Origin: an uncultured Bacteroidota bacterium
GTDB lineage: Bacteria > Bacteroidota > Bacteroidia > 2-12-FULL-35-15
DNA length: 52,550 nucleotides
Assembly (NCBI GenBank): GCA_903911435.1
Contig: CAIWDF010000054.1
Span: 1 to 52,550 of the forward strand
Direction of reading: 5' to 3'
A model generated the notes under the pieces. That model saw only the letters and a list, made by a program, of their open reading frames with translations, made no database searches and was not told where the DNA came from. Within the stretch, counting starts at the first letter, position 1, and every line of letters begins with the position of its first letter. The position numbers and the translations under genes were made by a program. Positions 1-52,550 of the stretch are shown one piece after another.

Positions 1-155
1 CTCGTGTTGCATATTCTGTGGCGTCTCGCCACAACACATTGTTTTTTCAATCACAAATATAACATTAATATCACCCCATAAAAAAAATCCCACAAAGGTT
101 CCCCTTCGCAGGATTTTATATTTAAAATTTAGTACTTATAATTTCCACCTCTCCA
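1..155. other. Window edge, non-coding, small hairpins
   Basis: No coding region is supported here. Two short stem-loops are visible: TGTGGCG-TCT-CGCCACA at 17-33, and a weak AAAATCC/GGATTTT pair at about 84-118 that could end transcription of the minus-strand gene that stops at 156. Confidence 0.35.
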
Positions 156-452
156 TTACATACTCTTCGCCAAATCACCTTTCCCTAGTTTATTAAACCT
201 CACAGACGCACACCCCGTTAGCAACACAAGCGCATCAGCCGCCACCTTCTTAGCCGTCAGCTTATCCTCACTAAATCCGCTGTTATCAGCACCCGAAGCT
301 ATTGCCAGTTCGGCATTCTTCTTCTTCGCATTTCTAAAATCTGTAACCATTGCTCCAGTAGCTACATTAGCATTCCATGTCCCATTCCAATGGGTCAATA
401 CCGTATCAAATGCCAAAAATCCGGTAGTCTCTGCTTGTTGTTCGTTTGTCAT
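156..452 (-). CDS. Hypothetical small protein (98 aa)
   Basis: I do not recognise a named family. The 98-residue product has no signal peptide or membrane segment. It is polar and alanine-rich, with a Lys-rich centre (FRNAKKKNAELA) and the motif SGADNSGFS, and it ends at a genuine TAA (156-158). The ATG at 452 follows a plain AT-rich stretch with no clear TAnnTTTG element. The protein may be a short version of a longer Bacteroidota hypothetical family, because the sequence stops abruptly after a helical region, but this is only an impression. It stands alone between the window edge and a repeat-rich spacer, so neighbours give no functional hint. Codon use looks normal for the window. Confidence 0.55.
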   Translation of the reverse strand: MTNEQQAETTGFLAFDTVLTHWNGTWNANVATGAMVTDFRNAKKKNAELAIASGADNSGFSEDKLTAKKVAADALVLLTGCASVRFNKLGKGDLAKSM

Positions 453-714
453 GATTTCTAAAGTTTAAAATTTACGACCGCTAAGTTAAACCAAAAACAC
501 CTTTACTTCCAAATATTTTAACAATTAATTTTCCATTCATCCCCCTAATACCATCCGCTCAACATGTCATTATGTCCATTCAACATACATCGAAATCGCT
601 CAAAACCCTTAATTATAGCCACTAAGCCATTAGCCACCATGCCATTAATAAACAATAAACCTCAAAACCACCCGATTCCTCCTACTAATCAAGATTTTTA
701 ATGAGCAAACCACT

Positions 715-847
715 CCGTCACCCCTCTCCTTTGGAGAGGGGCCGGGGGTGAGGTCTTCCCCCAACCGTCACGCTTCTCCCCCTTTCCTTCGGAGAGGGGT
801 TAGGGGAGAGGCCTCTTTAGATAGGCGCTGGGGGTGAGGTCTCTTTT
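715..847. repeat. Clustered dispersed palindromes (CCCCTCTCC-TTT-GGAGAGGGG type)
   Basis: Two related copies (about 715-756 and 765-813) each hold a stem such as CCCCTCTCC-TTT-GGAGAGGGG (721-741) followed by a GGGGGTGAGG or GGGGAGAGG tail. A third, 3'-only fragment sits at about 826-847. A related copy with the same CCCAAYCGTCACGC lead-in occurs at 12820-12872, so this is a dispersed intergenic family. The rest of 453-883 shows no gene. Confidence 0.7.
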
Positions 848-883
848 TCCTCATGCTCATTCTCTTTATCACTGTAAACCTCT

Positions 884-1135
884 CCTAGATGCCTGTGGAC
901 TTCCCCTAGATGCCTGTGGACTTATCCTAGATGTCCGTGGACTTGTCCTAGATGCCTGTGGACTTGTCCTAGATGCCTGTGGACTTACCCTAGATGTCCG
1001 TGGACTTCCCCTAGATGTCTGTGGACTTCTCCTAGATGTCTGTGGACTTCTCCTAGATGCCTGTGGACTTGTCCTAGATGTCCGTGGACGTGTCCTAGAT
1101 GCCTGTGGACTTGTCCTAGATGTCTGTCGATTCGT
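884..1135. repeat. 21-bp tandem array, 12 units
   Basis: Twelve consecutive 21-bp units begin at 884, 905, 926 and so on to 1115. The unit starts CCTAGATG, continues YCYGTGGACTT and ends in two variable bases. Units differ mainly at Y positions and at the unit end. Because 21 is divisible by three, both strands stay open and encode heptapeptide repeats (LDACGLx on plus, HRHLGEV on minus). No start, promoter or domain supports translation, so I call it a non-coding minisatellite. The period equals about two DNA helical turns. Confidence 0.85.
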
Positions 1136-1473
1136 TCTTTTTCATCATCATCATGCTCTTTTTCACTCAAACCATGCTCATTTTTCCTTTTTCGTGCTCA
1201 TTTTCCCCTTTTCGTGCTCCATTTCTCCTTTTCATGCTCATCATCCCCATCCTATGCTCGCATTTTTTTCCATGCTCTTAGTTCCTTCTCATGCTCTCAA
1301 ATCATTTTATGCTCACACATCTCTTCCATGCTCATCATCCCCATTTTCCCTCCTTTTTCTAACAACCAACAACTAACAACCAACATCTAATTCTGTGTCT
1401 TTGCGTCTTTGTGGCAACTTTTAACTTCCAACTTTTAACATTCTAACATAAATCCTTAAACTCTTAAAAAATA

Positions 1474-1495
1474 GTTAATAATGTTTACTATTAAC
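1474..1495. promoter_or_regulatory. Candidate MarR operator
   Basis: A perfect inverted repeat GTTAATA-N8-TATTAAC lies 24 bp before the MarR start and just upstream of the -7 element at 1505. Size and position fit an autoregulatory MarR dimer site that would block the promoter of the efflux operon. The assignment is inferred. Confidence 0.55.
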
Positions 1496-1504
1496 AATTT
1501 CAAC

Positions 1505-1512
1505 TACCTTTG
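1505..1512 (+). promoter_or_regulatory. Bacteroidota -7 promoter element (TACCTTTG) of the MarR/RND operon
   Basis: TACCTTTG matches TAnnTTTG, 7 bp before the ATG at 1520. Transcription would begin at or very near the start codon, so the message may be leaderless. The upstream -33 region is poor and overlaps the palindrome at 1474-1495. Confidence 0.5.
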
Positions 1513-1519
1513 AGCCGAA

Positions 1520-1999
1520 ATGAAAACCATTGAAAAAGAAATGTTGGAAGCTATGCCTTTGGGAAAGCTAATGGCATCAATAACCAAAGGCTATTACGGT
1601 GCTTTAAGCAAACGTGCCGAGCATTTGGGCATTGATAGGCATTTTTCTACTTTGGTGGCTATTGATGTTACCAAAGTGAAATGCACCCAACAGTACTTGT
1701 CGGATAAATTGAAGATTGATAAAGTGACCATGGTGAGGAATTTGGATTATTTGGTTACCAAGAAATTGATAAGGCGCAATGTGAACGTGAATGATAGGCG
1801 CGAACACCTTATAGTACTTACCGAGAAGGCAAAAAAGATAATGCCTGCTGTGCGCGAGGAGATAGAGCGGATGAACAAAATAGCCTTGAAGGGGTTTAAT
1901 AAAACGGAGTCCAAGGTTTTCAGAGAACAAATAGAACGGGTGATACACAATTTGGAGAATTTGCCTGTGAATGAAGTGAGCATAAAAATAAAAAAGTAG
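1520..1999 (+). CDS. MarR-family transcriptional regulator
   Basis: This 159-residue protein has the MarR layout: an N-terminal dimerisation helix, a winged helix-turn-helix (about residues 55-100, with QQYLSDKLKIDKVTMVRNLD as HTH), a basic wing ending in the family signature NDRREHLIVLTEKAK (about 92-106), and C-terminal dimer helices. It probably represses the downstream efflux genes and responds to a small ligand. It is the first gene of a plus-strand operon: the adaptor starts 7 bp after its stop. A palindrome at 1474-1495 upstream is a likely operator. Length is normal for MarR. The effector is unknown. Confidence 0.85.
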   Translation: MKTIEKEMLEAMPLGKLMASITKGYYGALSKRAEHLGIDRHFSTLVAIDVTKVKCTQQYLSDKLKIDKVTMVRNLDYLVTKKLIRRNVNVNDRREHLIVLTEKAKKIMPAVREEIERMNKIALKGFNKTESKVFREQIERVIHNLENLPVNEVSIKIKK

Positions 2000-2006
2000 C
2001 GAAGGG

Positions 2007-3068
2007 ATGAAACTAAAAAGCATAATTATAATTTTGGTTGTTATAGGAGTTTTGGCAGGGCTTAAAATAGCTTTCTTCCCCTCCCCTGTCGACCAATCGA
2101 GCCAACCACAACCCATGAAAGGCATGGCTTCGCCTGTATCAGTTTATGTAATAAAAGCTGAGAAACTGGAAAACACACTTACTGCTTCGGGTACCATTTT
2201 GGCCAACGAAGAAGTAGAATTAAAACCCGAAATAGCTGGTAAAATAGTTTCGCTGCCGCTGAAAGAAGGGACAGACATTAGTCAAGGGCAATTATTGGTT
2301 AAGATAAATGATGCAGATTTTCAGGCTCAATACCGCAAACTGCAATTGCAATACGAATTGGCAGACAAAAATCTGAAACGTCAGGCAGAACTTTTAAAGA
2401 TTAATGGAATCAGTCAGGCAGACTTCGATGCTTCGCAAAACGCTGTGAATACTATAAAAGCCGACATGGACTATGTGCAGGCACAAATAGCCAAAACCGA
2501 AATACACTCGCCTTTCAACGGAATGATTGGTTTGAAAAATGTAAGCGAAGGTGCTTACGTAAGCATAGGTACGGTGGTAGCTACTGCCATGCAGATAGAC
2601 CCCGTGAAGATTGACTTTTCAGTAGCGGAACAATATGCTCCGTTCATCAAAAAAGGTGTGAAAGTAGAATTCAATATTGATGGAATAAAAGAAAAAATTA
2701 CCGGTGAGATATATGCTATCGAAACCAAAATAGACGTTAACACCCGCACCTTTCTGGTTCGCGCCATTTGCCCGAACAAAAGCAAAGCCATATTCCCCGG
2801 AGCGTTTGCTCATATTAATGTATTGCTAAAAGATATTGAAGATGCCGTGATGATACCTACCGAAGCTGTAATTCCGGAACTGAGAGGTAAGAAAGTATTT
2901 GTAGTAAAAAATGGAAAAGCCAAACCAATGCCAATAGAAACAGGAATTCGGGGCAGTGCAAAGGTGCAAATATTAAAAGGTTTGCAAATAGGCGACTCGG
3001 TAATAACCACCGGCATCATGCAGCTCAGACCTGATGCCATGGTGAAGGTTATCAACGGGAAAAAATAA
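2007..3068 (+). CDS. RND efflux periplasmic adaptor (HlyD/AcrA family)
   Basis: The membrane fusion protein of a tripartite RND pump, linking the inner-membrane transporter to the outer-membrane channel. The N-terminus has one hydrophobic segment (about residues 4-22) and no lipobox Cys. It is followed by the barrel/lipoyl part (GTILANEEVELKPEIAGKI, about 67-85), a coiled-coil hairpin (about 105-165), the second lipoyl half with SPFNGMIG, and beta-barrel and membrane-proximal domains (TGEIYAIETKID, then MIPTEAVIP). The length (353 aa) is normal. It sits between the MarR gene and the RND pump in one operon, with a 41-bp gap to the pump. Substrates cannot be read from sequence. Confidence 0.92.
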   Translation: MKLKSIIIILVVIGVLAGLKIAFFPSPVDQSSQPQPMKGMASPVSVYVIKAEKLENTLTASGTILANEEVELKPEIAGKIVSLPLKEGTDISQGQLLVKINDADFQAQYRKLQLQYELADKNLKRQAELLKINGISQADFDASQNAVNTIKADMDYVQAQIAKTEIHSPFNGMIGLKNVSEGAYVSIGTVVATAMQIDPVKIDFSVAEQYAPFIKKGVKVEFNIDGIKEKITGEIYAIETKIDVNTRTFLVRAICPNKSKAIFPGAFAHINVLLKDIEDAVMIPTEAVIPELRGKKVFVVKNGKAKPMPIETGIRGSAKVQILKGLQIGDSVITTGIMQLRPDAMVKVINGKK

Positions 3069-3109
3069 GTACAGCCTACTCAGTAAAAACTAAATTCTCA
3101 AATCAATAA

Positions 3110-6100
3110 ATGAATATATCATCCATAAGCATTAACAGACCGGTACTGGCCATTGTAATGTCGGTGATAATTATTTTATTTGGCTCCATAGGTTACAAAT
3201 ACCTTGGTGTTCGGGAGTATCCTTCCATCGACCCTCCGGTAATTACAGTAAAAACAAACTATTCGGGAGCCAATGCTGATGTTGTGGAATCGCAGATAAC
3301 GGAACCTCTCGAGAAATCGATTAATGGTATAGAAGGAGTACGAACAATTTCTTCTACCAGTGCTCAAGGCAGCAGCACCGTCACTGTCGAATTTAATTTG
3401 GATGCCAACTTAGAAGCAGCAGCCAACGATGTGCGAGATAAAGTTTCGCAAGCTGTTCGTCAGTTACCTCAAGATATAGATGGTTTGCCTACCGTTACTA
3501 AATCGGATGCAAATTCGGATGCTATTGTTGCGCTTACTTTGCAAAGCGATACCAAGAATCAACTTCAGGTAAGCGATTTTGCAGAAAATGTAATTGCAGA
3601 ACGATTGCAAACTATTCCCGGAGTGAGTACCGTTCAGATTTGGGGGCAAAAGAAATATGCCATGCGTTTGTGGATGGATCCTGCCAAGATGTCGGCTTAT
3701 GGCCTCACACCAATGGATGTAAAACAAGCGCTAGACAGAGAGAATGTGGAATTGCCTTCGGGCAAAGTGGCTGGTGTTACCACCGAACTTACTGTAAACA
3801 CCAAAGCTAAATTCAGAAACGAAGACGAATTCAATAATATGATTATTAAATCGGATGGAAATCTTACCGTTCGATTTAAAGATATCGGAACGGCTACACT
3901 AGGTGCAGAAGCCGAAGAAACCATGCTTCGCCAATCGGGAGTGCCCATGATTGGATTAGGACTGGTTCCTCAGCCGGGAGCTAATTATATTGCTATATCC
4001 GATGAGTTTTACAAACGTGTAGAACAAATAAAAAAGGATTTACCCAAGGATTATAAAATGGGTATAGCCCTCGACAATACTAAATTCATCAAGCGTTCAA
4101 TCTCCGAGGTAAAAGAAACATTGCTGATAGCAATCATTCTCGTAATTCTCATTATCTATTTATTTTTCCGCGATTGGTTGATTGCTTTCCGTCCGCTTAT
4201 CGACATTCCTGTTTCCTTGATTGGTGCCTTCTTCATCATGTACTTGATGGGGTATTCCATTAATGTATTGACATTGCTTGCCATTGTGCTCGCCACCGGA
4301 CTTGTGGTGGATGATGGTATTGTGGTAACTGAAAACATCTTTAAAAAGGTGGAAGCTGGTATGAGTCCTATTGAAGCGGCTCATAAAGGTTCTAAAGAAA
4401 TTTACTTTGCCGTTATTTCTACCTCCATTACATTAGCGGCTGTGTTTATGCCGGTAATATTTCTCGAAGGTTTTGTGGGTAGATTGTTTAGGGAGTTCGG
4501 TGTCGTCTTGGCCGGAGCAGTAATTATTTCAGCCTTTGTATCGCTAACATTGACCCCAATGCTCAATGCAAGGATGATTCGTAAAACACAAAAGAAAAGT
4601 CGTTTTTACGAAATGTCGGAACCATTTTTCGAAAAGATGGTTTCTGGTTACGACTCCATGTTGGCTCGTTTCATGACCAAACGTGGGTGGGCATTTGTTA
4701 TCGTAGGTTTATGTACAGGATTTATATTTCTTGTAAACAAATTTCTTCCTTCCGAACTATCTCCACTAGAAGACCGCAGTTGGATTAGAATTGCTGTAAC
4801 TGCTCCCGAAGGTTCATCGTATGAATATACGGATGGCTTTATGCAAAAACTGGCTTATTTTGGAAATGATTCTATCCCTGAAAAGAAAATCTTTCTTACT
4901 GTAACTGCTCCCGGCTTCACAGGCTCCGGTGCGGTAAACACAGGTATGGTACGTTTGGTTTTAAGCGAACCAAACGAACGAAAACGTTCGCAACAAATGA
5001 TAGCGGATTACATCACAAAAAAGACAAAGAAGTTTCCTGAAGCAAAATCATTCGTATTGCAGGAACAAACTATTTCATCGAGCAGTGGAGCCAGAGGAGG
5101 TTTGCCTGTTCAGTTTGTTTTGCAAGCTCCCAACTTCGAAAAACTGAAAGAAAAGCTTCCATTGTTTCTGGAAGAAGCAAACAAAAGCAAGGTATTTCAA
5201 ACGGTTGACGTAAATTTAAAATTCAACAAACCCGAACTTAATATTTCCATTGACCGAGATAAAGCTAAAGCAATCGGTGTTTCGGCCAATGATATTGCTT
5301 CCACGTTGCAACTTGCATTAAGCGGTCAGCGCTTCAGTTATTTTAATATGAATGGTAAGCAGTATCAAGTTAGAGGGCAGCTTACACGCAACGACAGGGA
5401 TGAACCCATGGATTTAAAATCGCTATATGTGAAAAATAATAAAGGCGAACTTATACAATTGGATAATGTGGTGAAGATGGAAGAGCAAAGTAGTCCACCA
5501 CAAATTTATCATTACAATCGTTATCAGTCGGCCACAGTCTCGGCAGCTCCAGTTCCTGGTAAAACTATTGGAGATGGCATAAAAGAGATGCAACGCATAG
5601 GCGATAAAATTTTGGACGATTCATTTTCTACTGCTCTTACCGGTGCTTCTCGCGACTTCTCCGAAAGTTCTTCGAATATCTTATTTGCATTTTTATTGGC
5701 ATTGGTAATTATCTATTTGGTATTAGCTGCACAGTTCGAAAGTTTCATCGACCCTCTTACCATTATGCTTACCGTACCATTGGCGCTTTGCGGAGCATTG
5801 CTTTCGTTATGGTATTTCAATCAAACATTAAATATTTTCAGCGAAATTGGCATTATCATGTTGATAGGCTTGGTTACGAAGAATGGAATTCTGATTGTGG
5901 AATTTGCCAATCAACTTAAAGAACAAGGTAAATCGGTACGCGAAGCCATACAACAAGCTTCGGCAGCCCGTTTGCGTCCTATCTTAATGACTAGTATTGC
6001 TACTGCACTTGGTGCATTACCCATAGCATTGGCATTAGGAGGAAGTGGCAAGAGCCGCATGGGAATGGGAATTGTAGTGGTAGGCGGCATCTTGTTTTCG

Positions 6101-6178
6101 CTTATGCTTACCTTGTTTGTTATTCCTTCTATCTATTCTTATTTTTCTAAAGAACACAAAAAAGATGCAGAAAAATAA
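3110..6178 (+). CDS. RND multidrug efflux transporter (HAE1/AcrB-like)
   Basis: Inner-membrane proton/drug antiporter of 1022 residues, the usual length for the AcrB/MdtC class. It begins MNISSISINRPVLAIVMSV (TM1) and has two large periplasmic loops and twelve TM segments. The TM4 proton-relay motif GLVVDDGIVV (two Asp) and the TM10 Lys in GLVTKNGILIVEFANQ are both present, so the pump should be active. The C-terminus IYSYFSKEHKKDAEK is short and charged. The downstream TolC gene starts inside its 3' end (14-bp overlap), which points to translational coupling. Together with the adaptor and channel it forms a complete MarR-linked tripartite system. Confidence 0.95.
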   Translation: MNISSISINRPVLAIVMSVIIILFGSIGYKYLGVREYPSIDPPVITVKTNYSGANADVVESQITEPLEKSINGIEGVRTISSTSAQGSSTVTVEFNLDANLEAAANDVRDKVSQAVRQLPQDIDGLPTVTKSDANSDAIVALTLQSDTKNQLQVSDFAENVIAERLQTIPGVSTVQIWGQKKYAMRLWMDPAKMSAYGLTPMDVKQALDRENVELPSGKVAGVTTELTVNTKAKFRNEDEFNNMIIKSDGNLTVRFKDIGTATLGAEAEETMLRQSGVPMIGLGLVPQPGANYIAISDEFYKRVEQIKKDLPKDYKMGIALDNTKFIKRSISEVKETLLIAIILVILIIYLFFRDWLIAFRPLIDIPVSLIGAFFIMYLMGYSINVLTLLAIVLATGLVVDDGIVVTENIFKKVEAGMSPIEAAHKGSKEIYFAVISTSITLAAVFMPVIFLEGFVGRLFREFGVVLAGAVIISAFVSLTLTPMLNARMIRKTQKKSRFYEMSEPFFEKMVSGYDSMLARFMTKRGWAFVIVGLCTGFIFLVNKFLPSELSPLEDRSWIRIAVTAPEGSSYEYTDGFMQKLAYFGNDSIPEKKIFLTVTAPGFTGSGAVNTGMVRLVLSEPNERKRSQQMIADYITKKTKKFPEAKSFVLQEQTISSSSGARGGLPVQFVLQAPNFEKLKEKLPLFLEEANKSKVFQTVDVNLKFNKPELNISIDRDKAKAIGVSANDIASTLQLALSGQRFSYFNMNGKQYQVRGQLTRNDRDEPMDLKSLYVKNNKGELIQLDNVVKMEEQSSPPQIYHYNRYQSATVSAAPVPGKTIGDGIKEMQRIGDKILDDSFSTALTGASRDFSESSSNILFAFLLALVIIYLVLAAQFESFIDPLTIMLTVPLALCGALLSLWYFNQTLNIFSEIGIIMLIGLVTKNGILIVEFANQLKEQGKSVREAIQQASAARLRPILMTSIATALGALPIALALGGSGKSRMGMGIVVVGGILFSLMLTLFVIPSIYSYFSKEHKKDAEK

Positions 6179-7478
6179 AATCACTTTCATACTACTTCTT
6201 TGTTTTTACTTTAATTTTAATGCAAAATCGCAGGTGAATAAACTCACCATTGACCAAGTAATGGAAACAGCTTTGAAGAATAATTATGATATTTCAATAG
6301 CCAAAAACTTATCAAAAGAAGCGGTAAACAACAACTCTCTTGGCAATGCAGGCATGCTTCCGGTAGTGAGTTTAAATGCCTCTGGAACCATTGCAACTAA
6401 TGCAACGAAACAAGAGTTTTCATCAGGACAAGTAATTGATAAAAGTGGAGTTCAATCACAAAACATAAGTACAGGAGCCTATTTAACATGGACCATTTTT
6501 GACGGATTAAAAATGTTTGCTACGCATGAGCGATTGAAAGAATTGGAAGGTATGGGAATGTTGAACCTGAAAATTCAAGTAGAAAACACACTTGTAAAAG
6601 TTATTTCGGCATATTACACAGTTGTGATGCAAAAAGAAGTAATTAAGGGATTATCCGAAAACATTACTGTTTCGGAAGAACGACTTAAAATTGCGAATAA
6701 GAAATTTGAAATAGGAACGTTTTCAAAAGTAGATGTTTTACAGGCCAAGGTGGATATGAATGCTCAGAAAACAGCACTGATGCGAGCCAAAACCATACTT
6801 ACAGATGCGAAAGAAAATTTGAACCAATTACTTTTGTTACCTGTGGATAATGATTTTGACGTTGCAGATGATATTCCGCTTATGAATGAGTTTAAATATG
6901 AAGACTTGAAAAATAGTATCACGGCAAAAAATTCTGATTTGCTCTTTGCTCAACGAAATATTGAAGTTTCGAAATTGATGATAAAAGAAGCCAAGTCGCT
7001 TTATTATCCAAAATTGAATTTGAATGCCAATTACCTATTTACACGAGCTCAAAACCAAGCAGGCTTTTCTTTGCTCAATCAAAATTTAGGACTTAATCTT
7101 GGTCTCACAGCAAGCTGGACTATTTTCAACGGATTTAACACGGCAAATAATGTAAAGAACATGAAACTGAATTTGGATAATTCAACACTTGAATATGAAA
7201 GCACCAAAACCCAACTACAATTGGCCTTAACAAAAGCATTCAAAAAGTTTCAGGATGATAGAGAGATTATGACTTTTGAATTAGAAAACAATAAACTGGC
7301 TAAAGAAAATCTTGAGATTGCATTGGAACGTTATCGTGTAGGCACAAGTAATTCACTTGAGTTAAAAACCGCACAGCAAAGTTACCAGGAATCCATCAAC
7401 ACCCTATCTGAAGCAAGCTTCAATGCCAAGCTTTCCGAAACTCAATTATTAAAACTGAGCGGAGGAATAAGTAAATAA
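6165..7478 (+). CDS. TolC-family outer-membrane efflux channel
   Basis: The outer-membrane component of the RND system, 437 residues. I chose the ATG at 6165 because it gives a clean signal peptide (MQKNKITFILLLCFYFNFNAKS) followed by the mature start VNKLTIDQVMETALKNNYDI, typical of TolC proteins. Upstream in-frame starts would add residues that read through the pump's coding end. Two TolC repeats are visible: each has long alpha-helical coiled-coil stretches and a beta segment (LTWTIFDGLKMFATHERL near 112 and LTASWTIFNGFNTANNVKN near 306). It overlaps the pump gene by 14 bp. It faces the minus-strand CotH gene tail to tail. Confidence 0.93.
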   Translation: MQKNKITFILLLCFYFNFNAKSQVNKLTIDQVMETALKNNYDISIAKNLSKEAVNNNSLGNAGMLPVVSLNASGTIATNATKQEFSSGQVIDKSGVQSQNISTGAYLTWTIFDGLKMFATHERLKELEGMGMLNLKIQVENTLVKVISAYYTVVMQKEVIKGLSENITVSEERLKIANKKFEIGTFSKVDVLQAKVDMNAQKTALMRAKTILTDAKENLNQLLLLPVDNDFDVADDIPLMNEFKYEDLKNSITAKNSDLLFAQRNIEVSKLMIKEAKSLYYPKLNLNANYLFTRAQNQAGFSLLNQNLGLNLGLTASWTIFNGFNTANNVKNMKLNLDNSTLEYESTKTQLQLALTKAFKKFQDDREIMTFELENNKLAKENLEIALERYRVGTSNSLELKTAQQSYQESINTLSEASFNAKLSETQLLKLSGGISK

Positions 7479-7483
7479 TTTTC

Positions 7484-7508
7484 CGAATAAATTCTAATCG
7501 TTTATTCG
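7484..7508. terminator. Weak bidirectional hairpin between convergent genes
   Basis: CGAATAAA (7484-7491) pairs with TTTATTCG (7501-7508) across a 9-nt loop, between the efflux operon and the convergent CotH gene, whose stop codon it overlaps. The stem is AT-rich and only 8 bp. Confidence 0.35.
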
Positions 7509-9787
7509 ATTATTATCTTCTTGTTCGTTTTTTCGTTTTGATTCGTGGTGATTTGAACAAAATAAATCCCTTTCGAAAATCCTGAGACATCTAATTTTGT
7601 AAAACGATTGTTAAGTTCCGATTTCAGAACAACCTCACCCATTAAATTATAAATTGCCAAACTGCCTTTAGAAGAACGACTAGAAAGTTGAATGTTGATG
7701 AAAGTAGAAGTTGGGTTTGGATAAACAATAACATCATCTAATTTCGATTCGTGAATGCCAGCGAAACAAGCATTACTAGCATTGAAAGTTGGGGAACGTT
7801 GAACAAAACTACCTATTCCATCAGGACAACGCGCCATGGCAGCATCTGCCGTTTGTACTCCAAAACTAATACTGTCGAGCACGGTGCCAAAGCCATTGGT
7901 AAGCATTAGGTGTTCTCCATTTGCATCCAAACTAAAATTGCTGTGAACAAACGTAGAAGTTGAATTGCTATTGTCGGCCCAAAGAATTTGAAATCCGTTA
8001 GCTGGAATAATGGTTACATCAGGTATAGCAAACTTCTGAGGAATCAAAAAATCATCAGTAAGGTAAGTGCCAAATAAAGATAAAGGAGTGCTTGTATTGT
8101 TGTATATTTCTATCCAATCGCTATGTGCGCCCGATTCGTTGGTTGCTCCCGAAACATTATTTGCTACAAATTCGTTGATGAAAACTTGCCCAGGTACACT
8201 TGCAACCACATTGCCTGTGAGAGAATAAAATTCGTGTTCTGCTCGTTCAGGAGAAAATATTCCTGCATTTGCATTTTCTGCGTAGACATAATATTGAACT
8301 TGCGCTAACGACATCACAAAGGAAATACCAAAGATGCTATCGTTTGCCGCACCGTCATTGTGTAATCCATCATCATACATTCGTATTCTTGTAAATTTTG
8401 AACTCATAGAATTTCTGAATCCTAGAAATACGGAAGATGTATCGGTATTACTCACATACGCTGTAATGGTTACATTTGCGTTGATAGCAGGCGATGCATT
8501 GCTTGGGCTTACATTTGATATTGTTGGTGGTGCATATGAAAATTCAGTTGTTGATTGAAGGTAAGTGGTTCTCGCACTCATTAAATTACTAATACCAGGT
8601 ACTGTGCTACTACCAACGATTACATTACCTGTCATTCCGTTTTGGAATTGCGAATAAGTATAAAAGTTGTTCAGGTCGGATTGAACAGCTGTGTCGATGA
8701 TTGATTGAAGATGAGATGCGATGGATTGGTAGTTTCCACTTGCAAACATTTCATTGGTGATGGTGCGTGCATGTGCCACGTACATCTTTTTAAAAGTACT
8801 ATTGTTGAATACATCTTTTATCACCGGCCAATATACATCAGTCGAATGCTGATTGAGCGGCATTTGTTGCATGCCTGTTACTGGAAGTTGTGCCAAGCTA
8901 GTGTAACCGCTGCCAGCAAAAGAGAAACCTCCAAACGACATGTTCATATCCCAAACAATTGGATTGAAGCGATTGTTATGGTCTTTGTACAAATAGTAAT
9001 TCTGGCAAAATGCTCCTTCGTATGAATCAAGGTTCACTAAAATATTATCGAACGAAAGCATCCACAGCCATCTGTCCATATCCATAATGGAAGAAATGCT
9101 TGCCGGGTAATTGGTCACCGTATCGCAAAGCGCAACTAGTTCGTTCCAGCCGTAGTTTGATTTCACTTCGTAATAATTAAAGTACCCTGTACTATCCACC
9201 GATGGAATATGTCTTAGGTTACATTTGGAAGTTGGGCCTGGATTGATAATTGGATTGCACTTTACATACACTCCATTGTTCGAATAGAAATGCGAACTCA
9301 AAAAACTCGAGTTCAAATCTTGACAGTTGGTATACACCCCTACATAAGCACCATTGATATAAACTTGACAAAAATTAGCTTTCCCACAATCCATGTAATT
9401 ACCAAGTATCTGATAGGACAATACTTCACGAATGATAGAAGGGTCAGCATATTCATTGCTCAATTTAATGTTCTTCACTCCTTGATAATTGTGCGATTTA
9501 AACTTGCTCAATCCAATGTGCAATGGGTTTTTGATGTAGGTAGAATCGTAGGACGAATTGCCTTTGTATTTCACACCCACACTATCTAGGGTCACTCCGT
9601 TAATTCGCACCGAATCAGCCAAGGTATAACTATCAGCACCTGCATAGGCAGTATCCATCTGATAATCCCAATTGGGTTGCGAAAAGAAAAGTTCTATTTT
9701 CTGAACCGTATCTAAATTAAAAAAAGTGGTTTGCGATTTAATGGTACTCGAAACCAACAAAAGCAAGATAAATAGATAGGTTCTCAT
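7502..9787 (-). CDS. T9SS-secreted CotH kinase-like protein with lamin-tail domain
   Basis: A 761-residue secreted protein. After a signal peptide (to about residue 18) comes a CotH domain (about 25-330) with family hallmarks: GVKYKGNSSY, KNIKLSNEYADPSIIREVLS, and the catalytic-type block DMDRWLWMLSFDNILVNLDSY followed by NYYLYKD and IVWDMNMSFG. CotH proteins are atypical surface or spore protein kinases; activity here is inferred. A middle beta domain (about 420-525) leads to a lamin-tail domain (VFINEFVANN ... SDWIEIYNN, about 535-650). The C-terminus is a type A T9SS sorting domain (VYPNPTSTFINIQL ... KGIYFVQIT). It is last in a three-gene minus-strand cluster, 9 bp after the 334-aa gene. 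Confidence 0.88.
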   Translation of the reverse strand: MRTYLFILLLLVSSTIKSQTTFFNLDTVQKIELFFSQPNWDYQMDTAYAGADSYTLADSVRINGVTLDSVGVKYKGNSSYDSTYIKNPLHIGLSKFKSHNYQGVKNIKLSNEYADPSIIREVLSYQILGNYMDCGKANFCQVYINGAYVGVYTNCQDLNSSFLSSHFYSNNGVYVKCNPIINPGPTSKCNLRHIPSVDSTGYFNYYEVKSNYGWNELVALCDTVTNYPASISSIMDMDRWLWMLSFDNILVNLDSYEGAFCQNYYLYKDHNNRFNPIVWDMNMSFGGFSFAGSGYTSLAQLPVTGMQQMPLNQHSTDVYWPVIKDVFNNSTFKKMYVAHARTITNEMFASGNYQSIASHLQSIIDTAVQSDLNNFYTYSQFQNGMTGNVIVGSSTVPGISNLMSARTTYLQSTTEFSYAPPTISNVSPSNASPAINANVTITAYVSNTDTSSVFLGFRNSMSSKFTRIRMYDDGLHNDGAANDSIFGISFVMSLAQVQYYVYAENANAGIFSPERAEHEFYSLTGNVVASVPGQVFINEFVANNVSGATNESGAHSDWIEIYNNTSTPLSLFGTYLTDDFLIPQKFAIPDVTIIPANGFQILWADNSNSTSTFVHSNFSLDANGEHLMLTNGFGTVLDSISFGVQTADAAMARCPDGIGSFVQRSPTFNASNACFAGIHESKLDDVIVYPNPTSTFINIQLSSRSSKGSLAIYNLMGEVVLKSELNNRFTKLDVSGFSKGIYFVQITTNQNEKTNKKIIIE

Positions 9788-9796
9788 GAAATTTAA

Positions 9797-10801
9797 TTAT
9801 TGAACGACAAGTTTGATGGTTGATTTTTTATTCGAAAAAGTACTTACAAAATAGATTCCTTTTTCCAATTCTCCTTTCTCTATTCTCAACGAAGCACCAA
9901 CATATTCAGGATATGTTCTCACTTCTCTACCAGCTATGTCGGTGATGGTAACAAGGTGCATGGCTTCGGCATCTCCGAACTCAAGTGTCGAATAATCATC
10001 AGTTGGGTTGGGCCAAAGCACAGCACTTGCGTCAGCCTTATGCTCATCAATGCTTACAGTAGAGATACATGCCGCACAATAATTAAAGCAAACAACATCC
10101 AGCATGGTATCCATCACTACGGCTATCGTTCGGTTTCCCGACACATCCGCGCATGCGCCAATAATGGTTTCATAATCGCCATTGGTTATTCCGTTCAAAT
10201 ATTTAAAAGTATAATTGATGGTATTTGTATCCACGTAGGCAATGTATTCATACACCATGGTATCGAAACTATACAACATGGTATTGACAGTACTCCAGGT
10301 TTGGAAATCGCCTGCCACATGTGCTCCAGCCGCATTCAGTGTTTCGTTTTGCATATCCACTCTAAATCTGAGCAAACGTTTACCCACAGGAGCTGTTCCT
10401 CCAAAAGGAATAGCACCAACAAAACTAGTATCATTTGCTAACGAATCAACGTACAACCAGCGGTTATCAATGTACTGATACAGCACCCTCGAAGGGATAG
10501 GTACATACTCTGCTTCGTAAAACTGATCTCCATTGAAGTATTTAAATTCATATTTCTTGAAAGCTGGAATGTTTACCACCACGGTATAAATATTAGTATC
10601 ATTCACTTCTTGCGTCATCAATGTGGTGTTCGATTGCCAGTCGAGACCATAACCTGCAAACGACTGAAAATCTCCGGCAATATGTATCCCTGTTGCGTTT
10701 TTTACTAGTCCAGTCATATCCACCGAAAACTTTACCATTTTGGCTGATGCCATCGAAACGATGCCCACTAGGGCGAATAACGTAACTAATTTTTTCTTCA
10801 T
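9797..10801 (-). CDS. T9SS-secreted protein with two CBM-like beta-sandwich repeats
   Basis: A 334-residue secreted protein with a signal peptide (MKKKLVTLFALVGIVSMASA). Two homologous repeats follow, each starting with (V/R)FSVDM or FRVDM and containing G-x-H-(I/V)AGDFQ(S/T): VKFSVDMTGL ... IHIAGDFQSF (about 22-60) and LRFRVDMQNE ... AHVAGDFQTW (about 145-185), each later with a YxFKYxNG strand. This resembles starch-binding/E-set folds, but the ligand is unknown. A Cys-containing stretch (ACADVS, CFNYCAAC) precedes the type A sorting domain (LWPNPTDDYSTLEF ... KGIYFVSTF). Its start codon abuts the stop of the arylsulfotransferase-like gene, so the two are almost certainly cotranscribed. Confidence 0.8.
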   Translation of the reverse strand: MKKKLVTLFALVGIVSMASAKMVKFSVDMTGLVKNATGIHIAGDFQSFAGYGLDWQSNTTLMTQEVNDTNIYTVVVNIPAFKKYEFKYFNGDQFYEAEYVPIPSRVLYQYIDNRWLYVDSLANDTSFVGAIPFGGTAPVGKRLLRFRVDMQNETLNAAGAHVAGDFQTWSTVNTMLYSFDTMVYEYIAYVDTNTINYTFKYLNGITNGDYETIIGACADVSGNRTIAVVMDTMLDVVCFNYCAACISTVSIDEHKADASAVLWPNPTDDYSTLEFGDAEAMHLVTITDIAGREVRTYPEYVGASLRIEKGELEKGIYFVSTFSNKKSTIKLVVQ

Positions 10802-12496
10802 TTATTTTATTAAATTTATTTTTCTGTTTACACTTCCCAATTTTTCTGAAACAATGGAAACAAAATAAATTCCATTATCATATCCATTGAGGTCGATACT
10901 ACTTGGGTTTTTCTCCTTCATCACCAACTTACCATACACATCGTATACATTCACTTCAAAGTTACCACCATTCAACAATTCATTATCCATATACAATATT
11001 CCTGTGGTAGGGTTCGGATACAGGCTAATGTTTTTATTCTTTTCATTCTCTGCAATACCAATGGTGCTGCCCATGGTAAACGTCACATCATTCGAATAGT
11101 AATACGCACAACCATTCACATCAGTTATTCTCACCAAATAAATTCCACTCACACTAGGAGTATACGTTTGACTAGTAGCACCTGCTATCTGTTCCCCATT
11201 CAAAAACCATTGATAGGTAGTACCAGCCGAAGAGGTTAAATCGGTGGTAGTAGCTGTTATGGTAGGCAATGCAGGCGCAGCATGGTTGATGTAACAATCG
11301 TCAAATCGATAAGCATGCACCAGCGTTCCTCCCGGTGTCACTGTCCAAATGGTGGTGCCTGCAGAGTTTACCTCATAAATAGAACCCAAGAAAGCCATAC
11401 ATACAAGCGTATTCCCATTCGGCAATTGTTGCGCATTTCCTTGATTGCTAGTATGTCCATTGCAAGCATGGCGCAAGGTGTAATTCGATGGAGTATACGC
11501 CAATCCTGCCGTGTGATTATAATTATAACCATTCTTCGGAGTCGATACTTGGTCAACTGACGACTGTGTCATCGATACACCATTGTTCACAAACCCTACC
11601 AAATAACCCGCATTAGGCACTCCTTCCGGAATAAAATGAGCATCGTGCACCACATTCAGCACCGTTGAACCACTTGCCTGATAAGCCGATGGATTACCAT
11701 ATCTATACAAAAAGTCACCACCCTTGCCCGAGTGCCCTCCACTATGCGATGCTGCTTCGGCAGTAGTGGTGCTATGGTCTATCACATACATCTCGTTCAA
11801 CATATGCGAACTAAAACAAATCTGATTTCGAATAGGATCAAAATCAATCCCATTCATATGCATAAAATCTTTAGCCAAATTAAAATTAATATTATACAAC
11901 TCCGGATGATTCACTATCGAACTCTGATAATTAGCTGCCGAAGCATTCACACTCTGAACCAAATGATCCCAAAGATGCCATTCCCACACAATCGTGCCAG
12001 TAGTTGGCCCTGTTTGCTGAACCTCCCCCAAACTTTCTGGCCACATTTCGCTGTTATACGTACATCCTGCAGCAGTAACCTCAGCAGCCGTTTTGCGGTC
12101 GTAAGCTATCATCATCACATTGCCGTTGGGCATGGCCAATATATCATGGTGCGAACAATGCAAGGTACTAGAGTAGGAGTAGTCCCAAAGAATATTTCCA
12201 TTCCAATCCAACTTCTGAAACTCCCCCGAAATAGGACCACCACTAAACGAAACCCCCGATTTTTTTACCGAGCGCAACAAAGTACCCCCCTGTATCAAAT
12301 ACGTAGCATAAGCCGTTTGAGTTGCAAACGACCACGTATGATACGTAGCCCCTGTGGTGTCAATCATCGTAGCTGTTGTTCCATTTTGCGGAGCATATAA
12401 CGTATAATTGCCCCATTGCTGTGCTTTAGCCACCTGTGCCGTAAGCATCACCATCACCAAACTTGCCTTCAATAATAAGTATCCTCTTTTTCTCAT
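10802..12496 (-). CDS. T9SS-secreted arylsulfotransferase (ASST)-like protein
   Basis: A 564-residue protein. I chose the ATG at 12496 because it starts a proper signal peptide (MRKRGYLLLKASLVMVMLTA); longer in-frame extensions would precede it with non-signal residues. The body (about 30-400) looks like the ASST beta-propeller family: LVRVxG-type blades, His clusters LHCSHHDILAMPNGNV, VVHDAHFIPEG and LRHACNGHTSNQGN. The last two are candidate catalytic or metal sites; ASST proteins transfer sulfate between phenols, and activity here is not proven. An Ig-like domain (about 405-475, TYQWFLNGEQIAGATSQTYT) precedes a type A T9SS sorting domain (LYPNPTTGILYMDNE ... NGIYFVSIV). It is the first gene of the three-gene cargo cluster. 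Confidence 0.8.
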   Translation of the reverse strand: MRKRGYLLLKASLVMVMLTAQVAKAQQWGNYTLYAPQNGTTATMIDTTGATYHTWSFATQTAYATYLIQGGTLLRSVKKSGVSFSGGPISGEFQKLDWNGNILWDYSYSSTLHCSHHDILAMPNGNVMMIAYDRKTAAEVTAAGCTYNSEMWPESLGEVQQTGPTTGTIVWEWHLWDHLVQSVNASAANYQSSIVNHPELYNINFNLAKDFMHMNGIDFDPIRNQICFSSHMLNEMYVIDHSTTTAEAASHSGGHSGKGGDFLYRYGNPSAYQASGSTVLNVVHDAHFIPEGVPNAGYLVGFVNNGVSMTQSSVDQVSTPKNGYNYNHTAGLAYTPSNYTLRHACNGHTSNQGNAQQLPNGNTLVCMAFLGSIYEVNSAGTTIWTVTPGGTLVHAYRFDDCYINHAAPALPTITATTTDLTSSAGTTYQWFLNGEQIAGATSQTYTPSVSGIYLVRITDVNGCAYYYSNDVTFTMGSTIGIAENEKNKNISLYPNPTTGILYMDNELLNGGNFEVNVYDVYGKLVMKEKNPSSIDLNGYDNGIYFVSIVSEKLGSVNRKINLIK

Positions 12497-12606
12497 GTTT
12501 TTTTGTTCTAAAGTAAATTTAAAATTAATTGATTGCAAAATAAATGTTATTCCTTTACATCCCCCTAATGGTTTTACCACAAAATGTTATAAAATTATAG
12601 CTTTCA

Positions 12607-12667
12607 TCCAACAACCAACAACCAACAACCAACAACTAACAACTAACAACCAACAACTAACAACCAA
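12607..12667. repeat. AACAACCAAC/AACTAAC low-complexity tract
   Basis: About 60 bp of near-perfect 7- to 10-bp repeats (CAACAACCAAC, CAACTAAC). A shorter version occurs at 1362-1390. No gene overlaps it. Confidence 0.75.
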
Positions 12668-12724
12668 ATAAGGGCAGGTAGTTCTTCACACTTCGGTTTC
12701 TTTCGTCCTGCTTTCCGTTTCAAT

Positions 12725-12757
12725 CTTTTTCTTTGCCCGAAAAGGTCAAAGAAAAAG
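12725..12757. repeat. 11-bp perfect inverted repeat in spacer
   Basis: CTTTTTCTTTG (12725-12735) and CAAAGAAAAAG (12747-12757) flank an 11-nt loop. It lies in a pyrimidine-rich stretch between the cargo cluster and the 12820 palindrome. It may be part of a dispersed intergenic element; no U-tract makes it a convincing terminator. Confidence 0.4.
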
Positions 12758-12819
12758 GATTTCCACTTCAAGGTGCAGTTATTCAGCGCATCTCTCTTCG
12801 TAATCTTTACCATCCTTAC

Positions 12820-12872
12820 CCCCAATCGTCACGCATCACCCCCTCTCTTGTGGAGAGGGGCAGGGGAGAGGT
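12820..12872. repeat. Third copy of the GGAGAGGGG palindrome family
   Basis: CCCAATCGTCACGC leads into a CCCTCTC-TTGT-GGAGAGGGG stem and a CAGGGGAGAGG tail, matching the copies at 715-813. Confidence 0.65.
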
Positions 12873-12880
12873 GATAAAAA

Positions 12881-12914
12881 AAAGCCCCGAACAATCATGT
12901 TCGGGGCTTTTAAT
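12881..12914. terminator. Strong bidirectional intrinsic terminator without adjacent gene
   Basis: A perfect 13-bp stem (AAAGCCCCGAACA, loop ATCA, TGTTCGGGGCTTT) is preceded by an A-tract and followed by T-rich sequence, so it could stop RNA from either side. The nearest gene upstream on plus is more than 5 kb away, and the nearest minus-strand start (12496) points away. An unannotated short RNA or a decayed gene might use it. Confidence 0.7.
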
Positions 12915-13169
12915 TGAGGTTGGAAAGCTTAGAGAATTCGCAACCATTTTTGTCCATTTTGGTGGCTAATTATTCCATTTCTTTTCGACTTTCTTTGCTC
13001 AGTTTGGTGCGCCTCGATTTTCCTGATTTTTACCAAAATATCCCACTTTTTGAGTTTTTTGCAATTTTTGCAAAAATAAATTCAATTGATTATTAACCAT
13101 TTGCCAATTTCGGTTCTTCCTTTTTCCTTCCGGGCACACTTTCACTCCATTTCTCCTCACGGACTCTTC

Positions 13170-13440
13170 TAAAGCGCTCTCGAAGAGTCCGTGAGCATTT
13201 TCGAAACGACCGTGAGCGCTTTCGAAAAGGCTGTGAGCATTTTTGAAGCGACCGAGAGCGTTTTCGAAAAGGCTGTGAGCATTTTTGAAGCGACTGCGAG
13301 CATTTTCGAAGGAGCCGTGAGCACTTTCGAAACGACTGTGAGCGTTTGCGAAAACATTTTGAGCATTTTTGAAGAGACCGTGAGCGCTTTCGAAGAGTTC
13401 GCGAGCATTTTATTTTGCTTCTAGAGCGCTCGAGAAACGA
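13170..13440. repeat. 21-bp tandem array with TTCGAA core, about 12-13 units
   Basis: Units of 21 bp start at 13191, 13212, 13233 and so on to 13401, with degenerate units on either side. The unit reads GTGAGC, then RYTTTYGAA, then four to six variable bases. The centre is near-palindromic (TTTCGAAA). Both strands stay open because of the period, encoding VSIFExT-type heptads on plus and CSRxLRK-type on minus. No start context or domain supports a protein. The rest of 12915-13169 and 13441-13675 shows no gene. Confidence 0.85.
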
Positions 13441-13675
13441 AAGTTTGGCCTCGAGGAGGTTTTCGAGCAATTTTATGACCATTTACATAGAGTTTTGGGG
13501 GTGATTTTCACACTATAATTGCTAGCAAAAAACTCACACAAAATTAGTAAAGAATCTACCGTTTTTACCTCAAAATAAATCTCAACCTAGAAAACCATGC
13601 TTATTTTATTTTGGGAAGATATTAATGGTGTATATTTGGGAGATGAAAAAAGTGGCGCATACAAATAGTCATTTG

Positions 13676-13701
13676 TTTGTTGGTGAAAAAACACCAACAA
13701 A
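13676..13701. repeat. Hairpin element TTTGTTGGTG-A6-CACCAACAAA (left copy)
   Basis: A perfect 10-bp stem with an A6 loop. The reverse-complement version, with a T6 loop, is at 14336-14361, so the two copies face each other and bracket the small ORF at 13875-14315. Confidence 0.75.
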
Positions 13702-13874
13702 GGCATCAATTGGAAGCCATTGGATAAATTAGGATTATAAAAACACAATTTGGAGTTGAGATAGTTTTTTAAAAAACATGAGATAGTTTTTAAATGATGA
13801 TGACATTGAATAGTTTAGTATTTTTGGAGTTGAGTATATTTAGATGTTATATGCCATTTTAAAGAACGACACCA

Positions 13875-14315
13875 TTGAACAGAACAACAGACATCATTAC
13901 TATAAATTCGGTCGGACAAATTCCGACACTTGAATTAATTAGAGCAATTCCTCGAGAGCGGACATTGAAACTCGTATTTGGAAATGAAGTTCAAAAAAAT
14001 AGAGAATCAGTCGGACAAAAATTTAAAAATGAACTTTTAGACTTTAATGTCGGAATTCATCTTATTGAACCAGAAATAAACATTGCCAAACTTATCACTG
14101 ACAAAGAAATAGAAAACAATCAAGATTTTTTTGAGCAATGTGCAAAGGATTACAGACAATTGGGAGAAGAATTACTATTTAAGTTGGTTGACAAACTTGA
14201 CTTGAAATTAAATAAGTACTTTCCAATGGAAACGTTTAACGACCTTAAACGAGACAAAAGACAAATTGGGAAAGTTGAAGATTGGAGATATTCCGCCTTT
14301 GTTGGTGTTCCGTAA
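13875..14315 (+). CDS. Hypothetical protein, possibly truncated or transferred (146 aa)
   Basis: I do not recognise the family. The frame opens at TTG (13875); no ATG is available before the upstream stop at 13860, so the real start is uncertain. The protein is soluble and charged, with a helical middle (LITDKEIENNQDFFEQCAKD) and a C-terminal stretch DKRQIGKVEDWRYSAFVGVP. The last residues AFVGVP are encoded by a half-copy of the hairpin element (CCTTTGTTGGTGTT at 14296-14309), which suggests that the original 3' end was replaced by repeat DNA. It lies between two inverted hairpin copies and is AT-rich. It may be a fragment of a cassette-borne gene. Confidence that it is expressed is low. Confidence 0.4.
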   Translation: MNRTTDIITINSVGQIPTLELIRAIPRERTLKLVFGNEVQKNRESVGQKFKNELLDFNVGIHLIEPEINIAKLITDKEIENNQDFFEQCAKDYRQLGEELLFKLVDKLDLKLNKYFPMETFNDLKRDKRQIGKVEDWRYSAFVGVP

Positions 14316-14335
14316 AAGTAAGCAGCAACACAGCC

Positions 14336-14361
14336 TTTGTTGGTGTTTTTTCACCAACAAA
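14336..14361. repeat. Hairpin element TTTGTTGGTG-T6-CACCAACAAA (right copy)
   Basis: Reverse complement of the element at 13676-13701, with a perfect 10-bp stem. A half-copy lies just upstream at 14296-14309. With its T6 loop it is not a classical terminator. Confidence 0.75.
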
Positions 14362-14422
14362 GTGAAAACACAACACCTTTCTCCTCTTCATTCTAAAATT
14401 CAATCCACGAATCTCCCCCGCT

Positions 14423-14473
14423 GGCGCAGGCGTGTTTCGCCTGTGCCGCATAGTAGGTGGTGTCCTCACCACC
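14423..14473. repeat. Two adjacent GC-rich hairpins
   Basis: GGCGCAGGCG-TGTTT-CGCCTGTGCC (14423-14447, one G-T pair) is followed by GGTGGTG-TCCT-CACCACC (14456-14473). Their base composition is unlike the AT-rich surroundings, and they look like REP-type intergenic palindromes. Confidence 0.6.
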
Positions 14474-14504
14474 ACATCTAGTACTTAAAAAAAGCAAACC
14501 AAAA

Positions 14505-14600
14505 GAGATGCGCTGCCTAAATGCACCTGATAGCAGCGAAAAGCCCGAAGCGGGTGAGCTTGTGCGTTGGGCGGACTTGTAGCGGATAGCAGGAGGAAAG
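14505..14600. repeat. GC-rich repeat-like block
   Basis: A GC-rich stretch with repeated GATAGCAG words (about 14530 and 14586) and the core AGCGAAAAGCCCGAAGCGGG. I recall similar blocks dispersed between genes in other Bacteroidota, but this is unverified. No gene is supported between 14316 and 14756. Confidence 0.4.
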
Positions 14601-14716
14601 GAGACGAAGAGGAAGAAACAACCTGCCCTTCCATTTAAAATCTGAAATTTGAATTCTTAAATCCCTCTTCATTTCACAAAATAACCTAAATAAAACCTCA
14701 GCATTGCATTAGCACA

Positions 14717-14724
14717 TACTTTTG
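14717..14724 (+). promoter_or_regulatory. -7 promoter element (TACTTTTG) of the TetR/Emr operon
   Basis: TACTTTTG matches TAnnTTTG and lies directly upstream of the palindrome at 14727-14744 and 33 bp before the TetR start. Confidence 0.6.
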
Positions 14725-14726
14725 TA

Positions 14727-14744
14727 TTTAACCAAATGGTTAAA
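14727..14744. promoter_or_regulatory. Candidate TetR operator
   Basis: TTTAACCA-AA-TGGTTAAA, an 18-bp inverted repeat just downstream of the -7 element and over the expected transcription start. This is the right place for an autorepressor of the TetR-Emr operon. Confidence 0.65.
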
Positions 14745-14756
14745 CTAATAAATTAA

Positions 14757-15374
14757 ATGAAAAAGTTAACTGATGCTTCCACCGAAGAAAAGATTCTAGA
14801 AGCAGCCAAGCAAGTGTTTATGAAATACGGCCTTTACGGAGCACGTATGCAAGACATAGCCGACACGGCACAGATAAACAAAGCACTGCTGCATTACTAT
14901 TTCCGAAACAAAGAGAAACTCTTCGACAAAGTGTTCGAAGGAGCATTGTCAAAGTTTTTTGAAGTAATGGATGTATTCTCAAACGAAAGTCTGCCCATCA
15001 AAAAACGATTATTTATCTATGTAGATAACATCATCGATTTTTATTCGGAGTATCCTCAAATGTCGATGTTTATTATAAAAGAGATAGGCAACAATCCGGA
15101 AATAATCAGAGCTAAGATATTAGCAGCCAAAAAAAATAAAACCATTCGCTTGGTACAAGTGTTGGAAGAAAGCATAAAGAAAGGAGAAATAAAAAAACTG
15201 GATGCAGCTATGTTTATGATCAATCTTCAATCGCTGTGTTCCTTTCCTTTCCTGGCATCGCCCATGTTTACCTATTCACTCAAATCGAATGGGAAAGACT
15301 GGACAAAAGATTTCAGCACCGACAAACTGAAACTTGCAGTAAAAACATTTGTAGAAAATTCAATCACCAAATAA
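14757..15374 (+). CDS. TetR/AcrR-family transcriptional regulator
   Basis: A 205-residue TetR regulator. The N-terminal HTH (about residues 10-55) shows the family pattern EEKILEAAKQVFMKYGLYGARMQDIADTA followed by INKALLHYYFRNKEKLFDKVF. The C-terminal ligand-binding and dimerisation helices run from about 60 onward and give no clue to the ligand. It starts an operon with a TolC-like channel 17 bp downstream, then an adaptor and an MFS pump, so it probably represses them until a toxic ligand is bound. The palindrome at 14727-14744 over the promoter supports autoregulation. Length and start are normal. Confidence 0.9.
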   Translation: MKKLTDASTEEKILEAAKQVFMKYGLYGARMQDIADTAQINKALLHYYFRNKEKLFDKVFEGALSKFFEVMDVFSNESLPIKKRLFIYVDNIIDFYSEYPQMSMFIIKEIGNNPEIIRAKILAAKKNKTIRLVQVLEESIKKGEIKKLDAAMFMINLQSLCSFPFLASPMFTYSLKSNGKDWTKDFSTDKLKLAVKTFVENSITK

Positions 15375-15391
15375 ACAATATAACTTAACCA

Positions 15392-16639
15392 ATGAAAAGA
15401 ATTACCGCAGCATTATTGCTCATGTCCACTATCGGTTTTGCACAAAAGGAGACGCTTACGCTCGACTCGTGCATACAGATGGCCAAGAGAAATTATCCGC
15501 TGATAAAACAAAACAACCTGATTACCGAAAACGAAAAGAACCAACTCAACTGCGATACCAAAAACTGGTTGCCAAAGCTGTCCTTCATTTCGAAAGCCAC
15601 TTATCAAAGCGAAGTTATTTCGTTTATGGGCACCAGCTTTCCAAACGATAGTTATATCACGGCACTCGATTTAGAACAAAGTGTTTTTGAAGGAGGATTG
15701 AATCATCAGCAAAAACTACTGGACAAGTTGAACGGAGAAAGTGAATTGCAGAAAAATCAAGTAGAACTTTATAAACTCATCGACCGCATCAATCAACTTT
15801 ACAGTTCGGTTTTACTTACGCGCGAAAACATCAAGACACTTAGTGTTTACAAAGAAGACATCACAGGTAAAAAAGGAATTTTGTCCTCCTCAGTAAAAAA
15901 TGGATTGTCTCTGCAAAGCAATCTGGACGAGCTGGAAGCGGAAGAATTAAAAACAGAACAATCGATTACCGAAGCTCGCGATAATATGATGGCGCTTTAC
16001 CAATCGCTCGGAATGTTTATCAATAAAACCATTACCGATAGCACCGCACTTTCTACTCAACCTATTTTACGCACATCAGCTGGAGAAGAAATTAATCGCC
16101 CTGAATTAAAGTTGTTTGACACACAGAAAGCCATGCTCGATGCCAAACACAAAGTGAATAACCGATTGGCATTGCCTCATCTTACAGTAAGTGCCGAAGG
16201 GGCTTATGGTCGTCCGGGGCCAAACTTCCTGAATCAGGATTTACGTTTCTTTGGTCAGGCTGCAGTTAACTTAAAATGGAACATCGGTACGCTTTACACC
16301 CTGAACAACGAAAAACAAATGATTACCATTGGCAAGAAAATGGTGGATGTGCAGAAAGAAGTGTTTGTGTTCAACACCAAAACCACTATGAACACACAGG
16401 TAGCTCAAATCAATTCTTTAAAAGACATGATTGATAAAGATAAATTGATTATCGAAAAGCGACACAACATTACCAAAACCTTTTCGAGCCAACTCGAAAA
16501 TGGAAGTGTAACCACTACCGATTATCTTATTCAACTCAATGCCGAAATGCAAGCTGTACTTAGTCAAAAGGTACACGAAATAAAATTAATGAATGCAATA
16601 ACAAGTTATAATACAACCAAAGGAATCACCAACTATTAA
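15392..16639 (+). CDS. TolC-family outer-membrane channel
   Basis: A 415-residue outer-membrane efflux protein with a signal peptide (MKRITAALLLMSTIGFA) and a mature start (LTLDSCIQMAKRNYPLIKQ) that matches TolC repeats. Long coiled-coil helices and beta segments alternate as expected. It is diverged from the channel at 6165, so this is a second, independent tripartite system rather than a recent duplicate. It lies between tetR and the adaptor gene (14-bp gap), which fits an EmrAB-TolC-like operon that encodes its own channel. Confidence 0.9.
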   Translation: MKRITAALLLMSTIGFAQKETLTLDSCIQMAKRNYPLIKQNNLITENEKNQLNCDTKNWLPKLSFISKATYQSEVISFMGTSFPNDSYITALDLEQSVFEGGLNHQQKLLDKLNGESELQKNQVELYKLIDRINQLYSSVLLTRENIKTLSVYKEDITGKKGILSSSVKNGLSLQSNLDELEAEELKTEQSITEARDNMMALYQSLGMFINKTITDSTALSTQPILRTSAGEEINRPELKLFDTQKAMLDAKHKVNNRLALPHLTVSAEGAYGRPGPNFLNQDLRFFGQAAVNLKWNIGTLYTLNNEKQMITIGKKMVDVQKEVFVFNTKTTMNTQVAQINSLKDMIDKDKLIIEKRHNITKTFSSQLENGSVTTTDYLIQLNAEMQAVLSQKVHEIKLMNAITSYNTTKGITNY

Positions 16640-16653
16640 TCGCTAAAACAAAT

Positions 16654-17772
16654 ATGACACAAAAACATCAATCGGAAAATCTGGAAACAGAAAACATCGA
16701 AACGGAAAAGAAAAGCAAAAAGAAATTAATTATCATTTCTTCTATATTGGGCACCATTGTTCTAATTGCCGTTGTTTATCTTATCAATAGCGCTAATTAC
16801 GAAGGCACCGACAATGCTCAGATAGATGCAGATATTATTCCTGTAAAATCAAGTGTTTGGGGATATGTAAAAACCATTCGTTTCAAAGACAATCAACCGA
16901 TGAAAAAAGGAGATACCCTTATCACTATTGATGATACAGATTTGAAAACAAAAGTAGCCCAGGCCGAAGCTGCAGTAGAAAGCGCCAAAGCAAATTCAAT
17001 TTCAGTAAAAAGCAATGCAGGTGCTTCGTCCGAAAATGCAGATGCATCAGCTTTATCATCTTCATCTGTTCAGCAAAATGTAAATTCGGCAAAAGCCCGA
17101 TTAACCAAATCGCAAGCAGATTTCAAACGAATAGAAAACATGTTTACTGCCAAAGCCGCTACACAGGCCCAGATGGATGCTGCCAAAGCCGACCTTGATG
17201 TGGCTCAGGCGCAGTATGACGGTGCGGTGAGTCAGTTCAAATCGTCTGCTGCACAATCGCAGGGAGTGCGCTCTCAGGCCGAAGCACAGCAAGCTCAGAT
17301 AACACTTGCCGAAGCTTTGGTGAAACAACGCGAAGCAGAATTAAATCTTGCCAAAACACAATTGAACAATGCCAGCATCATTGCTCCATGCGATGGAATA
17401 GTTACCAGACGTGCTGTTGAAGTGGGACAATACATTACCGTTGCTCAACCAATGTGTTCGGTTATCGACAACTCTCACTTATGGATTACTGCCAACTTTA
17501 AAGAAACTCAGGTTCGTAAAATAAAACCGGGACAAACAGTAAACATTGTGGTGGATGCATTTCCAAACATCAAGATTACCGGTGTTGTTGAATCGTACAT
17601 TGGTGCTACTGGTGCTAAGTTTTCGTTATTACCTCCTGATAATTCAACCGGTAACTTTGTGAAGATTGTACAGCGTGTGCCTGTTCGCATAGAGTTAACA
17701 GATTATCCAAAAGAAAATGCCAGCATATTATATCCGGGCTTAAGTGTATTTGCCGAAGTAAGCGTAAAATAA
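16654..17772 (+). CDS. EmrA/HlyD-family efflux adaptor
   Basis: A 372-residue membrane fusion protein with a charged cytoplasmic N-terminus (to about residue 24), one TM helix (LIIISSILGTIVLIAVVYLI), and the EmrA signature YEGTDNAQIDADIIPVKSSV right after it. A long alanine-rich coiled-coil hairpin (about 105-235) and the lipoyl/barrel part (ASIIAPCDGIVTRRAVEVGQ) follow. It probably joins the MFS pump to the TolC-like channel. Its TAA stop at 17770-17772 directly abuts the GTG start of the MFS gene. Confidence 0.92.
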   Translation: MTQKHQSENLETENIETEKKSKKKLIIISSILGTIVLIAVVYLINSANYEGTDNAQIDADIIPVKSSVWGYVKTIRFKDNQPMKKGDTLITIDDTDLKTKVAQAEAAVESAKANSISVKSNAGASSENADASALSSSSVQQNVNSAKARLTKSQADFKRIENMFTAKAATQAQMDAAKADLDVAQAQYDGAVSQFKSSAAQSQGVRSQAEAQQAQITLAEALVKQREAELNLAKTQLNNASIIAPCDGIVTRRAVEVGQYITVAQPMCSVIDNSHLWITANFKETQVRKIKPGQTVNIVVDAFPNIKITGVVESYIGATGAKFSLLPPDNSTGNFVKIVQRVPVRIELTDYPKENASILYPGLSVFAEVSVK

Positions 17773-19347
17773 GTGGAAGCCATTCATCACAAAGTAGTTT
17801 ATCCCACCGGGGCAACCAAGTGGATATTGATTATTACAGCCATTTCGTGCGCCATTCTTGAGCTCATCGATACCACTGTAGTCAATGTTTCGCTTCGCGA
17901 GATAAGCGGCAGCATTGGTGCTACCACCACCGAAATAGCATGGGTGGTTACGGCTTATGCCATTTCCAATGTTATCATCATACCACTTACCAGTATGTTG
18001 TCCGACTTGTTTGGCCGCAAAACCTATTTCACAGGGTCGGTAGTTTTATTCACCTTCGCTTCGCTGATGTGTGGGTTGAGCACCAACCTTTGGATGCTTG
18101 TATTCTGGCGCTTTGTGCAAGGTATAGGAGGAGGAGGTTTGTTATCCACAGCTCAATCTATTATTATTGGTGCATTTCCACCGGAGAAAATAAGTACAGG
18201 AAATGCCATATTCGGAATGGGAATTATTCTCGGCCCTACATTTGGCCCTACCCTCGGGGGTTACATCACCGACAACTTTAACTGGCATTGGATTTTCTTT
18301 GTGAATATCCCTATCGGAATTGTTGCTACCATACTTGCCTGGACTTTTGTTACCGACCGCGAAGGAGCCGTTAAACCTCGAAAAATAGATTGGTGGGGAA
18401 TTATCTTTCTCGTCAGTTCGGTAGGTTCGCTTCAATACGTACTCGAAGAAGGTGCTTCTAAAGATTGGTTCGAAAGTGATGAAATCATTACCTTTTCTAT
18501 CATTGCTGTTGTTGGTCTAATCGCCTTTATCATTCGCGAATTGAGAATAGATTACCCTGCTGTAAACATTCGATTGTATAAGAATTTCAATTTGGCAATG
18601 GGTAGTTTAATGAACTTTATGCTTGGCTTTTTACTTTTCGGTACTGTATTTATTTTCCCTTTGTTTGCTCAAATTTCATTAGGATGGACACCTACTCAAA
18701 CAGGAGTGTTTATGATTCCAAGTGCGCTTTGCTCCGGGCTGACTATGCCCATTGTAGGCAAGATGCTTGGTTCAGGCAAAAATCCGAAGACAATTATTAT
18801 CATCGGTATTCTTATCACCTTTGTATTTCTGATGATGATGTCGTTTTCTTCGCCCGACTCCAATCAATACAACTTCTATTTCCCTTTTGTATTGCGAGGT
18901 ATAGGACTTGCATTTATGATGTCACCCATATTATCTCTGGCAGTGGCCGGTCTTAGAGGAAAAGATATGGCACAGGCTATCGGTCTTGCCAATATGATTC
19001 GTCAGTTGGGTGGTGCCGTTGGCATTGCATTAATCAATGTTTTTCTTGTAAATAAAAATGCAGAAGTAAGAGGAAGCATGTTGGGCTACGTAACCGATTA
19101 CAACAACGCCAGCACCGATCGCATTGCAGGACTTGCACAAAACTTTATGTCGAAAGGATATTCGGCTGAAGATGCGCAAACATTAGCCTATAAAACAATG
19201 GACGGAATGGTGTTTAAGCAACAAGCCCTCGTTAGTTACGACCAGGGATTTTTTGTTGTTGGTATACTCATTCTATTTTGTATTCCCATCGTTTTGTTTA
19301 TTCGATACAAAAAACAGGAAAAGACAAAGGCTATCTCCGACCATTAA
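17773..19347 (+). CDS. DHA2-family MFS drug:proton antiporter (EmrB-like)
   Basis: A 524-residue, 14-TM major facilitator of the EmrB/QacA class. TM1 carries the DHA2 motif LELIDTTVVNVSLREISG, loop 2-3 has motif A-like LSDLFGRKTYF, TM4 has WRFVQGIGGGGLLSTAQ and TM5 has the antiporter motif C region IILGPTFGPTLGG. The start is GTG (17773), immediately after the adaptor stop; no ATG gives a better N-terminus. With the EmrA-like adaptor and TolC-like channel it forms a complete three-part pump under TetR control. It ends 14 bp before the convergent DUF4258 gene. Confidence 0.93.
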   Translation: MEAIHHKVVYPTGATKWILIITAISCAILELIDTTVVNVSLREISGSIGATTTEIAWVVTAYAISNVIIIPLTSMLSDLFGRKTYFTGSVVLFTFASLMCGLSTNLWMLVFWRFVQGIGGGGLLSTAQSIIIGAFPPEKISTGNAIFGMGIILGPTFGPTLGGYITDNFNWHWIFFVNIPIGIVATILAWTFVTDREGAVKPRKIDWWGIIFLVSSVGSLQYVLEEGASKDWFESDEIITFSIIAVVGLIAFIIRELRIDYPAVNIRLYKNFNLAMGSLMNFMLGFLLFGTVFIFPLFAQISLGWTPTQTGVFMIPSALCSGLTMPIVGKMLGSGKNPKTIIIIGILITFVFLMMMSFSSPDSNQYNFYFPFVLRGIGLAFMMSPILSLAVAGLRGKDMAQAIGLANMIRQLGGAVGIALINVFLVNKNAEVRGSMLGYVTDYNNASTDRIAGLAQNFMSKGYSAEDAQTLAYKTMDGMVFKQQALVSYDQGFFVVGILILFCIPIVLFIRYKKQEKTKAISDH

Positions 19348-19361
19348 ACGAATACAAGACT

Positions 19362-19778
19362 TTACTTACAATTGCAGTTATCTTTTTCAAAAAGAAGATC
19401 TGTGGTTGTAAGTACTTTTGAAATACTATCTACATCGTCAATCACAATTCGCAAATTACGTTTGGTTCCCGTAGGGCCTTCTATTGTGTAAGTAGGATAA
19501 GGTTTGTGGTGTACATCAGATAAAGTATAGTTTACTTTTCCGCTCTTCATTACTTGTTTTATTTCAGCATCCGTTATGTTTCTGCATTTCATTATGCAAT
19601 CAGCCTTTTTAGTATACTCAATATGTTGATAGCTTAATTCTTCCAATTTTGCAGAATTAGGCATTTGACATCCTTTCCCTTTGTAGAGCATACTCACCAT
19701 AAGCATACCAATCAAAAATCCAAAGCCATAAAGTCTGAATCGCCTGTATAAATCTGAATTTTTTCCTTCTATTGCCAT
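19362..19778 (-). CDS. DUF4258-like protein with N-terminal membrane anchor
   Basis: A 138-residue protein. One TM helix near the N-terminus (YGFGFLIGMLMVSMLY, about 17-32) is followed by a small domain (about 55-130) with the DUF4258 pattern: a Cys/Arg-bearing helix CIMKCRNITDAEIKQVMKSG, then strands VNYTLSDVHHK, YTIEGPTGTKRNLRIVID and the terminal VLTTTDL. It ends in a Cys-rich tail (DNCNCK). Function is unknown. It lies downstream of the alanine dehydrogenase gene on the same strand (90-bp gap) and converges on the Emr operon. The domain assignment rests on remembered pattern, so moderate confidence. Confidence 0.6.
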   Translation of the reverse strand: MAIEGKNSDLYRRFRLYGFGFLIGMLMVSMLYKGKGCQMPNSAKLEELSYQHIEYTKKADCIMKCRNITDAEIKQVMKSGKVNYTLSDVHHKPYPTYTIEGPTGTKRNLRIVIDDVDSISKVLTTTDLLFEKDNCNCK

Positions 19779-19868
19779 AGTTTATTGAAGTTAGTTAAGT
19801 GATGAATTAATGAAAGAGATTGATAAGGTAGATAGAATATTCAAGAAACAAACAATTATTTGTCTCGA

Positions 19869-21086
19869 TTACAATGCAGCCATTAATAGGTTAATGTCTT
19901 TATAAGGAAGCTTAAACATTTCTCCCAAATCCTGATTGGTAAGTGTTCCATTGTAGAGATAAATTCCATTTCTTACACCAACATCTCTTCTGAGCATATT
20001 TTCTACACCTCCTTGTTCTCCAATATTGATTAGGATAGGGGCAAAAATTGTACTCAGTGCATACGAAGCAGTTCTTGAGACACGTGAAGCAATGTTGGGT
20101 ACACAATAATGAATCACACCATGCTTTCTAAAAACAGGTTTGGTATGATTGGTTACTTCTGAAGTTTCAAAACATCCACCTTGATCAATGCTGACGTCAA
20201 TTATCACAGAACCTGTTTTCATTTCACTCACCATTTCTTCGGTCACAACACATGGTGTTCTTCCATGCTGTCCCCTAATGGCACCTATCACCACATCAGC
20301 CGTTTTCAAATGTTTGGCTAATACACGAGGTTGAATAACCGAGGTAAAAACCCGAGTACCTATTGAAGTTTGTAATCGTCTTAACCTATATATAGAATTA
20401 TCGAATACCTTGACAGAAGCACCTAAACCAAGTGCAGCACGGGTAGCAAATTCGCCCACGGTACCTGCACCAAGTATAACAACATCAGTAGGAGAAATAC
20501 CCGAGATGCCACCAAGAATAGCCCCTTGACCATTATTTACATTGCTTAAATATTCAGCTGCGATTAGGATGGATGTACCTCCTGCTATTTCGCCCATCGA
20601 GCGGATTACAGTATAAATTCCATCTTCACCCTTTATCCAATCAAAAGCAATAGCAGTAACTCTTTTCGCCATTAATTGTTTAAGGAAATTTTCTGGTTGA
20701 ACGGTTAGTTGCAAAGCCGAAATAAGCGTTTGGCGCTGTTGCATCATAGCAATTTCTTCTGGGGAGGGCGGAGCTACTTTTAAAATAATATCAGCCTTGT
20801 ACACCTCCTCGGCACTATATGCTATATGCGCTCCGGCTTCACTATAGTCGTTGTCTTGAAAATTTGCCATTTGCCCAGCATTTGTTTCAACTACAACTCT
20901 GTGACCATTGTTAACAAGAAGTGCCACAGCATCCGGCACTAGCGAAACTCTATTTTCTTGAAACGAAAGCTCTCTAGGAATACCAATATATAACTTCCCC
21001 TTCTTTCTACCGACCTCCAACATCTCCTCCTGAGGCATCAGTGCAGTTTGGGTAAGTTCGGCCATTATTTGTTTCGAAGTTTTCAT
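19869..21086 (-). CDS. Alanine dehydrogenase/PNT-family protein
   Basis: A 405-residue NAD-dependent dehydrogenase of the alanine dehydrogenase/transhydrogenase-alpha family. The N-terminal domain has IGIPRELSFQENRVSLVPD (about 34-52) and the Lys of ILKVAPPSPEE. The NAD domain has VVILGAGTVGEFATRAALGLGASVKVFD and the signature DVSIDQGGCFETSEVT. I chose the ATG at 21086; the in-frame TTG one codon earlier is less likely. At the position of the catalytic His in classical alanine dehydrogenases (YLHLA) this protein has SALQLT, a Gln, so activity could differ. The protein also starts with an extra ~30 residues compared with short bacterial forms. It is transcribed alone from the promoter at 21113-21120. 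Confidence 0.82.
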   Translation of the reverse strand: MKTSKQIMAELTQTALMPQEEMLEVGRKKGKLYIGIPRELSFQENRVSLVPDAVALLVNNGHRVVVETNAGQMANFQDNDYSEAGAHIAYSAEEVYKADIILKVAPPSPEEIAMMQQRQTLISALQLTVQPENFLKQLMAKRVTAIAFDWIKGEDGIYTVIRSMGEIAGGTSILIAAEYLSNVNNGQGAILGGISGISPTDVVILGAGTVGEFATRAALGLGASVKVFDNSIYRLRRLQTSIGTRVFTSVIQPRVLAKHLKTADVVIGAIRGQHGRTPCVVTEEMVSEMKTGSVIIDVSIDQGGCFETSEVTNHTKPVFRKHGVIHYCVPNIASRVSRTASYALSTIFAPILINIGEQGGVENMLRRDVGVRNGIYLYNGTLTNQDLGEMFKLPYKDINLLMAAL

Positions 21087-21112
21087 CAAGGAGAATGTCT
21101 AAAATAATTAAA

Positions 21113-21120
21113 CAAATTTA
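21113..21120 (-). promoter_or_regulatory. -7 promoter element (TAAATTTG) of the ald-like gene
   Basis: Minus-strand TAAATTTG matches TAnnTTTG, 26 bp before the ATG at 21086. Confidence 0.5.
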
Positions 21121-21277
21121 ATGAAAAATATGGTCACCTAATCAAAATATATAAGTTAGTTATCAAAGGGGGTATGTTAGTATTGAAAAAACACTGAATT
21201 TGGTCCCAATCAAATCTGTAACAAAAATACTTTATCAGATAATGTTACTCTACTCGTTTAAGGGAATTTCGAGTTTA

Positions 21278-22276
21278 TTAACTTCCTACTACTTCGTTTT
21301 CCGTATACTTCCTTACCACCTCATCCAGTATATTGAGAATTTCAGCATGGTCGTAGGTAGTGACTAACTTTAGACGCAATTCCTTAAAGTGTGGAAGTCC
21401 TTTAAAATAGTTGGTATAATGTCTTCGCATTTCCACAATACCTGCATGATTAGATTTCCAACGCATTGAAAAATCAAGATGTTGTTTACAAACATTTACT
21501 CGTTCGGTTATGCTAGGAGCAGACAAATGGTTGCCCGTTTTTAAGAAATGCTTTATTTCGTTGAATATCCAAGGATAGCCTATACTTGCTCTGCCAATCA
21601 TTATCCCATCCACACCAAATCGATCTCGCATAAGTTTAGCCTTTTCAGGAGAATCTACATCGCCATTTCCGAAAATTGGAATGGTAATTCGTGGATTATT
21701 TTTAATTTCTCCAATCAAGGTCCAATCAGCCTCTCCTTTGTACATTTGAGACCGAGTACGACCATGCACAGTGAGCGCTTGTATCCCAATATCCTGAAGT
21801 CTTTCGGCAACTTCATTCACATTCCTTGTAGAATCGTCCCAACCCAAGCGCGTCTTTACAGTTACTGGGCGATGTGCAATTTTCACTATTTCAGACGTCA
21901 TCTTTACCATTTTAGGAATATCCTGCAATAGCGCAGCTCCTGCTCCCCTGCAAGCAACTTGCTTCACTGGGCAACCATAATTGATGTCGATCAAATCAGG
22001 GTTCGCTTGATCCGCAATTATTCCAGCCTCTCGCATCGAATCGATTTCGGACCCAAACAACTGTATGCCAATTGGCTTTTCGTATTCGAAGATATCTAGT
22101 TTCTGAAGACTTTTTTTCGCATCACGAATTAATCCTTCGGAAGAAATAAACTCAGTGTACATTAGGTCAGCGCCATTTTGTTTGCAAACCGCCCTGAAAG
22201 GAGGATCGCTAACATCTTCCATTGGTGCTAATAACAAGGGAAAATCCCCTAACTCAATATTTCCTATTTTTACCAT
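21278..22276 (-). CDS. dusB: tRNA-dihydrouridine synthase (DusB-type)
   Basis: A 332-residue flavoenzyme that reduces uridine to dihydrouridine in the tRNA D-loop with NADPH and FMN. The TIM-barrel domain starts LLLAPMEDVSDPPFRAVCKQ (about 16-35). It contains the catalytic-Cys block DINYGCPVKQVACRGAGAAL, the FMN-site VTVKTRLGWDD and the IFGNGDVDSPEKA region. A C-terminal helical tRNA-binding domain runs from about 240. Length is typical for DusB. It is convergent in neither direction: upstream lies the divergent CPBP gene, and downstream a 190-bp AT-rich spacer with no feature I can name. Confidence 0.93.
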   Translation of the reverse strand: MVKIGNIELGDFPLLLAPMEDVSDPPFRAVCKQNGADLMYTEFISSEGLIRDAKKSLQKLDIFEYEKPIGIQLFGSEIDSMREAGIIADQANPDLIDINYGCPVKQVACRGAGAALLQDIPKMVKMTSEIVKIAHRPVTVKTRLGWDDSTRNVNEVAERLQDIGIQALTVHGRTRSQMYKGEADWTLIGEIKNNPRITIPIFGNGDVDSPEKAKLMRDRFGVDGIMIGRASIGYPWIFNEIKHFLKTGNHLSAPSITERVNVCKQHLDFSMRWKSNHAGIVEMRRHYTNYFKGLPHFKELRLKLVTTYDHAEILNILDEVVRKYTENEVVGS

Positions 22277-22436
22277 TTATATTCTAAGGTGATTTTATCA
22301 AGTGACTCAACTAATAATGAAATAAATGAGTATGATGAATTCTGATAGTTGTAATTATTCTGCACTCGAGAAATAAAAAATGGAATCCCAAAGTAAATTA
22401 AGATTTGGATGATTCGCAAAGATTCGTAATTCGTAG

Positions 22437-22444
22437 TACATTTG
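22437..22444 (+). promoter_or_regulatory. -7 promoter element (TACATTTG) of the CPBP-dnaG operon
   Basis: TACATTTG lies 30 bp before the ATG at 22474. It shows that in-frame starts further upstream (22405) are not used. Confidence 0.55.
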
Positions 22445-22473
22445 TGCAAAATTATCAAAAAATAACAAAAGCA

Positions 22474-23379
22474 ATGCAAAACTTAGACGAAGAACGTCAT
22501 TCGTGGTTAAAGCTATCCATTATTCTATTTGTATTAGTCTCTCTTGGGCTGCTTACCTACCTAGCATCTCTATTGAATGTAAAAATCAACTATGATGATG
22601 CTGACGAGATCTTTAAGATGAAGTTGGAACAATTAATAAGTGTTGTAATAATATTTATACTTCCTCCAATTCTATTCGCTATTTTTTGGACAAAAAAAGG
22701 AATACACTACCTTGGAATTTCACATAAACCAATGTTTTCAACTGCCTTATTGGCGGGATTGGGAATGCTTTTGGCAATGCCATTAATTAATTGGTTAGCA
22801 GAAATGAATCAAGGGATGCACTTGCCAGAAGCATTTAGAGGAATGGAAACTTGGATGAAAAGTAGTGAGGTACAAGCAGGAGAAATAACTGATGCTTTTA
22901 CAAAAGGTACTTCAGTTGGCGTGTTAATAATAAATTTATTTGTCATTGCTTTTATGGCAGCTGTTAGCGAGGAATTGTTCTTTCGGGGAATGTTGCAAAA
23001 AGTGTTGATTGAATGTACAAGGAACAAACATATTGGTGTCTGGATAGGAGCAGCGCTATTTAGTGCGTTTCATATGCAGTTTTATGGCTTTGTTCCTCGT
23101 ATGTTGATGGGAGCATATCTTGGATATTTGTTTGTTTGGAGCGGGTCGTTGTGGCCAGGTATGATTGCACATTTCATCAATAATGGGGTTGCTGTATTTG
23201 CAGTGTGGTTGTCAAATAGAGGAGCAATAGGAGTTGATGCTGACAAAATTGGAAGTAATGATAATGAATGGGTCTTTGTTTTAACTAGCGCTTTATTAGT
23301 TACCTTAAGTTTGGTATTAATTTACCGAAAAGAAAAGAAGAAGACTCAAGAAACACAATTATTGAATTCTAATGTGTAA
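22474..23379 (+). CDS. CPBP-family intramembrane metalloprotease (CAAX-protease-like)
   Basis: A 301-residue polytopic membrane protein of the Abi/CPBP family. Motif 1 EExxxR is seen as SEELFFR (in AFMAAVSEELFFRGMLQKV), motif 2 as FSAFH in ALFSAFHMQF, and motif 3 as AHFINNG near the end. These supply the Glu and His metal ligands of the active site within the membrane. Some family members cleave prenylated or signal peptides; others protect against bacteriocins. I chose the ATG at 22474 because a -7 element sits at 22437-22444. Its TAA overlaps the ATG of dnaG by one base, so the two are translationally coupled. Confidence 0.88.
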   Translation: MQNLDEERHSWLKLSIILFVLVSLGLLTYLASLLNVKINYDDADEIFKMKLEQLISVVIIFILPPILFAIFWTKKGIHYLGISHKPMFSTALLAGLGMLLAMPLINWLAEMNQGMHLPEAFRGMETWMKSSEVQAGEITDAFTKGTSVGVLIINLFVIAFMAAVSEELFFRGMLQKVLIECTRNKHIGVWIGAALFSAFHMQFYGFVPRMLMGAYLGYLFVWSGSLWPGMIAHFINNGVAVFAVWLSNRGAIGVDADKIGSNDNEWVFVLTSALLVTLSLVLIYRKEKKKTQETQLLNSNV

Positions 23380-25397
23380 TGATAATACCCAAGCAAGATA
23401 TAGATAAAATCTTTGAAGCCGCTCGTGTGGAGGAAGTGGTTGCCGATTACGTTACCTTAAAAAAAAGAGGTGTTAACCTAATTGGACTTTGTCCTTTTCA
23501 TGATGAAAAAACTCCTTCTTTTTATGTTTCTCCTGCGAAAGGAATTTACAAGTGTTTTGGCTGTGGAAAGGGTGGGCACTCTGTCAATTTTCTGATGGAA
23601 AAAGAGCAAATGACCTATCCTGAGGCATTACGTCATCTTGCGAAAAAATACAATATTGAAATTTCTGAAGAAGTTCAAACTCCAGAACAGATTCAAACAA
23701 ATAATGATAGGGAGAGTTTGTTTGTTGTTTCCACCTACGCCCAAAAGAACTTTACTGAAAATTTATTTTCAACTGATGAAGGGAAATCTATAGGACTAGG
23801 TTATTTCAAAGAAAGAGGTTTTAGAGAAGACATCATTAATAAATTCCAACTTGGTTATAGCCTTAATACTCGCACAAGTTTTACGGACACTGCTTTAACA
23901 AACGCTTATAAGTTCGAATATCTTGTTAAATCAGGACTCACCATAGAATATAAAAATGAAGAAGGAAATAATTCCGAAGTGTTGGAAGTCGAAAACCAAA
24001 CTACCTCTCGGAAATATCTAGATCGCTTTTGGGGAAGAGTCATGTTTCCGATTCATAATATAAGTGGTCGTGTCATCGCGTTTGGTGGAAGAACATTGCG
24101 AACGGATAAAAAGACCGCTAAATACATCAACTCACCAGAGACGGAAATTTATCACAAAAGTGATGTCCTTTACGGTATCTTTTTTGCGAAGAAGGAAATA
24201 ATTCATCAGGATAATTGTTTCTTGGTAGAGGGTTACACGGATGTAATCTCGATGCATCAAGCGGGAATTGAAAATGTGGTGGCTAGCAGTGGTACCTCAT
24301 TAACGGTAGGCCAGATAAAGCTTATTAGGAGATTTTCTAACAATATCACGATATTGTATGATGGAGATAGTGCAGGAATAAAAGCAAGTTTTAGAGGGAT
24401 TGATTTAATTCTTGAAGAAGGAATGAATGTAAAGGTCCTGTTATTTCCTGATGGAGACGATCCTGATTCATTTTCAAAACGAGTTACTACTGATGAATTG
24501 AAAAAATTCATCAAGGACAATTCTCGAGACTTTATCTCATTTAAGACAAGCCTATTAATGATTGAGGTTAAAGACGACCCAATTAAAAAAGCTCAATTGA
24601 TAAAAGAAATAGTTGAAAGTATAGCTTTGATTCCAGAGGCAATTTATCGTTCTGTATATATAAAAGAATGTTCTAGAATCATGGAGTTAGAAGAAACGAT
24701 TCTATTAAATGAGTTAAATAAAATTCGGAGCAAAAAATTCAATGAGAGAAAAATTCAACCAGCCGAGCACGAAAACATTCCAGAATTCGTTCCTAATGAA
24801 GGGCTACTTGAAACTGATAAAAGAACTGTTTCCTATCTCGATTCAGAACATCAAGAACGAGACATTATACGAATTCTAGTAAATTATGGCCATAAAATAG
24901 TGCAAATAGACAGCGAGGATGTTGACGAATCCGAGCGACCTATTCAACTTGACATCAGTATCGCTGAACTAATAAGACATGAGCTCGAGAAAGATGAAAT
25001 TATACTAGAAAATAAGTTGTACAAAAGTATATTTGACGAATTTGTTAATCAAATTGATCAAAGTAATATTCCAGAATCTAATTTTTTCACCAATCACCCT
25101 AATCAGGAAATTAGTACTTTAGCAATAGACTTGGTTTCAAGTCCTTATTTTCTATCGGACTGGGAAAAGCACAGTATCTTTATTACAAAAGAGGAAGAAG
25201 TTATAAAACAATCATTGAACAATGCTGTATATTCATTAAAAAGTAGAAGGTTAGAGATGATGATTGGAGATATTCAAAAACAACTGAAAGAAAATCTTCC
25301 CGAAGATGAAGTTATGAAATTAATGCAGACTCAATTTTATTTACTTCAAGCAAAAAAGGAGTTTAATAAATTGTTAGGAAGAATCGTAGTGAAATAA
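23379..25397 (+). CDS. dnaG: DNA primase
   Basis: DnaG, 672 residues, makes RNA primers at the replication fork. The N-terminal zinc-binding domain shows CPFHDEKTPSFYVSPAKGIY then KCFGCGKGGHSV (CHC2, about 39-70). The catalytic core follows, with GYFKERGFREDIINKFQLGY and FWGRVMFPIHNISGRVIAFG. The Toprim domain (about 265-345) has the metal-binding Glu in LVEGYTDVISMHQAG and the Asp pair in ILYDGDSAGI. The C-terminal helicase-interacting region is long and divergent. It starts on the CPBP stop codon (ATG overlaps TAA by one base) and is followed by ssb after 74 bp, with its own promoter. Confidence 0.95.
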   Translation: MIIPKQDIDKIFEAARVEEVVADYVTLKKRGVNLIGLCPFHDEKTPSFYVSPAKGIYKCFGCGKGGHSVNFLMEKEQMTYPEALRHLAKKYNIEISEEVQTPEQIQTNNDRESLFVVSTYAQKNFTENLFSTDEGKSIGLGYFKERGFREDIINKFQLGYSLNTRTSFTDTALTNAYKFEYLVKSGLTIEYKNEEGNNSEVLEVENQTTSRKYLDRFWGRVMFPIHNISGRVIAFGGRTLRTDKKTAKYINSPETEIYHKSDVLYGIFFAKKEIIHQDNCFLVEGYTDVISMHQAGIENVVASSGTSLTVGQIKLIRRFSNNITILYDGDSAGIKASFRGIDLILEEGMNVKVLLFPDGDDPDSFSKRVTTDELKKFIKDNSRDFISFKTSLLMIEVKDDPIKKAQLIKEIVESIALIPEAIYRSVYIKECSRIMELEETILLNELNKIRSKKFNERKIQPAEHENIPEFVPNEGLLETDKRTVSYLDSEHQERDIIRILVNYGHKIVQIDSEDVDESERPIQLDISIAELIRHELEKDEIILENKLYKSIFDEFVNQIDQSNIPESNFFTNHPNQEISTLAIDLVSSPYFLSDWEKHSIFITKEEEVIKQSLNNAVYSLKSRRLEMMIGDIQKQLKENLPEDEVMKLMQTQFYLLQAKKEFNKLLGRIVVK

Positions 25398-25435
25398 TTT
25401 TTTGATTTTTTTCACAAAAAATGCAATTCATTTCT

Positions 25436-25443
25436 TACTTTTG
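25436..25443 (+). promoter_or_regulatory. -7 promoter element (TACTTTTG) of ssb
   Basis: TACTTTTG fits TAnnTTTG, 28 bp before the ssb ATG and after the dnaG stop. Confidence 0.55.
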
Positions 25444-25471
25444 CTAAAGTATTCATAAAAACAAAATCAAA

Positions 25472-25882
25472 ATGGCAGGAATCAACAAAGTAATTTTGGT
25501 GGGTAATTTAGGAAAGGACCCCGAAGTGCGTCACCTAGAAGGAGGTGCAAGTGTAGCAAGTTTTTCATTGGCTACATCTGAGGTATACAAAGACAAAAGT
25601 GGTAATCGAAAAGAACAGACTGAATGGCATAATATTGTTGTTTGGAGGGGACTAGCCGATATCGCTGAAAAGTATTTGAGAAAAGGTATGACAATTTACT
25701 TGGAAGGAAAAATACGAACCCGTTCATATGACAAAGATGGTATTAAGCACTACAGCACTGAGATTGTGGCTGATTCATTCACCATGCTTGGTAAAAAGGA
25801 AAACAATCAATCCACTCCTGGTGATGATATTGGAGGAGTTTCGGATAGTAACATCAACGGTGCTGATGGTCTACCATTTTAG
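25472..25882 (+). CDS. ssb: Single-stranded DNA-binding protein
   Basis: A 136-residue SSB. The OB-fold runs from about residue 3 to 108 (INKVILVGNLGKDPEVRHLE, SFSLATSEVYKDKSGNRKE, TEWHNIVVWRGLADIAEKYL, GKIRTRSYDKDGIKHYSTE). A short Ser/Gly/Asn linker leads to the acidic interaction tip DGLPF that recruits replication and repair proteins. Length is normal. The ssb-gldE-gldD order is one I know from other Bacteroidota. A hairpin at 25895-25935 separates it from gldE. Confidence 0.96.
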   Translation: MAGINKVILVGNLGKDPEVRHLEGGASVASFSLATSEVYKDKSGNRKEQTEWHNIVVWRGLADIAEKYLRKGMTIYLEGKIRTRSYDKDGIKHYSTEIVADSFTMLGKKENNQSTPGDDIGGVSDSNINGADGLPF

Positions 25883-25894
25883 AAATTAAATAGG

Positions 25895-25943
25895 AATGTT
25901 TGATGATTAGTCAGTAAGAGTAATTATCAAACATTTTATTTTA
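25895..25943 (+). terminator. Hairpin after ssb
   Basis: AATGTTTGAT (25895-25904) pairs perfectly with ATCAAACATT (25926-25935), then TTATTTTA. It probably ends or attenuates the ssb transcript 15-20 bp before gldE. The loop is long (21 nt). Confidence 0.5.
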
Positions 25944-25957
25944 CAAATCTATCCACA

Positions 25958-27307
25958 TTGCCAATACTCATTATTAATATTTTTTACTATCAGACTTCCA
26001 TTCTTGCTATTCTCGTTAAGCCTTTTTCGGTAGGCATAGCGATTTCATTGATATCAATGTTCGCTCTGCTTTTAATAGTTTCAATAGTTTCTGCTGCGGA
26101 GTCTGCCTTCTTTTCACTTACTCCATCTGATATGGAAGATCTAAAAATTTCAGGAAATGAGATAGATGAAAGCATTTTGAAGCTTGTAAGTGCTCCAAAA
26201 AGATTATTAGCCACTCTATTAATAAGTATCAATTTTATTAATATCGCAATTGTGGTGCTTTCAACTTTGGTGATGGAAGGGATGTTTGAATTCACCCCAG
26301 AAAGCCATTTATTAGGTTTTATCATTCAAGTTGTGATAGTAACATTTCTAATTTTATTAATTGGAGAAGTAATACCTAAAATATATGCCACGCAGAACCC
26401 TTTGAGCTCAGCGCGTTTTCTATTCTTATTGGTTCAATTTCTTCAAAAAATATTTTATCCTATTAGTTCTTTTTTAATCTATTCAACTTCATTGCTAGAC
26501 AAGTTGATTATTCCAAAATCTCATAATATTTCCGTAGATGAATTATCTCAGGCTTTGGATCTCACCTCAGATAATGAAATACCTGTAGAAGATCATAAGA
26601 TATTAAAAGGGATTGTGAAATTTGGTAGCACTGATGTAAAACAAATTATGAAATCAAGGATGGATGTTGTTGCCTTTGATTCAATTCATGAGTTTGAAAA
26701 ACTTCTCACAGACATTACGAATAGTGGGTTTTCACGTGTGCCGATTTACAAGGAAAAACTTGATAATATTGTAGGAGTTTTGTACGCTAAAGATTTACTT
26801 CAGTATAAGAACGAAAAAAAAGGTTTTAGTTGGCAGACAATAATAAGGCCGCCATTTTTTGTTCCTGAGAATAAAAAGATTGATGATTTACTCCGTGAAT
26901 TTCAATCGAAGAAAATTCATTTAGCTGTTGTAGTTGATGAATATGGCGGCACATCAGGCATAGTCACTTTAGAGGATGTCATTGAAGAAATTGTAGGTGA
27001 AATAAATGATGAATTTGACGATGATGATTTGGTTTATTCTAAACTAGATGAAAACAACTTTGTTTTTGAAGGGAAAGCGCATTTGAATGATGTATATCGA
27101 ATTTTGGAAATTGATGGGGAGGCATTTGAAGAAGTAAAAGGCGAAGCAGATACCTTAGCGGGTTTAATCATTGAAATAGAAGGAAGGATACCTACAAGGA
27201 ACGAAACAATTCAATTCAACAATTTATTATTTACCATAGAATCTGCAGATAATAGAAAGTTAAAAAGAGTAAAAATATCAATTCGAAAAGACAATGAAAA
27301 AGTTTAA
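25958..27307 (+). CDS. gldE: Gliding motility-associated GldE (CNNM/CorC-type membrane protein)
   Basis: A 449-residue membrane protein with the CNNM/DUF21 domain (four TM helices, about 20-190; VSAAESAFFSLTPSDME is typical), two CBS domains (about 210-330; VKQIMKSRMDVVAFD and HLAVVVDEYGGTSGIVTLEDV) and a CorC/HlyC C-terminal domain (about 345-440). Similar proteins export Mg2+ or Co2+. In Bacteroidota this one neighbours and supports GldD, part of the gliding/T9SS machinery. The start is TTG (25958); the first in-frame ATG would remove the first TM segment. The gldD ATG lies inside its 3' end (14-bp overlap), which indicates coupling. Confidence 0.88.
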   Translation: MPILIINIFYYQTSILAILVKPFSVGIAISLISMFALLLIVSIVSAAESAFFSLTPSDMEDLKISGNEIDESILKLVSAPKRLLATLLISINFINIAIVVLSTLVMEGMFEFTPESHLLGFIIQVVIVTFLILLIGEVIPKIYATQNPLSSARFLFLLVQFLQKIFYPISSFLIYSTSLLDKLIIPKSHNISVDELSQALDLTSDNEIPVEDHKILKGIVKFGSTDVKQIMKSRMDVVAFDSIHEFEKLLTDITNSGFSRVPIYKEKLDNIVGVLYAKDLLQYKNEKKGFSWQTIIRPPFFVPENKKIDDLLREFQSKKIHLAVVVDEYGGTSGIVTLEDVIEEIVGEINDEFDDDDLVYSKLDENNFVFEGKAHLNDVYRILEIDGEAFEEVKGEADTLAGLIIEIEGRIPTRNETIQFNNLLFTIESADNRKLKRVKISIRKDNEKV

Positions 27308-27938
27308 CATTCCTTTTTTTTTAATTATTTTTTCTTGCTTCCAATTTACGTCTTGCTCTGATGACGATGTTACAGTTCCAAAACCAAAAGCATATTTTCG
27401 ATTGTCCTTCCCTGAAAAAAAATATGAAAAATATGATGCTAGCTGTCCATTTACATTTGAAATCCCTTCTTATTCAAAGATGGAAAATGATAAAAATGCG
27501 AACGCAGAACCGTGTTGGTTAAATTTGAATTTCCCTTCTTTTAATGGCACGTTGCATTTAAGTTATAAGGCGGTAAATGATAATATTGAAGGATATTTAC
27601 AAGATACCTATATACTTGCTTCCAAGCACCAGATTAAAGCGTCTGGGATTGAAACACAACCATTTTCAAAACCTAAAAGTAAAGTTTATGGATTAGTGTA
27701 CGAGATTGAAGGTAATGCAGCCTCATCAATTCAGTTTTTTCTGACTGACAGTACAAAACATTTTATCCGGGGGGCTCTGTATTTCAACGCGGTACCAAAC
27801 ACTGATTCTATCAAACCTGTCTTAACGTTTATCAGAAAGGACATTTATAGACTTATAGAAACATTTGAATGGAAGGAAGACGATACCTCAAACTTCTTTG
27901 CGAAGAGTATGAATAAAAAACAAACAGGAAGCAAATAA
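27294..27938 (+). CDS. gldD: Gliding motility lipoprotein GldD
   Basis: A 214-residue lipoprotein. The signal peptide ends with lipobox-like FQFTSC (Cys about residue 21). The mature protein has the GldD signature PKAYFRLSFPEKKYEKYDA (Pro at about residue 29), then CPFTFEIPSYSKM and CWLNLNFPSFNGTLHLSYK. GldD is needed for gliding and type IX secretion in characterised flavobacteria. It overlaps gldE by 14 bp upstream. Its last 51 bp overlap the 3' end of the convergent ctaA gene, an unusual antisense overlap. Confidence 0.9.
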   Translation: MKKFNIPFFLIIFSCFQFTSCSDDDVTVPKPKAYFRLSFPEKKYEKYDASCPFTFEIPSYSKMENDKNANAEPCWLNLNFPSFNGTLHLSYKAVNDNIEGYLQDTYILASKHQIKASGIETQPFSKPKSKVYGLVYEIEGNAASSIQFFLTDSTKHFIRGALYFNAVPNTDSIKPVLTFIRKDIYRLIETFEWKEDDTSNFFAKSMNKKQTGSK

Positions 27939-28910
27939 AAAGAAGGCCCCCGTTTGATGTAAAACTCCTAAGACCACAGGAACCGCATAAAGAATTGTTA
28001 ATACACCTAAAAGGAATTGAACTGTTACAACACCTAAAATAAAATTAGATGCGTTTCTTTGAAGTTGTTTAGTTTCAGAACTTCTCGCACTTTCCCATAC
28101 ATACAAAACGATGGCGAAAACCAAAAAAGCTAGAATACGATGTATGAATTGTACACCAGATGGATTCTCAACCATGTTCTTATAAAATGGTTCAAAAGAA
28201 ACAATTGTGTCTGGAAACAATTTATTTCCCATTTTTGGAAAGGTATTATAAAACAGACCAGCTTTTAATCCTGCTACAAAAGCCCCATAAATTATCTGAA
28301 AAATAATTAATGAAAGCATAATTATAGACAACCGATTAAGTTGTCTGTTCATTTTATTTATTCCTAAAGCCTTAGGATAAAGCAAATCAAGAGCATACCA
28401 AAAAGTAAAGCCAAATACTGTGAATGCTGAAATTAGATGTGCAGCTAAGCGATAATGACTGACATGAGGTTCCTTATGTAAACCACTATATACCATGTAC
28501 CATCCCAATACTCCTTGTAAAGCACCTAATAATAATAGAGCCAACATTTTTTTTAGTAAGTCTTTTGAGAAACGCTTTTGAATCCAAAAGTACAAAAAAG
28601 GAATAACAAACACCAATCCAATGGTTCGTCCTAAAAATCGGTGAATATACTCCCACCAGTATATCGACTTGAATTCATCTAGCGAAAATTGATTGTTGAT
28701 TATCTTGTATTCAGGAGTTTGTTTATACTTCTCAAAGGGTATCTGCCAATCAGCATCTGAAAGTGGAGGAATGGAACCAATAATTGGATTCCATTCAACC
28801 ATAGATAACCCAGAATGAGTAAGTCGAGTTATGCCTCCAATGACAACCATTAAATAAATAAGAACACAGCCAAGAAGAAGCCAAATGATTATTGGTTTAT
28901 TATTTTTCAT
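27888..28910 (-). CDS. ctaA: Heme A synthase (COX15/CtaA)
   Basis: A 340-residue integral membrane enzyme that oxidises heme O to heme A for cytochrome oxidase. Eight TM segments can be followed. The family His/Glu motifs are visible: GGITRLTHSGLSMVEWNPI (about 26-44), the EYIHRFLGR block, HYRLAAHLI, and in the C-terminal half QFIHRILAF and GVLHQTGAF. No assembly gene is adjacent. Its 3' end lies antisense to the last 51 bp of gldD. Length is typical for the alphaproteobacterial/Bacteroidota type. Confidence 0.93.
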   Translation of the reverse strand: MKNNKPIIIWLLLGCVLIYLMVVIGGITRLTHSGLSMVEWNPIIGSIPPLSDADWQIPFEKYKQTPEYKIINNQFSLDEFKSIYWWEYIHRFLGRTIGLVFVIPFLYFWIQKRFSKDLLKKMLALLLLGALQGVLGWYMVYSGLHKEPHVSHYRLAAHLISAFTVFGFTFWYALDLLYPKALGINKMNRQLNRLSIIMLSLIIFQIIYGAFVAGLKAGLFYNTFPKMGNKLFPDTIVSFEPFYKNMVENPSGVQFIHRILAFLVFAIVLYVWESARSSETKQLQRNASNFILGVVTVQFLLGVLTILYAVPVVLGVLHQTGAFFLFASCLFFIHTLRKEV

Positions 28911-28947
28911 TTAATAGAGTAAAAAAAGTTTGAATACCTATACAATT

Positions 28948-29478
28948 TTAAGGATTAGTGACTTCATCTGAATAAACCCAATCGCTATAATGATTGGCTC
29001 TATCGCGCATTATTATCGCAAGCCTAAATGTTGCATTTTGCAAAGGAACTAAAGGATAAAATGGAAATAATGGCTCGCCTCTCAATTGGATTTTTATCTC
29101 CCCTTCAAGAGCTTTGTATTGTCCTTGCGGAGTGATATCGGGTATCCTGTATGGAAAATTAAGAGTATCGAAACCACTTGTGGTGGAATTATCATATGGA
29201 TGAAATTTACCATCAATGCCTTTGAATTGATACACTACCTTTAAATCTGGTATTGGATCCGTTGAAGAAACTCCTACATCGCCATCTCCATCAGTAAATT
29301 TAATCGTGCAGTCTATTCCAGAAAGGGTAGTAAGACCATCAGTTGTAGACACCTTTTTGTTTGTAATATCTTTAAAAGTGATCACTGGAGCCGAAGGGAA
29401 GTTTTTCTCTTTAACACACGATGAAATAAAAGCAACCAAAATGAAAAGAATAAGTAAAATAGAAAATTGATTTTTCAT
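28948..29478 (-). CDS. Hypothetical lipoprotein
   Basis: I do not recognise a named family. The ATG at 29478 gives a lipoprotein signal peptide (MKNQFSILLILFILVAFISS then Cys, residue 21). Earlier in-frame starts overlap a TACCTTTA promoter-like element at 29496-29503. The mature 156 residues are beta-rich and contain FTDGDGDVG, a Ca-binding-like Asp-rich loop, and a tail RDRANHYSDWVYSDEVT. Such lipoproteins are common in Bacteroidota and their role is unknown. It is divergent from the LuxE-like gene and sits 37 bp upstream of ctaA on the same strand, so the two may be cotranscribed. Confidence 0.75.
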   Translation of the reverse strand: MKNQFSILLILFILVAFISSCVKEKNFPSAPVITFKDITNKKVSTTDGLTTLSGIDCTIKFTDGDGDVGVSSTDPIPDLKVVYQFKGIDGKFHPYDNSTTSGFDTLNFPYRIPDITPQGQYKALEGEIKIQLRGEPLFPFYPLVPLQNATFRLAIIMRDRANHYSDWVYSDEVTNP

Positions 29479-29550
29479 TGCCTGAATTAGGACCATAAAG
29501 GTAGTGATTTTTTTATTTCAAAAATAGAGTTTATTTCACTATGTTTTTAG

Positions 29551-29558
29551 TAGGTTTG
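29551..29558 (+). promoter_or_regulatory. -7 promoter element (TAGGTTTG) of the LuxE-like gene
   Basis: TAGGTTTG lies 11 bp before the ATG at 29570. Confidence 0.5.
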
Positions 29559-29569
29559 TAAAATTAACT

Positions 29570-30583
29570 ATGAAACCTGCAACAGAAAATATATTTTCTA
29601 TCTCGAATGATTCTCAATTCAAACATAAAACACTTGAAATTTTTCACTATCAAGCAAACGAATGTGAAGTTTACAATAGATATATTAATACGCTCAAAAT
29701 CAATATTGATAAAGTTTCGGGAATAGACCAAATACCCTTCTTGCCTATTGAATTTTTCAAAACACATACCATCCTTAGTTCAACAAAAAATACTAATTCA
29801 AAATCAGTTAGGTTTACAAGTAGTGGCACCACACATGATAACCCAAGCAGCCACTATGTTAATGACGTTTCTATTTATGAAAAGAGCTATCTTAAATGTT
29901 TTGAGTTATTCTATGGGAACATTAACAAGTACACAATATTTGCTTTACTTCCATCTTATCTAGAAAGGAGTGGCTCCTCATTAATTTACATGGTGAGTGA
30001 TTTTATTGATAAATCAGAAAGTGAATTAAGTAAATTTTATTTGAACGATACGGAAGAGTTGATTAAGTCACTAATGACAACAGAAGAAGTTCACAGCAAA
30101 TTTCATAAAGTTGACAAAATAAACATCCTGATTGGTGTAACTTATGCTCTTCTAGATTTAATTGAAAAATATAACTTTTCTTTAAAAAACACTATCATAA
30201 TGGAAACAGGAGGAATGAAAGGCAAACGCAAAGAACTTGTAAAACAGGAATTGCACTCTATTCTTAAAAGCAGATTTGGTGTAACAGAAATTCATAGTGA
30301 ATATGGGATGACAGAGCTTCTTTCACAAGCTTATTCCAAGGGTAACGGCTTATTTGTTTGTCCTCCGTGGATGAAGGTTTTGATTAGAGATATTAATGAC
30401 CCTCTTAGCATTTTACCTTGTCTTAAAACTGGAGGAATAAATGTGATAGATTTGGCTAATATCAATTCTTGCTCATTTATTGCAACTCAAGACTTGGGGA
30501 AAATACATGAAGATGGAAGTTTCGAAGTGATTGGGCGCTTTGACAACAGTGACATCAGAGGATGCAATTTATTGGTTAGTTAG
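29570..30583 (+). CDS. LuxE/PaaK-type acyl-protein synthetase-like protein
   Basis: A 337-residue member of the adenylate-forming LuxE group. Visible features are IPFLPIEFFKTHTILS (about 58-73), the nucleotide-loop region RFTSSGTTHDNPSSHY (about 84-99, TSSGTT), METGGMKGKRKEL, the YGMTELLSQAY block (about 245-255) and a C-terminal GRFDNSDIRGCNLLV in the usual end position. LuxE activates fatty acids for transfer; in Bacteroidota these proteins occur singly or with surface-polymer genes, and the substrate here is unknown. It has its own promoter and is convergent with tyrS (45-bp gap). Confidence 0.82.
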   Translation: MKPATENIFSISNDSQFKHKTLEIFHYQANECEVYNRYINTLKINIDKVSGIDQIPFLPIEFFKTHTILSSTKNTNSKSVRFTSSGTTHDNPSSHYVNDVSIYEKSYLKCFELFYGNINKYTIFALLPSYLERSGSSLIYMVSDFIDKSESELSKFYLNDTEELIKSLMTTEEVHSKFHKVDKINILIGVTYALLDLIEKYNFSLKNTIIMETGGMKGKRKELVKQELHSILKSRFGVTEIHSEYGMTELLSQAYSKGNGLFVCPPWMKVLIRDINDPLSILPCLKTGGINVIDLANINSCSFIATQDLGKIHEDGSFEVIGRFDNSDIRGCNLLVS

Positions 30584-30628
30584 AAATACCCAAACAAAAA
30601 ACAAAACCTCATTGGGAATTGTATTTAA

Positions 30629-31924
30629 TCAGGGAATAACTCTAACTAAATGATAATTTTTCTTGCCTTTCTGAATTAAGATATATTTGTTGCTAATCAA
30701 ATTTCGTGAATTTATTACCGTATCCAAACTCTCCACCTTGGTTTTGTTTACAAAGACACCTCCTCCTTGTATCATTTTTTTCGCTTCGGTTTTGGATTGA
30801 AAAACATGAGTCTTTTCTGTCAAAAAATCAACAATTGAAATGCCCGAATCGAGATCTATCTTGTTTATTTGTTCTTGCTCTACGCCTTCAAAAATCGACA
30901 GGAAATCAACCTCCGATAAATTTTGCAATGTCTCTTCCGTTCCCTTCCCAAAAAGTATTTCAGATGCTTCAACCGCTGCGTTAAAATCTTCTTCTGAGTG
31001 AACTCGAATTGTAATATCCTTTGCTAGCGTCTTTTGCAAGATTCGAGAATGAGGTGCGCTAGATTGTTCTTTCTCTAGCATTTCTATTTCTTCTTTTGTG
31101 AATAAGGTGAAAATACGGATATATGTTTTGACATCTTCGTCACCTGCATTCAGCCAAAATTGATAAAATTTGTAAGGTGAGGTTCTTGACCTATCTAACC
31201 AAATATTCCCACTTTCGGTTTTACCAAATTTGGTACCATCTGCTTTTTTTATTAATGGAGTTGTTAACGCGAATGCCTCACCTCCAGATTTTCTTCGAAT
31301 TAGTTCAGTCCCTGTAACTATATTTCCCCACTGATCGGAGCCTCCCATCTGAAGTTGAATATTCTTATTTTTCCAAAGATAATAGAAATCGTATCCTTGT
31401 ACTAATTGGTAGCTGAATTCCGTAAAACTCATTCCATTTTCTAATCTACTTTTTACTGAGTCTTTTGACATCATGTAATTTACCGTCAGATGTTTCCCAA
31501 CTTCTCGAATAAATTCAAGAAACGAAAATTCTTTAAACCAATCATAATTATTGACAATTTCTGCTGAGTTGGGTCCACAATCGAAATCAAGAAATTTCTC
31601 AAGTTGCTTTTTTTGACACGCTACATTATGATTGAGTGTAGATTCATCCAACAAATTTCTTTCGGCTGACTTGCCTGATGGATCGCCAACCATGCCAGTA
31701 GCACCCCCTACTAAAGCAATTGGTTTGTGTCCTGCTTTTTGAAAATGTAGCAACATCATTACAGGCACCATATTTCCAATTCCAAGTGAATCAGCAGTGG
31801 GATCGAAGCCAATATACCCGCTAACCATTTGTTTGTTCAATAACTCCTCTGTCCCAGGCATGATATCTTGAATCATTCCTCTCCACTTCAATTCCTCAAC
31901 AAAATTTTTTCTCATATTCATCAT
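30629..31924 (-). CDS. tyrS: Tyrosyl-tRNA synthetase
   Basis: A 431-residue class I synthetase that charges tRNA-Tyr. The Rossmann core has [20 protein letters not shown] (HIGH region), [20 protein letters not shown], the tyrosine pocket [20 protein letters not shown] and [14 protein letters not shown], and the KMSKS-type loop [11 protein letters not shown]-terminal S4-like RNA-binding domain follows (about 360-431). The HIGH region reads GIGN, with Gly at residue 48 in place of the first His. Start could be the ATG at 31924 or, three codons later, at 31915; the promoter at 31935-31942 leaves only a short leader for either. Confidence 0.95.
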
Positions 31925-31934
31925 TTTCGAGGTG

Positions 31935-31942
31935 CAAATGTA
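31935..31942 (-). promoter_or_regulatory. -7 promoter element (TACATTTG) of tyrS
   Basis: Minus-strand TACATTTG fits TAnnTTTG, 10 bp before the outer tyrS ATG. Confidence 0.5.
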
Positions 31943-32087
31943 GTGAAATGTGTTCTATGGCAGAAATCTAATTCTGATTATAAAACGAAATCAGACATGT
32001 ATCAAAGGATAATGCAGCATCATCTGTATATTTGCCCAATCCATAAATTTATTTTCAAATGAACAAGAAATCAAATAACAATAAGAT

Positions 32088-32095
32088 TACTTTTG
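32088..32095 (+). promoter_or_regulatory. -7 promoter element (TACTTTTG) of glyS
   Basis: TACTTTTG fits TAnnTTTG, 25 bp before the ATG at 32121. 31943-32087 shows no gene. Confidence 0.5.
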
Positions 32096-32120
32096 CATCC
32101 TAAATAATTAAACTTAAAAG

Positions 32121-33671
32121 ATGAATCAGGAGGATATTTTTAAAAACATTATTTCACATTCAAAAGAATATGGGTTTATTTTTCAAAGTAGCGAGATATA
32201 TGATGGATTGAGTGCCGTGTATGATTATGGTCAAATGGGGGTAGAATTAAAAAAAAACCTTCGGGAATATTGGTGGAAAGCTATGGTTCAGATGCATGAA
32301 AACATTGTTGGTATAGATGCTGCAATTTTTATGCACCCTACAACTTGGAAGGCTTCTGGTCATATTGATGCGTTCAATGATCCATTGATAGACAACAAGG
32401 ATAGCAAAAAAAGATATCGTGCTGATGTGTTAATCGAGGAGCATGTGGCTAAGATTGAGACCAAGATAACCAAAGAAGTCGAGAAAGCAAAGGAGCGTTT
32501 TGGAGAGAGTTTCAATGAAGAAACGTTTAGAAACACCAATGTTAGAGTGCTAGAAAATCAGGCTAAGGCTGACTCGATACTCGATAGATTTAAGGGTGCT
32601 CTTGAAGCAAACAACCTTGAAGAAGTGCGTCAAATAATAATTGATGCCGAAATTGTGTGTCCAATTTCTGGATCTAAAAACTGGACAGAGGTACGCCAGT
32701 TTAATTTGATGTTCAGTACTGCGATGGGCTCTGTTAGTGAAGACGCTAATTTGATTTACCTTCGCCCTGAAACAGCTCAAGGAATATTCGTGAACTTCCT
32801 TAATGTGCAAAAATCGGGACGAATGAAAATTCCTTTTGGAATTGCTCAAACTGGTAAAGCATTCCGAAACGAAATTGTTGCAAGACAATTTATCTTCCGA
32901 ATGCGTGAATTTGAACAGATGGAAATGCAATATTTTGTTCGACCGGGAACTGAGATAGAATGGTATAATTACTGGAAATTAGCTCGCATGAAATGGCACC
33001 AATCATTGGGATTTGGCAATCAGAATTACCGTTTTCACGACCATTTAAAACTTGCCCATTACGCCAATGCTGCATGTGACATTGAGTTTAATTTCCCTTT
33101 TGGATTCAAAGAACTTGAAGGGATTCATAGCCGTACAGATTTTGACTTAAAAGCTCATGAATTACATTCCGGAAAAAAACTGCAGTATTTCGATCCAGAA
33201 ATTAATCAGAATTACGTTCCCTACGTTGTGGAAACATCAGTAGGGTTGGATCGTTTATTCCTTGCAGTGATGTCAAAATCGTATGTAGAAGAAAAACTTG
33301 AAGATGGAACCACACGAGTGGCCTTAAATCTTCCGGCTTTTTTAGCTCCAATTAAAGTTGCGGTACTTCCACTTCTGAAAAAGGACGGACTACCCGAAAA
33401 AGCTCGCGAAATTTTAGAATTATTGAAATATGACCATGCTTGCACCTTTGATGAAAAGGATACAATTGGTAAACGTTACAGAAGGCAAGATGCCATAGGG
33501 ACTCCTTTTTGTATTACAGTTGATCATCAAACAATAGAAGACAATACAGTTACAATTCGTCATCGAGACACTATGACTCAAGAAAGAGTGAGTATTGGCC
33601 AGCTAGTTACCATTATTGAAGAAAAAGTTAGTTTTAAAAAGGCCTTACAAAGTTTGAAGCAAGTTCCCTAA
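32121..33671 (+). CDS. glyS: Glycyl-tRNA synthetase (alpha2 type)
   Basis: A 516-residue single-chain, class II glycyl-tRNA synthetase of the eukaryote-like dimeric type. Motif 1 lies in the early region (YGQMGVELKKNLREYWWKAM). Motif 2 is LRPETAQGIFVNFLNVQKSG then GKAFRNEIVARQFIFRMREF. Motif 3 is EPSVGLDR-like, seen as VVETSVGLDRLFLAVM. The anticodon-binding domain ends the protein (KVAVLPLLKKDGLPEKAREI and GTPFCITVDHQTIEDNTVT). It is monocistronic with its own promoter and is convergent with PorP/SprF; a short hairpin (ACCCTAC ... GTAGGGT, 33680-33698) follows its stop. Confidence 0.95.
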   Translation: MNQEDIFKNIISHSKEYGFIFQSSEIYDGLSAVYDYGQMGVELKKNLREYWWKAMVQMHENIVGIDAAIFMHPTTWKASGHIDAFNDPLIDNKDSKKRYRADVLIEEHVAKIETKITKEVEKAKERFGESFNEETFRNTNVRVLENQAKADSILDRFKGALEANNLEEVRQIIIDAEIVCPISGSKNWTEVRQFNLMFSTAMGSVSEDANLIYLRPETAQGIFVNFLNVQKSGRMKIPFGIAQTGKAFRNEIVARQFIFRMREFEQMEMQYFVRPGTEIEWYNYWKLARMKWHQSLGFGNQNYRFHDHLKLAHYANAACDIEFNFPFGFKELEGIHSRTDFDLKAHELHSGKKLQYFDPEINQNYVPYVVETSVGLDRLFLAVMSKSYVEEKLEDGTTRVALNLPAFLAPIKVAVLPLLKKDGLPEKAREILELLKYDHACTFDEKDTIGKRYRRQDAIGTPFCITVDHQTIEDNTVTIRHRDTMTQERVSIGQLVTIIEEKVSFKKALQSLKQVP

Positions 33672-33679
33672 AACAGAAA

Positions 33680-33698
33680 ACCCTACATAAAGTAGGGT
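33680..33698. terminator. Small hairpin after glyS
   Basis: ACCCTAC-ATAAA-GTAGGGT, a 7-bp perfect stem. No clear U-tract, so termination is uncertain. Confidence 0.35.
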
Positions 33699-33728
33699 CG
33701 TCTGCTCTCTAACTAAACACAAAACAAT

Positions 33729-34676
33729 CTAAAAAACGGGACAAATTCCCGGGCGGTATTTAGGTTTTGGTTTAATACATCTAAACATGAAGCCTAATGA
33801 TAACTCATGGGCGCCTGCTGTTGCGTTTGTAAGTTTTGAAATGGTGATGTCATAGGTATATCCTATTTTTATCTTCTGTCTTTGAAAGCCAACTAGGAAA
33901 ATAAATGCATCATTATTACGATACCAAATTCCCCCAACTATCGCTCCTTTTGTAAAATACAGACCAAAGTTTAATTGACTAAAATCCTTCTGATGTTGAT
34001 ACAAAACATTAGGTGAAATCGTAACATCACTTTTTTCTCCATTCAAATGAAATATCCCACCTGCGTGAAAAGTATACTTCATTGGTAAACGACTAACATA
34101 TATTAATCCTTCGTCTGGTTGAGTAAGATGATTAACCGCAACACCCGCAAACAAACGTTTTGTAAAAGCAACCATTCCTGCCGAGAAATCAGTATAAGAC
34201 TTTTGGCTCCGAATCTGATTTTCACCTGTAATATTAACAAATCCGTACTTTTCATCAATCATGTCTCCAAAATTGAGTTTATTCAAATTCAAACTTTTTT
34301 GACCATATGAACCTTGTAAACCAAAATTGATGGCAAAATTTCGTTTGATTCTAAGTTGATATGAATACATAGCACTGATGGATGCGGTATTCAATGTCCC
34401 CTGCCCAGCCATATCGTATGATGCAAGAAAACCTAACCCTCCTTTTATTTTGTAAATATATTTGTCAATAGATGCGGTTGTGGTAACATAGGTACCAGAT
34501 ATCCCTGGCCATTGATTACGATAATTAATATTAACTCTCGGACAGATTTCAGAACCTGCTAAAGCAGGATTGAGGTATAATGGATTCGCATAAAATTGAG
34601 TGAACTGAGGATCTTGAGCAAATCCACGCACAACAAAAATAATGAGAATAATAAAGGTTAAGCAACCCTTTTTCAT
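33729..34676 (-). CDS. PorP/SprF-family type IX secretion system membrane protein
   Basis: A 315-residue outer-membrane beta-barrel of the PorP/SprF family. The signal peptide (to about residue 20) is followed by the hallmark DPQFTQFYANPLYLNPALAG (22-41) and then CPRVNINYRNQWPGI. Amphipathic strands, rich in Gly and aromatics, continue to a terminal strand (GAHELSLGFMFRC) and a short Cys-containing tail. Family members partner with T9SS-secreted adhesins. It carries its own copy of the ECF promoter motif (34704-34730) that also precedes the sigma gene, so control by the neighbouring sigma factor is likely. It lies 111 bp downstream of the anti-sigma gene on the same strand. Confidence 0.93.
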   Translation of the reverse strand: MKKGCLTFIILIIFVVRGFAQDPQFTQFYANPLYLNPALAGSEICPRVNINYRNQWPGISGTYVTTTASIDKYIYKIKGGLGFLASYDMAGQGTLNTASISAMYSYQLRIKRNFAINFGLQGSYGQKSLNLNKLNFGDMIDEKYGFVNITGENQIRSQKSYTDFSAGMVAFTKRLFAGVAVNHLTQPDEGLIYVSRLPMKYTFHAGGIFHLNGEKSDVTISPNVLYQHQKDFSQLNFGLYFTKGAIVGGIWYRNNDAFIFLVGFQRQKIKIGYTYDITISKLTNATAGAHELSLGFMFRCIKPKPKYRPGICPVF

Positions 34677-34703
34677 ACCAATTTAAAGATTCTATACACC
34701 TAT

Positions 34704-34730
34704 AAGACGTAAATTTCATAAATGGTTGCC
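34704..34730 (-). promoter_or_regulatory. Candidate ECF-sigma promoter of the PorP/SprF gene
   Basis: On the minus strand GGCAACC (34724-34730) is followed after exactly 14 bp by CGTCTT (34704-34709), 27 bp before the ATG at 34676. The same pair with the same spacing precedes the ECF sigma gene (36063-36089). Flanking positions (AGGTGT after the -10) are also shared. Confidence 0.7.
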
Positions 34731-34787
34731 CGTTAAATTAAAAAAATCTTTGAAATTTAGAGGTTTTTTTAAGAAAGAAAGAATAAA

Positions 34788-35465
34788 TTATTGGTTCGGA
34801 GTCAACTTTAACGAGTCACTTTGCTGCTTATTTTTAAGTCTTAAACTGTCTGGATTGATAAACTTATTCCACCCAATAGGGCTTTCTGAGTGAATCACAG
34901 CAGATTTTTTTGTTGCTTCCTTTTCCTTTGTAGCTCCTATAATCCCTTTTGCAGAATCGAGCATATCGCCAAAAACCGGTTCATTTCCCATTATTAAAAT
35001 TTGAGTAGGCTTTTTAATGTTGACATTTACATCTTTCTGTATACTTTCGTTTTTCAAAGAAGTATGTGATATAAACTTTGCTGACTTCGATTCGTTTTCT
35101 AAAGAGGCAGCATTTGTCACTTCTGGCATTTCATTAGGAGCAGAAGACTCGATCAAGGTTCCCTCAACTTTCGGAATCGTTAAAGTTGAATTTTTTTCCA
35201 ATAATTTTGTTGGCTCAATAACATCCTTCTTTTCATTCAATTTGGAATAAGAAAGGGAATCGTACATAAAATAAGCACCGCCAACTATAATAATACCGAG
35301 CAAAGCGCTGAAAAGATAATTCCATTTAAAGGTGTTCGCTCTTGGTGCTGAATCCAGCATTTCTTCCATGCGTGACCAATCGACAACACTATTTGTTGCT
35401 TTATAATTACTCAACGATTGTTTGATTTTTTTGTCAAGTTTATTGTTGTTAGAAGTGTTAGCCAT
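34788..35465 (-). CDS. Putative anti-sigma factor (membrane protein)
   Basis: A 225-residue protein of unknown family. The cytoplasmic N-terminus (1-52) includes a helical part VDWSRMEEMLDS that could bind a sigma factor. One TM helix follows (YLFSALLGIIIVGGAYFMYD, about 50-70). The rest is an unstructured, Ser/Lys/Glu-rich periplasmic region. It overlaps the ECF sigma gene by 8 bp (35458-35465), the classical sigma/anti-sigma arrangement, and this is the main reason for the call. I do not see FecR or zinc-binding (HxxxCxxC) motifs. It may sense an envelope signal for the sigma factor. Confidence 0.6.
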   Translation of the reverse strand: MANTSNNNKLDKKIKQSLSNYKATNSVVDWSRMEEMLDSAPRANTFKWNYLFSALLGIIIVGGAYFMYDSLSYSKLNEKKDVIEPTKLLEKNSTLTIPKVEGTLIESSAPNEMPEVTNAASLENESKSAKFISHTSLKNESIQKDVNVNIKKPTQILIMGNEPVFGDMLDSAKGIIGATKEKEATKKSAVIHSESPIGWNKFINPDSLRLKNKQQSDSLKLTPNQ

Positions 35466-36018
35466 TGTCAGTTTTGATTAAATGGATTAAATTTTTTCTT
35501 AAATTATATTTCGCTTTCGAGAGATTTGACTTAGATGTTCCTTCACTAATATCAAGCATTTCTGCAATTTCCTTATGTGTATATTCTTCAAGAACATATA
35601 AGTTAAACACCGTTCGATAAGCAGGCGTTAATTGTTGAACTGCTTTTAATATCTCTTCTTTATCAATTTGTAATACAAGCTCTTCATCAGTTATTTCATC
35701 TGCTATCTCTAAAACCGTATCATCAGCATAAACAGTGCTTACTATTAAATAATTGTGCTTATTCTTTCGCACTTTATCTAATGCCGAGTTGACCATTATT
35801 CTTTTTATCCAAGCTTCTAAAGTTCCAGTTTGATTGAACCTGTTAAGATTAACAAAAACCTTTAAAAATCCTTCAAGCACAATGTCTTTTGCTTCTGTTT
35901 CAGAATTTGCATATCTTAAACAAACACCAAACATCTGATCGTAATAGAATTCAAAGAGAACTTTTTGGCTCCCTCTGTCGTTTCTTAAACAACCTTTAAT
36001 TATTTCACTTTCATTCAT
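35458..36018 (-). CDS. ECF-family RNA polymerase sigma factor
   Basis: A 186-residue ECF sigma factor. Region 2 shows EIIKGCLRNDRGSQKVLFEF then VCLRYANSETEAKDIVLEGF (about 5-55) and RIMVNSALDKVRKNK. Region 4 shows LTPAYRTVFNLYVLEEYTHK and IAEMLDISEGTSKSNLSKAK with the HTH. I chose the ATG at 36018; a GTG nine codons earlier is possible but directly abuts a purine-rich GGAG. The promoter pair at 36063-36089 matches the one before PorP/SprF, so it is probably autoregulated. It overlaps the putative anti-sigma gene by 8 bp. It resembles the type of sigma factor linked to T9SS genes in other Bacteroidota, but orthology to SigP is not claimed. Confidence 0.92.
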   Translation of the reverse strand: MNESEIIKGCLRNDRGSQKVLFEFYYDQMFGVCLRYANSETEAKDIVLEGFLKVFVNLNRFNQTGTLEAWIKRIMVNSALDKVRKNKHNYLIVSTVYADDTVLEIADEITDEELVLQIDKEEILKAVQQLTPAYRTVFNLYVLEEYTHKEIAEMLDISEGTSKSNLSKAKYNLRKNLIHLIKTDNG

Positions 36019-36062
36019 GGTGTAGCATAGACCTTTCGCAAACACCTCCGTTTTACACCTTA

Positions 36063-36089
36063 AAGACGTAAAATTTCCAGAAGGTTGCC
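36063..36089 (-). promoter_or_regulatory. Candidate ECF-sigma promoter of the sigma gene
   Basis: Minus-strand GGCAACC (36083-36089), 14 bp, CGTCTT (36063-36068), then AAGGTGT, 44 bp before the ATG at 36018. It matches the motif before PorP/SprF in sequence and spacing. Confidence 0.7.
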
Positions 36090-36203
36090 TCTAACTTGAA
36101 AATATTTAGTGCTAAATTAACATAAACTAGGGAATCTTATACAAATTTTATAAGAAAAGCCAACTTTTTTGAAGAATGGCCTTGAAGTAGTGTTGGCTTT
36201 ATT

Positions 36204-36476
36204 TTAAATGAAGTACTTTTGGTTCAAGAACTCCTCGTATTTGCCCAAATTAGCCATTATTTGTAGCTCTCGGTAGCGTTGATGAAATGATTCATCGTCC
36301 TTTTGAGCATTCAGTTCGTTAATTCTATACCTATCGAAATTAACTAAAGCTTGTTTTTCGCGAATGGTGAGTTTTTCGCTATTGAACTCTTTTTCACGCA
36401 AATCGTTGATGCTAAGCGAACCTTCGATTTCTTCTATAGAAGAGTACTTTTTTAATAAGGTGGTTTGTCTTTTCAT
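36204..36476 (-). CDS. Hypothetical small protein (90 aa)
   Basis: I do not recognise the family. I chose the ATG at 36476 because a TAGTTTTG -7 element lies just upstream (36495-36502), so upstream in-frame starts are unlikely. The 90-residue product (MKRQTTLLKKYSSIEEIEGS start) is highly charged and probably helical, with no signal or TM segment; it ends YEEFLNQKYFI. It lies downstream of the ansA gene on the same strand, with its own promoter. No function can be inferred. Confidence 0.7.
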   Translation of the reverse strand: MKRQTTLLKKYSSIEEIEGSLSINDLREKEFNSEKLTIREKQALVNFDRYRINELNAQKDDESFHQRYRELQIMANLGKYEEFLNQKYFI

Positions 36477-36494
36477 AATGCTATTTACTTGGTA

Positions 36495-36502
36495 CAAAAC
36501 TA
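36495..36502 (-). promoter_or_regulatory. -7 promoter element (TAGTTTTG) of the 90-aa gene
   Basis: Minus-strand TAGTTTTG fits TAnnTTTG, 18 bp before the chosen ATG at 36476. Confidence 0.5.
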
Positions 36503-36592
36503 GGTTTTTGCAGTTAGAATAATTGGAGTTAAGGAAAAATATTATGAACAAAAACTTGTTCAAATACCGCCTTCTAAATCAACCGAACTTAA

Positions 36593-37615
36593 TTAAACCG
36601 TTATTTCACCTCGCAGATTGGCAAGCAGAAGCTTTTTTATTATCGCTTTATTATTCTTCATGCCTAGTAGATACATCAATTTGGCTACAGCAGCTTCAGT
36701 CGTGATGTCATTTCCACTAATCACACCTGCGGTGATTAGTTTGGCACTAGTGGCGTATTTACCTTGTTCCACATCCCCTGCATTACATTGTGTGACGTTA
36801 AGAATGATGATTCCCCGACTTATTGCATCTTTTAAAGCGTTAACAAACCAAGGCTCAGTAGTACAATTGCCAGAACCAAATGTTTCGAGTATTACAGCTC
36901 GAATGTTTTCTATTTGAAGGATGGCGTTGACAACAGTGGGATTGACACCTGGAAATAGTTTCAAAATAACTATATCAGCATTCAGATTGGTATGTACTTT
37001 TAACTTTTTTCTACTCGGTTTTTGAAGCGCATTATGGTTATATTTGATATGGACTCCTGCTTCGGCAAGTATGGGGTAATTGGCAGATTGAAAGGCCTGA
37101 AACTGCTCCGAGTTGAACTTGTGTGTTCGGTTGCCTCTATACAATTGAGATTCGAAATAGATGCATACTTCTGAAATGATGGGTTTTCCATTTTGTTTTG
37201 CTGCTGCTATTTCGATGGCAGTAATTAAATTTTCTTTTCCATCAGTACGTATTGTTCCAATAGGTAATTGGGAGCCTGTGAGAATCACTGGTTTATTCAA
37301 GTTCTCAAGCATAAAACTTAATGCTGATGCGGTAAACGACATGGTGTCGCTACCATGAAGAATAACAAAGCCATCGACTTCGTTGTAATGATCTTCTATC
37401 ATCTTCACTAATTCAATCCAAATCTCGGGTTGCATATCGCTTGAATCAATAAGACGCTTGAAGGAGACAGAAGAAAGTTCGATATCGAATTTTTTTAACT
37501 CAGGAATTTGTTGAGTTAAATGTTTAAAGTCGAACGGAATTAATTGTCCTGAAGTTGCATCTTGCATCATTCCAATTGTACCTCCTGTATAAATGATTAG
37601 TACTTTTGATTTCAT
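36593..37615 (-). CDS. ansA: L-asparaginase (type I)
   Basis: A 340-residue cytoplasmic-type asparaginase (no signal peptide) that hydrolyses L-asparagine to aspartate and ammonia. The first catalytic Thr is in IYTGGTIGMM (residues 9-18), the second in FVILHGSDTMSFTASAL (about 82-98), with Lys in a later conserved region (TDGKENLITA). The C-terminal half carries LFPGVNPTVV and ETFGSGN. Length fits the type I (two-domain) group. It follows tatD at a 15-bp gap on the same strand, so the two are probably cotranscribed. Confidence 0.93.
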   Translation of the reverse strand: MKSKVLIIYTGGTIGMMQDATSGQLIPFDFKHLTQQIPELKKFDIELSSVSFKRLIDSSDMQPEIWIELVKMIEDHYNEVDGFVILHGSDTMSFTASALSFMLENLNKPVILTGSQLPIGTIRTDGKENLITAIEIAAAKQNGKPIISEVCIYFESQLYRGNRTHKFNSEQFQAFQSANYPILAEAGVHIKYNHNALQKPSRKKLKVHTNLNADIVILKLFPGVNPTVVNAILQIENIRAVILETFGSGNCTTEPWFVNALKDAISRGIIILNVTQCNAGDVEQGKYATSAKLITAGVISGNDITTEAAVAKLMYLLGMKNNKAIIKKLLLANLRGEITV

Positions 37616-37630
37616 AAAACGATTTTAATC

Positions 37631-38401
37631 TTAAATCCCAAACACATCAATTGAATTTTGAGTGGTTACAGCTGCTACTTCTTCTACTGAGATATTTTTA
37701 ATTTCTGCTATTTTTTGAGCTATCAACAATAAGTATGCTGGCTCATTACGTTTGCCACGGTGAGGTATTGGTGCTAAATAAGGGGCATCGGTTTCAAGGA
37801 CAAGGTGTTTCAAATCGATGGCTTCAACCACTTTATCCAATCCTGAATTTTTGAAGGTTACTACCCCTCCAATTCCTAGTTTAAAATTGCCTGCTTCAAC
37901 CACTTCTTGAGCTTGTGAGGGACTTCCACTAAAGCAGTGAAAGATAGCGCGTGAGCAAAAGTTATGATGTTGTCGGATAACTTGCATCACTTCGCTAAAT
38001 GCATTACGACAGTGAATAATGTAAGGCAAATGATGTTTCTGGGCGAGTTGTATTTGCATCCGAAAAGCATCAAGTTGTTGAGTCATATAAGTCTTGTCCC
38101 AATATAAATCGATACCAATTTCGCCTATTGCGACAAACGAACGTTTGGTCAACCAATAATCCATTACTTGTAATTCTTGCTGATAGCGAGCATTTACAGA
38201 GCAAGGATGTAACCCAATCATGGGAAAACAATTTTCAGGAAACTGCTTCACAACTTGAAACAGCCCTGGGATAGATTCGGTATCGACATTGGGAATGAAC
38301 AACCGACTAACACCAGACTGGATAGCTTTTTCTATCAACATGGTGCGGTCGTCATCAAATTCTTTTGAATAAAGATGAGTATGAGTATCCGTCAAAATCA
38401 T
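37631..38401 (-). CDS. TatD-family metal-dependent deoxyribonuclease
   Basis: A 256-residue TIM-barrel hydrolase. Metal ligands are visible: the N-terminal DTHTHLYS (His-x-His), IGLHPCSV, the Glu of VAIGEIGIDLYWDKT, IIHCRNAFSE, AIFHCFSG and the Asp of LVLETDAPYLAP. TatD enzymes act as DNases in repair and quality control. Together with ansA (15 bp downstream) it forms a minus-strand pair. The 211-bp spacer upstream to uvrC (38402-38612) is AT-rich, with nothing I can name. Confidence 0.92.
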   Translation of the reverse strand: MILTDTHTHLYSKEFDDDRTMLIEKAIQSGVSRLFIPNVDTESIPGLFQVVKQFPENCFPMIGLHPCSVNARYQQELQVMDYWLTKRSFVAIGEIGIDLYWDKTYMTQQLDAFRMQIQLAQKHHLPYIIHCRNAFSEVMQVIRQHHNFCSRAIFHCFSGSPSQAQEVVEAGNFKLGIGGVVTFKNSGLDKVVEAIDLKHLVLETDAPYLAPIPHRGKRNEPAYLLLIAQKIAEIKNISVEEVAAVTTQNSIDVFGI

Positions 38402-38612
38402 ACTGCAATATTACAACTATTTTGCGAAGTAAATATTGACAACTAGCATCTCAACAATATGCTTTCTGATTTTACAATTCCTAAATAAAAAATAAATTAT
38501 GTAGTTTGATCACCACATGTATCATCACATTCTTTTTTTATTATGGTTCTAGAAGATATGATAATAGTAATTTATTATCAAACTTTTTAGTGTCCACCAA
38601 TCATTACCTTGA

Positions 38613-40424
38613 TTAATTAAGTTGTTTTGTTTTGTAAAATTCCACAATTAATTTGGCTTTTGCTTTTCCAACATGTTCAGCTAGTTCCATTTCGGATGCA
38701 CCTTTCACGTTTTTTACTGATTTGAAATGACTCAATAATTTTTGAGCTGAATTAGTACTTATGCCTTTTATTTCGGTAAGCTCGGTTTTTAAAGTTCCTT
38801 TATCACGTTTGCTGCGATGATGAGTTATCCCAAACCGATGCGCTTCGTCACGAATTTGTTGAATTATTTTTAACGACTCACTTCTTTTATCTAGATACAG
38901 CGGAATAGAATCGCCCGGAAAATAAATCTCTTCCAATCTTTTGGCGATACCTATTATTGCCACCTTGCCTCGTAACCCAAGTTTATCAAGACTTTCGAGT
39001 GCAGAACTAAGTTGACCTTTACCTCCATCAATCACGATAAGTTGTGGCATCGAAAGTTTTTCGTCCAATACTCTTTTGTATCTCCGATAAATCACTTCTT
39101 CCATCGAAGCAAAGTCATCCGGTCCTTCCACAGTTTTTATGTTGAAATGACGATACTCCTTTTTGCATGGCTTAGCATCTTTAAATACTGTCATTGCTGC
39201 AACTGGGTAGGCGCCTTGAAAATTGGAGTTATCGAAACACTCGATGTGACGAGGTTCTTCTGTAAGTCGCAAATCTTTTTTCATTTGCTCTAATATTCTC
39301 TTGGTATGACGTTCAGGATCTACAAGACTTTCTTGCTTTATTTTTTCTCTACGGTAATATTCCACATTTCTTTCCGACAGTTCAAGTAAATGTTTCTTGT
39401 CGCCACGCTGTGGAATAACAAAATCAATCCCAGGAAACTCTGTGTCTAAAGCGAATGGTACAATTATTTCTTTCGAATCGCTATTAAATCGTTCGCGTAA
39501 TTCAGCAATAGCAAGGGTAAGCAATTCCTCATTGCTTTCATCAAGTTTCTTTTTCAATTCTACCGTATGACCTTGAATGATGGATCCATTCATCACTTTT
39601 AGAAAATTGACAAAGGCATTTCTTTCGTCAGAAACAATGGAAAACACATCTACATTATTAATGGTAGGGCTCACAACGGTTGATTTGCTTTGAAATTTAT
39701 CAAGCAGATCAATTTTCTCTTTTACCAAATGTGCCTTTTCGAATTCCATCCTTTCTACCAATTGTTGAAGCATTTCTTTCAAATGCCTTGACACCGTGGT
39801 TATGTTTCCTTTTACTATTTCTCTCACATTTGCAATTGTGTCATTGTATTCCTCTTCCAATTCGTTGCCCACACACGGAGCTTTACAATTGCCAATATGA
39901 TATTCCAAACAAACTTTAAACTTGGAAGCGGAAATGTTTTCGGGAGTAAGATTGAGATTACAATTACGAAGTTTGAATAATTGCTTAATCAAATCAAGCA
40001 CCGTATTCATCAACTTACCCGATGCATAAGGCCCGAAATAACTTGAGCCATCTTTTATTAAATTACGAGTTGCAAACACTCGAGGAAAACGTTCATTCTT
40101 GATACAAATCCAAGGATATGTCTTATCATCTTTCAATAACACATTGTATCTCGGAAGGTACTTCTTAATTAAATTATTTTCGAGCAAAAGCGCATCCAAC
40201 TCTGTATCTACAATGATGAACTTAATATCTGCAATCTTTCTCACCAATATTTCAGTCTTACCATTTTCGTGCTGATCTTTGTTAAAATATGAGGAGACCC
40301 TTTTCTTTAAATTCTTTGCTTTGCCTACATATATTATCTTCCCTTCGCTATCGAAATATTGATATACCCCTGGGTTATCAGGTAGACTTTTAACAATAGA
40401 GTTGATGTATTCTGATTTTTCCAT
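38613..40424 (-). CDS. uvrC: Excinuclease ABC subunit C (UvrC)
   Basis: A 603-residue nucleotide-excision-repair nuclease that makes both cuts in damaged DNA. The N-terminal GIY-YIG domain is present (NPGVYQYFDSEGKIIYVGKA, Arg in LKKRVSSYF). A Cys-containing middle domain follows (VCLEYHIGNCKAPCVG), then the UVR motif (about 210-245, QQLVERMEFEKAHLVKEKID). The RNase H-like domain (about 380-550) includes ECFDNSNFQGAYPVAAMT and LIVIDGGKGQL. The C-terminal tandem helix-hairpin-helix has LTEIKGISTNSAQKLLSHF and KNVKGAS. The promoter (minus TATCTTTG, 40436-40443) is upstream. Confidence 0.96.
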   Translation of the reverse strand: MEKSEYINSIVKSLPDNPGVYQYFDSEGKIIYVGKAKNLKKRVSSYFNKDQHENGKTEILVRKIADIKFIIVDTELDALLLENNLIKKYLPRYNVLLKDDKTYPWICIKNERFPRVFATRNLIKDGSSYFGPYASGKLMNTVLDLIKQLFKLRNCNLNLTPENISASKFKVCLEYHIGNCKAPCVGNELEEEYNDTIANVREIVKGNITTVSRHLKEMLQQLVERMEFEKAHLVKEKIDLLDKFQSKSTVVSPTINNVDVFSIVSDERNAFVNFLKVMNGSIIQGHTVELKKKLDESNEELLTLAIAELRERFNSDSKEIIVPFALDTEFPGIDFVIPQRGDKKHLLELSERNVEYYRREKIKQESLVDPERHTKRILEQMKKDLRLTEEPRHIECFDNSNFQGAYPVAAMTVFKDAKPCKKEYRHFNIKTVEGPDDFASMEEVIYRRYKRVLDEKLSMPQLIVIDGGKGQLSSALESLDKLGLRGKVAIIGIAKRLEEIYFPGDSIPLYLDKRSESLKIIQQIRDEAHRFGITHHRSKRDKGTLKTELTEIKGISTNSAQKLLSHFKSVKNVKGASEMELAEHVGKAKAKLIVEFYKTKQLN

Positions 40425-40435
40425 TTTACTTACAA

Positions 40436-40443
40436 CAAAGATA
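40436..40443 (-). promoter_or_regulatory. -7 promoter element (TATCTTTG) of uvrC
   Basis: Minus-strand TATCTTTG fits TAnnTTTG, 11 bp before the uvrC ATG (40424), right after the terminator of the upstream gene. Confidence 0.5.
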
Positions 40444-40448
40444 AAACA

Positions 40449-40479
40449 AAAACGTCCTGCAAAAATTGCAAGACGTTTT
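40449..40479 (-). terminator. Terminator of the long T9SS adhesin-like gene
   Basis: Stem AAAACGTC-TGCAA with one mismatch around an AAA loop, followed on minus by a T-rich run. Its sequence resembles the terminator of the paralog (43799-43826), so it was probably duplicated with the gene. Confidence 0.7.
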
Positions 40480-40501
40480 CAAACGTACGAATTACAAACA
40501 A

Positions 40502-43500
40502 CTATTTTGTAATTGTCACTTTTTGAGTTGTGCTGGACTTATCATTTTTTATTGAAACAAAATAACAACCATTTGCTTCTGACGAAAGATTGATAATTTG
40601 TTTTCCTCCAATAGCAACCTCTTTGTTCATCACAAGTTTTCCAATCACATTATAAACTGAAATGGAAGTATTCGTTGCATTACCCAAATCGAGAATGAAA
40701 GTTCCATCAGTTGAAGGATTTGGATAAATAGACACATTTTGTTCTGCTATAATATTGTCGATACCCACATAAACAAAGTTATAATCAGCAGATACAGCCG
40801 AACACCCGGATGCATTGGTCACCATAACGGTGTAGATACCCGATTGAGACACGGTTTCTGATTGATTTGTGCCTAGTGCAGTTGTTCCATAAAACCATTG
40901 ATAAGATGCAAATGTACCAGTGCTTAACACATTCGCTACAGCGCTAACAATTGGTGTAGGTGCTGGGTTCACAACTAATAACAAAGTGTCGCTATCAACT
41001 GTTTGAGCGGTAGTACAACCTAAACTACTAGTCAATTCGCAATATACTTGATAAGTTCCTGGAGGTATTGTTCCCGCTGGTACAAATAATGTTTGGCCTG
41101 TACCTACAGGACCCATATTTACGACATTCCAAACGTATGTTGGAGTGGTCCCATCATTTATTCCTGTTGCATGACCTGTTACATCCATATTTGCACATAT
41201 TGTCATAGAAGTAGGAATAGTAACACTTGGTGTAACAGGAGCTGAAGATGTAAGAATAGCAACATTAGAAGTTGTGGTTCCAAAGCTATTTGAAATTACA
41301 CAGTGATATATGTATCCAGAAAGGCCAGTAGTATTTAATATTCTCAAGGTATCGGTATCTACACCAGCATACACACTCGAATTGCTTATTGCTACGTAGC
41401 CCGATCCATTATCTTCTTCCCATTGATACGAAACCGCATCAGTAGCACCTACTATAAACATTGCTGTGCTACCATCACAAACTGAAGCATCGATTGGTTG
41501 AGAAGTGATTGCTGGTGAACCATCGAAATAAAAATCAGCCGAAACAGCTGTACATCCGAACGAATTACTCACATCAACAGAATAAGTTCCAGTTTGAGTT
41601 GCTGTTTCAGATTGGGTTGTTCCCATTGCAGCTGCTCCTAGGTACCATTGATAAGTATCGTAGGTAGACGTACTCAACACATTTGCAAGTGCCGAAACAA
41701 TTGGTATTGTTGGTGCAGGATTCACTACCAATAACATGGTATCACTATCAACTGTTTGTATTGTGGTACATCCTAAACTGCTTGTTAATTCGCAATACAC
41801 CTGATAACTTCCGACAGGAATTGTACCTGCAGGTACAAATAATGTTTGTCCAGTACCACCTGGTCCCATGCCTACCACATACCAAACATATGTTGGAGTA
41901 GCACCATCATTTAATCCTGTTGCAGTGCCAGTAACATCCATATTTTCGCAAATAGTTAACGAAGTTGGAATGCTTACACTTGGAGTAACTGGTGCCGACT
42001 CAGTTAATACAACTGAATTAGAAACTGTTGTTCCAAAACTATTAGTGATTACGCAATGATAAACATATCCTGACATGCCAGTTGAATTCAAAACGTTTAA
42101 CGTTTCGGTATCTACACCAGAATAAAAACTTGAATTGCTTATTGCAACAAATCCTGTTCCGTTATCTTCTTCCCATTGATAGGTTATCGCGTCAGTAGCA
42201 TTCAAAGTAAATACTGCTTGTGCTCCTGAACAAACTGAAGCATCTATAGGTTGAGTATTAATTATAGGAGAACCATCGAAAGAATAATTAGCTGACATGG
42301 CTGTGCAACCGAATGAATTACCAACTTGAACTGAATAAATTCCTGTTGAAGTAACTGTTTCTGATTGGTTAGTTCCTAAAGGACTTGCACCAAAATACCA
42401 TTGATAGGTATCGTTGGAGGAAGTGCTCAACACATTTGCAACAGCAGTTATCACTGGTATTGCTGGGGCAGGATTCACTATTACAGTCATGGTGTCGCTA
42501 TCAACTGTTTGCACAGTAACACAAGTTTCTGATACTGTTAATTCGCAATAAACTGAGTAGGTTCCAGGAATAATAGTTCCAGCAGGTATATAAAGTGATG
42601 GTCCATTTCCAACAGGACCTAAATTAATAACATTCCAAGTATAAGTTGGTGAAGCTCCATCATTGACTCCAGTGGCTACTCCCAAAACATCGTTGCCAGC
42701 GCAAAGTGTTAAAGAAGGAGGTATAGTAACACTTGGTGTAACAGGAGCATTGACAGTTAGTGTGGCGGATAATGTAGTTGCATTACCGTATCCATTGGTA
42801 ACAACACAGTGGTAAACATATCCTGTCATACCTGTAGTGTTCAAAATGATTAGTGAATCAGTATCCACCCCACTATAAACACTCGAATTACTTAGTGCAA
42901 CAAAACCAGTTCCATTGTCTTCTTCCCATTGATACGAAACCGCATTGCTAGCCACTGCAGAGAAGATAGCTGAACTCCCTTCACAAACAGAAAGGTTTTG
43001 AGGGTCACTGACAACAACAGGAAGCAAGGAAGTCGCATATCCTAATATATTTACATTATCTATACTAAATGTTCCAGTATTTGCTTCAGAATTCCATGCA
43101 TAAAATCGAAAAGTGATAGGTGTAGTAAGGTTACTAAAACTGCCTCCTGTTAATATTATCAAACTACCATTTTGGTTAGTACTAACATCTGCTGTTACGA
43201 AAAATTCATTCGTTCCTTCTATGCTTAAATTAGCATTTGCTGGTGATATCGCATTGGCAATATTCGAAGTAAAACCATCAACACTTGAACGAACTATATA
43301 AGAACGAATTCCTGTGCCTGAACGCCTTACAGAGAAACCAATCGTATCTAAGGATAATGAGTAACCTGCATCTGGGGAAAACGTAACTTCATAATATTCT
43401 GCTGTATCCATAGAACCTGTCATTTGAGAATACAAGGTATTTCCACTAACCGAACCTGCTGGCCAATTTGTAAAATTAAAACGACCTACTGTTCCTGTAG

Positions 43501-43690
43501 CAGGATTTGAAGGAGTGCCAATTGCAGAAAAACTTCCAAAAGTTACCCCCGTAGCTGTTGGAACAAAACTTGGATCGGTAGTGCCCGATGTGGTTTTTAC
43601 ACTATCAAAAGTGTAAGTAACATTAACTATTTGAGCGTTTAAACAAAAAGTTGAAATTGCAAACGCAATTAATAAAGTAATTTTTTTCAT
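40502..43690 (-). CDS. T9SS-secreted modular adhesin-like protein (three repeat modules)
   Basis: A 1062-residue secreted protein. The ATG at 43690 starts a clear signal peptide (MKKITLLIAFAISTFCLNA); the promoter at 43714-43721 excludes the earlier start. An N-terminal domain (about 20-220) is followed by three modules of about 250 residues. Each has Ig-like blocks marked by YQWEEDNGxGFVA, then VDxDxLxIxNTTG and YVYHCVVTN, then a PVTPSVTIPxSLTxC segment and an AVANVLST-type segment. A type A sorting domain ends it (VSIYPNPSTDGTFILDLG ... NGCYFVSIK). Compared with its paralog at 43856 it has two extra modules. Cys pairs per module may form disulfides. The ligand is unknown. Confidence 0.88.
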   Translation of the reverse strand: MKKITLLIAFAISTFCLNAQIVNVTYTFDSVKTTSGTTDPSFVPTATGVTFGSFSAIGTPSNPATGTVGRFNFTNWPAGSVSGNTLYSQMTGSMDTAEYYEVTFSPDAGYSLSLDTIGFSVRRSGTGIRSYIVRSSVDGFTSNIANAISPANANLSIEGTNEFFVTADVSTNQNGSLIILTGGSFSNLTTPITFRFYAWNSEANTGTFSIDNVNILGYATSLLPVVVSDPQNLSVCEGSSAIFSAVASNAVSYQWEEDNGTGFVALSNSSVYSGVDTDSLIILNTTGMTGYVYHCVVTNGYGNATTLSATLTVNAPVTPSVTIPPSLTLCAGNDVLGVATGVNDGASPTYTWNVINLGPVGNGPSLYIPAGTIIPGTYSVYCELTVSETCVTVQTVDSDTMTVIVNPAPAIPVITAVANVLSTSSNDTYQWYFGASPLGTNQSETVTSTGIYSVQVGNSFGCTAMSANYSFDGSPIINTQPIDASVCSGAQAVFTLNATDAITYQWEEDNGTGFVAISNSSFYSGVDTETLNVLNSTGMSGYVYHCVITNSFGTTVSNSVVLTESAPVTPSVSIPTSLTICENMDVTGTATGLNDGATPTYVWYVVGMGPGGTGQTLFVPAGTIPVGSYQVYCELTSSLGCTTIQTVDSDTMLLVVNPAPTIPIVSALANVLSTSTYDTYQWYLGAAAMGTTQSETATQTGTYSVDVSNSFGCTAVSADFYFDGSPAITSQPIDASVCDGSTAMFIVGATDAVSYQWEEDNGSGYVAISNSSVYAGVDTDTLRILNTTGLSGYIYHCVISNSFGTTTSNVAILTSSAPVTPSVTIPTSMTICANMDVTGHATGINDGTTPTYVWNVVNMGPVGTGQTLFVPAGTIPPGTYQVYCELTSSLGCTTAQTVDSDTLLLVVNPAPTPIVSAVANVLSTGTFASYQWFYGTTALGTNQSETVSQSGIYTVMVTNASGCSAVSADYNFVYVGIDNIIAEQNVSIYPNPSTDGTFILDLGNATNTSISVYNVIGKLVMNKEVAIGGKQIINLSSEANGCYFVSIKNDKSSTTQKVTITK
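40750..43010 (-). repeat. Three in-gene tandem modules of about 752-755 bp
   Basis: The SYQWEEDNG-coding block recurs at about 41410, 42162 and 42917, spacings of about 752 and 755 bp. The modules lie inside the coding frame of the long adhesin-like gene. Confidence 0.75.
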
Positions 43691-43713
43691 TTTAATGTGT
43701 TTTAAGATTTCCA

Positions 43714-43721
43714 CAAAAGTA
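43714..43721 (-). promoter_or_regulatory. -7 promoter element (TACTTTTG) of the long adhesin-like gene
   Basis: Minus-strand TACTTTTG, 23 bp before the chosen ATG at 43690. It overlaps the earlier in-frame start and so rules it out. Confidence 0.55.
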
Positions 43722-43798
43722 AGAATATTTGTGTAACAAAATTTATTTGTAGTTCATTTCAATTTAATTGATTTTTAAGAACGAATTAGTAAAAACAA

Positions 43799-43826
43799 AA
43801 ACGTCTCGCAATTTTGCGAGACGTTT
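43799..43826 (-). terminator. Terminator of the short T9SS adhesin-like gene
   Basis: A near-perfect 13-bp stem (AAACGTCTCGCAA / TTGCGAGACGTTT, 2-nt loop) followed on the minus strand by a T-rich tract. Confidence 0.75.
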
Positions 43827-43855
43827 CGTAATATATAACTGATTGGATTGGATGT

Positions 43856-45544
43856 TTATTTCGCAATCGTAATTTTATGTGTTGTATTCCCTTTATTGTT
43901 TTTTACAGAAATAAAATAAGAACCATTGGCACGTGAAGCTAGGTTGAGTGCATGCTTTCCGCCTGTTGCTATTTCTTCGCTCATTACTACTTTCCCAACA
44001 ATATCAAAAACAGTAATTGAAGTGGTGCTTGAAGTAGTGCCTAAATCAATTACAAATAAACCATCCGTTGAAGGATTAGGATAAACAGAAACAAATGAAT
44101 TAGAAGAAGCCTCATTGATTCCAACAAATACGAAGTTGTAATCAGCGGAAACAGCAGTACATCCAAATGTATTAGCCACCGATACGGTGTAGATACCCGA
44201 TTGATATACTGTATCCGATTGGTTGGTTCCTAATGCTGTTGTTCCATAATACCATTGATAAGTATCGTAAACATTGGTGCTTAGAATATTTGTAGTTTCG
44301 GTAATCACAGGAACTATTGGAGCTGGATTTACTACCAAGGTTAAGGTATCGCTATCAACAGTTTGAACGGTGGTACAACCCTCGCTACTTGTTAACTCGC
44401 AATAAACCTGATAAGTACTTGGAGGTATTGTACCTGCTGGAACAAACAATGATTGAGTAGAACCTACAGGTCCTAAGCCAATAAGATACCATGTAAACGA
44501 TGGTGTAGCTCCTTGGTTCACAGCAACAGCTGATCCTGCTAAATCGGTATTTGCACAAATGGTTAATGAAGTTGGTATGGTTACACTTGGAGTTACCGGA
44601 TTAGATTCTGTTAATAATGCAGCATAAGAAGTAGTACTTCCTGCTCCGTTTGTAACTACACAGTGATAATGATATCCTGATAGACCTGAAGTGTTTGAAA
44701 TTATTAAGGTATCATTATCAACACCTGAATAAACACCTGCATTAGATAATGCAACAAAACCAGTTCCGTTATCTTCTTCCCATTGATAGGTAGCAGCATT
44801 TGTTGCACCCACAATGAAAGTAGCAGTGCCACCAAAACAAGAGGTAACATCAGTTGGGTCGGTAATGATGATTGGAGCTGCTGAAGCGGCTAAACCAACA
44901 AATCTTACATTGTCAATACTAAATGTTCCTGTATTTGCTTCAGAATTCCATGCATAAAAACGAAAACTAATAGGGTTAGTAAGGCTACTGAAACTGCCCC
45001 CTGTTAATATTATCAAACTACCATTTTGGTTAGTACTAACATCTGCTGTTACGAAAAACTCATTCGTTCCTTCTATGCTTAAATTAGCATTTGCTGGTGA
45101 TATCGCATTGGCAATATTCGAAGTAAAACCATCAACACTTGAACGAACTACATAAGAACGAATTCCTGTGCCTGAACGCCTTACAGAGAAACCAATCGTA
45201 TCTAAGGATAATGAGTAACCTGCATCTGGGGAAAGAGTAACTTCATAATATTGTGTATCCGCTATAGCTCCCGTCATTTGAGAATAAAGTGTATTGCCAT
45301 TAGCTGAACCTGCTGGCCAATTGGTATAATTAAAACGACCTATTGTTCCAGTAGCAGGATTAGAAGGAGTGCCTATTGCAGAAAAACTTCCAAAAGTTAC
45401 CCCTGTAGCTGTTGGAACAAAACTTGGATCGGTAGTGCCCGATGTGGTTTTTACACTATCAAAAGTGTAAGTAACGTTAAACGATTGCGCGTTTAGGAAA
45501 AATGTTGAAATTGCGAAAGCAACTAATAAAGTAATTTTTTTCAT
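43856..45544 (-). CDS. T9SS-secreted modular adhesin-like protein (one repeat module)
   Basis: A 562-residue paralog of the protein encoded at 40502. The ATG at 45544 starts a signal peptide (MKKITLLVAFAISTFFLNA). The N-terminal domain (about 20-220) is nearly identical to the paralog's, even at many silent sites. It is followed by a single ~250-residue Ig-like module (YQWEEDNGTGFVALSNAGVY ... PVTPSVTIPTSLTICAN) and a type A sorting domain (VSVYPNPSTDGLFVIDLG ... NGSYFISVK). It lies directly upstream of the long copy and has its own promoter (45569-45576) and terminator. The length difference from the paralog equals two modules. Confidence 0.87.
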   Translation of the reverse strand: MKKITLLVAFAISTFFLNAQSFNVTYTFDSVKTTSGTTDPSFVPTATGVTFGSFSAIGTPSNPATGTIGRFNYTNWPAGSANGNTLYSQMTGAIADTQYYEVTLSPDAGYSLSLDTIGFSVRRSGTGIRSYVVRSSVDGFTSNIANAISPANANLSIEGTNEFFVTADVSTNQNGSLIILTGGSFSSLTNPISFRFYAWNSEANTGTFSIDNVRFVGLAASAAPIIITDPTDVTSCFGGTATFIVGATNAATYQWEEDNGTGFVALSNAGVYSGVDNDTLIISNTSGLSGYHYHCVVTNGAGSTTSYAALLTESNPVTPSVTIPTSLTICANTDLAGSAVAVNQGATPSFTWYLIGLGPVGSTQSLFVPAGTIPPSTYQVYCELTSSEGCTTVQTVDSDTLTLVVNPAPIVPVITETTNILSTNVYDTYQWYYGTTALGTNQSDTVYQSGIYTVSVANTFGCTAVSADYNFVFVGINEASSNSFVSVYPNPSTDGLFVIDLGTTSSTTSITVFDIVGKVVMSEEIATGGKHALNLASRANGSYFISVKNNKGNTTHKITIAK

Positions 45545-45568
45545 GGTTTTTATTTTATATTTATTGAG

Positions 45569-45576
45569 CAAAAGTA
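45569..45576 (-). promoter_or_regulatory. -7 promoter element (TACTTTTG) of the short adhesin-like gene
   Basis: Minus-strand TACTTTTG fits TAnnTTTG, 24 bp before the ATG at 45544 and overlapping an earlier in-frame start. Confidence 0.55.
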
Positions 45577-45599
45577 ATAATTATATGTTATCCGAAAGT

Positions 45600-46166
45600 T
45601 TATTTATTATTAAAACTAGTCATGGTAAGTTGCAGGCCAATGGTTGCAAAACCAACTAGCATGTCGGTTGCCATTTTGATACGAGGCACTAGGGCTTTGT
45701 TCTCTTCTTCCGTCCAATTTCCAAGTACATAATCTACTTGTCGTCCTTTCGAGAATTCGCTGCCTACTCCGAATCGTAAGCGAGCATACTCGGAGGTGTT
45801 GAGTACTTCTTGTATGTTCTTTAATCCATTGTGTCCGCCATCGCTTCCTTTTCCTTTCATTCTCAGGGTACCGAAAGGCAAAGCAATATCGTCAGTAATT
45901 ACCAACAAACGTTCTTTATCTATCTTTTCCATTTGCATCCAATAATTAACAGCCTTGCCACTAAGATTCATAAAAGTGGAAGGTTTAATCAATATTAATG
46001 ATCTGCCTTTGGTTCTGAATTCGGCAACGGATGCTAATCGGTCGACCCGAAATTTTAAATTATGTTCTTTGGCTAAGGTATCGAGAACGGTGAACCCGAT
46101 GTTATGGCGTGTGTTTTGGTATTCATCACCCATATTTCCTAAACCTACCACAAGTATTTTGCTCAT
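45600..46166 (-). CDS. pth: Peptidyl-tRNA hydrolase
   Basis: A 188-residue enzyme that releases tRNA from stalled peptidyl-tRNA. Catalytic His is in YQNTRHNIGFTVLD (residues 16-29), with SLILIKPSTFMNLSGKAV, ITDDIALPFGTLRMKGKGSD and GGHNGLKNI as the other conserved blocks. Length is normal. The order prs-rplY-pth on one strand is common in bacteria. It has its own -7 element (46186-46193). A terminator hairpin (46221-46257) separates it from rplY. Confidence 0.95.
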   Translation of the reverse strand: MSKILVVGLGNMGDEYQNTRHNIGFTVLDTLAKEHNLKFRVDRLASVAEFRTKGRSLILIKPSTFMNLSGKAVNYWMQMEKIDKERLLVITDDIALPFGTLRMKGKGSDGGHNGLKNIQEVLNTSEYARLRFGVGSEFSKGRQVDYVLGNWTEEENKALVPRIKMATDMLVGFATIGLQLTMTSFNNK

Positions 46167-46185
46167 ATCAATCTTAAATTTATGT

Positions 46186-46193
46186 CAAAAATA
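46186..46193 (-). promoter_or_regulatory. -7 promoter element (TATTTTTG) of pth
   Basis: Minus-strand TATTTTTG fits TAnnTTTG, 19 bp before the pth ATG (46166). Confidence 0.45.
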
Positions 46194-46220
46194 ATAATTC
46201 CTATTGGCTCGAAGGCATAA

Positions 46221-46257
46221 AAAAAGTTGACAAAACAAAATGTTCTGTCAACTTTTT
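46221..46257. terminator. Terminator between rplY and pth
   Basis: AAAAAGTTGACA (46221-46232) pairs with TGTCAACTTTTT (46246-46257), a perfect 12-bp stem whose minus-strand arm ends in T5 after the rplY stop. Confidence 0.75.
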
Positions 46258-46276
46258 AAAAATGGAAAGATGATTT

Positions 46277-46933
46277 CTATTTTTTAGCTGGTGCTTTTGC
46301 TGCTGCAGGTGCTGCTGTTTTAGCTGCTGCTGGTGCTGCTGCTTTTGCTGCTGGTGCTGCTGCTGCTGTTTTAGCTGGATCTTCAACCACTGCACGTGTT
46401 ACCTCGATAGAAATAACGGTAACATTTGGAGCGTTTAAGAAAGTGATACCATCAACATGAATTTCACCAACACTTACTGAATTACCAATTTCTAGTTTGT
46501 CAATTGCAATGGTTACTTCATCAGGCATTTTTTCTACCAATCCTTTTGCACGAAGTGTTTTTAATTTTTTAGATAATCTTCCACCGTTTCTAACTCCTGG
46601 TGAAGTACCAGATGTCCTAACAGGTAGGTTCATCACTACTGGTTTACCAGCAACGATTTCTAAAAAATCAACATGCATAAGGTGATCTTTCAATGGATGA
46701 AACTGTGCTTCTTGAACGATAGCATGGTATTTATTACCTGCAATGTCCAAATCCACAGTGTGTACATTTGGTGTATAAATTAAGTTTTTAAAATCGGCCG
46801 ATAAAACCGAAAAATGGATTTGTTCTTTACCTCCGTAAAGTACACACGGTACTAGCTTAGCATTTCTCAATGCTTTTGCATCTGTTTTCCCTACGTTCGC
46901 ACGTGGCGAACCGCTAATAGATACTGATTTCAT
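46277..46933 (-). CDS. rplY: Ribosomal protein bL25 (Ctc type)
   Basis: A 218-residue L25/Ctc protein of the 50S subunit, binding 5S rRNA. The N-terminal L25 domain (about 1-95) begins SVSISGSPRANVGKTDAKAL and includes LVPCVLYGGKEQIHFSV and AIVQEAQFHPLKDHLMHVDF. The TL5-like beta domain follows (about 100-185). The C-terminus is an Ala/Pro/Lys low-complexity tail (about 190-218), a common Bacteroidota feature. It lies between prs and pth. A short hairpin in the leader (46960-46981) could be regulatory. Confidence 0.95.
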   Translation of the reverse strand: MKSVSISGSPRANVGKTDAKALRNAKLVPCVLYGGKEQIHFSVLSADFKNLIYTPNVHTVDLDIAGNKYHAIVQEAQFHPLKDHLMHVDFLEIVAGKPVVMNLPVRTSGTSPGVRNGGRLSKKLKTLRAKGLVEKMPDEVTIAIDKLEIGNSVSVGEIHVDGITFLNAPNVTVISIEVTRAVVEDPAKTAAAAPAAKAAAPAAAKTAAPAAAKAPAKK

Positions 46934-46959
46934 TTGTTTTTTATTTTTTTATTTTTTGG

Positions 46960-46981
46960 TGGTTGACGCGCCCTTCAACCA
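46960..46981 (-). promoter_or_regulatory. Hairpin in the rplY leader
   Basis: TGGTTGA and TCAACCA pair across an 8-nt loop in the prs-rplY gap, followed on minus by an A/T-rich leader to the rplY ATG. It may be a leader or terminator structure; no ribosomal-protein binding motif is recognised. Confidence 0.3.
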
Positions 46982-47020
46982 ACCTGTTAATATATGTGGA
47001 CGCAGTATGATTAATATTGT

Positions 47021-47956
47021 TTATGCAACTATAAAATTAGATGCTATCGATTCGTGATTATGTACACTGTGCAATACCTTGGCAAACAAACTTGCTACCG
47101 AAAGCACTTTTATTTTTGGGCTTTCTTGGCGCAACGGAATGGTATCGGTAACTACCAGTTCGGTGATTCTCGATTTCTCGATGTTTTCGTAAGCCTTGCC
47201 CGACAATACAGCGTGGGTACATACTGCACGCACACTTTTAGCGCCTCTATCCAACATCATGTCGGATGCTTTGGTAAGCGTACCTCCGGTGTCTATCAAA
47301 TCATCAACTAGTACAATGTCTTTTCCTTCTACTTCGCCTATCACCGTCATGCTATCTACCACATTGGCTTTTGTACGTTGCTTGTAACAAATAACGATAT
47401 CCGATTTGAGGAACTTGGCGTAAGCATTAGCACGTTTGGTACCGCCCATATCGGGAGCTGCCATGGTTAAGTTGGGCAGGTTTAAACTTTGAATGTATGG
47501 TAAAAAGATGGACGAAGCATATAAATGGTCGACCGGAAAATCGAAAAATCCTTGTATTTGGTCGGCATGCAAATCCATGGTGATGATGCGAGTGGCACCA
47601 GCTGCCGAAAGTAAATTAGCTACCATCTTGGCTCCAATTGCCACGCGAGGTTGGTCTTTACGGTCTTGGCGAGCAAATCCGAAATAAGGCAACACCGCAA
47701 TGATTTGATGAGCCGATGCACGTTTGGCTGCATCAATCATCAAAAGCAATTCGAATAAATTATCGGTAGGAGGTACGGTAGACTGGATGATGAACACATC
47801 ACTACCTCTTACGGTTTCTTCGTAAGATGTCTGAAACTCACCGTCACTAAAACGAAGCAACGATACTTTTCCTAAATCTTGCCCATAGTTTTTAGCGATG
47901 TTTTCGGCTAAATGACGGGTGATGGAACCTGAAAATAATTTTACTTGATAGCTCAT
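47021..47956 (-). CDS. prs: Ribose-phosphate pyrophosphokinase (PRPP synthetase)
   Basis: A 311-residue class I enzyme that makes PRPP from ribose-5-phosphate and ATP for nucleotide synthesis. Seen are VKLFSGSITRHLAENIAKNY, the ATP-flexible-loop region LPYFGFARQDRKDQPRVAIG, the Mg site MDLHADQIQGFFDFPVDHLY, and the PRPP motif VLVDDLIDTGGTLTKAS (about 215-232). Length is typical. It is first in the prs-rplY-pth group and uses a promoter at 47976-47983. Confidence 0.96.
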   Translation of the reverse strand: MSYQVKLFSGSITRHLAENIAKNYGQDLGKVSLLRFSDGEFQTSYEETVRGSDVFIIQSTVPPTDNLFELLLMIDAAKRASAHQIIAVLPYFGFARQDRKDQPRVAIGAKMVANLLSAAGATRIITMDLHADQIQGFFDFPVDHLYASSIFLPYIQSLNLPNLTMAAPDMGGTKRANAYAKFLKSDIVICYKQRTKANVVDSMTVIGEVEGKDIVLVDDLIDTGGTLTKASDMMLDRGAKSVRAVCTHAVLSGKAYENIEKSRITELVVTDTIPLRQESPKIKVLSVASLFAKVLHSVHNHESIASNFIVA

Positions 47957-47975
47957 TTTTATTGTAAAAGGGATG

Positions 47976-47983
47976 CAAATGTA
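47976..47983 (-). promoter_or_regulatory. -7 promoter element (TACATTTG) of prs
   Basis: Minus-strand TACATTTG fits TAnnTTTG, 19 bp before the prs ATG at 47956. Confidence 0.5.
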
Positions 47984-48012
47984 ATTAAATTTGCCTTACA
48001 TGAAAAGATTTT

Positions 48013-48043
48013 TTTGTCAATCCAAGTATTTTGAATAGTTTTG
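48013..48043 (+). promoter_or_regulatory. Full Bacteroidota promoter of the tRNA-Leu gene
   Basis: TTTG (48013-48016), then 19 bp, then TAGTTTTG (48036-48043). Both -33 and -7 elements and the spacing match the Bacteroidota consensus. It lies about 57 bp before the tRNA, leaving a short leader to be processed. Confidence 0.65.
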
Positions 48044-48100
48044 CGCCCCGAAACCAATTATCGGATTGCAGATTGACAAGTTTTCAAATTGCAAATTGAC

Positions 48101-48180
48101 GCCCGGATGGCGGAATTGGTAGACGCGCTGGTCTCAAACACCTGTGGGAAACCGTGCCGGTTCGACTCCGGCTCCGGGTA
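48101..48180 (+). tRNA. tRNA-Leu (anticodon CAA)
   Basis: Acceptor stem GCCCGGA (48101-48107) pairs with TCCGGGT (48173-48179; one G-U), discriminator A48180, no encoded CCA. The D-arm is GGCGGAATTGGTAGACGC. The anticodon loop CTCAAAC (48133-48139) gives CAA (48135-48137). The variable arm is long, as in type II tRNAs, and the T-arm is GCCGG-TTCGACT-CCGGC. The anticodon stem CTGGT/ACCTG has one T-T mismatch, which folding programs may flag. The 3' half lies antisense to the end of the recombinase gene. A terminator hairpin (48184-48229) follows. Confidence 0.9.
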
Positions 48181-49765
48181 CAGAGCCGGACTTTTCGAAG
48201 AAAATTTGAGAAGTTCGGCTTTTATTTTTCTCCAAATCCCTTGCTAAATCTGCGATACAGAGGATCACTGAATTTACAACCGGGGTTCGATAATTATCTT
48301 TTTTAGCATCATATACCAAACCGTTCGGAAATAAGGTATTTTGCAAAATCTGTTTTTGGTAGAAATCTCCAGACTCCCATACAGGAGCGAGGTTTGAAGC
48401 TAATTTAAGAGAGTAATTTATCAGTTCTTTAGGGTTCGATAATTTTTTTTCGAGTGATTCAATTTGTTTCAAAATGGACTCTTTTTTTGCATTCATTTCT
48501 GCCGAAAATTCCTCGTAAATATCAAAACTTACATTTCCTAGGGCATGTCTTTTTCTCAAGTTGTAAAATTCAGCCTCTACTTCGTTTAGTTTTAAACCAA
48601 GCATTTTTTTCTCGCTGGTATTGCTTTCTGTTAAATTTTGCCAAGTATATCCCAATTGAATGCTCAACGGTTCTATAAAAGTGGAATCAATCGTATATGC
48701 CTTAAGTAAATCCTTAAATCTGTCGTGCATTATTTTAACACTCCGATTTATTTTCACCCCTTTTCTGTTCACTTTATAATAGTAAAGGCCTTTCTTCTTT
48801 ACTAAATAGCCTGTAAAGGGAGCACCACTATCCGCATCCTTTACAAAAATCTTTAACGGAAGATAATCATTCGCCTTATGACTACTGTACCCATCTGTTT
48901 TCTTTTGCTCATTTGCACTTAAAAATAAACTCTGTTCAATCAATGCAGGATGATTCCCTTTGATGACCTCGCCATTGAGTAAATTATGCGCCATAAAACC
49001 ACAATAGAAAGGATTCCTAAAAATTTCTGTCAATGTCTGTTTTGCCATTTTCATACCCAATCCATTCAACTTCCCAATAATTTGCTCATAGGTCATTCCC
49101 TTTGCACGCCAATTAAAAGCTAGGTTTATTAACTCCCCCTTTTCATTTATTATAATGGTTTGCTTTACGGCACCCTTAACAAATGAATAGCCAGTTGGTG
49201 CAGGACCAATCCATTCTCCCCTCAACAATTTTTCACGCATTCCGTCAATAGTCTTCTGTCTGCGCAAGTCATTGTCGTATTTTCCGAAAATAAATTGGAT
49301 GTTCTGTTGAAGGGTTCCTGAATGAGAATTAGTATCTATTGGTTGGGTAACAGCAACAATATTTACACCTGTTTTCTTCAGTTCACTTGCGATATAAATT
49401 GCACTATCTCCCGTTCTGCTGAAACGATCAAGGCTATATACTAAGATAAATGAGATCTTTGCTTTACTCGCTTTAACAAAATTGAGCATGCGGTTGAATT
49501 CTTTTCGCTCATCACTCTTTGCACTCTCAAATGTTCCTCCAAAGTAACCTTTGATGACAAATTGATTTTTTTGTGCATATTCTGTACAGAACTTTTTCTG
49601 CCATTCCAGACTTTGGTTGGTATCCATCTGCTCCTTGGAACTAACCCTTGTGTATATTACACAATTTTGAACACCGATTATTTTAGCGTCATTGCTTTTA
49701 CCCTTGGCAAACTGATTAAGCAACATTTCGTTTTTTGATATTTTCTTTTCCTTCATCTTTATCAT
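48134..49765 (-). CDS. Large serine recombinase (integrase)
   Basis: A 543-residue serine recombinase. The catalytic domain (about 33-175) has nucleophile Ser42 in CVIYTRVSSKEQ and Arg117 in SLDRFSR. The recombinase domain follows (about 180-290, GPAPTGYSFVKGAVKQTIII; MTYEQIIGKLNGLGMKMAKQ). A zinc-ribbon-like stretch (about 305-342) keeps the shape of the family (GAPFTGYLVKKKGLYYYKVN), but its four expected Cys appear as D310, S313, V332 and V337. A coiled coil spans about 385-445. The last 15 residues (VPGAGVEPARFPTGV) are encoded antisense to tRNA-Leu and the stop lies in the anticodon loop, so its 3' end depends on the integration site. Fitness and activity are unproven. Confidence 0.9.
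   Translation of the reverse strand: MIKMKEKKISKNEMLLNQFAKGKSNDAKIIGVQNCVIYTRVSSKEQMDTNQSLEWQKKFCTEYAQKNQFVIKGYFGGTFESAKSDERKEFNRMLNFVKASKAKISFILVYSLDRFSRTGDSAIYIASELKKTGVNIVAVTQPIDTNSHSGTLQQNIQFIFGKYDNDLRRQKTIDGMREKLLRGEWIGPAPTGYSFVKGAVKQTIIINEKGELINLAFNWRAKGMTYEQIIGKLNGLGMKMAKQTLTEIFRNPFYCGFMAHNLLNGEVIKGNHPALIEQSLFLSANEQKKTDGYSSHKANDYLPLKIFVKDADSGAPFTGYLVKKKGLYYYKVNRKGVKINRSVKIMHDRFKDLLKAYTIDSTFIEPLSIQLGYTWQNLTESNTSEKKMLGLKLNEVEAEFYNLRKRHALGNVSFDIYEEFSAEMNAKKESILKQIESLEKKLSNPKELINYSLKLASNLAPVWESGDFYQKQILQNTLFPNGLVYDAKKDNYRTPVVNSVILCIADLARDLEKNKSRTSQIFFEKSGSVPGAGVEPARFPTGV
48176..48229. repeat. Candidate attachment site/terminator, tRNA-proximal copy
   Basis: A 54-bp sequence beginning GGGTAC at the tRNA 3' end. 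It matches 52125-52178 in 50 of 54 positions. It contains a stem AGCCGGACTT/AAGTTCGGCT (one G-U) and ends TTTTATTTTT, so it also looks like the tRNA terminator. The recombinase frame reads through it as KNKSRTSQIFFEK. Confidence 0.7.
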
Positions 49766-49932
49766 ATTTTAATTTGTGATTTCTGTTTATTTTTTCTTCA
49801 GATGTTTGTTTTTCCTTTTTGTAGAGCTCATAAAACAGAATAGATAATTTCTCTATTGTTTGGATAGCTTCTTCAGCTTGCTCATCCGAATAATTTTCTA
49901 ATCCTTTACAATTTCTTAATTCTTCTTTTGAT
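49716..49932 (-). pseudogene. 5'-truncated small frame upstream of the recombinase
   Basis: An open minus frame of about 71 codons begins just after a TAA (49933-49935) without any start codon and ends TAA at 49716-49718, overlapping the recombinase start by 50 bp. It reads KEELRNCKGLENYSDEQAEE then AIQTIEKLSILFYELYKKEK and looks like a real, helical protein remnant. The upstream part seems to be missing. It may be a former partner or regulator of the recombinase. Confidence 0.45.
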
Positions 49933-50062
49933 TATGTCGGTTTAGGACAAATGAATGGTAAGAGGAGAACTTTATTTTGCTCTTGTTAAGAATTTTGATT
50001 CTCGGTAAGCAGATGACCTTACAAATCCCAAATGCGAGCCATATCCCTTGTGTCTTCAAAAA

Positions 50063-50124
50063 GTTCGTTCATGTTTGGTGTGAACGGGGGTACGAACAAA
50101 GAGCCTTGCAGTAGCAAGGCTCTT
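50063..50124. repeat. Hairpin with tRNA-like GGGGGTAC edge
   Basis: AAGAGCCTTGC-AGTA-GCAAGGCTCTT (50099-50124) is a perfect 11-bp stem. Just upstream are nested pairs GTTCG/CGAAC and GTTCA/TGAAC and the word GGGGGTAC (50086-50093), similar in layout to the GGGTAC-plus-hairpin at 48176 and 52125. The rest of 49936-50293 shows no gene with a start codon. Confidence 0.45.
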
Positions 50125-50293
50125 GTCGTTTAAGGGATTTAGGTGAACCGAAAAAATAGCAATAAAAAAATGGATTGGGGTGCGATATTTGGGTGCGATG
50201 TTTGGAAAAGTACCACGCAATAGGCAATATAGCCAGTTTCTAAGCTCAATTATTTCATTCTCCGTATAAATGACATCGTTCGTATTAAGAATG

Positions 50294-51841
50294 TTAAACC
50301 TTAGCCACGGGCTTCCCTTTAATTCCTTGCTTTACAAGATGAGCTAAAAAGCTTGTAAATGGCTCAATATCATTTCCTACACTAGCTTTTTCTAATGCCG
50401 CCATATAATTTTTTCGTTCTTCAACAGGAATAACAGTCCATGGATAACCTCCGGAAGCCAACATCACATTTAACATAAACCGTCCCATCCTTCCATTTCC
50501 ATCCATATAAGGATGTATATAAACAAATATAAAATGTCCAAGAACTGCTCTAACAGAGGCCTCTTGTTCATTGCTTAATAATTCAAATAATAATGGCATT
50601 GCATCACGAACAGCATCTACATTTAGTGGTACGTGTTTAGATTGACTTATATATACTTGAGCATTTCTGTAACCTGCCAAATCGGATGGTTTTAATAGAC
50701 CAACCGTTACACTTGGCGCAAATAACTCCCTATACCAATCTCCATGGTCAATATCAGTAACCTGTCCTGAATTCTTACCAATAAGTATTTTTTTTATACT
50801 CTTTCTAACTTCCTGTGTTGCCAGCCAATAACCCCTTGCAGCCATCGCATCTCTTTGTTGTTTGTCCTCCTTATTTTTTTTGACATCCCAATTACCACTT
50901 TTAACTCGCTCTATTAATTCAGGTGTTACCTTATATTGTTCAATTGATAATGAGTGATAAGCATCTGTTAAATAAATATCTTCCACCATTTTCATATATT
51001 TTGCATGGTCTTCAGGTAAACCCGGAGCTTTTGGAAAATGATTAATGACTACTTCTCTCATCGAATGCCACATTAATTTTATTCTGTTCACATAAGGAGA
51101 TCTTTCTCTGGAAGATAAATTAACTGGAGTTTTCGTTTCAAATGGATCGGTTTCTCTAACATCATATCCCGCAGCCTTCATGGTTTTTACAATATCCTCA
51201 GCGATTCTATCCTGCCCTACGTTTCTAAATGCCCCAGCTAACCTACCTGCAACTGTGCTATGCCCTCCATCTAGAAGAATTGATAGTATATCTGATGAAT
51301 TACCTATCATTGTGAGTGCTGTTCTTATATCTGTAGCACTTTTAATAAACATTGTAGGCGAGCAATGCACAAGAGAAGATGGAAGTGTTAACATTCGTAT
51401 CCCATTTATCTCTTGGATTTCAGCACTTTTTACTAAAGGGGATTTTATACTAAATAATGAAGTATGATGTGGTAAAGGTGTTTGAGAATTTACTCCTTGT
51501 GTTGATCTAATAATTAATTGTTGAGGAACAGTCCAATTTCCAGAATGTATTTGCAATGATTGTTCCGGAGAAATGCAATATGTTGCAGCATATCTATCAG
51601 ATAAATATCTTGCACAAAAGTGCCAATATGATGCATACCATGAAGTGCTATCACCCTGTTGTTCGTTTGAAGGAACTGATAAATACCACCCCTTCATTAC
51701 TTCACTTAAAAAGCCATTTTTTGACAAACGCTCTCTATGTACTCGGCTTAATTCAGACGCTTTAATTGCCATAATACCCCTATCTTGAAGCTCCGTTAAT
51801 GCCTCGAGGGATTCTGCTAATTTTTCGCTTGGTGTTGCCAT
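50294..51841 (-). CDS. AbiEi-like/Fic fusion protein
   Basis: A 515-residue two-part protein. The N-terminal part (about 1-220) is AbiEi-like: a winged-helix start (LQDRGIMAIKASELSRVHRE, NGFLSEVMKGWYLSVPSNEQ) and a body with ATYCISPEQSLQIHSGNWTV, as in type IV antitoxin/transcription regulators. The C-terminal part (about 260-515) is a Fic domain with the active motif HPYMDGNGRMGR (H443 to R454), normally used to AMPylate target proteins. An inhibitory-helix motif SLSIE (S297, E301) precedes it, with Gln where Gly/Asn is usual. So the protein may carry both regulatory and toxin functions. Direct repeats upstream (51865-51957) could be its operator. It is the cargo of the putative element. Confidence 0.82.
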   Translation of the reverse strand: MATPSEKLAESLEALTELQDRGIMAIKASELSRVHRERLSKNGFLSEVMKGWYLSVPSNEQQGDSTSWYASYWHFCARYLSDRYAATYCISPEQSLQIHSGNWTVPQQLIIRSTQGVNSQTPLPHHTSLFSIKSPLVKSAEIQEINGIRMLTLPSSLVHCSPTMFIKSATDIRTALTMIGNSSDILSILLDGGHSTVAGRLAGAFRNVGQDRIAEDIVKTMKAAGYDVRETDPFETKTPVNLSSRERSPYVNRIKLMWHSMREVVINHFPKAPGLPEDHAKYMKMVEDIYLTDAYHSLSIEQYKVTPELIERVKSGNWDVKKNKEDKQQRDAMAARGYWLATQEVRKSIKKILIGKNSGQVTDIDHGDWYRELFAPSVTVGLLKPSDLAGYRNAQVYISQSKHVPLNVDAVRDAMPLLFELLSNEQEASVRAVLGHFIFVYIHPYMDGNGRMGRFMLNVMLASGGYPWTVIPVEERKNYMAALEKASVGNDIEPFTSFLAHLVKQGIKGKPVAKV

Positions 51842-51864
51842 TATTGAAAAGATGTGTTTATACG

Positions 51865-51957
51865 TTAGGTTATTCTGTTGTGTAATAATTAGCTTTTAAG
51901 GCTGTTTTTAAATTAGGTTATGCCGCTGTGTTAAAATTAGGTTGTTGCGCGAAATTA
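51865..51957. promoter_or_regulatory. Direct repeats upstream of the Fic fusion gene
   Basis: Two 28-bp copies beginning TTAGGTTATNC (51865-51892 and 51913-51940) match at 23 of 28 positions, 48 bp apart. A partial third copy (TTAGGTTGTTGC) starts at 51937. They lie 24-116 bp upstream of the start at 51841. This fits an operator bound by the AbiEi-like domain, or part of an attachment site. Confidence 0.5.
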
Positions 51958-52124
51958 CAACTAATATTTCAATAGTAGAAGAAATAAAGAGCCAAAATAA
52001 ATTAAAGAGAAATTAGAAAACAAAATAAAAACTACCTTTATATCCTGAAGTGGCTGCGGGTCGAATTCATTAGTTCTCTAAGTGATTGAAATCCATTCAT
52101 AAAGTTCGACAATTCCAACCCGAA

Positions 52125-52178
52125 GGGTACAAAGCCGAACTTTTCGAAGAAATTCTGAGAAGTTCGGCTTTTATTTTT
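52125..52178. repeat. Candidate attachment site/terminator, distal copy
   Basis: Matches 48176-48229 at 50 of 54 positions: same GGGTACA lead, same stem (AGCCGAACTT/AAGTTCGGCT, perfect here) and same T-rich tail. No tRNA precedes it, only a GTTCGAC word 21 bp upstream. The minus-strand frame is conserved (KNKSRTSQNFFEK). It marks the probable right end of the element. Confidence 0.7.
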
Positions 52179-52320
52179 AACAAAAAAACAATTCGGCAAT
52201 TGCGCAGTAGGCAATTGTTCAATTGTTCGAACAAACGAACATCTGAACATTCGAACGATAGAATATCGAAGTGTCGCAATAAAAAAGCCCCTCACATTTC
52301 TGCTCAGGGATTTTTCTAAT

Positions 52321-52380
52321 GCCTATTCGCTATTCGCTATTGCCTACTGTCCAATTGCCTATTCACTATTGGCTATTCAC
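52321..52380. repeat. GCCTATTCGCTATT short direct repeats
   Basis: Four or five imperfect copies of a 13- to 16-bp word (GCCTATTCRCTATT) in succession. Nothing coding is supported between 52179 and 52550. Confidence 0.6.
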
Positions 52381-52384
52381 TAAA

Positions 52385-52523
52385 ATGAGATTTCTCACTT
52401 CGTTCGAAATGACAAGCCTGTGGTGGTGGATAAAAGAAAAAAGAAAGGCGGCTTTGCCGCCTTTCTTTTTTCCCTCCCTTAATAAATATAGCCTGTCATT
52501 CCGAGCGCAGCGAGGAATCTCAT
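52385..52523. repeat. Inverted intergenic repeat around a terminator hairpin
   Basis: A 30-bp sequence starting ATGAGATTTCTC (52385-52414) reappears inverted at 52494-52523 (25 of 30 positions match). Between them is a strong hairpin. It looks like a dispersed intergenic palindrome of the kind seen in many bacteria. Confidence 0.6.
52441..52471. terminator. Strong intrinsic terminator hairpin
   Basis: AAGAAAGGCGGC-TTT-GCCGCCTTTCTT followed by T-run: 12-bp perfect stem, 3-nt loop. No gene is visible immediately upstream in this window. Confidence 0.65.
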
Positions 52524-52550
52524 CCAATTTTGCAGAATGGTAATTGTTCA

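Follow-up and report, generated by a model that had tools for sequence, protein, structure and literature searches.

Most knowledge of how T9SS hardware and cargo are coordinated in the Bacteroidota comes from P. gingivalis and a single pathogen of fish. In P. gingivalis, porP is among the T9SS genes under the control of the ECF sigma factor SigP (PGN_0274), part of the PorXY-SigP cascade, and SigP also binds the promoter of ruvA, which lies upstream of the SprA ortholog gene sov (PMC4800418, PMC8265659). In F. psychrophilum, the ECF-type motif SM6, with a CGT −10 box, is located before an ECF sigma/anti-sigma pair and before gldN and porU, and a putative regulatory RNA is expressed from one of the SM6 promoters (PMC9723704). 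Furthermore, secretion or anchoring of type B CTD adhesins requires PorP/SprF proteins (PMC12618676, PMC9143113). Here we analyze a stretch of 52,550 nucleotides from an uncultured Bacteroidota bacterium (hereinafter, the window) within its genome (G000; 4,191,965 bases in 312 contigs). We estimate at about 0.88 the probability that a motif found in this window, GGCAACC-N14-CGTC, is the −35/−10 promoter of the adjacent ECF sigma factor, which would drive its own operon, a PorP/SprF gene, and two giant genes on other contigs (C15 and C277).

In the order of transcription, the locus consists of a promoter, the ECF sigma gene, a gene for a 225-aa membrane protein, a second promoter, PorP/SprF, and terminator-like hairpins (Table 1). 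The sigma factor comprises region 2 (PF04542) and region 4 (PF08281) only, the ECF architecture of about 190 aa, and scores 100 bits with the sigma70-ECF model TIGR02937 (cut-off 42.9); its scores with NF058625 (GFO_1088/PG0214 ECF; 82 bits) and TIGR02985 (Sig70_bacteroi1; 91 bits) are below the curated cut-offs of 130 and 126, respectively. Because the orthologs align from MNExEIIKGC, we take the ATG at 36018, rather than the upstream GTG at 36045, to be the start codon. The predicted promoter ends 45 bp before this ATG and, as judged from the sequence and footprinting, carries the ECF hallmark, an AAC-type −35 element combined with a CGT-type −10 element. The PorP/SprF protein, one of 13 such matches in the genome, exceeds the cut-offs of both PF11751 and TIGR03519, and its ATG follows the end of the second promoter by 28 bp.

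Table 1. Features of the sigma-PorP/SprF locus (window coordinates)
Feature	Position	Strand	Evidence or remark
Sigma gene promoter, ECF-type (predicted)	36063..36089	-	exact match; ortholog conservation; R2 E=9.2e-6
−35 GGCAACC of sigma promoter	36083-36089	-	14-bp spacer to −10
−10 CGTC(TT) of sigma promoter	36063-36068	-	predicted transcription start ~7 bp further on
ECF sigma factor, 186 aa, ATG at 36018	35458..36018	-	Sigma70_r2, Sigma70_r4_2; TIGR02937
Putative anti-sigma factor, 225 aa	34788..35465	-	alignment A3; hhalign; overlaps sigma gene
PorP/SprF promoter, ECF-type (predicted)	34704..34730	-	exact match; syntenic conservation; R2 E=4.1e-5
−35 GGCAACC of PorP/SprF promoter	34724-34730	-	14-bp spacer
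−10 CGTC(TT) of PorP/SprF promoter	34704-34709	-	
PorP/SprF-family T9SS outer-membrane protein, 315 aa	33729..34676	-	PF11751 223 bits, TIGR03519 259 bits
Terminator-like hairpin 3' of PorP/SprF	33679..33699	-	consensus scan only

The original prediction, that the motif precedes both the sigma gene and PorP/SprF with identical spacing and occurs nowhere else in the window, is borne out. The full motif, GGCAACC-N14-CGTCTT, is present in two exact copies, both on the minus strand, and a scan of the window tolerating up to two mismatches, at which 0.65 matches are expected, detected no other match; these are also the only exact copies in the entire genome. The final TT is not invariant, and the spacer is 14 bp in the clade of this genome and 15 bp in most relatives. 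Genome-wide scans, performed with patterns and with sequence-only models, showed that the motif is not frequent away from promoters: the core GGCAACC-N14-CGTC appears only four times in 4.19 Mb (twice on the window's contig, C54, and at C15:7066 and C277:3457), each time upstream of a gene, compared with one match for the reversed control pattern. Looser patterns, with two mismatches or a variable gap, matched the genome no more often than their reversed controls, and we claim no targets from these. The sequence-only model R2, built on 24 sites from other genomes with the sites of this genome left out, ranked the four core sites first (E from 9.2e-6 to 2.2e-4) and additionally yielded one weak site, on contig C190.

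The comparison with relatives also bears on whether the two window sites might be mere look-alikes, arising by chance or through duplication of a short promoter region, as their number and their partly similar flanks could suggest. A search of the 150 bp before the sigma gene found the strict form GGCAAC[C/G]-N14/15-CGTC in 24 of 24 orthologs with at least 62% identity (0.0 expected from shuffled upstream regions) and a relaxed form in all 36 orthologs with 45-55% identity, mostly from Crocinitomicaceae and other Flavobacteriales. A second site is located before PorP in each of the 22 loci that keep the sigma-partner-PorP order. Such conservation at a fixed distance in dozens of genomes from several families, in sequences that have otherwise diverged, refutes chance and duplication, an explanation to which we assign a negligible probability. 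Some sites in the relatives fall inside coding sequence or face no gene. The same footprint scan found no motif upstream of 32 more distant sigma factors or of six orthologs with 59-61% identity that form one subclade (L126-L131, from G002, G008, G018, G028, G022 and G023). In this subclade, the partner gene is kept and the promoter motif is lost, no PorP match was found in the flanking sequence examined, and promoter specificity may have changed.

In the tree of the sigma factors, the motif-bearing clade, with N14 or N15 promoters, has a support of 0.976, and the N14 spacer appears to be derived, being confined to a small clade to which this genome belongs, with N15 in the rest; G050, a genome left out of the tree, also has N14. 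In the N14 clade, the sigma and PorP promoters are all N14. Strict co-variation of the two spacers was considered and rejected, given that 4 of 17 loci outside this clade combine N15 before sigma with N14 before PorP. A Fisher test of the spacer association gave p = 0.005, a value that is based on an earlier count of 19 loci and takes no account of phylogeny.

A different possibility is that these sites are operators of a non-sigma regulator of the same genes, such as a PorX-like response regulator. PorX also binds T9SS genes in P. gingivalis (PMC8265659), and an inverted half-site accompanies some of the sites; however, the inverted half-site is absent from both window sites and from those on C15 and C277. 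Moreover, an ECF promoter fits the fixed spacing of 14-15 bp, the CGTC −10 element, the proximity of the start codon and the association with an ECF gene, and a CGT −10 box has been read as an ECF signature (PMC9723704). We therefore regard an operator as very unlikely. The reading of the motif as the probable promoter of the adjacent sigma factor, and hence of autoregulation and control of PorP/SprF, as originally predicted, is strongly supported by the rarity of the motif, footprinting and the R2 ranking, and the last step, recognition by this sigma factor, is one that we infer.

Beyond the sigma gene and PorP/SprF, the positions of the sites suggest that the likely regulon extends to giant surface proteins and, as far as relatives are concerned, to SprA. 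The site at C15:7066 precedes genes for a 138-aa secreted protein and a protein of at least 2780 aa with CHU_C-associated Ig_7 and GEVED domains, and the site at C277:3457 precedes the gene for a secreted protein of at least 1029 aa with an N-terminus resembling that of the C15 protein; both giant reading frames run off the contig ends, so that these lengths are lower bounds and any C-terminal signals would lie beyond the contigs. Upstream of the C277 giant gene, there are seemingly tandem sites, an N16-like one with one mismatch (3594-3622) and the N14 one (3457-3481). In G004, the motif precedes a large PKD/CHU_C cargo gene, and in G050, which belongs to another family, it is found before the sigma gene, before two SprB-repeat/CHU_C type B cargo genes, and before a third large secreted open reading frame. 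In ten relatives of the genus (G001, G010, G027, G029, G003, G006, G009, G011, G014 and G016), the motif is located just upstream of ruvA-sprA (T9SS translocon), where ruvA is followed by an SprA of roughly 2400 aa, identified by synteny and matching sequence ends; the G029 contig ends after ruvA, and the G001 sequence also ends early. In the genome analyzed here, SprA (TIGR04189, 2623 bits) was rejected as a target, its ruvA-sprA operon being devoid of a site. The window itself also encodes, on the minus strand at 40502-45571, two adjacent paralogous large secreted proteins of 1070 and 571 aa that end in T9SS type A sorting-like tails; the motif was not found upstream of these genes.

Fifteen matches to sigma region 4 in the genome exceed the cut-off, and one of these paralogs appears to use nearly the same half-sites. 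This second ECF sigma factor, at C277:11475 (minus strand), has TGCAACC-N16-CGTCTA in a promoter-like site upstream (C277:11492-11520, locus L063), and TGCAACC-N16-C(A/G)TC occurs about 50 bp upstream of its orthologs in 8 of 9 relatives. In this genome, the N16 pattern with at most one mismatch has 21 matches, compared with 9 for the control, and many of these precede genes for giant secreted proteins, two of which have type A sorting domains. The promoter type TGCAACC-N16-C(A/G)TCTA was also noticed on C145, C149, C180, C196, C221 and other contigs. It is thus conceivable that the motif is indeed a promoter, but one read by a different ECF sigma factor or by several, with the adjacent sigma factor as one member of an overlapping network; the SM6 motif of F. 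psychrophilum is likewise possibly common to several ECF factors (PMC9723704). However, N14 and N15 track the clade of the sigma factor studied here, N16 tracks the C277-type sigma factors, mixing of the two was not seen, and the sampled loci best matching the C68 or C194 ECF types have neither kind of site upstream. Autoregulatory sites that follow the clade of a sigma factor point to that sigma factor, and we consider the network explanation unlikely. The two sigma factors, whose sites have near-identical halves but spacers of different length, appear to serve distinct T9SS-related gene sets, each presumably by recognizing its own sites, and spacer length may be what separates these two T9SS-cargo regulons.

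Both site types meet at C190:30678-30734 (L286), where GGCAACC-N14/15-CGTC overlaps, face to face, a site like TGCAACC-N16-C(A/G)TC on the opposite strand, an arrangement kept in three groups of orthologous loci (L277, L281, L289, L290, L291, L293, L294, L296 and L305). The N14/15 side is often free of open reading frames for several hundred bases, and in L281 and L296 a terminator-like hairpin is found about 110-140 nt downstream of the N14/15 site. It is possible that small RNAs are driven from this side.

The gene between the two promoters likely encodes an anti-sigma factor. Its product shows the layout of membrane anti-sigma factors: a gene beside that of the sigma factor, a single transmembrane helix (~48-77), and a conserved N-terminal segment of ~45 aa, IKxSL...DWxxMExMLD, presumably cytoplasmic, followed beyond the helix by a disordered, presumably periplasmic tail with a conserved GNEPxFGDMLDSxKG. 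No Pfam or NCBIfam model matched, so that no known anti-sigma domain was recognized, and the structural model, in which two short helices accompany the long transmembrane helix, has a mean pLDDT of 55.9, a low confidence that precluded a fold search. Profile comparison (hhalign E=2.4e-12) shows homology of the N-terminus and transmembrane region with the corresponding parts of the partners encoded in Crocinitomicaceae-type operons. The remainder of those partners resembles PKD and CHU_C, with CHU_C matches in 3 of the 14 members aligned. One of these three, the G050 partner (32.8 bits), and the partner of the paralogous C277 sigma factor (57.6 bits) score above the CHU_C cut-off of 27 bits. 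Partners combining an anti-sigma-like N-terminus, a transmembrane helix and periplasmic PKD and CHU_C domains were observed at L063:9911-10939 (minus strand) and L310:1592-2806 (alignment A4). A constant cytoplasmic end joined to exchanged periplasmic domains is the expected appearance of an anti-sigma factor with varying sensors, and we infer that the partner binds the sigma factor.

Taken together, these observations, all of them drawn from sequence, suggest a model in which the sigma factor transcribes its own operon, encoding itself and the single-helix anti-sigma factor, from GGCAACC-N14-CGTC, and from the same promoter type transcribes the neighboring PorP/SprF gene and the two giant surface-protein genes on C15 and C277. 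Under this model, the membrane partner would hold the sigma factor until a signal from the envelope or secretion released it, and the freed sigma factor would then amplify itself together with the secretion and adhesin set. Since type B cargo of the T9SS is shuttled or anchored by PorP/SprF proteins, such a regulon would produce secretion hardware and surface proteins together. A more speculative extension, which we offer tentatively and consider doubtful as a whole, is that the partner senses the state of secretion: in other families and in the C277 operon, its periplasmic PKD and CHU_C-like T9SS signal would be tethered to the inner membrane, and engagement of this domain by the T9SS or a PorP/SprF shuttle would free the sigma factor according to secretion capacity, with feedback on shuttle, translocon and cargo. 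On this view, the two paralogous sigma factors, one with spacers of 14/15 bp and the other of 16 bp, would govern regulons that work in parallel and are insulated from each other. In a literature search, none of the papers listed contained a phrase on an anti-sigma factor with a type B sorting domain.

The locus offers a precise consensus for the proposed promoter, a sigma factor and putative anti-sigma factor preceded by a motif of their own, a list of candidate targets that is conserved in several families (PorP/SprF, SprA in relatives, and large surface proteins), and a natural pair of paralogous sigma factors with promoters that differ mainly in spacer length. A text search found no paper linking GGCAAC with ECF and Bacteroidetes. 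By its description in the literature, SigP is comparable to the proposed regulon in the genes concerned: here porP carries a site, and ruvA-sprA does so in ten relatives though not in this genome. However, SigP is under the control of the response regulator PorX, the term "anti-sigma" is absent from PMC4800418 and PMC8265659, and the motif proposed for SigP, C(T)AAA(G/C/T)A(T)A(C)T(A/G)A, is unlike GGCAACC-N14/15-CGTC, whereas the sigma factor described here is encoded together with a membrane partner and is preceded by a motif of its own. With SM6, the locus shares the CGT −10 element, which is the part of the motif that was compared, an ECF sigma factor paired with an anti-sigma factor (a putative one here) and T9SS genes, but the published selection of SM6 genes includes no PorP/SprF, SprA or giant adhesin (PMC9723704). 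As in the known pairs of PorP/SprF with type B cargo, PorP/SprF here shares its promoter type with large surface proteins; given that type B cargo needs PorP/SprF, such co-expression makes sense. The published pairs are often genetically linked, whereas here the genes are unlinked and would be joined by the proposed sigma regulon. Among known systems, SigP of P. gingivalis and SM6 of F. psychrophilum come closest; the one described here is of the same kind but differs in its promoter, in its partner and, in part, in its targets.

Follow-up and report, generated by a model that had tools for sequence, protein, structure and literature searches.

AbiEi of S. agalactiae and Rv2827c, both of type IV toxin-antitoxin systems, repress their own promoters via 23-bp sites (PMC7319586). 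Among Fic proteins, CccR represses its own promoter via its DNA-binding domain (PMC9755527), and Sofic (SoFic, SO_4266) has been reported as an anti-phage toxin (PMC12249575). Here we describe a single gene that combines an AbiEi-like half with a Fic half, found in a stretch of 52,550 nucleotides from an uncultured Bacteroidota bacterium (contig CAIWDF010000054.1; this whole stretch is the window). In open-licence literature no description of the Fic/AbiEi-like fusion or of the repeat array before it was found, and database annotation of its homologs reads merely "Fic family protein". Our findings favor, as the probable reading, a one-gene, self-controlling Fic AMP-transferase that is carried as cargo by a small integrative element and binds its own array. 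The features of the gene and its array are as follows:

50294..51841, minus strand: AbiEi-like/Fic fusion gene, ATG start, 515 aa
51860..51955, minus strand: four 24-bp direct repeats just upstream of the ATG, proposed operator (ATTTCGCGCAACAACCTAATTTTA, ACACAGCGGCATAACCTAATTTAA, AAACAGCCTTAAAAGCTAATTATT, ACACAACAGAATAACCTAACGTAT)
51662..51841, minus strand: winged-helix subdomain of the AbiEi-like half (residues 1-60)
51473..51520, minus strand: beta-hairpin and loop of the second AbiEi subdomain (residues 108-123), containing residue 117
50939..51007, minus strand: inhibitory helix, class II Fic (residues 279-301, E301 invariant)
50480..50515, minus strand: Fic motif HPYMDGNGRMGR (residues 443-454)

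The 515-aa frame is real and no chance ORF, since full-length homologs at roughly 36-76% identity occur in many genomes and plasmids. The protein matches the Fic family of Pfam (PF02661; E 3.9e-11; 44.1 bits, cut-off 24), and its H443-R454 stretch fits HxFx(D/E)GNGRxxR with Tyr for Phe; N-terminal to it, SLSIEQ (residues 297-302) provides the inhibitory (S/T)xxxE(G/N) motif. The earlier note had pointed out both motifs, with Gln302 after the inhibitory E301, and both contain invariant residues: across the alignment of 89 full-length proteins S297, L298, S299, I300, E301, H443, P444, G448-R451, and R454 do not vary. Most relatives have Gly directly behind E301 and others have Lys or Arg; Gln occurs there in the window protein only. 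In the AlphaFold model of the full protein (89 sequences; mean pLDDT 93.4, pTM 0.91) the Fic half superposes best on FICD/HYPE (Z 23.8, 217 residues, rmsd 2.5) and more poorly on SoFic (Z 19.5). FICD is also the nearest solved chain by sequence and has the same N-terminal inhibitory helix, its TVAIE aligning with SLSIE; yet the window protein lacks the TPR and membrane parts of FICD, and is bacterial, mobile, and equipped with a predicted DNA-binding half. Given its intact class II residues and Fic fold, this half looks active, as had been proposed, and we infer an intact class II Fic enzyme for which AMP transfer is predicted. SoFic and CccR likewise join a class II Fic domain to a DNA-binding domain. 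In these proteins, however, the winged helix is C-terminal, whereas the window protein has an N-terminal AbiEi-type region and nothing of that size after the Fic domain, the last Fic helix of the model ending 8 residues before the C-terminus. The PADLOC SoFic model matches the window protein at model positions 54-264 of 361 only, and among the small ORFs beside homologs no conserved downstream gene like AS1 was found.

The N-terminal half has no match in Pfam or NCBIfam, the Pfam AbiEi models recognise it in none of the 89 family members, and PADLOC AbiEi models give weak matches to three members at most (E ~0.004). Modelled separately (residues 1-246, pLDDT 92.7), this half aligns with Rv2827c (PDB 1zel; Z 10.8 over 219 residues) and with S. 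agalactiae AbiEi (PDB 6y8q; Z 9.1; Foldseek 1.4e-5), all further rows of the fold search having Z below 8. Thus, as judged from the model, the half has an AbiEi-type fold (residues 1-240), in line with the proposal that structure prediction was to check. Common descent with AbiEi would rest on fold and layout, the sequence similarity being weak: a profile comparison with AbiEi_4 proteins (hhalign) is co-linear over residues 12-160 at E 0.013 and a probability of 3.3%. Among 296 genomes, we noticed no case of this half joined to an effector other than Fic. The likeness to AbiEi and Rv2827c extends to repeated sites of 23-24 bp before the own gene, but the window protein is fused to Fic and has no AbiEii nucleotidyltransferase partner. 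The operators also differ in form, 23-bp inverted repeats in the type IV systems against gapless head-to-tail 24-bp direct repeats in the window, a point that we count against the explanation favored here.

The array is a property of the family. In the last 130 bp upstream, the best self-match falls at a lag of 24 or 48 in 81 of the 85 loci with enough upstream sequence (window included), and in 76 of the 85 it exceeds all 60 dinucleotide-preserving shuffles. At a fixed cut-off (at least 30 of 48 positions matching, period 24 or 48), arrays precede 66/85 homologs, in several phyla, versus none of the 673 control regions taken upstream of other genes at these loci. Most loci have three to five units, and the array ends a median of 19 bp before the ATG; the layout recurs, with a period of 23 or 24, in most of an additional set of loci, from plasmids and elsewhere, that reaches down to 36% identity. 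Such arrays are absent before 16 genes with a Pfam AbiEi_4 domain and before 15 Fic-only genes. Within the genome of the window the unit occurs only before the Fic fusion gene, other matches being at background level, and a wider regulon was therefore rejected. Each unit combines a moderately conserved stretch, roughly ACAACA, with a core at columns 9-19, whose columns 14 and 15 stay the same inside a locus (0.89 and 0.94) but change from one locus to another (0.26 and 0.58). A repeat peptide was also considered; the array codes for none, since no open frame runs through 36 of 77 arrays, and in just 5 is the reading frame of the gene open. The array is specific evidence for the self-regulation that the earlier note had put forward as reasonable.

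Residues of the protein covary with bases of the array. In a screen by mutual information corrected for column averages (515 residues by 24 repeat columns; effective number ~50), the top-ranked pairs were residue 119 with column 14 (Z 13.0) and residue 117 with column 14 (Z 12.3). Residues 132 and 131 with column 15, and the wing residues 49 and 50 with columns 13 and 9, also stand high in this ranking, on mutual information only, as do several unexplained pairs. Arg117 is accompanied by G14 in 21 of 21 loci, while G14 is found in 6 of the 86 loci without Arg117 (107 loci); Arg contacting guanine is a common contact. These pairs come from Pseudomonadota, Acidobacteriota, Thermodesulfobacteriota, and Bacteroidota, and three of the loci (L004, L060, and L164) lay outside the discovery set. 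R117 changes 12 times on the best tree, for which the Fic half alone was used. As well-supported branches yield only three independent pairs (2 for, 0 against), too few for a test, we relied on tree simulation: with the base evolving independently, none of 100,000 simulations reached the observed link (largest phi 0.62 vs 0.85). K119 reading C14 was tried as well (counts of 19/23 vs 16/84) and is not claimed, because the independent pairs on the tree split about 2 to 2. Thus, a single residue-base pair passed the tree test, and the window protein itself has Val117 and stands outside this pairing; both facts are counted against our explanation. The predicted model places residue 117 in the loop between strands 108-113 and 119-123, which form a beta-hairpin of the second AbiEi subdomain; this residue probably reads the array. 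Separately, in an alphaproteobacterial plasmid branch (L165, L169-L173, and L177) Asn or Cys replaces Arg at residue 112 and the repeat core ends TTG/GTG-like instead of TAA; residue 112 is a possible second specificity position.

Together, the array and the covariation of residue 117 suggest an enzyme that both binds its own gene and controls it. In our proposal, the AbiEi-like half recognises the direct repeats of 24 bp, probably with one protomer bound per unit, and the hairpin loop around residue 117, perhaps with the wing, would read the locus-specific core of each repeat. The bound protein would repress its own transcription, and under such autorepression the enzyme would stay scarce. 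The inhibitory helix, with E301 set against R454, would hold the Fic half off until displaced by a signal; once released, the Fic half would modify a cellular target and slow growth. DNA as the binding partner, repression, AMPylation, and toxicity are the steps that we infer here; as to the trigger and the benefit, be it element upkeep or phage defence, we offer a guess. Computation yields two predicted folds, intact catalytic and inhibitory residues, a family-wide array, the covariation of residue 117, and signs of mobility, and by analogy with AbiEi, Rv2827c, and CccR the protein is most likely a repressor bound to its own array, its Fic half restrained by the inhibitory helix. A bolder version appears unlikely to us: the array-bound protein would be kept inactive, with the DNA itself as the antitoxin in a one-gene toxin system, and an active AMP-transferase would be freed directly once the array is lost or diluted. 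Replication, excision of the element, or DNA damage driven by phage might then bring this about, at the same low probability.

The self-controlling enzyme that we favor appears to travel on an element bounded by these features:

48101..48181, plus strand: tRNA-Leu(CAA), likely integration site
48134..49765, minus strand: large serine recombinase, likely integrase of the element
48176..48236, plus strand: left 61-bp direct repeat, putative att site; begins within the final bases of tRNA-Leu
52125..52185, plus strand: right 61-bp direct repeat, putative att site

The two 61-bp repeats are 89% identical to each other, and the genome holds no third copy. Direct repeats that enclose a recombinase at the 3' end of a tRNA are the arrangement of an integrative element, and the Fic fusion gene and the serine recombinase likely form a mobile element of ~3.9 kb at tRNA-Leu. 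Sister genomes have the same tRNA-Leu without the element; the right flank is unmatched, the contig ending 365 bp past the element. The last codons of the recombinase frame cross the left repeat into the tRNA gene on the opposite strand (48134-48236), and since the frame runs through the repeat, excision would alter the C-terminal end of the recombinase. In another genome of the genus (L219, G396:C16:48900-60000), the same tRNA-Leu precedes the remnant tail of a related serine recombinase along with unrelated cargo, namely a peptidase/ABC exporter, a radical-SAM-like gene, and an ATP-grasp-like gene, perhaps a peptide-product cluster; this suggests that the tRNA-Leu locus is an integration hotspot. 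Elsewhere in the window (40502-45571), two adjacent paralogous secreted proteins of 1070 and 571 aa are nearly identical in their first parts and carry internal repeats and a sorting-type domain at the C-terminus, which suggests that the pair arose by recent duplication.

The distribution of the family is patchy. Among the 19 genomes of the genus (window genome included), only the window genome and G407 have a full-length or nearly full-length copy, and the N-terminal half is present in 18 of 296 Bacteroidota genomes. Matches are spread over 171 plasmid records, with E below 1e-60 for 77 (40 typed as conjugative), and eight viral contigs carry full-length copies. On four related viral contigs (L145-L148), the gene is accessory cargo flanked by apparent phage structural genes, which run on the other strand. 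Homologs split by frameshift or truncated (L015/L198 in G090, L016 in G213, and L017 in G238) point to frequent gene decay. The density of tRNA genes in the first 3 kb around a homolog is 6-7 times that at 3-10 kb (15 in 461 kb vs 4 in 827 kb), and recombinases make up at least 11 of the 138 nearest neighbours versus 2 of the 102 far genes (6.5-10 kb away). The 80 genome loci of the survey are the best-scoring ones, and distant branches are therefore under-sampled. The occurrence of full-length homologs in other phyla, which the earlier note had taken to suggest transfer, is borne out together with a mobile distribution.

The neighbourhood survey proposed alongside gave a split answer, with enrichment in tRNA genes and recombinases and none in defence genes. 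In PADLOC, 65 families were matched among the 138 near genes and 53 among the 102 far genes, which shows no excess close to the gene over the far genes, themselves still within 10 kb; over this range the suggested association with defence genes is unsupported, and we count this against the explanation favored here. No AbiEii nucleotidyltransferase partner recurs in the 88 loci and the window, and the window itself has none; no neighbour gene recurs across most of these loci either. Comparison of 483 small ORFs within 350 bp revealed no conserved one beside the gene, the sole clusters of three or four loci coming from near-identical viral contigs. The label "antitoxin-like" thus stands for the fold but not for a partner, and, with no conserved small partner and no recurring neighbour, the module is one gene and its array. 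On two plasmids, Aminobacter pSR7 (L165) and Variovorax plasmid 3 (L175), the gene lies close to a second Fic gene, with a HipA-domain gene also nearby in the latter. Could the protein be mainly a housekeeping-type or regulatory Fic enzyme, an AMPylator or deAMPylator like FICD, that is autoregulated on mobile DNA and is neither toxic nor defensive? The nearest fold is indeed FICD, not the known defence protein SoFic, homologs show no excess of defence genes beside them, and in Pseudoalteromonas the gene stands singly among metabolic genes. We nevertheless judge this improbable in view of the patchy occurrence, the carriage on plasmids and viral contigs, and the decayed copies.

The array might also act as RNA. 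Type III toxin-antitoxin loci of the ToxIN kind have tandem repeats directly before a toxin-like gene, and here a transcribed repeat leader, bound by the AbiEi-like half, would restrain the toxin in a one-gene analogue of such loci. In Bacteroidota, a -7-like promoter box lies near the upstream array edge in 10 of 33 loci (1.2 expected), so that the array may be partly transcribed in some of them, and the residue covariation is as compatible with RNA as with DNA. However, in other loci the box lies inside or after the array, and folding is weak, with no marked excess stability (mean z only -0.8, 9% of leaders below -2) and none of the structured-RNA signal of type III loci, whose toxin is an endoribonuclease and not a Fic enzyme. 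AbiEi-type folds, moreover, are known DNA binders (PMC7319586), and an RNA array seems to us decidedly unlikely. It is very improbable that the repeats belong to the mobile element and precede the gene by coincidence: iterons and recombination arms do occur as tandem direct repeats of ~20 bp, and the gene is on a likely mobile element, but the array keeps the same pre-start position in homologs without shared neighbours, on chromosomes, plasmids, and viral contigs, and it covaries with residue 117.

Fic proteins whose control is unexplained are common, and the fusion family described here spans several phyla and many plasmids. For most of its members, a candidate binding site is already at hand in the array, and the covariation singles out the probable reading residue, so that autoregulation and binding specificity are directly testable. 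Our findings also suggest a loop of the second domain as the part with which AbiEi-type folds may read bases, a point that can be checked in the classical type IV systems. Should array binding hold the enzyme in check, this would be a new means of restraining a toxin.
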